32,046 bases of DNA. Origin: a virus. The translations under genes and the position numbers were made by a program. Positions 1-32,046 of this stretch are shown here, piece after piece. Under the pieces are notes generated by a model. The model made no database searches. It was not told the DNA's origin and saw only the letters and a list, made by a program, of their open reading frames with translations. The DNA lies in the IMG/VR virus record IMGVR_UViG_3300028800_000237, positions 1 to 32,046 of that record, one strand, 5' to 3'. The number at the start of each line of letters is the position of its first letter. Positions within the stretch are counted from its first letter, which is position 1.

Positions 1-39
1 GTCATTGGTTCTCTCTCCGAAACGTCGCGATCCGCGCGG

Positions 40-603
40 ATGCTGCGCTGCTATGCCTGCGGCATCTCGAAAGCGCGCGATTCGTTCTACTCCGACGCTG
101 CGCGAGCTTCTGGGGTTTCGTCTCGGTGTAAGGCTTGTGAGAAGGATCGGATGCGCGCTCGGTACGCGGCGAATCGCGACGAGATCCTGCGTCGGAGCAA
201 GGAGCGTCTTGATCGTTTGCGTGGCCGTTCCGATCGGAAGTGTCGGACGTGTGATCAGCCGGCGACGTCGACGCAGCACGTGTATTGCGACGTATGTCGC
301 GCTCGAGTATTGGCGACGCGGGACGCTTGGTACAAGCGGCGGATCTCGAAGCCACGCTTCAGTGGTGCGACGAACGCGCGCGGCTACGGGGCCGATCATC
401 AGCGCAAGCGTCGTGCGGTCGAGCGAGTTATTGCTTCTGGGGGCGTCGCGTGTGCGCGGTGTCATCTGCCGATCCTTCCGGGCGATCCGTGGGATCTCGG
501 CCACGACGACCATGACCGGTCGCGCTACTCGGGTCCTGAGCACAGGCGTTGCAACCGTGCGACCGCGAGCCGGCATATGCGGAGGGTGTCGGTTGCGCTG
601 TGA
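40..603 (+). CDS. HNH endonuclease next to the large terminase
   Basis: 187 aa, rich in Cys pairs that look like zinc knuckles: C4/C7, C30/C33, C68/C71 and C83/C86, then C138/C141. The C-terminal HNH core has the pattern GHDD (H155) followed by EHRRCN (H168, N172), as in phage HNH nucleases. It sits directly upstream of TerL, where HNH proteins of HK97-like phages are known to cooperate with terminase in packaging and cos cleavage; that role here is inferred from position. The frame is open to the left edge of the window, so ATG 40 is the first visible start, not a proven one. The stop overlaps the proposed TerL GTG start by 4 nt. Confidence 0.85.
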
Positions 604-2030
604 TCAGGCCGCGGTTCGCGTGGTCTCCGCCGTGTGCGCGGTCTCTGGGTTCAGAGTGCGTTGCGTTCTGGCGTGCGGCGGGCGGTTTGTTGTTCGAGTG
701 GCAGGAGCTCGTGATTGTGGGGATGCTCGGGCTCGGCGAGGACGACAGATGGGCGACGTCGGAGGACGGCCTGGACGTTGCGCGGCAGAACGGGAAGGGC
801 GTCATCTTGCAGGCGATCGAGGCGTTCTTCGCGTTCGAGTTGGGCTACGACGTCGTGATGCACACGGCGCACGAGTTTGCGACTTCGCAGGAGCATCAGT
901 TGCGTCTCGAGGACGTGATCCAGAACGCGCCTCATCTGCACGCACAGGTGAAGGAACGCGGCGGGTACATGCATGCGAACGGTCGCGAGTCGATCATCCT
1001 CAAGTCGGGCCGGCGGATCATCTTCAAGGCTCGGACAAAGGGCGGCGGCCGCGGCTACTCGGGGGACTTGCTCGTGTGGGATGAGGCGATGGTGATCCCG
1101 GATGCCGTCGTCGGGGCGCAGAAGCCGATGCTTCGGGCGAGCAAGGCGCCGCACGGGCCGAAGGTGATCTACGCCGGCTCCGCGGTCGACCAGGACATTC
1201 ATGAGCACGGCATGAACTTCGCACGGCTGCGCGAGCGCGGGATCGCGGAGGCGCCCAGAGTGTCGTGGCACGAGTGGTCTGCGCCGTACGACCATCCGTC
1301 GGAGATGACCGACGATCTGCTCCGCGACCGGTCGTGGTGGCCGTTGGCGAATCCGAGCATGGAGGAAGGCCTCGTATCGGAGTCGACGATGGAGGACGAG
1401 ATCGAGTCGATGCCGGCGCGGACGTGCGCGGTCGAGCTCGGCGGCGTCGGCGACTGGCCCAGGACAGACGGTTTCGATGACACGGTCTTCCCAGTCGAGA
1501 TCTGGGACGCGCTCGAGGATCAGACCTCGGTGCTGCAGGAGCCGTTCTGTCTGGCATTCGACGTATCGCCTGAGCGGCGCACCTCCATCGCGATCGCGGG
1601 ACGCAACCAGAACGATGACTTCCATGTCGAGATCCAAGAGTGCAAGCAGGGCACGAGCTGGGTCGTCGACCGCCTGGTCGAGATGGTCGAGCGCGGAGAT
1701 CCTGAAGTAGTCGTTTGCGACGCGACCGGGCCTGCCTCATCTCTGCTCATTGCGCTCGAGGAAGCCGGCGTGAAGGTCGAGACGATCACCGCGACTGAGC
1801 ACGGCCAAGCATGCGGCCGACTTGTCGACATGGTCTCTGACGGGACGCTCGCGCACCTCGGATCCCCGGAACTGCGCGAAGCGATCCGAGGCTCGAAGAC
1901 GAGGCAACTCGGCGACGCCTGGGCATGGTCTCGTAAGAACTCGCACGTCGACATCTCGCCCCTGGTCGCTGCGACGTTGGCATTAGGCGCCGCGGCCGGC
2001 GTCACTACAGCGGAGATCCACATCTTCTGA
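600..2030 (+). CDS. Phage terminase large subunit (TerL)
   Basis: The DNA-packaging motor, with an N-terminal ATPase and a C-terminal RNase H-like nuclease. From GTG 600 the protein is 476 aa. It shows a Walker A-type ARQNGKG (61-67), Walker B LLVWDEA (157-163), and nuclease acidic residues in AFDVSPE (D321) and VVCDATGP (D374). The frame also has an ATG at 549, but that would overlap the HNH gene by 55 nt. The GTG at 600 overlaps the HNH stop as GTGA, a GGAGGG lies 13 nt upstream, and the family's usual N-terminal RPRF motif follows at once, so GTG 600 is preferred. The portal gene starts on the TerL stop (TGATG). No small subunit precedes it. Confidence 0.95.
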
Positions 2031-3205
2031 TGGGCCGCATTCGTGACTACCTGACCGGCGCGAACATCGAGCGTCTCCCAGCCGTGGAGCGCCTTGATCT
2101 GTTGAAGCGCGACACCGAGCCGCTCGAGGGCACGCGGATGTCGTTGTTCGACTCGATCATCCCGAACTTCTGGAACCAGAACGGGCTAAGCCCATCGTCG
2201 ACCTGGTGGCCAGCGGATGGCCGCCTGGCTGAGCGCGTCTGGGTTGCGAACCGGTGCATCCAGATGAACGCGCAGCAGATCGCGTCGATGCCGATCCACT
2301 TCGAACCTGGTGAAGGATCAACGGCTACCGCGCCGGCCTGGTTGTCGAACCCAGACCCGGTCTTGTTCCCGAACGGGATCGGCGACGCGATCTTCTCGAT
2401 CGTCGCGCAGATGTACGGATGGGGCTACGCCTGCCTCTATGTGACGGGCTACTACGCGGACGGCTACCCGCAGTTCTGGACAGTGCTCGACTCGTGCCGG
2501 CTGAACATCACGTGGGGCGAGTACGGCGCGCGCGTCTATAAGCTCGGCGACGTCGAGCTCGACCCGCGCCGCATCGTGCAGATCGACCGGAATCCTGGTG
2601 CCGCTGCGCACGGCTGCTCGGCGCTTCGCGCGTACGCGCAGCAGGCCTGGGGTTTGCTCGCCGCCGGTAACCAGTCGATGGCCGTTTCGCAGGGTGCTGT
2701 CCCGTTCGTGTATCTGAAGTCGCAGCGGAAGCTCACGTCCGATCAGGCGACGGCGCTGCAGGCGGAGTGGATGAGCAAGACGGTGAACCGGAACGGCGCA
2801 CCTCCGATCGTGCCGCCTGAGATCGACGTCAACGAACTCCAGTTCAACCCGGCAGACATGGCCTTGCTGGAGTCGCAGGAGTTCAACGCGAAGGCGTTGG
2901 CGACGGCGTTCGGTGTTCCGTCGGTTCTGCTGAACATGGCTTTGCAGGGCGGCCTGACCTATCAGAACCCGGCTGCGTTGGGTGAGATGTGGTGGCGGTT
3001 CGAGCTGCGCACGGCTTCGAAGCGGGTCATGGATGCGTGTACGGCGCAGATGCTTCCTCGCGGTCAGTATGTGTGGCAGGACGCCGCAGACACCTTCTTG
3101 CCGCTCGACGCGATGAGCGACGAAGACGATCCGCAGGCCTCCTCGGTGGCGGCCGCGTCACCTGGCCCGGCATCGGGTCTCTCAGTGATTGGAGGTTCAG
3201 GATGA
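2030..3205 (+). CDS. Phage portal protein (HK97 family)
   Basis: 391 aa. The portal forms the dodecameric ring through which DNA enters the capsid. The early helix NRCIQMNAQQIASMPI (around 75-90), the central mixed alpha/beta body, and the late motif ALATAFGVPSVLLN (around 290-303), followed by a Tyr-Gln-Asn stretch, are typical of HK97-type portals. The last 25 residues are Ala/Ser/Pro rich and probably disordered. The ATG overlaps the TerL stop (TGATG), and the stop overlaps the protease ATG (ATGA), consistent with translational coupling along the head operon. Confidence 0.93.
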   Translation: MGRIRDYLTGANIERLPAVERLDLLKRDTEPLEGTRMSLFDSIIPNFWNQNGLSPSSTWWPADGRLAERVWVANRCIQMNAQQIASMPIHFEPGEGSTATAPAWLSNPDPVLFPNGIGDAIFSIVAQMYGWGYACLYVTGYYADGYPQFWTVLDSCRLNITWGEYGARVYKLGDVELDPRRIVQIDRNPGAAAHGCSALRAYAQQAWGLLAAGNQSMAVSQGAVPFVYLKSQRKLTSDQATALQAEWMSKTVNRNGAPPIVPPEIDVNELQFNPADMALLESQEFNAKALATAFGVPSVLLNMALQGGLTYQNPAALGEMWWRFELRTASKRVMDACTAQMLPRGQYVWQDAADTFLPLDAMSDEDDPQASSVAAASPGPASGLSVIGGSG

Positions 3206-3936
3206 GCGAGCACGTCATCGACGAGCAGGACACCGAGCGGCCCGAAAGGGCCGTTCTCATTAGGGAGTTCGTCGCGAGCGACATCTCAGTCGAGGGACGC
3301 ACGGTCGACGTGCGTCTCGTCCCCTTCGGCGAGATCGCGCGAGTCGCTGACCCGCCGCGGTTCGAGGTCTATCGGGAGGAGTGGCTGCCGGGCGTGTTCG
3401 ACCATCAGTTGAGCGCGGCAAACCGGATCCATGCGAAATACGGGCACTCCGACACGCTGCTCGACGTGGTCGGCCACGGCATCTCGCTTCGCTCGGAACG
3501 AGCAGACGGCTACCACGTCGCGACGAAGATCCACCAGACGCCGCAGGGCGACACCGTGCTCGAGCTGCTCCGCGACGGCGCGCTGCCCTGCGTTTCGCTC
3601 GAGGCGCGGCCGGTGAAGTCGATGCGTGGCGCGAACGGCGTCGTTCAGCGGATCAAGGCGAACCTCTCCGGCTTCGCGTTCTGCAGGCAGGGAGCATTCG
3701 CCGGCGCGCGCGTCCTCGCGATCCGCGAGGCACACGAGGAGATCGTCGAGGAGACGGTCATCCCAAAAGAGTTCCTTCCAAGCAAGATCGACGACGAGAC
3801 GGTCGAGCGCTGCCGCCGTCTCGGCATCACGTTGCCGCAGCGCTATCAGGCGCAACCCGACGAAACGGACACCCCGGGCGTGCCCGGCACCTCCGAGGAC
3901 GGCACCCGCCAGCCCATCGACGGAAACCCGAACTAG
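3202..3936 (+). CDS. HK97-family prohead protease
   Basis: 244 aa, the serine protease that matures the HK97-type prohead. Start ATG 3202 follows a clear Shine-Dalgarno GGAGG at 3191-3195; the frame is open further upstream, but that part lies inside the portal gene. Candidate catalytic residues are H82 in KYGHSD and S132 in LPCVSLEARP, in the order and context seen in HK97 gp4-like proteases. The last 40 residues are Pro/Thr/Asp rich and probably flexible. It lies between portal and capsid, the canonical position. Confidence 0.92.
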   Translation: MSEHVIDEQDTERPERAVLIREFVASDISVEGRTVDVRLVPFGEIARVADPPRFEVYREEWLPGVFDHQLSAANRIHAKYGHSDTLLDVVGHGISLRSERADGYHVATKIHQTPQGDTVLELLRDGALPCVSLEARPVKSMRGANGVVQRIKANLSGFAFCRQGAFAGARVLAIREAHEEIVEETVIPKEFLPSKIDDETVERCRRLGITLPQRYQAQPDETDTPGVPGTSEDGTRQPIDGNPN

Positions 3937-3946
3937 GAGGCACCAA

Positions 3947-5182
3947 GTGAATGTTCTCGAGACGCGGCTGCAGGGCCGCGTAGATCGCCGAGAGGTGATC
4001 CACGGCAAGCAGGAGGCTCTCCTCGCCGAGCGCGGCGCAGACGGTGAACTGAGCGACACCGACAAGAGCCAGATCGATGTCTACCGCTCCGAGCTCGTCG
4101 AGCTCGACAGCGAGATCGATTCGCTCGCCGCGGACCTCGAAGCGCACAACAAGGCCGCCGAGGTGTCGAAGTCGGTCCGCCGCGCGATGCTCGGCGCAAG
4201 CGACGACATCGACGGTGACGGAGACGGGGTCGTCTACCGGACGATGGCGGCGTACGCCCGCGACGTGATCCTCTCCCGCGAGTCGACGATCTCGCGCAAG
4301 ATCGCCGGCCAGGTCGGCGACAACACCCTGGTCGAAGCGGCACGGTCGCGGCTCCAGCTGCTTCAGCGGACGCCGGCGAACACGCTGTCGTCGAACGTCG
4401 GTGGTTTGCAGCCGCCGCAGTTCATCGACCAGATCTTCCAGGTCATCAACAAGTCACGGCCGATCGTCGACTCGGCCGAGCGGACCACGCTCGAGCGGGG
4501 CACGCTGACGTACCCGGCCGTCACGCAGCGGCCGCTCGTGGCGGTGCAGGCCGCGGAGAAGACGGAGGCCGGGAACCAGGGGATGGTCGTCGGGATGCTG
4601 ACGACGCAGGCGAGCACCTACCTCGGCGGCGGCGATCTGTCGTGGCAGGCGATCAACTGGTCGACCCCGAACGCGCTGCAGCTGTGGTTCAACCTGGCCG
4701 CGGCGTCGTACGCGCTGCTGACGGAGCAGGACGCCGCGACCGTGCTGAGGGACTCCGGCTTCACGCACGACATCGGGTCGCCGATCGGGTCGACGCCGAC
4801 GTTCGCGGACTTCCTGACCGCGGTCGGTGCCGGCTACTCGGCGGTGTTCGCGAACTCGGGCCGGGTCGCGAACACGATCTACATGGCGCCCGACCGTTAC
4901 GGGTACCTGCTCGGCCTCACGTCGGCCGCGTTCTCGCAGTTCGTGAACGTCGCGGGCGACGCGATCGGCCCGCTCAACGTTGTCGTGTCGCGCGGCATGG
5001 ACGCCGGCGAGATCATCGTCGGTGACAGTGCCGGGCTGCTGGTCGCGGAGACGGACGGTGCTCCGGTCGAGCTGAACGTTGTCGAGCCTGCGATCGGCGG
5101 GGTCGAGGTCGGCATCATCGGCGCGTTCGAGGCCGTCGTTGTCGATCCGGGCGCGTTCTCGACGATCACGACAGCGTCGTAG
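3947..5182 (+). CDS. Major capsid protein, HK97 fold
   Basis: 411 aa from GTG 3947, which sits 6 nt after a perfect AGGAGG (3935-3940) that overlaps the protease stop. Residues 1 to about 90 are charged and helical (a coiled-coil scaffolding delta-domain, normally removed by the protease). The rest matches HK97-type capsid proteins: a segment around the motif LQPPQF, the VVDSAERTTL region, a GGG-containing loop before DLSWQAINW, and a beta-rich C-terminal domain ending with FEAVVVDPGAF. The longer upstream frame is a shadow of the protease gene. A hairpin follows the gene directly. Confidence 0.93.
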   Translation: MNVLETRLQGRVDRREVIHGKQEALLAERGADGELSDTDKSQIDVYRSELVELDSEIDSLAADLEAHNKAAEVSKSVRRAMLGASDDIDGDGDGVVYRTMAAYARDVILSRESTISRKIAGQVGDNTLVEAARSRLQLLQRTPANTLSSNVGGLQPPQFIDQIFQVINKSRPIVDSAERTTLERGTLTYPAVTQRPLVAVQAAEKTEAGNQGMVVGMLTTQASTYLGGGDLSWQAINWSTPNALQLWFNLAAASYALLTEQDAATVLRDSGFTHDIGSPIGSTPTFADFLTAVGAGYSAVFANSGRVANTIYMAPDRYGYLLGLTSAAFSQFVNVAGDAIGPLNVVVSRGMDAGEIIVGDSAGLLVAETDGAPVELNVVEPAIGGVEVGIIGAFEAVVVDPGAFSTITTAS

Positions 5183-5206
5183 GTCAGAGGCGTTGAAGAC
5201 GATGGA

Positions 5207-5239
5207 GACGGGTCGGCCAGTGCGTGGGGCCGGCCCGTC
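5207..5239 (+). terminator. Hairpin after the capsid gene, likely terminator or mRNA stabiliser
   Basis: A 12-bp stem (5207-5218 with 5228-5239; GACGGGTCGGCC with GGCCGGCCCGTC, one G-U pair) closes a 9-nt loop. It lies in the 78-nt gap between capsid gene and next gene. There is no clear U-tract (CTTCGG follows), so it could act as a partial terminator lowering expression beyond the capsid gene, or protect the capsid mRNA 3' end. Confidence 0.6.
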
Positions 5240-5260
5240 TTCGGATACCGGGGGCAACTG

Positions 5261-6127
5261 ATGCCGTACGACCACGACCAGATCGCGAACCTCGATGCTG
5301 CTATCGACGGTCTTGATTCGCCGACGACGCTTGAGACGTGGCAGGCGACTGACCCTTACGACGCTGGGATGGTCGCGGCCTCTGCTGTCAGGCGCGCGCT
5401 GGCTGGAGGCGTGGACGGCGGCGCGGCTATCACCGACGAGATCATGGAGTTCGTGGGCGGTGCCCTCCCTCCGACCTTCCCGATCACGGCCATCCATGAA
5501 GGCGCAGATCCCGACATCGACCCCGGCATTGTCACTGTTACCGGTGACTGCTCGTCTTATTTCCCGGCTGAGATCATCTCGCTCGGCATTGTCTCTCTAG
5601 CCATCGAGGGGTCAACTGGCAACGACAGCTCTTACACCGTTGCGTCGTCGGTCTACAACTCCGGCACGAACAAAACGACAATCACTCTGAACGGCGGCGT
5701 TTTCTCTGACGCGACGGCAGATGGGAACGTCCAGCCCGCCTATACGCAGATCGGCCAGGTCGTTCTTCTACCGCAGAGTTCAGTCGAGTGGGTGCTTTTC
5801 GTCGTTGACGAAGCATTCGACTTCGACTTCGACATGAGCAACGGTCCCTACGTCTGGGTGGGAGACATCGACGATGGTGAAGCATTCTCAGGTGGCGACA
5901 CGGCGATCGTCGACAACTCGGGTGTCTATCAGTGGCCGACGAAAACCCTTGATGCGAACGGGACGATCGTCAGCGGAAGCGCCTCGGGTCTGAAGTATTA
6001 CCCGGACGGGACCACTATCACTGTGCTCGTCAGCGGCTTCCCGAATAGCGACGCAGGTTCCATGCGCGTGACCGTTCATCACCACTTCGACGAGACGGTG
6101 GTAGTCACCGTCGCAGGCCCAGCGTGA
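5261..6127 (+). CDS. Hypothetical protein, possible capsid decoration or head fibre
   Basis: 288 aa, not recognised as a known family. The first 70 residues look helical; the rest is rich in Thr, Val, Gly, Ser and Asp, with alternating beta-strand patterns typical of virion surface proteins. There is no signal peptide or membrane segment. Position after the capsid gene and before the connectors is where many phages carry decoration or head-fibre genes; the role is inferred from that alone. Codon use is noticeably less GC-biased at third positions (many codons ending in T or A) than in the flanking genes, suggesting separate acquisition. It follows the hairpin at 5207 and overlaps the next start by 4 nt. 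Confidence 0.75.
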   Translation: MPYDHDQIANLDAAIDGLDSPTTLETWQATDPYDAGMVAASAVRRALAGGVDGGAAITDEIMEFVGGALPPTFPITAIHEGADPDIDPGIVTVTGDCSSYFPAEIISLGIVSLAIEGSTGNDSSYTVASSVYNSGTNKTTITLNGGVFSDATADGNVQPAYTQIGQVVLLPQSSVEWVLFVVDEAFDFDFDMSNGPYVWVGDIDDGEAFSGGDTAIVDNSGVYQWPTKTLDANGTIVSGSASGLKYYPDGTTITVLVSGFPNSDAGSMRVTVHHHFDETVVVTVAGPA

Positions 6128-6486
6128 GCACGGTCGGCTACACCACGACGGACGAGCTCGCGCGGATCCTCAAACTCCGCAACGTCAGCGACGACCAGCA
6201 AGCAGCGCTCGTCCGCAACCTCACCGCCGCGCTCGTCGAGATCGACAAAGAGATCGACCTCGCGGACGGCGTCGAGCTCACCGACGACGAACTCCAGCTT
6301 GCGGCCAGCGTGCAACTCGACCGGGGCGCCGACCTCTGGCGCCACACCGAATCAGTCGCCGGCATGACAGGGCTGCTCGGCGACAGCGGCGAATACACCG
6401 CCAACCCAGGCCGGTACATCCGGTACAGCTGGGAACGCTACGCCCAGCGACTCGCGCCATTGAAAGACCAATGGGGCGTCGCCTGA
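6124..6486 (+). CDS. Head-tail connector (gp6-like adaptor)
   Basis: 120 aa, GTG start overlapping the upstream stop (GTGA). Mostly alpha-helical, beginning with TTTDELARIL and then several acidic helices, followed by a conserved-looking GRYIRYSWERY region. Size, helicity and position between capsid and tail terminator genes match the adaptor that docks on the portal ring in HK97-like phages. The assignment rests on gene order and general sequence character more than on a diagnostic motif. Confidence 0.65.
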   Translation: MSTVGYTTTDELARILKLRNVSDDQQAALVRNLTAALVEIDKEIDLADGVELTDDELQLAASVQLDRGADLWRHTESVAGMTGLLGDSGEYTANPGRYIRYSWERYAQRLAPLKDQWGVA

Positions 6487-6487
6487 G

Positions 6488-6934
6488 ATGCCGACCGCGA
6501 CGATGGCGCAGATCATGGACGCGCTCGCCGACCTGATCCGCGACGAGATCACCAACGCGACCGAAGTCGACCTTCAGATCGAGCCGCGCGCCGTGCTCTC
6601 ACCGACGCCGCCGACGATCGACATGTACCCGTCCGACCCGTCCGAGGACGAGGCGTATGCCGGCTTCGGCGAGCTCCAAGGCGCCTTCCTGCTCACAGTC
6701 CGCGCGCGCGTCTCGACGGCCGACCAGGAGGCCGGCGAAGACCTGCTGCTCGCGTTCATGGACGACGGCGACCTGTCGATCACCGACGCGATCCTCACCG
6801 ACCCGCTCCTCGACGGGATCGCCCGCGTTGCGCCGCTCGGCCGCACCGGCTACCGCGACTTCCCGATCCCCGGCGGCGAAGGAACCTACCTCGGCTGCCT
6901 CTGGCCGCTCCTCGTCACGAAACGGCCGAGCTGA
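6488..6934 (+). CDS. Probable tail terminator / minor tail protein
   Basis: 148 aa. The N-terminal helix is followed by a PTPPTIDMYPSDP segment and a beta-strand-rich core (LLTVRARVSTADQEAG), resembling actinophage tail-terminator or completion proteins that cap the tail tube at the head side. Position right after the connector supports this. Its stop overlaps the ATG of the first glycan-cassette gene (TGATG), so this is the structural gene into which the non-structural cassette is joined. Confidence 0.6.
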   Translation: MPTATMAQIMDALADLIRDEITNATEVDLQIEPRAVLSPTPPTIDMYPSDPSEDEAYAGFGELQGAFLLTVRARVSTADQEAGEDLLLAFMDDGDLSITDAILTDPLLDGIARVAPLGRTGYRDFPIPGGEGTYLGCLWPLLVTKRPS

Positions 6935-7578
6935 TGACGACCGCTCTCGCCACATCAGAGCGCGTCGATCTACTCGACGGCTGCGCGGAAGCCGGCTGCC
7001 TCGAACTCGCGTGGCGGATGAAGAACCAGCTCGACGTGCCGAAGTACGCGCTCGGCGTCTCGATCATGGCACTCCCAGACTCCCTCGACGAGTGGCGAGC
7101 CGTCCATCGCACCGCCCGCAAGCGCGCCGACCGTTCGCTCCGTCTCGGCTACTCCTTCCAGGAGATCGACCGCTCCCAGTTCAACGACGACCTTCACGCG
7201 ATCAACACGTCGAAGGAGCGCCGGCAGGGACGGCCGATGAGCGCCGGCTACCTCACCAAGCATGTCCACGGAAAGCTCCCCGAGTATCCGTGCGACCGGC
7301 ACAACATCCGCACCTATGGCGTCCTCCACGGGCCGACACTCGTCGCATACATGACGCTGTACCGCGTCGCCGACCTCGGGCTCGTCTCGATGATCCTCGG
7401 CCACGGCGACCACCTCGCCAACGACGTCATGTACCTCCTCTTCGCGGGGATGGTCGAAGACCAGGCGGGCAACGGCGGCGTCCTCTACTACAACCGGCAC
7501 GACTCCGGGACCGAAGGCCTCGTCTACTACAAGGAACGCGTTGGCTTCGCGGCAGGAGATGTCGAGTGGGTGCTGTAA
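6934..7578 (+). CDS. GNAT/FemAB-like acyltransferase
   Basis: 214 aa, soluble. Residues 85-106 contain HAINTSKERRQGRPMSAGY, and the C-terminal third has YYNRHDSGTEGLVYYKERVGF (185-205). Both segments recall GNAT-type N-acyltransferases related to the FemAB fold, where the last helix-strand region binds acyl-CoA or an aminoacyl donor. The expected role is acylating a sugar amine or amino acid; the substrate is unknown. It opens a run of six coupled genes for glycan chemistry between tail-terminator and tail-tube genes. The start overlaps the preceding stop, and the stop overlaps the next ATG (TAATG). Confidence 0.7.
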   Translation: MTTALATSERVDLLDGCAEAGCLELAWRMKNQLDVPKYALGVSIMALPDSLDEWRAVHRTARKRADRSLRLGYSFQEIDRSQFNDDLHAINTSKERRQGRPMSAGYLTKHVHGKLPEYPCDRHNIRTYGVLHGPTLVAYMTLYRVADLGLVSMILGHGDHLANDVMYLLFAGMVEDQAGNGGVLYYNRHDSGTEGLVYYKERVGFAAGDVEWVL

Positions 7579-8048
7579 TGCTCGACGCCGTCCGCGAACG
7601 CAGCGCCGACGTTTACCCGCGCACCTACCTCGCCGGCTGCGAAACCGCGCTCGTTGTGTTCGCCGCAGCGTTCATGGGCGCCCAAGACGCCATATGGATC
7701 CACGACGCCGGACTCACAGCGACCTGCATCGACAACGACCAAGACCGGCTCGACAGGATGCAGAACCTCTACCCCGGCAGCTGGTCGTTCCTCAACGTCG
7801 ACGCCTACGAATGGCTAGAGACCGCGGAAGGCGCATGGGACGTCGTCTCGGTTGACAGCCCGACCGGCCACTTCGAACGCTGCGCCGACCGCATCGGGAT
7901 CTTCTGCAAGCTTGCGCGGCGCCTCGTCGTTCTCGGCATCGGCGTCGACACGCACGTCGAGCCGCCCGAGGGCTGGGAGGTCGTCGAGTGCATCAAGCGC
8001 TCCGACCACGCGGGCGGAGTCTTCTGGGCGGTCTTGTGCAGGACGTGA
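7578..8048 (+). CDS. SAM-dependent methyltransferase-like protein
   Basis: 156 aa. A Rossmann-type pattern is visible: the segment ending WIHDAGLTATCIDNDQDRL (40-58) resembles motif I/II of class I methyltransferases, with the acidic D52 at the end of beta-2, and WDVVSVDSPTG (87-97) resembles motif IV. The usual glycine loop is weak (DAGL), so binding of S-adenosylmethionine is likely but not certain. It is short for the family. Within the cassette it would methylate a sugar or another small acceptor. ATG overlaps the upstream stop as TAATG. Confidence 0.6.
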   Translation: MLDAVRERSADVYPRTYLAGCETALVVFAAAFMGAQDAIWIHDAGLTATCIDNDQDRLDRMQNLYPGSWSFLNVDAYEWLETAEGAWDVVSVDSPTGHFERCADRIGIFCKLARRLVVLGIGVDTHVEPPEGWEVVECIKRSDHAGGVFWAVLCRT

Positions 8049-8674
8049 CCATCGTCTCCTGCCTCTATGGCGATACGCACGACGCTTTTGTCGCGCGGTG
8101 GGCAGCCGGGATAGCTGGCCTGACCGTCGCGCCAGCGGCCGTGATCGTGGCGACTGACAACGAGCGCGATCGCGTCGTCCCCGGCGCAGATGTCTACCGA
8201 TCGGCCCTCAGGTGGCAGCATCCACAAGCCCACTACCTCAACGATGCCGTCGCGCTTTCCGGGACCGAGTGGATCTGGTTCCTAGATATCGACGACATCG
8301 CATTCCCTGACGCGCTTGAAGGCCTCGAGGGCGTGACGGCCGATGTGTGGCAGCTCGGCTACCTGCGCTCGGACGGCGAGGAGTACATCCCGCCGCAGCT
8401 CACCGCGGTCGAGGTGCTCGACTCGAACCGGAACCCATTCGTCGCTGGATCCTGCGTGCGGAGAAAGGCATTCTGGCGTGTCGGGGGATTCCGCGACATC
8501 GCTCTCCAGGACTGGGGACTCTGGCGCGCACTCGCCGCCGAGGGCGCGACGTTCCAGTCGTCAGGCCGCACGCACTTCCACTACATGCGCCACCCGAACA
8601 CACGGGGCGCGGTCGAGCTCGGCCTCGACAGTCGCCCTCACCACATGCGCGAGATGGAAGCCGCTCTTGCTTAG
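8045..8674 (+). CDS. GT-A-type glycosyltransferase (family 2-like), first copy
   Basis: 209 aa from GTG 8045, which overlaps the preceding stop (GTGA); GTG 8036 is an alternative, and the frame is open further upstream. The protein begins with a GT-A-like strand TIVSCLYGD and has a DxD-type metal/nucleotide-sugar site WFLDIDD (D81-D84). Residues 134-160 (VAGSCVRR..VGGFRD..LQDWGLW) match the acceptor-side motif in which GT2 enzymes place the catalytic base (here D156). There is no membrane segment, so it probably acts in the cytoplasm. It differs strongly from the two later glycosyltransferases, so this is not a recent duplication. Confidence 0.75.
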   Translation: MTIVSCLYGDTHDAFVARWAAGIAGLTVAPAAVIVATDNERDRVVPGADVYRSALRWQHPQAHYLNDAVALSGTEWIWFLDIDDIAFPDALEGLEGVTADVWQLGYLRSDGEEYIPPQLTAVEVLDSNRNPFVAGSCVRRKAFWRVGGFRDIALQDWGLWRALAAEGATFQSSGRTHFHYMRHPNTRGAVELGLDSRPHHMREMEAALA

Positions 8675-9323
8675 CCCGGCCCAAGTCAGCGCAGTGATCG
8701 TCACGAAGGGCGACGTCGACCTGGCACCGATCCTCGACTCGTTGATCTTCCCCGACGCGATCGTCTGGGACAACTCGGTCGAGCAGAACGAGATGACCTA
8801 CGGCCGCGTCCTCGGAGCCATGCGCGCACGCAACGAGATCATCTGGTCGCAAGACGACGACATCGTCCACACCCCGGCCGACCAGGCACGCATCGTCGCC
8901 GAATACCAGGCCGGCGTGCTGACCGGCTGCATGTGGCCCGAGTGGTCAGACGGGGCCCGAGCGCAAGGGATCGAAGGCGGCTACGACGATCTCGTCTTCC
9001 CCGGCTCCGGAAGCATCTGCGACCGGTCGCTCTGGACGAGCGCGGTCATGGCGTACTGGGACCGCTATCCGTGCGACGACTTCTTCCGGCTCTGGTCGGA
9101 CACGATCATCGGCGTCATCGCTCCGACAAAGCAGCTCGACATCCGCTTCCAGGCACTCCCCTGCGCCGAGGACATCGACCGGATGTGCAACCTGCCCGAC
9201 GCGATAGCGCTCAAGACCGAGGCGATCGCCAGGGCGCGCGCTGTACGCGACCGCAAGCCATCAGAGCATCAGATCTACATGGCCGAGCTCGGGACGCCGC
9301 ACGGGGAGCACCGGTACTTGTGA
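8667..9323 (+). CDS. Glycosyltransferase-like protein, second copy
   Basis: About 218 aa. The best start is TTG 8667, 6 nt after GGAAG (8656-8660) and overlapping the previous gene by 8 nt; GTG 8694 is an alternative, and the longer upstream frame is a shadow. The N-terminus (VSAVIVTKGD) and IIWSQDDDIVH with D63-D65 give the GT-A strand and DxD signature. A GGYDDLVFPGSGS segment and a SDTIIG region with conserved Asp follow. It resembles glycosyltransferases of unknown specificity common in bacterial glycan clusters. It is coupled to the deacetylase by GTGA overlap. Confidence 0.7.
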   Translation: MLSPAQVSAVIVTKGDVDLAPILDSLIFPDAIVWDNSVEQNEMTYGRVLGAMRARNEIIWSQDDDIVHTPADQARIVAEYQAGVLTGCMWPEWSDGARAQGIEGGYDDLVFPGSGSICDRSLWTSAVMAYWDRYPCDDFFRLWSDTIIGVIAPTKQLDIRFQALPCAEDIDRMCNLPDAIALKTEAIARARAVRDRKPSEHQIYMAELGTPHGEHRYL

Positions 9324-10138
9324 GAGATCTCGCACCGTTCCGCGCCGACGACATCGAGGAGCTCGACGAGCGGTTCCTCGCGCGCGCCGCGAAGGTCGTC
9401 GCGATGGAGGACGTCGTCGCCGGCGAGCGCGCTCCGAACGTGATCGGCCTCCGCCACGACTGCGACGCAGGCCACTCCCTCGCTACCGCGGTCAAGATCG
9501 CACGCTGGGAAGCAGAGCGCGGCTACCGCTCGACCTTCTACGTCCTCCACACGTCGCCGTACTGGGGCTTCCCTCACTTCCGACAGATGCTCGACGAGAT
9601 CGCCGGCTACGGCCACGAGATCGGCATCCACACCGACGCCCTGGCCGAATCTCTGAAGACCGGTCGCGACCCGGGCGTGATCCTCGACGAGGCGCTCGCG
9701 ACGCTCCGCGGCTTCGGCTTCACCGTGCGCGGCGTCGCCGGCCACGGCAACCCGATGTGCAACCGCGACCGGGCTCCCGGCGAGATCACATTCGCGAACG
9801 ACGAGCAGTTCCTCGAGTGCCGCCGCGTGAAGGAAGGTCCAGCCGATCGCGTCATCACCCGCGGCAACGTCAGCCTCCAACTCGCACCGCGGCCGCTCGC
9901 CGACTTCGGCCTCGAGTACGAAGCGCTCTGGTCGGCGTACCCGTTCCCGTGGCGGATCTCTGACTCGGGCGGCAAGTGGCTCAACCCTGGCTTCGACGAG
10001 ACAGCCGACCAGTTCGCCGTGCAGCTCGACGTGACGGAGCTGCCGACCAAGACCGAAGATCCGCGCCAGCTCCACTTCCTCTGGCATCCCGATTGGTGGA
10101 TGAACGCCGTCCGTGACTCTGAGGCGATCGCAGCCTGA
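9320..10138 (+). CDS. Polysaccharide deacetylase-like protein (NodB homology)
   Basis: 272 aa from GTG 9320 (GTGA overlap with the upstream stop). The motif LRHDCDAGH (44-52) corresponds to the NodB motif 1 with metal-binding aspartates, and HEIGIHTD (99-106) gives the H-x4-H metal-binding pair of motif 2. Later GVAGHGNP and the C-terminal LHFLWHPDWW (H near the end) match the remaining active-site segments. These enzymes remove N- or O-acetyl groups from sugar chains. No signal peptide is present, so it probably works on an intracellular or nucleotide-linked sugar and not on the host cell wall. It may act together with the acyltransferase at 6934. Confidence 0.82.
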   Translation: MRDLAPFRADDIEELDERFLARAAKVVAMEDVVAGERAPNVIGLRHDCDAGHSLATAVKIARWEAERGYRSTFYVLHTSPYWGFPHFRQMLDEIAGYGHEIGIHTDALAESLKTGRDPGVILDEALATLRGFGFTVRGVAGHGNPMCNRDRAPGEITFANDEQFLECRRVKEGPADRVITRGNVSLQLAPRPLADFGLEYEALWSAYPFPWRISDSGGKWLNPGFDETADQFAVQLDVTELPTKTEDPRQLHFLWHPDWWMNAVRDSEAIAA

Positions 10139-10893
10139 TGGCATCTCTCTGGTTCGTCGTCCCGGCACACGGGAGGCCGCAGCTCGCCCGCATCTGCCTC
10201 ACGCAGCTCCGCCGCACATGCGACGCGCTGTGCGCTGAAGGCGTCGCGGCGACCGCCGTGGTCGTCGGCGATGACGAGAACCTCGACACCGCTCGCGAGC
10301 TCGGCTTCGGGACTGTCCGCCGCGCCAACGACTTCGTCTCACGGAAGTTCAACGACGGCATCCAGCTCGCACTCGACGAGCGCGTCAACCCGTGGCCGGC
10401 CGACTACGTCGTCCCGTGCGGATCTGACGACTGGGTCGACCACCGCCTCTTCCTCGACCTCCCGGGCCCCGACACTGTCGTCGGTTTCCAGCGGATGTCG
10501 TTCGTGCGCGAGGACGGCCGCGAGATCGTCACGACGTTCCTGAACTATGAGGGGGGCGCCGGCATCCGCGTCTACCCTCGCCAGCTTCTCGAGCCGCTCG
10601 GCTACCGGCCCGCCGACGAAGACCGACATCGTGCGTGCGACACGAGCATCCTCACGAATGTCAGGCTCCGTCACCGCGACCGGATGCGTGTCGAGCATCG
10701 GCACATCCACGACCGCCAGATCATCGACTGGAAGAGCGGCGGTACACAGCTGAACTCGTACCGGCAGGTGACTGCGCTGCGCCGCTCACGCGAGCCTGGC
10801 GATCCTTTCGTCGAGCTCGCCGGCGTCTACCCGGACGAGGCGCTCGCCGAGATGCGCGCGCACTACTTGGGCGCAGAGCTGGTCGCGGCATGA
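10138..10893 (+). CDS. Glycosyltransferase-like protein, third copy
   Basis: 251 aa. The N-terminal WFVVPAHGRP strand, VVVGDDEN (41-48) and YVVPCGSDDWVDHRLF (90-105) form a typical GT-A nucleotide-sugar site; the GSDD at 95-98 is the DxD-equivalent. The C-terminal half contains GAGIRVYPR and a His/Arg-rich stretch (RMRVEHRHIHDRQ). There is no membrane anchor. ATG overlaps the deacetylase stop (TGATG), and the stop overlaps the start of the next small gene (ATGA). It closes the six-gene cassette. Confidence 0.75.
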   Translation: MASLWFVVPAHGRPQLARICLTQLRRTCDALCAEGVAATAVVVGDDENLDTARELGFGTVRRANDFVSRKFNDGIQLALDERVNPWPADYVVPCGSDDWVDHRLFLDLPGPDTVVGFQRMSFVREDGREIVTTFLNYEGGAGIRVYPRQLLEPLGYRPADEDRHRACDTSILTNVRLRHRDRMRVEHRHIHDRQIIDWKSGGTQLNSYRQVTALRRSREPGDPFVELAGVYPDEALAEMRAHYLGAELVAA

Positions 10894-11135
10894 CGCACGG
10901 TCGTTACCTCGTCACCGGGAGCCGCGAGTACCGCGGCCACAAGCCCGGAGCCACCTTCGAGGCAGCGCTCGAACCCGGTCCCGAGCGTCGCGCGATCGAG
11001 CGTGGCGCCATCCAACTTCTCGAGCGGGTCACCCCCTCGATCGAGCCTGGCAGCTACCAGCTGCCGGAACCCTGGCCGCCCGAGGCCAGCGAAACGCAGT
11101 CAACCGGGGCGCCGCAAAGCGCCTCTCGCATCTGA
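10890..11135 (+). CDS. Small hypothetical protein before the tail tube gene
   Basis: 81 aa. ATG overlaps the preceding stop (ATGA), and the coding frame has the G/C third-position pattern of its neighbours. The N-terminus reads THGRYLVTGSREYRGHKPG, reminiscent of short phage proteins that begin with a compact beta domain; the C-terminus is Pro/Ser/Thr rich. No known domain was recognised. It could be a minor structural or chaperone protein, as it directly precedes the tube gene. Confidence 0.6.
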   Translation: MTHGRYLVTGSREYRGHKPGATFEAALEPGPERRAIERGAIQLLERVTPSIEPGSYQLPEPWPPEASETQSTGAPQSASRI

Positions 11136-11145
11136 AGGAGGCGAG

Positions 11146-11565
11146 GTGACGTACACCAAAGAGATCGCGCTCTACGACAAGATCACAATCGACGGCGAGG
11201 ACGTGTCGAACCTGTTCAAGTCGTTCGCGCTCAACCTGACCGATGCCCAGCAGGACGCCTCGGGGTTCTCAGAAACAGGCTTCGACGAGACACTCCAGGG
11301 CAACCGTGCAGCATCAGCCACGGCCGACATCTTCTACACGCCGGAAGGGCACGCGATCCTGTACCCGCTCTACAGGGACAGGGTCACGTTCGAGCTCGAA
11401 TGGCAGCCCGACGGCCTGATCGACGCGACGCGTGAGGTCTGGCACGGCAACGTGAAGATGTTCGGCTACCCGCCCGGCGCAAGCCGCGGCGACGTACGCG
11501 TCATGAGCGGCATCACGTTCGCGGCCGCAGACGCACTCGGGATCACAGCCGACGCGGCCACCTGA
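11146..11565 (+). CDS. Major tail (tube) protein
   Basis: 139 aa from GTG 11146, preceded by AAGGAGG (11136-11142). The sequence DKITIDGEDVSNLFKSFALNLTDAQQDASGF, followed by alternating beta strands and a GFDETLQGNR loop, is the pattern of small siphovirus tube proteins, which stack as hexamers around the tape measure. Position immediately before the tail assembly chaperone gene and the tape measure fits. The upstream in-frame extension belongs to the previous gene. Confidence 0.8.
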   Translation: MTYTKEIALYDKITIDGEDVSNLFKSFALNLTDAQQDASGFSETGFDETLQGNRAASATADIFYTPEGHAILYPLYRDRVTFELEWQPDGLIDATREVWHGNVKMFGYPPGASRGDVRVMSGITFAAADALGITADAAT

Positions 11566-11603
11566 GCCGACGCCGGAAACCACTCAAGAAAGAGAGCACA
11601 CGC

Positions 11604-12128
11604 GTGGCCGCTGAAACCGGATTCAAGATCGACGGGAGCCTCCTCGAGGCGCCTTCGATCGACACGTTCACGATGGACGAGGCGCAGGTCTTGTACGACT
11701 ACTCCGGCCTCACGCTCGAGGACTTCGCCCGGCCGCCCGACACGTCCGAAGAGGAATTCGAGGAGCTGATCAGGCCCAAGATCAAGAACCCCGGATTCGT
11801 CAGGGCGCTCATGCACATCGCCTACCAGCGCGCGAACCCGAAGCAGAACCCGTCACGGGTCAAGGCGCTGATCGGGCAGGCGAACATGATCGGTGCGCTC
11901 GAGCACCTCGGCGCAACCGACGACGATCAGGAGGGCGACGACGGCCACCCCCCGGCGTCGACGACCGAGCTCGAGCCGTCATCGCTGAGAAGCTCGGTCG
12001 TCTCGAACGGGACTTCTGGGGACGATTCACAGAGGAGTTCGGACGAACAGGCCGACCGGCTCGAGAATACTGGGACGCCCGAGTCGGACACGTCCTCCAC
12101 CTCCGACCGCGAGATCTCGGCGACGTGA
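11604..12128 (+). CDS. Tail assembly chaperone, zero-frame product
   Basis: 174 aa from GTG 11604. Residues 1-110 are a plausible folded helical domain (DEAQVLYDYSGLTLEDFARPP... RVKALIGQANMIGALEHLG) like the first tail assembly chaperone of siphoviruses, which binds the tape measure during tail assembly. After about residue 112 the zero frame turns into a Ser/Thr-rich stretch that looks non-coding, while the -1 frame becomes protein-like up to 12190. A slippery heptamer lies exactly at the switch (11948-11954). The functional products are probably a short form and a longer frameshifted form. Confidence 0.8.
   Translation: MAAETGFKIDGSLLEAPSIDTFTMDEAQVLYDYSGLTLEDFARPPDTSEEEFEELIRPKIKNPGFVRALMHIAYQRANPKQNPSRVKALIGQANMIGALEHLGATDDDQEGDDGHPPASTTELEPSSLRSSVVSNGTSGDDSQRSSDEQADRLENTGTPESDTSSTSDREISAT
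11948..11954 (+). promoter_or_regulatory. Slippery heptamer for -1 ribosomal frameshift
   Basis: The sequence C CCC CCG fits X XXY YYZ in the zero frame of the tail assembly chaperone gene (codons CCC at 11949, CCG at 11952). A -1 slip re-pairs both tRNAs on CCC CCC and continues with GGC at 11954. The -1 frame then runs open to TAG at 12188-12190, next to the ATG of the following gene. Confidence 0.7.
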
Positions 12129-12190
12129 AACCAGCCGACCTGCTCCTGGCGCTCGACATCTTCGAAGCGCTCTACGGGACGCCCGACTAG
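11954..12190 (+). CDS. Tail assembly chaperone, -1 frameshift extension
   Basis: 78 codons in the -1 frame beyond the slip site, joining to residue 117 of the upstream product for a fusion of about 195 aa. The extension (GVDDRARAVIAEKLGRLERD, then FWGRFTEEFGRTGRPAREYW and a helical end ALDIFEALYGTPD) has Trp, Phe and Leu content typical of a real protein, unlike the competing zero frame. It has no ATG, GTG or TTG until near its end, so it cannot be an independent gene. Two-form chaperones made by frameshifting directly upstream of the tape measure are a conserved feature of long-tailed phages. Confidence 0.7.
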   Translation, partial: GVDDRARAVIAEKLGRLERDFWGRFTEEFGRTGRPAREYWDARVGHVLHLRPRDLGDVKPADLLLALDIFEALYGTPD

Positions 12191-12586
12191 ATGCCGGCAC
12201 CAGCAGTCGAGGTGAAAGGGCTGCGCGATCTTCAACGCGCGTTCGCGCTGGTGGGGCCGCTCGCGAAGAAGGAGCTTCGTGCGGCTCTGAAAGAGGTCGG
12301 CGAGCCGATCGCCAGAGACGCCGAGGCGCTCGCCGTGGCGAACATCAGCCGGATCGGCAAGAAGTGGCCGCAGATGCGCGTCGGCGTCACACAGACAGCC
12401 GTGTATGTCGCTCCGAAGCAACGCGGAAGCAGGTCCAGGCAGAACCGTGCGCTCCGGCGCCCGAACCTCTTCGACCTGCTGATGGGCCGCGCGATGGAGC
12501 CTGCGCTCGACCAAAACATCGCAGGCGTCGACGCAGCCGTCGGCCGTGCGCTCGACCGCGTAGGCAGCGCCTGGGAGCACGCCTAA
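12191..12586 (+). CDS. HK97 gp10-like minor tail / tail completion protein
   Basis: 131 aa. It begins with VEVKGLRDLQRAFALVGPLAKKELRAALKEVGEPIARDAEALA, the amphipathic N-terminal helix and strand pattern of HK97 gp10-type proteins, then VGVTQTAVYVAPKQRG and a FDLLMGRAMEPALDQN helix. These help complete or terminate the tail. Usually the gene is near the connectors; here it lies between chaperone and tape measure. ATG immediately follows the TAG of the frameshift extension. Confidence 0.72.
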   Translation: MPAPAVEVKGLRDLQRAFALVGPLAKKELRAALKEVGEPIARDAEALAVANISRIGKKWPQMRVGVTQTAVYVAPKQRGSRSRQNRALRRPNLFDLLMGRAMEPALDQNIAGVDAAVGRALDRVGSAWEHA

Positions 12587-15229
12587 ATGGCGACACGCAA
12601 GCTCATCGTTGAGGTTGTCGGTGACGCATCTGGGCTTTCACGGACGTTCAGAGGAGCCAGCGCGGACGCTCAGAGCCTCGGCGGATCGCTGGGGAGGTTG
12701 TCGATCGGGCTCGGGCAACTGGTCAAGGGCTTCGTCTTCATCGAGGTGCTCCAGAAGGCGTTCCAGGGACTCGACGATGCCGTGCATATCGGCATCGGTG
12801 GATTCACGGACACGACGCGTGTGGCCGCTCAGACCGCGGCCGTCATCAAGTCGACAGGTGACGCGTCGAACCTCTCGGCGAAGCAGGTGCACGCGCTCGC
12901 GGCGTCGCTGTCGAACGTCTCAGGGATCGACGACGAGGTGATCCAGTCGGCCGAGAACGTGCTGCTTTCGTTCACGCAGATCCGTGACTTCGCCGGCAAG
13001 AACAACGACATCTTCACGCGTGCCACGAAGGTCGTCACCGACTACGAGTCACGGACGGGTAAGGCCGCGTCGACCTCGGCAACGATCATCGGCCGGGCGC
13101 TCGCTGACCCGGCAACGAAAGCCGTCGCGCTCTCACGGGCCGGGATCGTGCTGACGAAGAGCCAGCTCGACGCGTTGAAGGCGATCGAGAAGACATCCGG
13201 CGTCGTCGCCGCGCAGAAGGTGCTGCTCTCGGACCTCGAGAGCCGCTACCAGGGCGCGGCCGCCGCCGCCGGGAAGACGTTGCCGGGCCAGCTCGACATT
13301 CTGCGCGAACGGTTCAAGGACTTCGCCGGCGAGCTCGTCGGCGATGTCGTGCCGGCGTTCAGCGGCGCTCTGAAGGGACTCACAGCGTTCGTCGTGAAGC
13401 TCACGGAAACAAAGGGCGCGCACGCCAAGTTCGACGTCGTCGTCGACGGCCTCAAGGATCTCGGCTCGAAGATCGAAGGTGAGTTCGACAAGATCGACTT
13501 CCGAGGCATCGCATCGCGTCTCGCTGGTCGCGCCGGAGCTGCGTTGAAGGCTGTCAACTGGAAGGCCGCGATCGAGGAAGCGGGACGCGCCGCCGGCGAC
13601 GCTCTCAGCGCGACGTTCAACAAGCTCGCCGACGTCCTCGACCGCGTCAACTTCAACGAGGTTGGCCGGTCGATAGTCAGGGATCTGGGCAAGGCGATCG
13701 GCGCCGTCGTCGTCTTCCTGAAGTCTGTCAACTGGGACGCGGTCGCGAAGGCAACGTTCCGCCTGCTGGTCGCGGCGTTCAAGGCTCAGGTGAACCTGAT
13801 GGCCGGCATCGGAGAAGCGGTCGGCAAGGCGCTCGTTGACGGCATCGGCAGAGGTCTGGACTCAGTCGGATCGGCGCTCGAGGCGAAGGCGATCAAGGTC
13901 GTGCTCGGGATCATCGACCCGTTCACATCGATTCCGAGCATCCTCGGCCCAGAAGGCGGCATGGCGCGCGATCTGAAGACGAAGCTGCACGCCACCCTCG
14001 ACTCGCTCAACGCGCCATCGGCAGCCGACGGTGCGACGGTCGGCGCAACCTTCGTCGCTGGCATCATCGGCGCTGTCAACCAGGCGCAAGGCGCGCTCGC
14101 GGCAGCCCTGAAATCAGGCATCGCCGTCTCGCAGGCCGCAGGAGCAGGATCTCGCAACACGTCCGGAACGACGAGCGACGCCACGCCGAACCCAGCGCTG
14201 CCGCCCGCGCCAGCCGCTCCCAGAGCCGCCGGACTGAGCGCGACGCAGCGCAACTCGTTCTTCGACAGCGCGATCTCGAGCGACCTCACCCGGGCCGGCT
14301 TCATCACGAACATCAAGTCGCAGATCGGCGCGTTGCAGACGATCGCCGGGCTCATCAGCGCGCGGCTCGCCGCGACGAAGGACGTCACCCGCCGGCGCAC
14401 GCTCGAGGATCAACTCCTCTCGGTGCAGTCGCAGATCAAGGGCGACCAGGCGCAGGTCGCATCCGACTTCCTCGCGTCGCTGCAGTTCGGCATCACGAAG
14501 GCGCAGGCCACAGCCACGTTCAGGGACGACGTCGCTGCGTTCACTGCGCTCGAGAACGGCATCAAGGCCGAGATCAAAGCGACCGGCGACACCCTCGACC
14601 TCCAGCAGCAGCTCTTCGACGCCGTGCAAGGCCTGAAGGCTGCGAAGAGCTCGCAACTGAGCGCGAAGGACTTCAAGATCCTCGGCTTCGGGCCGACAGG
14701 CGACGACATCACGCCCGGCCTTAAGCGGCTCCGCACCGAGTATGCGAACGTCGTCAAGGAGATCAGCGGCACGTCGCTCGACACGAGCAAAGTGAGGACG
14801 GAGCTGGCTGCGATCAAGAAGGTGATCTCGGACTCGCTCGTGCCGCCCGACGTCCGCACGAAGATGCAGCAGCTCCTCGCCGACCTCGAGGGCCAGCTGA
14901 CGAAGGCCGGCAACCAGCTCGGGTTCAAGCAGCTCGACACTTCGGCGTTCGCCGACTCGCTCGGCCTCACCGGCGACGCGAAACGACGAGCAGAGGCGAA
15001 GCTTTCACAGATCGGCAAGGGAGGCACAGTCCCGAACACAGGCGTCGGCGCGTTCGGCGTCGGCGTCCCGACAGGGAGCTCCGCCGGCGGCCGCGGCTTG
15101 ACGATCACACCCTCGACCGTCGTCGTCAAGATCGACCAGAGCGAGATCGGCCGGGCGTCGATGACGTGGAAGATCAGCCACGACCGGCGCAACCCGTCGC
15201 AACGCCGCGGCCCCAACGCGGGAAACTAG
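12587..15229 (+). CDS. Tail tape measure protein
   Basis: 880 aa, the longest gene in the window. It sets tail length and is ejected with the DNA. The start (ATRKLIVEVVGDASGLSRTFRGASADAQSLGGSLGRL) is typical of actinophage tape measures, followed by a hydrophobic helix near 40-60 and long alpha-helical Ala/Lys/Ala-rich segments with repeated W-x-A-x helices at around 320-400. A Pro/Ala linker lies near residue 530. At about 0.15 nm per residue, 880 aa suggests a tail on the order of 130 nm; this is a family rule of thumb. The start is 1 nt after the previous stop. Confidence 0.93.
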   Translation: MATRKLIVEVVGDASGLSRTFRGASADAQSLGGSLGRLSIGLGQLVKGFVFIEVLQKAFQGLDDAVHIGIGGFTDTTRVAAQTAAVIKSTGDASNLSAKQVHALAASLSNVSGIDDEVIQSAENVLLSFTQIRDFAGKNNDIFTRATKVVTDYESRTGKAASTSATIIGRALADPATKAVALSRAGIVLTKSQLDALKAIEKTSGVVAAQKVLLSDLESRYQGAAAAAGKTLPGQLDILRERFKDFAGELVGDVVPAFSGALKGLTAFVVKLTETKGAHAKFDVVVDGLKDLGSKIEGEFDKIDFRGIASRLAGRAGAALKAVNWKAAIEEAGRAAGDALSATFNKLADVLDRVNFNEVGRSIVRDLGKAIGAVVVFLKSVNWDAVAKATFRLLVAAFKAQVNLMAGIGEAVGKALVDGIGRGLDSVGSALEAKAIKVVLGIIDPFTSIPSILGPEGGMARDLKTKLHATLDSLNAPSAADGATVGATFVAGIIGAVNQAQGALAAALKSGIAVSQAAGAGSRNTSGTTSDATPNPALPPAPAAPRAAGLSATQRNSFFDSAISSDLTRAGFITNIKSQIGALQTIAGLISARLAATKDVTRRRTLEDQLLSVQSQIKGDQAQVASDFLASLQFGITKAQATATFRDDVAAFTALENGIKAEIKATGDTLDLQQQLFDAVQGLKAAKSSQLSAKDFKILGFGPTGDDITPGLKRLRTEYANVVKEISGTSLDTSKVRTELAAIKKVISDSLVPPDVRTKMQQLLADLEGQLTKAGNQLGFKQLDTSAFADSLGLTGDAKRRAEAKLSQIGKGGTVPNTGVGAFGVGVPTGSSAGGRGLTITPSTVVVKIDQSEIGRASMTWKISHDRRNPSQRRGPNAGN

Positions 15230-15232
15230 CCG

Positions 15233-16594
15233 GTGTCCGCGCCGCCTTCGCTACCCGCCGGCCGGGTCCTGATCGCGTACGACGACGGCCCGCTCGAGCC
15301 GAATCCGACCTGGACACGGATCGACGACACCGACAACCTCGTCTCCGGCTACGACCTCCAGGTCGGACGCCAGACCCTCATCGCCCAGACCGACACAGGC
15401 ACAGCGACCGTCTATCTGAACGACCAGACCGGCGACTACGACCCGCGCACGAGCGACCTCGCTGGCCTCCAGATCGCACTGCAGCTCTGGAACCCGGTCA
15501 CGGAGACATGGGAACCGCAGTTCCGCGGCCACATCGACGAGGTCACAGCCGACATCAACGCGGCGACGGACGCGAACGGGAAGCTGATCCTCGCGAACGT
15601 CCAGCTGAACTGCGTCGACATCTTCGACTACCTCGCCGGCTACGGCCTCACACCTGGCCTCGACGGCGTGACGCCGCCGGCCGGGTCGGAAGGAACGATC
15701 TGGTACGCCGAGACGACGGGGACGATCGACGACCGCGTGATCGAGGTGATGACCGATGTCGGCATCGACGTCCTCATGTACGTCCCGTTCTCAGGGAACG
15801 TGCGCGGCTGCGAGGTCAACTACGACGCCGACGAGTCCGCGCTCGTGGTGCTGCGCGACTGCTCTGACGCCGAGCTGCCGTTCATCGGGAACACCTATCC
15901 GGACCGCTTCGGACGGTTCTGCTGGCACGGTCGCGAAAGCCGCTTCGATCCAGACACGGTCGCCGCCGGCGCAGGCTCCGACGCGTGGAACTTCACACGC
16001 TGGAAAGCGGGCGACGGCCTCGCGATCAGCCTCGACTCAGACCGAGCCCAGATCCGAGTGCTCTCGACGAACGACTCGCGCAAGGACATCATCAACGCCG
16101 CGCTCGCCTACCCGCGCGGGATCCTCGAGGTCGACATCCCAGGGCAGGTCTTCATCGACGCGACGTCGGTCACCGACTTCGGTAAGCACGCCGCAGACCC
16201 GATGACCGATCTCGTCATCAAGGAAGGCGTCACGACCGGGAACGACGCGAACGCGGAGACGCTGCTCTACGCGAAGTTGCTCGTGCTGAACAAGAAGGAT
16301 CCGAAGGCGTCGGTGAGCGCGCTCCAGATCAAGGCGATCGACCCGGGCGACGCCCGCGCGGCGAAGACGTGGGCGCTCCTGTCTCAGTGCGACATCAGCG
16401 ACATCATCAACCTCGCGATCGGCGACACGGGAACGCTCTACGCGATCCCTGGCGATTCGCCCGACGACGACCACTACATCGAAGGCCGCACGATGCGCGT
16501 CAGGCCGCTCAACCCCCTCTTCGACTACGTCGAGCTAGACCTGAACCTCTCACCGGCAGTCTGGTCGATGGACACACACGGGGTCTTCGCCTAG
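15233..16594 (+). CDS. Minor tail protein (distal tail / baseplate hub-like)
   Basis: 453 aa, GTG 15233. The N-terminus GRVLIAYDDGPLEPNPTWTRID, with DNLVSGYDLQVGRQTLI, is characteristic of actinophage tail-tip proteins that follow the tape measure. The next part, TGTATVYLNDQTGDYDPR, continues a beta domain that recurs in these proteins, then an alpha/beta section with FIGNTYPDRFGRFCWHGRESRF. It likely forms the ring or hub at the tail tip. It is one of only two tail-tip genes here, few for a siphovirus, so receptor recognition probably rests on it or on the next gene. Confidence 0.78.
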   Translation: MSAPPSLPAGRVLIAYDDGPLEPNPTWTRIDDTDNLVSGYDLQVGRQTLIAQTDTGTATVYLNDQTGDYDPRTSDLAGLQIALQLWNPVTETWEPQFRGHIDEVTADINAATDANGKLILANVQLNCVDIFDYLAGYGLTPGLDGVTPPAGSEGTIWYAETTGTIDDRVIEVMTDVGIDVLMYVPFSGNVRGCEVNYDADESALVVLRDCSDAELPFIGNTYPDRFGRFCWHGRESRFDPDTVAAGAGSDAWNFTRWKAGDGLAISLDSDRAQIRVLSTNDSRKDIINAALAYPRGILEVDIPGQVFIDATSVTDFGKHAADPMTDLVIKEGVTTGNDANAETLLYAKLLVLNKKDPKASVSALQIKAIDPGDARAAKTWALLSQCDISDIINLAIGDTGTLYAIPGDSPDDDHYIEGRTMRVRPLNPLFDYVELDLNLSPAVWSMDTHGVFA

Positions 16595-17113
16595 ATGGGC
16601 TACCTACAGCACGGGCGCCGGCATAAGCGCGGAGGCACGGATCCGATAGACGACGAGCTGCCGTTCTGGACGCCGTTCACGCCGAGCATCGAAGACGGCA
16701 TTCTCGACGACACGCTCTCCTACGGCTTCGCGATGGTGCAGTCAGCCACGCAGATGGCGACTGTTGCGGTGCAGGTCAGGCTCGTCGTTCAGTCAGAGCC
16801 AGGCGGCAGGTTCGAGAACCTTCCGGGCGCCGACGGTGAGAGCTACAACGCCCCATTCGCATGGATCTTGAACGGCTGGGCCTTCACGAGCTCCGATCCG
16901 ACCGACGCCGCGACCCAGTGGGACACTCCAACCCCCGCGGTCGTCGACGCCGGAGGCCGGTTCCACTATCCAAACGCCGGCGCTGTCGTGATCGGTGGCG
17001 GCCCGGACGGCGGCTACCCGGACTCTGGCTGCGCGGGCGACATCCTCTTCGTCGGCGGCGGCATCTACCCGTATCAGGACGACTCACTGTCGTCGATCTG
17101 GCCTAACCCCTAA
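16595..17113 (+). CDS. Small tail-tip protein, possible receptor-binding
   Basis: 172 aa, starting directly on the upstream stop. The N-terminal MGYLQHGRRHKRGGTDPID contains the H-x(5)-GG-x-DP motif found near the start of many actinophage tail-fibre-type proteins, where it likely marks the attachment domain. The rest is beta-rich with Gly-rich turns (GGGPDGGYPDSG, FVGGGIYP), no coiled coil, and one Cys. Product and receptor are unknown; the assignment is from position and this motif. It is the last gene before the lysis genes and may be the adhesin. Confidence 0.6.
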   Translation: MGYLQHGRRHKRGGTDPIDDELPFWTPFTPSIEDGILDDTLSYGFAMVQSATQMATVAVQVRLVVQSEPGGRFENLPGADGESYNAPFAWILNGWAFTSSDPTDAATQWDTPTPAVVDAGGRFHYPNAGAVVIGGGPDGGYPDSGCAGDILFVGGGIYPYQDDSLSSIWPNP

Positions 17114-17131
17114 ACCGAAGGGACGCTCCGG

Positions 17132-17647
17132 ATGCTCACGCCAGCCCAGAAGGGCAAGCTACGCGCTGCCCTCGCCGACTTCTGCGAGCGCGCCGAGGTC
17201 GCACGGCTCAAGTGGAACTACGCCCAGAACAGGCCGTACACCGGCATCGGCGTCGCGCCAGAACTCCACCACGTCGACGACTGCTCCGCCTACGTCGCGC
17301 TCGCGTTCAACTGGGCGATGCACCACACCGGCATCTACATCGCCGACCCGCTCAACGAGCACTACGGTGGCCTCGGCTACACCGGCACCGAATACGACTT
17401 CCTCCGCGCGCATCCCGCGCCGCCAGGGAAGTACCTGATCGGCGACTGCGCGATCTTCGGCAGCCCTGCCAACACCGTGCACACGTCGGTCTGCAGAAAG
17501 GCCGGCAACCAGTCGACCGCGATCTTCTCGTCGAACGGCCACGAGTCGTGGATCTTCGACCGTGACGCACCAGAGCCGATCTCGCTCACGCACGAGAAGG
17601 CGATCGAGAACCTTGTCGGCGTCTACAGGCACCCGGCGCTCCTCTAA
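17132..17647 (+). CDS. Endolysin-like peptidase, NlpC/P60 type
   Basis: 171 aa. Start ATG 17132 lies after AAGGG. The catalytic Cys is likely C51 in HHVDDCSAYVALAF, and H117 in NTVHTSVCRK is the expected His, followed by a polar third residue (N135 or H137 in SSNGHES). GDCAIFG (105-111) corresponds to the GDLVFFG-type segment that precedes the His strand in NlpC/P60 enzymes. Such enzymes cut peptide bonds in peptidoglycan stems. No cell-wall-binding domain is visible, making it a minimal endolysin. It opens a compact lysis region with the three membrane proteins that follow. Confidence 0.75.
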   Translation: MLTPAQKGKLRAALADFCERAEVARLKWNYAQNRPYTGIGVAPELHHVDDCSAYVALAFNWAMHHTGIYIADPLNEHYGGLGYTGTEYDFLRAHPAPPGKYLIGDCAIFGSPANTVHTSVCRKAGNQSTAIFSSNGHESWIFDRDAPEPISLTHEKAIENLVGVYRHPALL

Positions 17648-17649
17648 CG

Positions 17650-18081
17650 ATGAACCCGCGCGAGATCATAGGAAGCATCGCCGCCGCGACCGGATGGCTC
17701 GTCGGTACATCAGGAATCGGCACTGAGGTCGAACAGATCGGTGCAGTCGTCGTGCTGATCGCCGGTATCGCGACGGCCTGGTACGGGTCGAAAACGAAGG
17801 TCAACCTCGCGACCGCCGAGACGTCCGCGCGGACATGGCAGGACCTCGCCGAGTCGCGCGAAGAGACGATCAAGGACCTCCTCGCCGACAAGGAGTCGAT
17901 GCGCCGCCGCGTCGACCGCGCAGACATCGACCTTGTCGCAGCCCGCGAACGCATCGCAGCGCTCGAAGCGTTGCCGAGGTTCGAAGACGTCACCAAGCTC
18001 GTCGAGCTCCACCACCGCGAGAACCTCAAGAACTTCAACCGCGTCGAAGACCTCCTCGGCGCTCTGGCGGCGGGAGCCTGA
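17650..18081 (+). CDS. Membrane-anchored coiled-coil protein, holin/spanin-like
   Basis: 143 aa. Hydrophobic segments at about 8-20 and 28-46 (AVVVLIAGIATAWYG) anchor the N-terminus, followed by a long charged helical region (about 55-140) with heptad-like spacing. This shape is seen in phage lysis accessory proteins and in holin regulators. It lies 3 nt after the peptidase gene. Function in lysis is inferred from context only; the coiled coil may oligomerise at the membrane. Confidence 0.6.
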   Translation: MNPREIIGSIAAATGWLVGTSGIGTEVEQIGAVVVLIAGIATAWYGSKTKVNLATAETSARTWQDLAESREETIKDLLADKESMRRRVDRADIDLVAARERIAALEALPRFEDVTKLVELHHRENLKNFNRVEDLLGALAAGA

Positions 18082-18082
18082 T

Positions 18083-18394
18083 GTGTCCGGCCGCGACCTC
18101 ACACCGCAGAAACTCGACTCGGTCGTTCGGAGCCTGACGACGTCGCTACTCGCACTCTCGCTCGTCGCAGCAGTGATCTACCTCGCCGTCACATCGAACG
18201 GCGTCCAACTCACGCCGCTGCAGATCGCACTCGTGGCGTGGGCCGGGATCGTCGTCGGCTTCTACTTCGGCGGCCACGTAGCTCAGAACACGGCCGCGCT
18301 CGAGGAAGCACGGCTCATCAAAGCCACGGACGCATCCGAGGCACCAGCGATCCGTTCAGAAGCAGCAACCCAATCGACCGAAAGGAAAACATGA
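18083..18394 (+). CDS. Small membrane protein, candidate holin (two TM segments)
   Basis: 103 aa from GTG 18083. The ATG at 18081 is in another frame and gives only a short product, so GTG is preferred. Two hydrophobic stretches at 19-36 (TSLLALSLVAAVIYLAV) and 45-66 (PLQIALVAWAGIVVGFYFGG) predict a hairpin in the membrane, then a polar tail with acidic residues. Size and topology fit a class II holin. The next gene overlaps by 4 nt (ATGA). Confidence 0.6.
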   Translation: MSGRDLTPQKLDSVVRSLTTSLLALSLVAAVIYLAVTSNGVQLTPLQIALVAWAGIVVGFYFGGHVAQNTAALEEARLIKATDASEAPAIRSEAATQSTERKT

Positions 18395-18609
18395 AGACCA
18401 TCGCCACAGGGCTCAGCAAAGCACTGAAGGCCATCTACGCCGGCGCAGGCGCACTCCTCACCGGCCTCGGCACAGCACTCGTCGGCGCAGACAAGTTCTC
18501 CAACGTCACCGACGCGCAGTGGATCGTCATCGCGTCGCTCACCCTCACCGCGTTCGGAGCCGTCTACGGCGTCACGAACAAGTCGAGCGACCAGCCGGCA
18601 GCGAAGTAA
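18391..18609 (+). CDS. Small holin-like membrane protein
   Basis: 72 aa. Shine-Dalgarno AAAGGA precedes ATG 18391. An Ala/Gly-rich hydrophobic segment (14-32) and a second at 43-62 (QWIVIASLTLTAFGAVYGVT) predict two membrane spans with a short polar tail. The second span, preceded by NVTDAQW, resembles small phage holins of the r1t kind. With the preceding gene, the phage may use a holin pair or a holin plus a regulator. Confidence 0.65.
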   Translation: MKTIATGLSKALKAIYAGAGALLTGLGTALVGADKFSNVTDAQWIVIASLTLTAFGAVYGVTNKSSDQPAAK

Positions 18610-18636
18610 TGATCGGTTTCTCACTAAACTTGAGGC

Positions 18637-19059
18637 GTGACCTCGCTCGAGAAGTGGCACGCGCGAATCGAGAAGCACGAGGATGGCTGCTGGCTCTGGA
18701 CTGCAGGCCGGTGGTCGCGATACGGAAGGTTCTATGTGGATGGCAAACACGTAGCCGCACACCGCTGGGGCTACGAGCAGATCGTCGGCCCTGTCCCCGA
18801 GGGCTGCGAACTCGACCACACGTGTCGCAATATCTGGTGCGTGAACCCGCAGCATCTAGAGCCAGTGACACACGCCGAGAACGTACGGCGAGGAATGGCT
18901 GGCTCAGTCAACGGAGAGCGGCAACGGTCGCTCACGCAGTGCCGAGCTGGCCACGCGTTCACGGAAGAGAACACGCGTCGTTGGCGTGGGCGTCGAATCT
19001 GCCGCAGGTGCGATGCGAGGCGCGTTCATGAGCGCCGGCGTCTACGTAGCAGAGCTTGA
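18637..19059 (+). CDS. HNH endonuclease (free-standing, homing-type)
   Basis: 140 aa, GTG start after GAGG. CWLWTAGRWSRYGRFYVDGKHVAAHRW (18-44) and the core ELDHTC..IWCVNPQHL (58-74) form the typical HNH module with D60-H61, C63/C68, N70 and H73. A C-terminal zinc-ribbon-like part (C102, C122, C125) may help bind DNA. Such small HNH genes spread as mobile elements between phage genes. It is inserted between the holin genes and the C1A peptidase, and its end overlaps the peptidase start by 32 nt. Confidence 0.88.
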   Translation: MTSLEKWHARIEKHEDGCWLWTAGRWSRYGRFYVDGKHVAAHRWGYEQIVGPVPEGCELDHTCRNIWCVNPQHLEPVTHAENVRRGMAGSVNGERQRSLTQCRAGHAFTEENTRRWRGRRICRRCDARRVHERRRLRSRA

Positions 19060-19729
19060 AGAGCGGCTTGTTCCTGGCAAACCGCTTGGTCGCCATATCG
19101 AACACGACAGTCGCTCCCGCGACTTCGCAGTCGAGGTCGACGAAGCGACACCGCTCGTCAAGGTGCTCTGGAACAGGTACGGCAACCCGTTCAACCAGGG
19201 CAACCTCGGATCGTGCACCGGCAACGCCATCACCGGCGTCCTCAACACAGCGCCGTTCCACAAGGCGAGCGGGAAGCTGCACACGGAGAAGGACGCCGTT
19301 GCGATCTACTCGGCCGCGACGAAGATCGACAACATCGAAGGTGAATACCCGCCGACGGATTCCGGATCATCTGGCCTCGCGGTCTGCAAGGTCGCCAAGG
19401 CGGAAGGTCTGATCGCCGGCTACAAGCACGCGTTCTCGATCGCGGCCGCGCTCCAGGCGCTGATGAAGGGTCCGGTGATCACCGGCGTCGCCTGGTACGA
19501 CGGCTTCGACACGCCTGACGAGAACGGCCTCGTCGAGATCTCAGGCGAGATCCGCGGCGGCCACGAATTCGAGATCCGCGGCTACGACCCCGCAACCGAT
19601 CTCGTGACCGCTGAGAACAGCTGGGGCGTCTCGTGGGGACTCAAGGGGATCTTCCACTTCACGTCGCACACGTGGGCCGAGCTGCTCAAGCAGCAGGGCG
19701 ACGTGACTGTCCCGCTACCGCTCGTTTAG
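19028..19729 (+). CDS. Papain-family (C1A) cysteine peptidase
   Basis: 233 aa. Start ATG 19028 lies 7 nt after GAGG, inside the 3' end of the HNH gene; the longer upstream frame is a shadow. The complete papain active site is visible: Q57 and catalytic C63 in NQGNLGSCTGNAITG, H179 in IRGGHEFEIRGYD, and N197 in ENSWGVSWG. There is no signal peptide or propeptide of the usual type; the first 45 residues may be a short inhibitory or targeting segment. C1A peptidases are uncommon in phages. Here it could be a second lysis enzyme, a virion peptidase, or a factor acting on host proteins. The 3' end converges with the leftward gene at 19715. Confidence 0.88.
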   Translation: MSAGVYVAELEERLVPGKPLGRHIEHDSRSRDFAVEVDEATPLVKVLWNRYGNPFNQGNLGSCTGNAITGVLNTAPFHKASGKLHTEKDAVAIYSAATKIDNIEGEYPPTDSGSSGLAVCKVAKAEGLIAGYKHAFSIAAALQALMKGPVITGVAWYDGFDTPDENGLVEISGEIRGGHEFEIRGYDPATDLVTAENSWGVSWGLKGIFHFTSHTWAELLKQQGDVTVPLPLV

Positions 19730-20059
19730 CTCGCGAGCTCGTTGCTGCTCGGCGAGGATCTGCCTCGACACGTCGAGCTGCTGCTGTTGGACGGCGAGCT
19801 GCTTGCGGTGACCGCGGCGGAAGAACCTGAACGGGATCGTCAGCAGCCCGAAGAGGCCGAAGACGACGATGTACCAGGCGAGCAGCACGGCGTACATCAG
19901 AGCGATGAACGCGAGTGACAGCGGCACGAGCACGGCGAGGATCGCGATCGCGGCTGGTGTGGGCTTGCCTGTCACGGCGACTCGCACCAGCCGCGATGTG
20001 CGTCTCGTGATTCCGACGTAGCTCATCGGCGACGAGTAGGTCTGCTTCGTCGTCTGCAT
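19715..20059 (-). CDS. Membrane protein with C-terminal coiled coil
   Basis: 114 aa from ATG 20059, about 11 nt after GAGGAA; GTG 20071 is possible but its spacing is too short. Hydrophobic residues 35-77 make two membrane spans, followed by RFFRRGHRK and a Gln-rich helix (QLAVQQQQLDVSRQILAEQQ). It is the only clearly leftward gene between lysis and repressor genes, downstream of the repressor and in the same direction, so it may be expressed in the lysogen. Genes placed like this often give superinfection exclusion or host conversion; that is inference. A CTAGTC site like the repressor operators lies just upstream. Confidence 0.7.
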   Translation of the reverse strand: MQTTKQTYSSPMSYVGITRRTSRLVRVAVTGKPTPAAIAILAVLVPLSLAFIALMYAVLLAWYIVVFGLFGLLTIPFRFFRRGHRKQLAVQQQQLDVSRQILAEQQRARELNER

Positions 20060-20105
20060 GTGCGTATTCACTTCCTCGCCATGCCGGAAGTCAACAGGAC
20101 GATCG

Positions 20106-20129
20106 GCTAGTCGTCCCTCGCGCGAGGGA
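20106..20129 (-). promoter_or_regulatory. Operator-like site and perfect palindrome upstream of the leftward membrane gene
   Basis: GCTAGTCGTC at 20106-20115 is identical over 10 bp to the site at 20676-20685 in the repressor/Cro region. It is followed directly by the perfect palindrome TCCCTCGCGCGAGGGA (20114-20129). Either could be bound by the repressor or another dimer; the palindrome could also form a small hairpin. The surrounding stretch 20060-20230 has no gene call, and I see no clear promoter in it. Confidence 0.45.
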
Positions 20130-20230
20130 TTCCGCTTGCATTGATGCTGCTTCGCAGGTTACAAACTCAAGTCAAGTGGGCAGGCAGTCCGAATGCGGCG
20201 ACGCGGCCGTTTGGCAGCGTCTTGAAGAGC

Positions 20231-20647
20231 TCAACCGTCTTGAGCTGGAGCTTCGGGCGGAGCTTGCCGATCTTCGGTCAGCGCGACAAGTTCAGCCTTC
20301 AGGTCGCGGCAGAGATCAAGCACTGTCTCTAGCTGTGATTCAAGGCGGACGAGCCGGTCCTCGCGCACTGAGATAGAAGGGATCTCTTCGACGAGATCCT
20401 CTGGCTCGACGCCGAGCAGCGCTGCAATCCGCATCAGCTCTCGAACGGGTGGGAGCTTTCCGCTCTCCCATCGCGTGACCGAACTAGGCGAGACGTGGGC
20501 TTCGAGCGCGAACTCGAGCTGAGTCCAGCCTTTGGCGTCGCGGGCGAGTTTGATCCGCTCTCCCACTTCTTTGGGCGTCAGTGCCACAGCAAGAAGCAGC
20601 TTGCCGTGGGCAATCGTAAATTGACTTCTCGCGCTACTAGTCACCAT
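20231..20647 (-). CDS. Xre-family HTH repressor (CI-like)
   Basis: 138 aa from ATG 20647. The HTH is clear: GERIKLARDAKGWTQLEFALEAHVSPSSVTRWESGKLPPVRELMRIAALLGV, a full Xre/lambda-CI-type domain around residues 28-78. The C-terminus (LRRLES.. LVRLESQLETVLDLCRDLKAEL) is a leucine-rich helix, probably for dimerisation; no peptidase domain is present. Start choice: the proposed promoter places transcription about 5 nt before ATG 20647, so translation could be leaderless; GTG 20587 would give 118 aa. Divergent to the Cro-like gene across clustered operators, it is the best candidate immunity repressor. Confidence 0.85.
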   Translation of the reverse strand: MVTSSARSQFTIAHGKLLLAVALTPKEVGERIKLARDAKGWTQLEFALEAHVSPSSVTRWESGKLPPVRELMRIAALLGVEPEDLVEEIPSISVREDRLVRLESQLETVLDLCRDLKAELVALTEDRQAPPEAPAQDG

Positions 20648-20687
20648 AGACAAGTCACAACATGACTAGTAGGTTGCTAGTCGTCAA
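20621..20687. promoter_or_regulatory. Divergent early/lysogenic promoters with operator sites
   Basis: Rightward elements: TTGACT (20621-20626), 18 nt, CATAGA (20645-20650). Leftward elements on the minus strand: TTGACG (20687-20682), 17 nt, CATGTT (20664-20659). Operator-like CTAGTC sites lie inside the spacers: CTACTAGTCA (20634-20643), its exact inverse TGACTAGTAG (20663-20672) and GCTAGTCGTC (20676-20685). Centres are 29 and 11 bp apart. This is the arrangement expected for a repressor that blocks both promoters. Confidence 0.6.
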
Positions 20688-20897
20688 GTGGCTGATCTCC
20701 TCGGAACCCGGATTCAGAAGGCGCGTGCCGACGCCGGCTTCACGCAGGAGCAGTTCGCACCGATGCTCGAGGTTTCCCTTCGGACGCTGACGCGGTACGA
20801 GCAGGGCGTCTCGGACATCTCGGTCGAGATGCTGATCAAGGTCGCGAAGCTCACTCGACAGCCCATGTCGTTCTTCCTCGCTGAGGCAGCGGCGTGA
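20688..20897 (+). CDS. Cro-like Xre-family HTH protein
   Basis: 69 aa, GTG 20688. It is almost entirely an HTH domain: GTRIQKARADAGFTQEQFAPMLEVSLRTLTRYEQGVSDISVEMLIKVAKLTRQP. It is divergent from the repressor and first in the rightward early series. The lack of any dimerisation tail fits Cro-type proteins, which compete for the same operators. No strong Shine-Dalgarno precedes the GTG (AGTAGG is 14 nt upstream). Confidence 0.82.
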   Translation: MADLLGTRIQKARADAGFTQEQFAPMLEVSLRTLTRYEQGVSDISVEMLIKVAKLTRQPMSFFLAEAAA

Positions 20898-21076
20898 CGG
20901 TCGCTGCTGTGACTGAGCTGCGCAGCCGCCCGGTGCACGGAGACATCCGTGTCGACCGGCCGATCAGCGCGGAGGCGCGTGTGCTTGCTGAGCGTGCGGC
21001 GTCGATTCGGCGTCTGCGTGAGCGGCCGCGTTCGGGCATGTGGTTCATTGGTTCGACCTCTTCACGGGCGGCGTAG
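20894..21076 (+). CDS. Small basic hypothetical protein
   Basis: 60 aa, GTG start overlapping the Cro stop (GTGA). Arg-rich (SIRRLRERPRSG), with no recognised domain. Tight coupling to the Cro-like gene suggests it is real and early-expressed; it might be an excisionase-like or antirepressor peptide, but nothing in the sequence proves this. Confidence 0.55.
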   Translation: MTVAAVTELRSRPVHGDIRVDRPISAEARVLAERAASIRRLRERPRSGMWFIGSTSSRAA

Positions 21077-21078
21077 CG

Positions 21079-21435
21079 ATGGGCCAGATGATCGGCGCGC
21101 CTACGACCGACCCTGGAACTGTTCGCGGGGGCGCGGCCTCAAGCGAGGGCGCTACTTCAACCGACCGGCGGGGCTGCGTCCTGGCCGCGTCTCCGCGGAC
21201 AGCAGACGGCAGGTTCGCGCGTACGGGGCCGATCACTGAGCGCGAGCTTGAGGTGCTGAGGCTAGCGACTGACGGCCACACGTACATGGAGATCGGCCGG
21301 CTGCTTTCTCCACGGATTGCTGAGACGACTGTGAAGGAGCATGTGAAGTCGCTCCGTGCCAAGCTCGGCGCTCGGACGATGGTGCAGGCGGTTGACGTTG
21401 CTTACAGGCGGGGCATCCTCGAGGTCGGCGCGTGA
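21079..21435 (+). CDS. LuxR/GerE-type HTH regulator
   Basis: 118 aa from ATG 21079, just after the previous stop; ATG 21040 would overlap the previous gene by 37 nt. Residues 51-115 form a complete LuxR C-terminal HTH (ITERELEVLRLATDGHTYMEIGRLLSPRIAETTVKEHVKSLRAKLGA). The first 50 residues are low-complexity and lack a receiver or ligand domain, so activity is probably constitutive. A LuxR-type activator in an early phage operon could switch on late genes or host genes. The next gene overlaps by 4 nt. Confidence 0.8.
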   Translation: MGQMIGAPTTDPGTVRGGAASSEGATSTDRRGCVLAASPRTADGRFARTGPITERELEVLRLATDGHTYMEIGRLLSPRIAETTVKEHVKSLRAKLGARTMVQAVDVAYRRGILEVGA

Positions 21436-21638
21436 ACGATGACGTGCGGCAGGCCAGGAAGGCACTCCTCGGCGCGTTCGGCGCTTCCGATGCGAAGGCT
21501 ACGGCTGCGCTCGACCGGACGCGGCGTGTCGAGCAGGGCCAGAGGAGGAGTCATACTCGGGTCAACTGGACGCGCACTGCTCGTCGCAAGGCGAGTAAGG
21601 CGGCGAAACGAGCTCGGCGTCAGGGGCGTGCAGCGTGA
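21432..21638 (+). CDS. Small strongly basic protein
   Basis: 68 aa, GTG start overlapping the upstream stop. The C-terminal half is extremely basic (TRTARRKASKAAKRARRQGRAA), suggesting nucleic-acid binding. No known domain. It belongs to the series of coupled small early genes. Confidence 0.55.
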   Translation: MNDDVRQARKALLGAFGASDAKATAALDRTRRVEQGQRRSHTRVNWTRTARRKASKAAKRARRQGRAA

Positions 21639-21844
21639 CGGAGGCGGAGATCCTCGCGCGCGTCGACCGGATCCGAAACGCCGGCTACTTCGAGTCGCCT
21701 AGAAAACGGCTCAACTGGCTCCTCGACGAGCCGACCTTTCACGCGACCTCTCGACGCTGCCCTATTTGGAAACAAACGACCGGCGTCCGCGGCATCCCGG
21801 CCAAGGCACACCACGGACGCCAGACAGGAGCACACGTTAGATGA
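21635..21844 (+). CDS. Small hypothetical early protein
   Basis: 69 aa, GTG start (GTGA overlap). N-terminal helix TEAEILARVDRIRNAGYF, then ESPRKRLNWLLDEPTF and a basic tail. No domain recognised. Third codon positions are G/C-rich as in neighbours. The stop overlaps the ATG of the next gene. Confidence 0.55.
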   Translation: MTEAEILARVDRIRNAGYFESPRKRLNWLLDEPTFHATSRRCPIWKQTTGVRGIPAKAHHGRQTGAHVR

Positions 21845-22149
21845 CGTACTCGACGGTGAACGACCTCTACTGGGCGCTGTTCGGCATCATCTGCGGCGGC
21901 CTCGCCGTCATCCTGGTGCTGGGCCTCGCGCTCGTCGCCCTCCGGGCCAGACGGTTCCGCGACCGGCGCCGCACCCGTCAGATGCGCCGGTTCCTCGTCG
22001 AGGCCGGCAGGAACGCACGCGCGGCCGAGGACGCCTACTGGTTCCTCCTGCGTGGGCGTGACGCACGGATCGCTCAGACGATCCACGACTCGAACGCCGT
22101 CGTGCGTGTGTTGGCGGATGTTCGCCAGGCGAAGCTCGAGGCCGTCTGA
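21841..22149 (+). CDS. Small membrane protein, one N-terminal TM segment
   Basis: 102 aa. Hydrophobic residues 10-34 (WALFGIICGGLAVILVLGLALVAL) predict one membrane span, followed by an Arg-rich patch (RARRFRDRRRTRQMRR) that would stay in the cytoplasm and a helical acidic/basic tail. Function unknown; early phage membrane proteins can act in exclusion or in replication anchoring. ATG overlaps the preceding stop (ATGA). Confidence 0.65.
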   Translation: MTYSTVNDLYWALFGIICGGLAVILVLGLALVALRARRFRDRRRTRQMRRFLVEAGRNARAAEDAYWFLLRGRDARIAQTIHDSNAVVRVLADVRQAKLEAV

Positions 22150-22439
22150 TGGCTGCCGAGAAGAAGACGGCCGCGCCGACCGAGTACCTCGTACTGAAAG
22201 CGCTCGAGGCGAAAGGGCCAGCCGGCGCGATCAACGATGGCGTGCCTCCGAACTCGTGGACGCGAGTTCAGACGATCAAAGCGTCGAGCGCGACATCGGC
22301 GATCCGTGCGGTCGTGTCGAAGCTCGACGAGAAGTCTCAGTCCGGGATGTTCGTCGCGGTCCCAGCGCGTTCGTGGAAGCCCGTCGCGGTCGCTCCTCAG
22401 ACGCAGATCCGGCTTGAGCTCACCGAGGTCAAACCGTGA
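22149..22439 (+). CDS. Hypothetical protein, upstream of the exonuclease gene
   Basis: 96 aa, TGATG-coupled to the membrane protein gene. Contains WTRVQTIKASSATSAIRAVVSKLDEKSQSGMFVAVPARSWKPV, a compact alpha/beta pattern that resembles small phage proteins of unknown role seen beside recombination genes. No catalytic motif. The next start overlaps by 4 nt. Confidence 0.6.
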   Translation: MAAEKKTAAPTEYLVLKALEAKGPAGAINDGVPPNSWTRVQTIKASSATSAIRAVVSKLDEKSQSGMFVAVPARSWKPVAVAPQTQIRLELTEVKP

Positions 22440-23296
22440 ACGAGATCCTCGACCTCAGCGCCGAGGACTACCACAGCGACCAGGTTGCAGCCGACACAGT
22501 CACCCTCTCCGCGTCGATTGCGCGCATCCTGATCGCCGAATCGCCGGCACACGCTCGCGCCGCACACCCGCGGCTAAACCCCGACTGGGAGCCGAGCCAC
22601 GACGAGAAGTTCGACGTCGGCACGATCGCTCACTCGTTGCTGCTCGAGGGCGAAGCGGCCGTCGTCGTGATCGACGCGCCCGACTGGCGCACGAAGGCCG
22701 CGCAGGAGCAACGCGACGAGGCCTACGACGCCGGACAGACGCCGGTCCTGCTTAAGAACTGGGCGGCTGTCGAGCGGATGGTCGACGCAGTGCAGAGCCA
22801 GGTCGCCGCGCTCCCGGTCGACCCGCCTCTGTTCGCCGACGGCAAGCCAGAGCGGTCACTCATCTGGGACGAGAACGGCGTCGCGTGTCGCGCGCGGCTC
22901 GACTGGCTCCGAGACGACCTGGCCGCGATCGACGACCTCAAGACGACGTCGCGGTCGGCGAACCCTGACGGCTGGTCGCGCACGATCTTCAACATCGGCT
23001 ACGACGTCCAGCTCGCCTTCTACCTGCGCGGCCTCAAGGCGGTCACAGGCGCCGAGGCTGAGTTCCGGTTCGTCGTGGTCGAGACGTCGCCGCCGTACGC
23101 GCTCTCAGTCATGTCTCTCGCGCCGGGGGCGCTCGAGCTCGCGAACGCGAAGGTCGACTGGGCTCTCGCGACGTGGAAGCGCTGCCTCGAGACGGACACG
23201 TGGCCGGCGTATCCGACACGCGTCGCGTACGCGGAGGCGCCGTCGTGGGAAGAGACACGCTGGCTTGAGAAGGAAGCGCGCGAGGTCGCGGCATGA
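22436..23296 (+). CDS. PD-(D/E)XK exonuclease, RecE/YqaJ-like
   Basis: 286 aa, GTG start. The nuclease core is visible: GTIAHSLLLEG (62-72), CRARLDWL with D156, IDDLKT with D167 and K169, then a helix with Q192 and Y196 (YDVQLAFYLRGL), which together form the PD-(D/E)XK signature of phage exonucleases and Cas4/RecB-like enzymes. It likely degrades one strand of dsDNA ends for recombination. It is coupled to the ATPase at 23293, and the two probably form a recombination module. Confidence 0.85.
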   Translation: MNEILDLSAEDYHSDQVAADTVTLSASIARILIAESPAHARAAHPRLNPDWEPSHDEKFDVGTIAHSLLLEGEAAVVVIDAPDWRTKAAQEQRDEAYDAGQTPVLLKNWAAVERMVDAVQSQVAALPVDPPLFADGKPERSLIWDENGVACRARLDWLRDDLAAIDDLKTTSRSANPDGWSRTIFNIGYDVQLAFYLRGLKAVTGAEAEFRFVVVETSPPYALSVMSLAPGALELANAKVDWALATWKRCLETDTWPAYPTRVAYAEAPSWEETRWLEKEAREVAA

Positions 23297-24288
23297 GCTT
23301 CGAGTTCAGAGACGCGAAACGCGAGAACGTGCCGCTCCTCATCGGCCTCGCGGGCGGAACAGGATCGGGCAAGACCTATAGCGCGATGCTCCTCGCCCGC
23401 GGCCTGGCAGCCGGCCATCCGTTCGTCGGGATCGACACCGAGAACGGCCGCATGCTCATCTACGCCGACGACTTCCCCGAGCTGAAGCACGGCCGCATCG
23501 ACGAGCCGTTTCGGCCGGCGAAGTACACCGACGCGATCGATGCCGGCGACGCCTTCCTCGAGAAGTCAGGTGTGCCGAGCATCAACCGTGTGATCGTCGT
23601 CGACTCAGCCTCCCACGAGTGGTACGGAGACGGCGGCGTCCTCGACTGGCAGGAAGAGATCATGGACGGCAAAGAAGCGCGCCGGCTGATGTCGTGGATC
23701 GACCCGAAGAAGGCGCACAAGCGGATGGTCACACGCCTCCTTCGCGTGAACGCGCACGTCATCCTCTGCTTCCGCGCCGAGCCGAAGGTCGCGATGATCG
23801 ACGACCCGGAGAAGCCCGGCAAGAAGAAGTTCATCGACAAGCCGTCGCTGACGGGTCTGAACGGCTGGATCCCGATCGCTGAGAAGAACCTACCGTACGA
23901 GCTCACGGCGTCGTTCCTGTGCATGGCTGACAGGCCGGGTGTGCCGTTGCCGATCAAGCTGCCGGACCCGTTGCGGCCGCTCGTGCCGTTGGATAGGCCG
24001 TTGACCGATGCGACCGGTCGTGCGCTTGGCGAGTGGGCTGCGGGCGGCGTCCAGAAGCCCGCTGAGGCGACGCAGGCTGGTCTGGCGTCTGAGCCTCAGC
24101 GCCGTCTGATCTTCCAGCGTGCGAAGGACGCGGGCGTCGACGAGGTGGGACTCAGAGCGATCTTCGATGCGCACACCGGTCAGACGTCTTCTGCGGCTAT
24201 CCCTGCTGAGAAGGTTGAGGCGATCCTCGATGCTATCGGCGCGCCGGCTGAGTCGCCGTTCAGGGCGCCTGAGGGAGCTGCGGCTTGA
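23293..24288 (+). CDS. RecA-fold ATPase, Sak4-like recombination protein
   Basis: 331 aa, ATGA overlap with the exonuclease. Walker A GGTGSGKT (21-28), a following DTENGRM loop, and Walker B VIVVDSAS (100-107) define the RecA-like ATPase fold of phage Sak4/single-strand annealing proteins. A C-terminal helical extension (about 255-320; PQRRLIFQRAKDAGVDEVGLRAIFDAH) may contact DNA or the exonuclease partner. It probably pairs with the exonuclease in annealing or replication-coupled recombination. Confidence 0.85.
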   Translation: MSFEFRDAKRENVPLLIGLAGGTGSGKTYSAMLLARGLAAGHPFVGIDTENGRMLIYADDFPELKHGRIDEPFRPAKYTDAIDAGDAFLEKSGVPSINRVIVVDSASHEWYGDGGVLDWQEEIMDGKEARRLMSWIDPKKAHKRMVTRLLRVNAHVILCFRAEPKVAMIDDPEKPGKKKFIDKPSLTGLNGWIPIAEKNLPYELTASFLCMADRPGVPLPIKLPDPLRPLVPLDRPLTDATGRALGEWAAGGVQKPAEATQAGLASEPQRRLIFQRAKDAGVDEVGLRAIFDAHTGQTSSAAIPAEKVEAILDAIGAPAESPFRAPEGAAA

Positions 24289-24521
24289 TGTCGGTCGTGT
24301 TCGGCGCCGCGATCGCTCTTGTGGGTGCGCTCGCGTGGATGGCGATCGACTGGGAACGGATCCGCGCTCGCGTCGTGCGGTTCGGCGTCCAGCACGACAT
24401 CGCGATCTTCCAAGACGGCGTCCCGTTCGGGATGTTCCTCTTCGCGGCTATCGGTTGGTTCGTCGGTTCGTGTTTCGTTGGCTCGTGGGCGATCGTCGCC
24501 TGGATCTGGGGGCTCGCGTGA
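24288..24521 (+). CDS. Small membrane protein, two TM segments
   Basis: 77 aa, ATG 24288 overlapping the preceding stop (TGATG). Hydrophobic stretches at 3-20 and 46-75 flank a short polar loop (DWERIRARVV), giving a likely two-span topology. Trp-rich C-terminus (WFVGS..WAIVAWIWG). Function unknown. Confidence 0.6.
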   Translation: MSVVFGAAIALVGALAWMAIDWERIRARVVRFGVQHDIAIFQDGVPFGMFLFAAIGWFVGSCFVGSWAIVAWIWGLA

Positions 24522-24703
24522 ACGAGGAAGCCGTGGACGCTGTCGAGCAAGAGTTCCTAGAGATCTTCTGGCTCCTGTACCCGGAAGTCACCTGGACGAT
24601 CAGGCCACGGAGCAAGAGGAACGCGCCGCCCACGTCGCGGCAGATCGTCCGGCGCATCGCCGCGCCAGATGAGGCCCATGCGCTCGCCGGGAAGGCTGCC
24701 TGA
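24518..24703 (+). CDS. Small hypothetical protein overlapping the integrase tail
   Basis: 61 aa, GTG start overlapping the previous stop. N-terminal acidic helix (EAVDAVEQEFLEIFWLLYPE) and basic C-terminus (RPRSKRNAPPTSRQIVRR). It overlaps the antisense integrase gene over 147 bp, so one of the two may be shorter in reality; the position in the coupled series favours a real gene. Confidence 0.5.
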   Translation: MNEEAVDAVEQEFLEIFWLLYPEVTWTIRPRSKRNAPPTSRQIVRRIAAPDEAHALAGKAA

Positions 24704-26041
24704 CGCATGCGGCCAGACCACAACGCACTCGAGGCCAGCGGCCAACAGCCTCCGCCGGTGAGCTACATCAAGCCGCGGCCAGGCTTCCACGAGATCACCG
24801 GGGATCATGTCGCCGAGTGGCGCGGAGCGCACGCGGAGATCTTCGACGGCTCGAACGGCGACGTCGACGCGTTCGCGTCTGACAGCGAGTCCAACTTCGA
24901 AGGCGTCTTTGCCTGCGATCGCGAGAGCGTCAGTGCTGATGTACGCGCCGAGGTCTCCTCGCGCCACCTCCAGCTCTGCACCGGCAGCCGTCAGAGCGCT
25001 GCTCGTTCGTGCTGCCTCGACGGCGATGTTCTCGCCCTGGAGAGCAGCCAGGAACGCTTCCTCGACGAGCGGATCGACGACTCGCGCGAGGACTGTGACA
25101 GGGCGCGGGCATTTGCCGGCGGCGTGGATGCGGCGACAGCTGTACATCACGAGCCGGTCGCGCTTGCGGTCGCGCATGGAGTCGACCTTCATCAGGTAGC
25201 GGCAGCCGGAGCATCGAATCAGCCCCGAGAGAAGCGCCGGAGGCCCGACGCGAGCGCTGGGAAGGCCGCGAGCCATCTGCGCGGCGCGCCACTCGCGCTC
25301 GCTGACGATCGCTTCATGCGCTTCTGCTGCGATGAACTCGCCCGAGCGTGCTTCGCCGAGGTAGACGCGGTTGCGGATCAGCGCGTTGACGGATCCAGGG
25401 CTCCACTGAAGGTTGCCGTACGGCGTCACAACCGCTGCGTCTGTGAGGAACTCCCCGAGCGCACGCCAGCCGACGCCGGCCGCGCGTTTACGGAAGAGCT
25501 CGGCGATCACCGGCGCGTCTTCGCTGGGCTCAAGCCGGCCGTCCTTGAGGCGTCTGTAGCCGGTCGGCGTCTTCGACGCGATGTGCACGCCTCGGTCGAC
25601 CGCCCGTTCGCGTGCGTCGCTCCAGTCGGCACGTCGGCGGTCGAGTTCCCATTCGGCGATCGCGCCGAGCATGTGCGCGATGAGCTTGCCGTTCGGCGTC
25701 GCCATGTCGAGACCGACGTCCACCGCAACGATGTTCCAACCGCCGGCGAGCGCTCGCTCGAGCAGCCTGCCGAGGTCAGACAGCGATCGAGTGATCCTGT
25801 CGAGCTTCGCCGCGATGATCCCATCGGCTTCCCCACGATCGACGGCCGCGAGTGCTGCTTGGAGGCCAGGGCGGTTCAGGGTCGAGCCGGGCTTGTCGAG
25901 GTCTTCCTGCCATCCGACGATCGTGTGGCCGCGCGCCCGCGCGTACGCCTCGACTTGGTCGCGCTGCACCTGGGGGCTGATGAAGCTGTCGCCGGCGCGA
26001 CCACCGACGCGGCTCACCCTGACGCAGCCGATCAGCCTCAC
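24557..26041 (-). CDS. int: Large serine integrase (site-specific recombinase)
   Basis: 494 aa from GTG 26041, which overlaps the stop of an upstream leftward micro-ORF. Catalytic S10 lies in GCVRVSRVGG with R8; LDRITRSLSDLGRLL is the typical second motif of the catalytic domain, followed by a recombinase domain (TPTGYRRLKDGRLEPSED.. PVIAELFRKRA). CSGC (about 285) and CRR..GKCPRP (about 312-322) form the zinc ribbon. Such integrases join attP to attB without host IHF. The C-terminal 25 residues after GLIWRGDAPDDL are an unusual extension that covers the opposite-strand small gene. Placed antisense among early genes. Confidence 0.95.
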   Translation of the reverse strand: MRLIGCVRVSRVGGRAGDSFISPQVQRDQVEAYARARGHTIVGWQEDLDKPGSTLNRPGLQAALAAVDRGEADGIIAAKLDRITRSLSDLGRLLERALAGGWNIVAVDVGLDMATPNGKLIAHMLGAIAEWELDRRRADWSDARERAVDRGVHIASKTPTGYRRLKDGRLEPSEDAPVIAELFRKRAAGVGWRALGEFLTDAAVVTPYGNLQWSPGSVNALIRNRVYLGEARSGEFIAAEAHEAIVSEREWRAAQMARGLPSARVGPPALLSGLIRCSGCRYLMKVDSMRDRKRDRLVMYSCRRIHAAGKCPRPVTVLARVVDPLVEEAFLAALQGENIAVEAARTSSALTAAGAELEVARGDLGAYISTDALAIAGKDAFEVGLAVRRERVDVAVRAVEDLRVRSAPLGDMIPGDLVEAWPRLDVAHRRRLLAAGLECVVVWPHASGSLPGERMGLIWRGDAPDDLPRRGRRVPLAPWPDRPGDFRVQEPEDL

Positions 26042-26118
26042 AGCTTGCTATCGGCGCAGTCGGTGACGATGTCGAATCCCTCGTTCGGGACTACTTCGCG
26101 TACTCGCCTGATCGACAT
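26038..26118 (-). CDS. Leftward micro-ORF coupled to the integrase
   Basis: 26 codons from ATG 26118 (frame open to 26223); its TGA overlaps the integrase GTG (GTGA). The predicted peptide SIRRVREVVPNEGFDIVTDC is not recognised. It could be a leader peptide that couples integrase translation, or merely an open frame in the attP/regulatory region. Weak evidence. Confidence 0.3.
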   Translation of the reverse strand: MSIRRVREVVPNEGFDIVTDCADSKL

Positions 26119-26192
26119 ACGCCGAGCAGCATCTCGCTTTAGGCGAGTCCACGTCGATCTAACGACGTTCGAACGCCACGGGCAGTCGACCC
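26102..26192. other. Inverted-repeat-rich stretch upstream of integrase, candidate attP
   Basis: Contains ACTCGCCT (26102-26109) and its inverse AGGCGAGT (26141-26148), a short hairpin CTCGC/GCGAG (26133-26147), the palindrome CGTTCGAACG (26166-26175) and CACGGG/CCCGTG (26177-26195 with a 7-nt loop). Serine-integrase attP sites are usually next to int and have partial dyad symmetry. The downstream side of int is filled by a gene, leaving this as the likely place. Which repeat is the core cannot be decided from one sequence. Confidence 0.35.
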
Positions 26193-26579
26193 GTGAGGCC
26201 GTGCAATCGACCAGGAGGCTCACGCATCCGGTTCGCAGTCCTCACCGCGGCGCTCGCGCTGCTCATCGTCGCGCCCGCGCGCGCTGGTACCAACTCGGTA
26301 CCGCAGCCGGCGCTCATCGCTCAGATCAGCCGGCAGGTCTTCGGACAGCGCTGGCGTGCCGCCGCGTGCATCGCCCACTACGAATCAACCGACGGCGCCC
26401 ATCTTGTGAACGGCTCGAACCTCGGGCCGTGGCAGAGCTCGGCGTACTGGCATCCGTGGATCGACAGGCGGAGGATCCTCGTTGACTGGGTCTACGCAGC
26501 ACGAGTCGCGTACCGCGTCTCAGATGGTGGCCGCGACTGGTCGGCGTGGCCCAACACGCACCGGCTCTGCGGCGTGTGA
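26193..26579 (+). CDS. Secreted lysozyme-like (transglycosylase-fold) protein
   Basis: 128 aa from GTG 26193. The hydrophobic RFAVLTAALALLIVAPARAG is a clear Sec signal peptide, cut after ARA. The mature part has CIAHYESTDGAHLVNGSNLGPWQ, where E of HYES is the probable catalytic acid, then AYWHPW and GRDWSAWPNTHRL, as in actinobacterial lysozyme/SLT-fold proteins with the cysteines C (ACIAH) and C (RLCGV) perhaps bridging. A perfect AGGAGG (26213-26218) sits inside this frame, 7 nt before an ATC codon at 26226 that begins precisely at the signal peptide, so translation may start there. Sits among early genes, away from the lysis region. Confidence 0.72.
   Translation: MRPCNRPGGSRIRFAVLTAALALLIVAPARAGTNSVPQPALIAQISRQVFGQRWRAAACIAHYESTDGAHLVNGSNLGPWQSSAYWHPWIDRRRILVDWVYAARVAYRVSDGGRDWSAWPNTHRLCGV
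26213..26218 (+). promoter_or_regulatory. Strong Shine-Dalgarno AGGAGG with no canonical start in range
   Basis: AGGAGG is followed at 7-nt spacing by ATC (26226), in frame with the lysozyme-like protein and exactly at its signal-peptide start. No ATG, GTG or TTG lies within 12 nt. It suggests a rare ATC start, or a start lost by mutation. Confidence 0.5.
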
Positions 26580-26667
26580 ACCGCTTCTCTGGCGCTGCCC
26601 GTGCGCGCAGTTCAATCCCGTGACGGTCGACGCATGCGTGTCGTGCCGTTCTGCGAGGCCGAGCTGA
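26524..26667 (+). CDS. Putative small zinc-ribbon protein
   Basis: 47 aa from ATG 26524, overlapping the lysozyme-like gene by 56 nt. The C-terminus has W-x-C-x-C-x(11)-C-x2-C (LLWRCPCAQFNP.. DACVSCRSARP), a compact zinc-ribbon spacing resembling RanBP2-type fingers. Its stop overlaps the start region of the next gene, fitting the coupled series. Start uncertain; without it 26580-26668 would be a gap. Confidence 0.4.
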   Translation: MVAATGRRGPTRTGSAACEPLLWRCPCAQFNPVTVDACVSCRSARPS

Positions 26668-26668
26668 T

Positions 26669-27475
26669 GTGCGCGATCTGTCGGACTTCCTCGTCGACGT
26701 CGCTGCGCGTCGCATCCGGATCGAGGTCGTCGGTCCGCTCGCGCCGGCGAATCAGCGGCTCATGGACTATTTGGGCGTCGAGGTTGTCGTGAGCGCCGTC
26801 GTCGCCGAGATGACGCGCTGTGTTCATGCGCCCCGGTGTGGCTGGACGTTCGTCGGTCCGTCGGAGCGCGCTGGCGTTCTTCTGACAGCGCACTTGAATC
26901 TGATGCACGGCGGCCACGGGAACGGCCATGTCGAGACACCAGAAGCTAAACGGGAGGTTGAGACTGTGGCGACAGCGCCGAAGTGGACGAACGACAGCTG
27001 CATCCACGCCATCAAGGTTTGGGCTGCCGAGCATGGCCGACCGCCGACGAACCGCGACTTCACCAAGGCCGCTCCCGGTCGGCCCACGACGGATCAGGTG
27101 AAGCGTGCGTGTGGTTCGTGGGCGGCTGCAATCGCTGCGGCCGGCTTTCCCGCTCCGACGCGTGGCGGCGCTCATGGACGTTCGAGATCGTCGGTGCGGG
27201 AACCGAAGGCGAGTGAGGCGGCCGTCCTTTCCGGACCGCCTCCAGCATCGCTCACGCCTGCCGAAGCCAACGGCGGCGTTGCTGTTGACGGCCCGTCTCC
27301 CAGCCCGTCCTCAGTCCGCGAGGCTGGGTCCCGCACCGACGAATGGCTCTCCACCCTCGGCACCAGCCGCGAACGCCTCCAGGACGAGATCGCACGCCTC
27401 GACGAGCTCTCCGTCGTAAGCGGCCTTCAGCGTGACGCGCTCCAGTCGTTCCTCGACGAACTCGAGGGCGTGTGA
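26669..27475 (+). CDS. Zinc-finger plus homing-endonuclease-associated-repeat (HEAR) protein
   Basis: 268 aa, GTG 26669. Residues 51-80 have C-x5-C-x17-H-x4-H (C51, C57, H75, H80), a candidate zinc finger. Residues 105-160 (KWTNDSCIHAIKVWAAEHGRPPTNRDF... CGSWAAAIAAAGF) match the HEAR domain, a helix-turn-helix-like DNA-binding unit that often accompanies homing nucleases. Residues 165-215 are a Ser/Pro linker; 228-268 form a leucine-rich helix suited to dimerisation. There is no nuclease core, so it may be a DNA-binding regulator or the remnant of one. Confidence 0.72.
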   Translation: MRDLSDFLVDVAARRIRIEVVGPLAPANQRLMDYLGVEVVVSAVVAEMTRCVHAPRCGWTFVGPSERAGVLLTAHLNLMHGGHGNGHVETPEAKREVETVATAPKWTNDSCIHAIKVWAAEHGRPPTNRDFTKAAPGRPTTDQVKRACGSWAAAIAAAGFPAPTRGGAHGRSRSSVREPKASEAAVLSGPPPASLTPAEANGGVAVDGPSPSPSSVREAGSRTDEWLSTLGTSRERLQDEIARLDELSVVSGLQRDALQSFLDELEGV

Positions 27476-27780
27476 GCCAGATCGACATCTTCGGCGAAGC
27501 GAAACCGCTCGTCCGCGTCGGCCGAAGCCAAGAAGCCGTCCTCAAGCTCCTCGCCGACACTCCTGACGGATGCAGCGCCGACGAGATCGGAGCAGCGATC
27601 CACGCCGCTCGAGGCAAGCACGCGATCGACGAGATTTGCCGTTGGTGCGGACCGGACTCGCGCGATGTTGTTCGCGCGCTTGAGAAAAAGCAGCTGATCC
27701 GGCGCACGAGTAACGGCCAATTCGTGCTGCGAATCGAGCAGAAATCTGACAGCAAATTCGGCGGAGACATCCCGTACTGA
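27472..27780 (+). CDS. Small winged-helix-like protein
   Basis: 102 aa, GTG start overlapping the HEAR gene stop. Segments VLKLLADTPDGCSADEIGAAI and DVVRALEKKQLIRRTSNGQFVLR fit the helix-turn-helix and wing of a winged helix, separated by an insertion with C-x2-C-like HAIDEICRWCG. Likely a DNA-binding protein. The ATG of the HNH gene overlaps its stop (TGATG). Confidence 0.6.
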   Translation: MSQIDIFGEAKPLVRVGRSQEAVLKLLADTPDGCSADEIGAAIHAARGKHAIDEICRWCGPDSRDVVRALEKKQLIRRTSNGQFVLRIEQKSDSKFGGDIPY

Positions 27781-28259
27781 TGGGCCAGCGCATCGACGAT
27801 CAACTTGCGAAGCGGCTCTACCTCGAGGAGGGAATGCCGACAACCGCGATCGCGGCCCGTTTCGGCTGCACGGATGTCACCGTCGGCAATGCCCTCGATC
27901 GCCTCGGCGTCGCGCGACATCCCCGAACGTTTTGGCCTAAGACGAGCGGACGGCCACGCTCGGACCATGTTGCTCGTTTTGCTTCGAAGTACGAGCGCCG
28001 CGAGGATCGCGAGTGCTGGCCTTGGCTCGGTCGTAAGGACAGGGACGGCTACGGCCTCTTCTGGCTCGACGGTAAGCAGCGTCGCGCGCACCGCGTCGCA
28101 TACGAGGCCGTCAACGGCCAAATCGTCGGAGATCTGACTGTCGACCATCGCTGTGCGAACGCTGGCTGCGTCAACCCGGGTCACATGGAGCTCGTCACAC
28201 TCGCCGAGAACACGCGGCGTGCTCAGGCGAGACTTCGTGAGCGGAGAACCGCGTCGTGA
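27780..28259 (+). CDS. HNH endonuclease with N-terminal HTH
   Basis: 159 aa. Residues 5-48 (DDQLAKRLYLEEGMPTTAIAARFGCTDVTVGNALDRLGV) are a resolvase-like HTH. The rest is the HNH module: CWPWLGRKDRDGYGLFWLDGKQRRAHRVAYEAV (79-111) and VDHRCANAGCVNPGHMELV (121-139) with D122-H123, C125/C130, N132 and H135. Typical of HNH homing endonucleases with a DNA-binding domain. Third HNH gene in the window; not obviously a copy of the one at 18637, although the core is similar. Confidence 0.88.
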   Translation: MGQRIDDQLAKRLYLEEGMPTTAIAARFGCTDVTVGNALDRLGVARHPRTFWPKTSGRPRSDHVARFASKYERREDRECWPWLGRKDRDGYGLFWLDGKQRRAHRVAYEAVNGQIVGDLTVDHRCANAGCVNPGHMELVTLAENTRRAQARLRERRTAS

Positions 28260-28393
28260 GGCGTCTCGGTCCCGGCTCGGAGATCACACTCGCTGACGGA
28301 CGACGGATGCTCGTCGAAAGCGTCGTCCAGCTTGACGGGCTCACGATCGTGCACTGGCGCCAAGTCGTCGTCGAGATCAAGGCCGCAGCGTGA
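28256..28393 (+). CDS. Micro-gene, 45 aa
   Basis: GTG start overlaps the HNH stop, and its own stop overlaps the next GTG. The peptide RRLGPGSEITLADGRRMLVE, then SVVQLDGLTIVHWRQVVVEI, reads like a small beta-barrel of five strands. G/C-rich third positions and double coupling support a real gene. Function unknown. Confidence 0.5.
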   Translation: MRRLGPGSEITLADGRRMLVESVVQLDGLTIVHWRQVVVEIKAAA

Positions 28394-28593
28394 AGCCGAC
28401 TGTCCAGCACGTCCTCGCGCAAGCGATCACCGCCGCGGCGGCGCATCCTGAGCCTGGGCCGCTCGAACGCCTACTCGACGGCATGTCCGAGATCCTCTGG
28501 GACGCCGATCGGCGTGAGCGCAACGGCGGCCGAGATCCGCACGAATTCCTGAACCATTCAGGAAACCTTCCGGAAAAGGCCGCTGCAGCGTGA
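28390..28593 (+). CDS. Small hypothetical protein
   Basis: 67 aa, GTG start, 4-nt overlaps on both sides. Helical (VQHVLAQAITAAAAHP, LERLLDGMSEILWDAD), polar, no known domain. Part of the micro-gene series before the VRR-NUC gene. Confidence 0.55.
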   Translation: MKPTVQHVLAQAITAAAAHPEPGPLERLLDGMSEILWDADRRERNGGRDPHEFLNHSGNLPEKAAAA

Positions 28594-28991
28594 GACGCGT
28601 CGCGCCGGCCATCCCGATAGCCGACATGCTCGAAAAGCAGCTCGAGCAGCAAGTCATCGGCACGAAAACCAATCCCGGCCTAGCCCGCATGCTCGGCTGG
28701 AAGGCGTACCACACCCTCCGCTCGCAAGGCTCCGAGCCCGGCTACCCCGACTGGACACTGATCCGCGAGCGCGTGGTCTGGCTCGAGCTCAAGACCGAGA
28801 AGGGCATCGTCTCCGACGCTCAGGTGCGCTGGATCTCCGCGCTCTGCAAGGCGCAAGCCGAGGTCTACATCGTGAGGCCACGGCATCTCGAAGCCATCGC
28901 AGTCGTCCTCCAAGCCCGAACACCGTTCCCTGCCGGCGTCGGGCCACTACTCGAAGAGCTCACACGCGAGCTCGGAAAGAAGGCCGCATGA
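28590..28991 (+). CDS. VRR-NUC family nuclease
   Basis: 133 aa, GTG start. The VRR-NUC core is clear: GYPDW (D54), RVVWLELKTEKG (E66, K68) and SDAQVRWISAL (Q78), followed by AEVYIVRPRHL. This is a PD-(D/E)XK-superfamily stand-alone domain; phage members can act as Holliday-junction or structure-specific nucleases. It likely processes replication or recombination intermediates with the exonuclease/Sak4-like pair. Next gene overlaps as ATGA. Confidence 0.9.
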   Translation: MRRVAPAIPIADMLEKQLEQQVIGTKTNPGLARMLGWKAYHTLRSQGSEPGYPDWTLIRERVVWLELKTEKGIVSDAQVRWISALCKAQAEVYIVRPRHLEAIAVVLQARTPFPAGVGPLLEELTRELGKKAA

Positions 28992-29188
28992 GCGAAATCG
29001 ACGTCTCGCCCCACTCCTTCAGCCCCATCCGAATCTGGGATCTGAGGCCGAACGGGCGATGCCGTCACTGCTTCGCACCGCGATCTGCCCACCCGATGCA
29101 CTGCTGGGTCGCAGCTCGACCATATGGCGACCGCTCGCCAGCAGAGCTCAGCTTCGAAGCCCTCTCAACAGGAAGGAAATCAGCATGA
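28988..29188 (+). CDS. Small zinc-knuckle-like protein
   Basis: 66 aa, ATGA overlap with VRR-NUC and with the next gene. The Cys/His pattern CRHC-x9-H-x2-HC (residues about 25-39) suggests metal binding. The rest has no recognised domain. Possibly a small DNA-binding accessory. Confidence 0.55.
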
Positions 29189-29520
29189 GCGCACAACCCG
29201 AAAACCAGGACGACGACCAGGTCGACGGCCAAGACCCCGACAAAGGCAAGCTCTTCGAAGTCCCACGCGTCAAAGTCGCCGTCGACGAAACCGACCCCAC
29301 CGTCATCAAACTCTCATTCTCAGGCTCGATCGAGCTCGACCGCACAGCCGCGGCCGACGTCGAGTTCTTCAACAAGCTGAAGTCCGGCAAGCCCGCCAGC
29401 TTGGCGATCGCAGCGCACGTCGCCGGCGCACGCACCCGGCACCGCCGCGACAGCGAAGGCGACGTCGACGCGGTCGTACAGACCAAGTCCCTCATCGTCA
29501 CCGACGTCGAACTGTCGTGA
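29185..29520 (+). CDS. Hypothetical early protein, beta-rich
   Basis: 111 aa from ATG 29185 after GGAAGGA. N-terminal acidic tail (about 1-22), then [27 protein letters not shown] and ending with [10 protein letters not shown], giving a beta-strand-rich core. No motif is diagnostic; small phage proteins of this type next to repeat-tail proteins have no assigned role. Stop overlaps the next GTG. Confidence 0.6.
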
Positions 29521-30266
29521 CCAGCTCGAGCACACAGCTCGTCGCCTACCACGGCGACGAAGCCGCCAAACAGAAGGCGCTCGCACTCATCGAAGCGCAT
29601 CAGGCCGCAGATCAGATCATCCAAGGCCGCTACTGGCAGGAAGACGAAGACGGCATCTTCCGCGGCTGCGCCGTCGGCTGCCTGCTCGAGGATCCCGACG
29701 GCGGCCACGAACGATACGAGACGGAGTTCGGAATCCCCGTGCAGCTCGCATGGCTCGAGGACGGCATCTTCGAAGCCCTCGACGCCGATGTCGCCAAGCA
29801 GTGGCCCGTACGATTCATGGGCGCGATCCAGGTCGGATCTGATCTCGCCCCGGTCTGGCCGCGCTTCGCCGTCTGGATGCTCACCGATCCGACGCACGGC
29901 CTCGAGAACGTCACCGACAAGGACGACATCAAGGCTGTCTGCCGGCAGATCGCAGCCGCTTACGAGCGGATCGCCGCCGGCGACACTCTCACGAGCGACG
30001 AAGAGCAAGCCGTTACCGACGCTGCGCGGGATGCGCGGGCTGCGTGGGCTGCGTGGGATGCGCGGGCTGCGTGGGCTGCGTGGGATGCGCGGGCTGCGCG
30101 GGCTGCGTGGGATGCGCGGGCTGCGTGGGATGCGCGGGCTGCGCGGGCTGCGCGGGCTGCGCGGGCTGCGCGGGCTGCGTGGGCTGCGTGGGCTGCGCGG
30201 GATGCGCGGGATGCGCTCGTTACGGCCTCATCGGACAAGCTCATCGAGCTGCTCGAGGCTGCGTAG
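29517..30266 (+). CDS. Phage protein with Ala-Arg/Trp-Ala tandem-repeat tail
   Basis: 249 aa from GTG 29517 (GTGA overlap); the longer frame upstream is a shadow. Residues 10-150 form a globular part with [38 protein letters not shown] and [12 protein letters not shown], a combination found in phage and gut-bacterial proteins of unknown function. Residues 170-232 are 21 tripeptide units A-(R/W)-(A/D), encoded by a 9-bp tandem repeat, which would form a long amphipathic, Arg/Trp-rich helix that could bind DNA or membranes. The short end ([12 protein letters not shown]) is helical. Confidence 0.72.
30024..30212 (+). repeat. Tandem repeat, 21 copies of a 9-bp unit
   Basis: Unit GCG-YGG-GMT: only the first base of codon 2 (CGG/TGG) and the second base of codon 3 (GCT/GAT) vary. 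It stays open in all three forward frames and in the reverse direction. It encodes A-(R/W)-(A/D) units. The array is almost free of other substitutions, so it is likely to expand or shrink by replication slippage. Confidence 0.95.
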
Positions 30267-30268
30267 CG

Positions 30269-31264
30269 GTGGCGTGGCTCGACGACCGCATCTACGCTCA
30301 CCCGAAGATCCGAAACGTGCCCCGCGCGACCCGGTGGAGCTACGCCGCAGCGCTCGCGTACGCGTCCGGATTCGGCACTGCCGGCGTGCTCACCGAGGGC
30401 CAGCTGAAAGCGATCGAAGCAACAAAACGCGACCGCGAGCTCTTGATCGAAGTCGGCCTCTGGGACGACGCCGGACGTGGAGCAATTCGTATCCACGATT
30501 GGAAAGACCACAACGGCAAACGCGATGCCCGACGTGAAGCAGACCGTCTGCGGAAACGTGCCGAGAGAGCCAAAAACGAAGAAACGTCCGCAGGACACAA
30601 CACGGACAAACTGCGGACAGCCAACGCCGTGTCCGCAGGACAGTCTGTGGACCGTCCTCGCGCGCCCGCGCGCAGGCGCCCGCCCGATGACGGTAGTGAC
30701 AGAGTGACGGAAGAAGGACTAGCTACGGATTCAGCAGCAGGGGTCCAAAGCACTTCAGGCAGTCTCGAAGCTAGATCCGCCGAAACCGAAGATCTCCAGA
30801 CCTCTGCTGCTGCGGTGGAGAGCCCAACGGAACAGGACATCCGCGACGCCTGCAAACGCTTCGGCGCCGACTCCAAGATCGTCGAACCGATCGCACGCCA
30901 GCTCCCAGGAGCCATCTTCGCTGCGGTCGTCACCAAGCACGCCGCCAAGGTCAAACGCGGCTCGGTCGACGACGTGCCGGCGCTCTTCGTCACGCTCCTC
31001 AAAGCCGAGCTGAAGGATCAAGCACGAGCCGCCGCGAAACACGCACAGCCGATGCCGCCGACACGGCTACCCGAAGGCGAACGACCGACCAAGGTCGAAG
31101 GCGAAGACTGGGTGCGCCACATCGTCCCGACGCTGAAGCGACATCCGTTCGAACGCGTAGCCGATCTCGTCGCTGAACGCGCAGCAGCCGAACACTGGAC
31201 GGACGAACAGCTCAACGACCGGCTCGGACTCGCGCTCGAGCTCCACCAGGCGGACGCCGCGTGA
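30269..31264 (+). CDS. Phage replication initiator-like protein
   Basis: 331 aa from GTG 30269. The N-terminal 105 residues (WLDDRIYAHPKIRNVPRATRWSYAAALAYASGFGTAGVLTEGQL... LWDDAGRGAIRIHDWKDHNGKRDA) form the winged-helix start seen in phage replication proteins that recruit the host helicase, similar in plan to DnaD/lambda O-like proteins. Residues 115-190 are a disordered linker, and the C-terminal 100 residues include IRDACKRFGADSKIVEPIA... DWVRHIVPTLKRHPFERVADLVAERA. No polymerase or helicase gene is present in the window, so host DnaB recruitment is likely. Confidence 0.7.
   Translation: MAWLDDRIYAHPKIRNVPRATRWSYAAALAYASGFGTAGVLTEGQLKAIEATKRDRELLIEVGLWDDAGRGAIRIHDWKDHNGKRDARREADRLRKRAERAKNEETSAGHNTDKLRTANAVSAGQSVDRPRAPARRRPPDDGSDRVTEEGLATDSAAGVQSTSGSLEARSAETEDLQTSAAAVESPTEQDIRDACKRFGADSKIVEPIARQLPGAIFAAVVTKHAAKVKRGSVDDVPALFVTLLKAELKDQARAAAKHAQPMPPTRLPEGERPTKVEGEDWVRHIVPTLKRHPFERVADLVAERAAAEHWTDEQLNDRLGLALELHQADAA
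30544..30655. other. Candidate replication origin inside the initiator gene
   Basis: The linker-coding part contains repeated GTCCGCAG motifs: GTCCGCAGGACA at 30586-30597 and 30631-30642 (itself a near-perfect palindrome) and the inverse CTGCGGAC at 30611-30618, with a related GTCTGCGG at 30546. The stretch is locally less GC-rich (CAAAAACGAAGAAAC). Lambda-type origins sit as iterons within the initiator gene's linker. Confidence 0.4.
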
Positions 31265-31470
31265 CGGGCCTGCGCCTCACCGACCACGAATGGGAGACAG
31301 CCCGTCAGGTCTGCACCGACAAGCAGATCCTCGCACTCGACCTCTGGCGACGCGGCGCCGGCTACAGACGCATCGGCCAACTCCTCGACATCGACGAATC
31401 CACCGCCCGCCAGCACATCAAACGTGGCCGAAAACGGCTCGAACTAGAACTCGAACAACAAGCCGCTTGA
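31261..31470 (+). CDS. Sigma-70 region 4-like HTH protein
   Basis: 69 aa, GTG start overlapping the initiator stop. LTDHEWETARQVCTDKQILALDLWRRGAGYRRIGQLLDIDESTARQHIKRGRKRLE is a full sigma region 4 or LuxR-like HTH. Without region 2 it cannot be a sigma factor; it may be a transcription regulator of late genes. Stop overlaps a following ATG (TGATG). Confidence 0.78.
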   Translation: MTGLRLTDHEWETARQVCTDKQILALDLWRRGAGYRRIGQLLDIDESTARQHIKRGRKRLELELEQQAA

Positions 31471-31607
31471 TGCACGCCGAACGATGTGCAACACTCACCA
31501 CCGCGCGGCGCCAGGTACAGATCCACGAAACCCGGCCGCCCACCCCTCACGCCACAGGTGCCACTTCAGCCAGCCAGGCGCACGACCAGTCGCGGTGCTG
31601 GCGATGA
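31470..31607 (+). CDS. Possible micro-gene, 45 aa
   Basis: ATG 31470 overlaps the preceding stop (TGATG). The peptide MHAERCATLTTARRQVQIHE is followed by a Thr/His/Ser-rich part ending in SRCWR. Overlaps the frame of the next entry; only one of the two may be used in this segment. Low confidence. Confidence 0.3.
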   Translation: MHAERCATLTTARRQVQIHETRPPTPHATGATSASQAHDQSRCWR

Positions 31608-31890
31608 CGCACGCCTACTCCCACGGCACAGGGCAAACGACACACCGGTACTCGAACGCCGCCGGCTCGAACGAGCACAAGCAGCCGCAGTCCTCGACTC
31701 GCTCGCCACATCCGACGAGCCGCTGCCGCTGAGACACGAGCTCACCAAACCCGGCGACGCCGACCAGCTCCGCGGCATCCCCGCAATCGGACGCTCAGTC
31801 GCAGGCGCCACACCCGGATCGAACCCAGAATCCGAAACGATCAAGAGACTCATGCGCGCCGCCAACCTCCACGAACGCACAGCCGCATGA
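31486..31890 (+). CDS. Hypothetical early protein
   Basis: 134 aa if started at ATG 31486; GTG 31558 would give 110 aa, and no strong Shine-Dalgarno marks either. The C-terminal half (LERRRLERAQAAAVLDSLATSDEPLPLRHELTKPG... SETIKRLMRAANLHERTAA) has normal protein character; the first 40 residues are Pro/Arg-rich and doubtful. No domain recognised. Its stop overlaps the next ATG. Confidence 0.5.
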   Translation: MQHSPPRGARYRSTKPGRPPLTPQVPLQPARRTTSRGAGDDARLLPRHRANDTPVLERRRLERAQAAAVLDSLATSDEPLPLRHELTKPGDADQLRGIPAIGRSVAGATPGSNPESETIKRLMRAANLHERTAA

Positions 31891-32045
31891 CGCGCTACAC
31901 CGAACTACGCCACGCCGGCTACTACCAACCCGGCCTCACCGACAAACAACGCGACAAGATCGCCGCCCAAGTCGACAACCAACCGACACGCACCGAAACC
32001 GTCAAAGGCTCAACCACGTTTTTTAAGCCAGGAACAGGCAGATGA
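31887..32045 (+). CDS. Micro-gene, 52 aa
   Basis: ATGA overlap with the preceding gene. TRYTELRHAGYYQPGLTDKQ, then RDKIAAQVDNQPTRTETVKG and a Gly/Phe/Lys tail. No domain recognised. A further ATG begins at 32042, overlapping its stop (ATGAC), so the gene series continues past the window. A T6 run near its end is unusual for this genome. Confidence 0.5.
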   Translation: MTRYTELRHAGYYQPGLTDKQRDKIAAQVDNQPTRTETVKGSTTFFKPGTGR

Positions 32046-32046
32046 C

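Follow-up and report, generated by a model that had tools for sequence, protein, structure and literature searches.

The window analyzed here, an IMG/VR virus record of 32,046 bases, holds a cassette of six translationally coupled genes (A to F; positions 6934-10893) between its tail terminator and tail-tube genes. All six open reading frames of the original prediction were found, and neighboring frames overlap or abut. The left border is formed by the tail terminator gene (6488-6934, + strand; profile match to gp14 of the Rhodococcus phage Shagrat, E 6e-6) and the right border by the gene for the major tail (tube) protein (11146-11565, +; Shagrat gp17, profile E 2e-21 and tblastn E 2e-3), with the major capsid protein gene, whose start is uncertain, lying farther upstream (3626-5182, +; PHROG 2263, E 4e-34; profile match to the major capsid protein of phage Dylan, E 2e-21). 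Both the tube and the capsid proteins are candidate glycan acceptors.

The start of gene A is coupled to the upstream gene through TGATGA, and the A/B, B/C, D/E, and E/F junctions are TAATG, GTGA, GTGA, and TGATG, respectively. Gene D opens with a TTG codon and overlaps C by 8 bp, its start position being backed by the alignment of relatives; an alternative GTG lies at 8694. A seventh small gene, g81 (10890-11135, +), is kept 3' of F and couples it to the tail tube gene. Shagrat shares this backbone, namely the tail terminator gp14, the small gp16 (profile match to g81, E 9e-5), and the major tail protein gp17, but lacks the glycan cassette, in the place of which stands gp15 (109 aa), and thus provides an empty-site comparison. 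Because a similar gene adjoins the Shagrat tube gene without any cassette, we dropped g81 from the glycan set; judged by this synteny, it probably belongs to the tail module. In hydropathy profiles, no transmembrane-like or signal-like segment stands out in any of the six cassette proteins, in agreement with the predicted absence of signal peptides.

Enzyme families and conserved motifs

Since hardly any matches were obtained when the window proteins were used one by one in profile searches, we built families of relatives. Taken together, the family and structure searches uphold the fold classes assigned from the sequence in the original prediction: three glycosyltransferases, a methyltransferase fold, a NodB/CE4-like deacetylase fold, and, with weaker matches, a putative GNAT/FemAB-like acyltransferase.

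The products of C, D, and F combine GT2-type profile matches with conserved DxD columns. Gene C (8045-8674, +), an optional member of the cassette, encodes a GT-A glycosyltransferase of 209 aa that matches the glycosyltransferase family PHROG 9549 (E 7e-14) and is 31% identical to a cluster J mycobacteriophage glycosyltransferase, e.g., Baka gp14 (profile E 3e-17). The GT-A-like product of gene D (8667-9323, +; approximately 218 aa) carries a QDDD motif and belongs to a family in which 6 of 18 members match PF00535 (Glycos_transf_2; best E 3e-5, in a relative). Gene F (10138-10893, +) encodes a GT-A enzyme of 251 aa with a GSDD motif, which matches the glycosyltransferase 3bcv in a profile search (E 5.5e-4); PF00535 was detected in 3 of its 26 family members (best 3e-4, in a relative). 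F is the best-conserved protein of the cassette, with a median identity to relatives of 63%. The catalytic residues proposed for the three enzymes proved both exact and conserved, D81/D83/D84 of C being invariant among relatives, D63-D65 of D falling within the invariant stretch Q62-D65, and F displaying G95, S96, D97, and D98. Comparing the family profiles of C, D, and F among themselves gave negative or weak results, and we thus do not assert that the three are related.

The 156-aa product of gene B (7578-8048, +) was modeled by AlphaFold with a pLDDT of 95, and a Foldseek search of the PDB with this model yielded 254 matches at E < 1e-3 (best 1.2e-6); nearly all of the matches listed are SAM methyltransferases, supporting a class I (Rossmann-type) methyltransferase fold. 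At motif I, the alignment lacks the GxGxG SAM loop and has the family consensus LFAAAFxGxND instead. For gene E (9320-10138, +; 272 aa; pLDDT 94), every Foldseek PDB match with E < 1e-3 was a CE4 protein (best 1.4e-4, probability 1.0), although the TM-scores to CE4 enzymes reached only 0.36-0.42 and one of the matches is a CE4 pseudoenzyme. The CE4 likeness comes from the fold search only: the profile search of PDB sequences returned no match for E, Pfam gave a weak match in just 2 of 24 family members (best 0.06), and the nearest viral model is an uncharacterized protein of an uncultured phage. The invariant residues comprise R45-H46-D47-x-D49, H77, H99, H104, H142, and H256. E thus shares with the CE4/NodB carbohydrate esterases, which include chitin and peptidoglycan deacetylases, the fold as well as the RHDxD and GHEIGxH motifs and retains the Asp pair and the first His of the metal triad, but differs from them in lacking the second His of HxxxH, which is replaced by L108. 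Since E lacks this canonical metal-binding residue and B lacks the usual SAM loop, the activities of both are putative.

Gene A (6934-7578, +) encodes a putative acyltransferase of 214 aa. Weak matches to PF13480 (Acetyltransf_6) were detected at E < 0.1 in a minority of its relatives, 5 of 22 (best 1.4e-4), whereas the window protein itself gave no match, and the 22-member alignment displays invariant columns. Scanning with a single GNAT sequence recovered no A loci, whereas the alignment-based scan recovered 40.

Conservation and spread of the cassette

The source lineage is one of uncultured soil actinophages. In approximately 30 other contigs of this lineage, the cassette occupies the same interval between the tail terminator and tube genes, and no empty site was seen among them. 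All six contigs that were retrieved by the capsid protein only and extend past the terminator hold at least the first genes of the cassette. One Actinomycetota metagenome-assembled genome (MAG) contig, the only MAG contig with both, carries an A-B-E-F cassette together with virion genes like those of the window; from a Myxococcales MAG, a contig was recovered in which F is the sole cassette gene, and this contig was left out of the host inference. Neither A, D, E, nor F revealed the cassette in 50,697 phage records.

The gene order is repeated in many contigs, but the six genes are not a fixed unit. Across 29 contigs, A and E were present in all, F in 28, and B in 27, whereas D was found in 22 and C in 9. 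The cassette thus has a nearly constant part, consisting of A, E, and F, while B, C, and D can be missing or replaced. The place of D is taken by a SAM methyltransferase in one contig (L020) and by a similar gene with GxGxG in another (L028), or by a GT-B-like glycosyltransferase (L064, with a near-identical one in L066), indicating that the elaboration enzymes vary while the core stays. Additional genes also occur inside the cassette, including one for a collagen-like protein between E and F (L065) and others for repetitive, fibre-like proteins (L020, L021, L027, L029, and L077). The dN/dS ratios ranged from 0.01 to 0.36 in all comparisons but one, the exception being B of the window against L002 (0.77 at 35% identity); as judged from these ratios, the cassette genes are under purifying selection. 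Recurrence in order and low dN/dS together argue that the cassette is more than a chance assembly.

In a second lineage, genes F-A-(B)-D-E lie directly 3' of a major head gene of a different family (PHROG 267), and similarity between the capsid proteins of the two lineages was undetectable. The cassette appears to have been transferred in one piece to a group of phages whose capsid is unrelated. A further-reaching reading, possible but less likely, is that of a mobile virion-glycan pathway, in which the core of the initiating glycosyltransferase F, E, and A would swap the N-acetyl group of an amino sugar on virion proteins for another acyl group, and B, C, D, and their substitutes, differing from phage to phage, would diversify the surface chemistry of the particle.

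A putative pathway for virion glycosylation

Considering the fold classes and conserved motifs of the encoded proteins, the conservation of A, E, and F, and the adjacency of the cassette to the tube gene in one virion background and to the capsid gene in a second, unrelated one, we regard it as probable that the cassette specifies a late-expressed, cytoplasmic glycosylation pathway decorating the abundant virion proteins of the phage itself. The acceptors would be the tail tube and/or major capsid proteins, plus a fibre in those phages that encode one. The first sugar may be attached by F, which among the glycosyltransferases is the constant one and the best conserved; no epimerase or nucleotidyltransferase family among those tested was found in the record, and the nucleotide sugars are hence presumed to come from the host. 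In the predicted order of steps, D, and C where present, would extend the chain, E would strip the N-acetyl group from what is presumably an amino sugar, A would add a different acyl group to the freed amine, and B would methylate the product. The exchange of acyl groups was already suggested from the proximity of A and E. The pairing turned out to be tighter than could be seen then, with A and E co-occurring in 29 of 29 testable contigs and their divergence being correlated (r = 0.66), and the exchange itself is retained as a putative activity. Such an obligate deacetylase-acyltransferase pair predicts a specific non-acetyl modification of an amino sugar.

It is possible, if rather doubtful, that glycosylation is real but proceeds without this exchange, with E serving as an inactive CE4-like sugar-binding scaffold or A acting as an aminoacyl or acyl transferase on a protein or on another sugar position; being a variant within the explanation preferred here, this reading overlaps with it in probability. 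The incomplete HxxxH, the distant CE4 likeness, and the pseudoenzyme among the matches are all consistent with a scaffold. Against this, E keeps the Asp pair of RHDxD, several other invariant His residues could complete a metal site, and A and E are invariably found together and have diverged in a correlated manner.

The original prediction named virion proteins and host surface glycans as possible targets and favored the former. Remodeling of the host surface (teichoic acid, arabinogalactan, or capsule), leading to a block of superinfection or of adsorption to debris, or to lysogenic conversion, appears unlikely. The phage may be temperate, since it encodes a serine recombinase/integrase (24557-26041, - strand), and serotype-changing phage glycosyltransferases are established (Markine-Goriaynoff review, as described in papers citing it). 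Yet the six proteins lack membrane or signal-like segments, the set includes neither a flippase nor a membrane-linked transferase, and the cassette resides within the structural operon, next to tube or capsid genes in the two lineages, with a collagen-like gene in its midst in one contig. Some genes that lie inserted in structural operons do function in other processes. The position beside the tube gene and, in the second lineage, beside an unrelated capsid gene favors action on the virion, with a virion protein as the presumed acceptor. Another conceivable role is DNA hypermodification, in which sugars and acyl groups would be added to the bases of the phage genome as a protection from restriction. 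Virus-encoded glycosyltransferases that hypermodify DNA are known (Pyle 2024, as cited in PMC12619734), but such a role is very improbable here given that the thymidylate-synthase family PF00303 was absent from the record (possibly a fragment) under working controls and that the cassette lies among virion rather than replication genes; a search of the record for Tet_JBP had no working control and was uninformative.

Comparison with glycan loci of other actinophages

The actinophages for which virion glycosylation is on record are a small number of mycobacteriophages, and in these it protects the particles against antibodies. A comparable but enzymatically richer system appears to be a fixed core component of the uncultured soil lineage described here, and because soil lacks vertebrate antibodies, its role would be a different one, for instance to stabilize or protect the particle or to let it adsorb to surfaces or to glycans of the host. 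Glycosylated capsid and tail tube proteins have been reported for Che8, Corndog, and Myrna (Freeman 2023, as cited in PMC12363180), and the window shares with loci of this type the presence of glycosyltransferase genes within the virion structural operon, here in the terminator-tube interval.

Corndog-type phages carry an O-methyltransferase and glycosyltransferases among their structural genes (PMC4351075). In these cluster O phages (Corndog gp35-38 and Dylan gp32-35), whose major capsid protein is related to that of the window, the glycan genes are likewise part of the virion operon but are located between the portal and protease genes and include no deacetylase/acyltransferase pair; hhalign comparisons of A-F with Dylan gp32-35 gave no match to any of the four. 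Cluster J phages (Omega, Baka, and Thibault) encode glycosyltransferases, a SAM methyltransferase, and a kinase, of roles described as unknown, between the major capsid and head-tail connector genes (PMC3706429). This block resembles the cassette in combining glycosyltransferase and SAM methyltransferase genes among structural genes, whereas no deacetylase or acyltransferase is annotated in it, and homologues of A, B, D, E, and F were undetectable among the Baka proteins tested. Gene C, by contrast, is homologous to Baka gp14, and its matches among the phage records were confined to cluster J mycobacteriophage glycosyltransferases.

Layout and protein families of the cassette

The left part of the 32,046-base IMG/VR virus record carries the terminase, portal, and major capsid genes, whereas the tape measure gene lies rightward of the cassette, followed further right by an exonuclease and other DNA-metabolism genes. 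Between 6934 and 10893, six coupled open reading frames (A–F) overlap at their starts and stops by 1 to 8 bases, and a small gene, g81 (10890-11135), couples F to the gene of a 139-aa protein identified as the tail tube by profile comparison with Rhodococcus phage Shagrat, whose major tail protein it matches (E 2e-21). On its left, the cassette adjoins a gene whose product matched the tail terminator of the same phage (profile match, E 6e-6). Purifying selection acts on all six genes (dN/dS 0.01-0.36 in all but one distant comparison of B, 0.77). The gene 3' of the tail tube (11604-12128) encodes a markedly Ser/Thr-rich stretch of C-terminal ~60 residues, which could be a glycan acceptor or merely disordered. 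At 30021-30216, a tandem repeat of ~22 copies of the 9-bp unit GCTGCGCGG encodes a Val/Ala-Gly-Cys repeat in an open reading frame joined to a replication-initiator-like protein.

Taken singly, the window proteins had almost no database match, and the assignments drew on families of 10-26 relatives. The GNAT family Acetyltransf_6 was matched by 5 of the 22 members of A (best E 1.4e-4). Three proteins were assigned as glycosyltransferases: C by a match to PHROG 9549 (7e-14), D through the 6 of its 18 members that matched glycosyltransferase family 2 (best 3e-5), and F by a match to the solved glycosyltransferase 3bcv (5.5e-4), with three members also matching family 2. The predicted fold of B (pLDDT 95) matched SAM methyltransferases in the PDB (E 1e-6), and the protein lacks the glycine-rich SAM loop. 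For E (predicted fold, pLDDT 94), CE4 deacetylases were the top PDB matches, at E 1.4e-4 and low TM-scores; it keeps the Asp pair RHDxD and GHEIGxH and is missing the second His of HxxxH. Because the metal motif of E is incomplete and B has no SAM loop, the deacetylase and methyltransferase activities are putative. The catalytic sites quoted in the original prediction, which proposed a six-gene glycan-modification cassette, proved exact and are conserved across relatives.

Gene order and distribution among relatives

Gene content was counted over 29 distinct contigs that could accommodate the set, the presence of A being the selection criterion: all 29 have A (by selection) and E, 28 have F, 27 have B, 22 have D, and 9 have C. 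The order A B D E F recurs in 11 contigs, B A C D E F in 8, A B E F in 7, and A C D E F in 2; that of the window is A B C D E F. In place of the absent D, L020 and L028 carry a methyltransferase with an intact GxGxG, and L064 and L066 a GT-B-like glycosyltransferase. Between E and F, L065 encodes a collagen-repeat, tail-fiber-like protein (L065:8162-9316; PF01391, E 5e-29), and L020, L021, L027, L029, and L077 encode other repetitive, fiber-like proteins; such proteins are possible glycan acceptors. By eye, short cassette inserts in L008 (~8804-9304) and L010 (~6500-6860) contain HNH-homing-endonuclease-like reading frames. In L071 (~10434-11453), the F reading frame seems to be broken by a g81-like stretch; either recombination or a chimeric assembly could be the cause.

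A tblastn search of 50,697 phage records returned no match to A, D, E, or F; C matched mycobacteriophages only, those among the matches listed being of the cluster J type, e.g., Baka and Optimus. The cassette is frequent among uncultured viral contigs. Since cassette-protein queries favor cassette-bearing contigs, the capsid protein served as a further query, and 6 of 6 contigs thus recovered that extend beyond the tail terminator begin the cassette there (L041, L042, L044, L045, L047, and L049). No empty site was found in the contigs of this lineage examined. The isolate Shagrat, with the same tail module, has no cassette genes between terminator and tube; gp15 (L088:7410-7739; 109 aa) occupies that place. 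A MAG contig from an Actinomycetota bacterium (L037) carries A B E F together with the same virion genes.

Submodules and virion backgrounds

The cassette splits into two submodules: A, D, and E, whose divergences are tightly correlated (r 0.66-0.80), and F, which tracks the tail tube (r 0.62) and capsid (r 0.53) more than A (r 0.36) or E (r 0.44). L031 is a natural split of the cassette, with an A-B-D-E block moved between terminase and portal (L031:466-2841) and F and g81 staying near the tail genes. A second phage lineage (L012, L072, and L079) has F-A-(B)-D-E immediately after its major head protein gene; this head protein belongs to PHROG 267, another family than the capsid protein of the window, and sequence comparison detected no relation between the two. 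In L032, two F-like genes follow a PHROG 267-type head gene. These arrangements indicate that the cassette travels as a block, usually set beside tube or capsid genes. Within L032:5162-10319, the genes after the two F-like ones seem, by eye, to be another glycosyltransferase, an SGNH-type hydrolase, and one resembling a nucleotide-sugar epimerase.

Known systems and proposed function

In Corndog-type phages, the genes lying between those for the portal and the protease include an O-methyltransferase and three transferases (PMC4351075), and in cluster J phages the capsid gene is followed by a block of glycosyltransferases, a methyltransferase, and a kinase (PMC3706429). Che8, Corndog, and Myrna are reported to have glycosylated capsid and tail-tube proteins (Freeman 2023, as cited in PMC12363180 and PMC12619734). 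The capsid protein of the window is homologous to that of the Corndog cluster (E 2e-21) and C to a cluster J glycosyltransferase, whereas A, B, D, E, and F have no detectable relation to those glycan genes of the two clusters that were compared. Judging by gene content and position, the cassette would work like these systems, but it differs in gene family. It is real and conserved, and its meaning is wider than the original prediction could tell, but it is of a general kind already known, its novelty being the putative deacetylase-acyltransferase core.

The most economical reading is that the phage's own major proteins are glycosylated in the cytoplasm; the acyl exchange, like the identity of the target and of the sugars, is our inference. 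As the constant and best-conserved glycosyltransferase of the set, F would be the best candidate for the first sugar transfer onto protein, and D and C would lengthen the glycan chain. E and A, which co-occur in every testable contig, would trim and then re-acylate an amino sugar, and B and its substitutes would methylate. The epimerase and nucleotidyltransferase families tested had no match in the 32,046-base record, so host precursors, e.g., UDP-GlcNAc, would be used. Remodeling of the host surface is less likely than glycosylation of virion proteins, as is modification of DNA; in favor of surface remodeling, the record encodes a serine integrase. This large serine recombinase, on the opposite strand at 24557-26041, has Resolvase, Recombinase, and zinc-ribbon domains; the phage is probably temperate.
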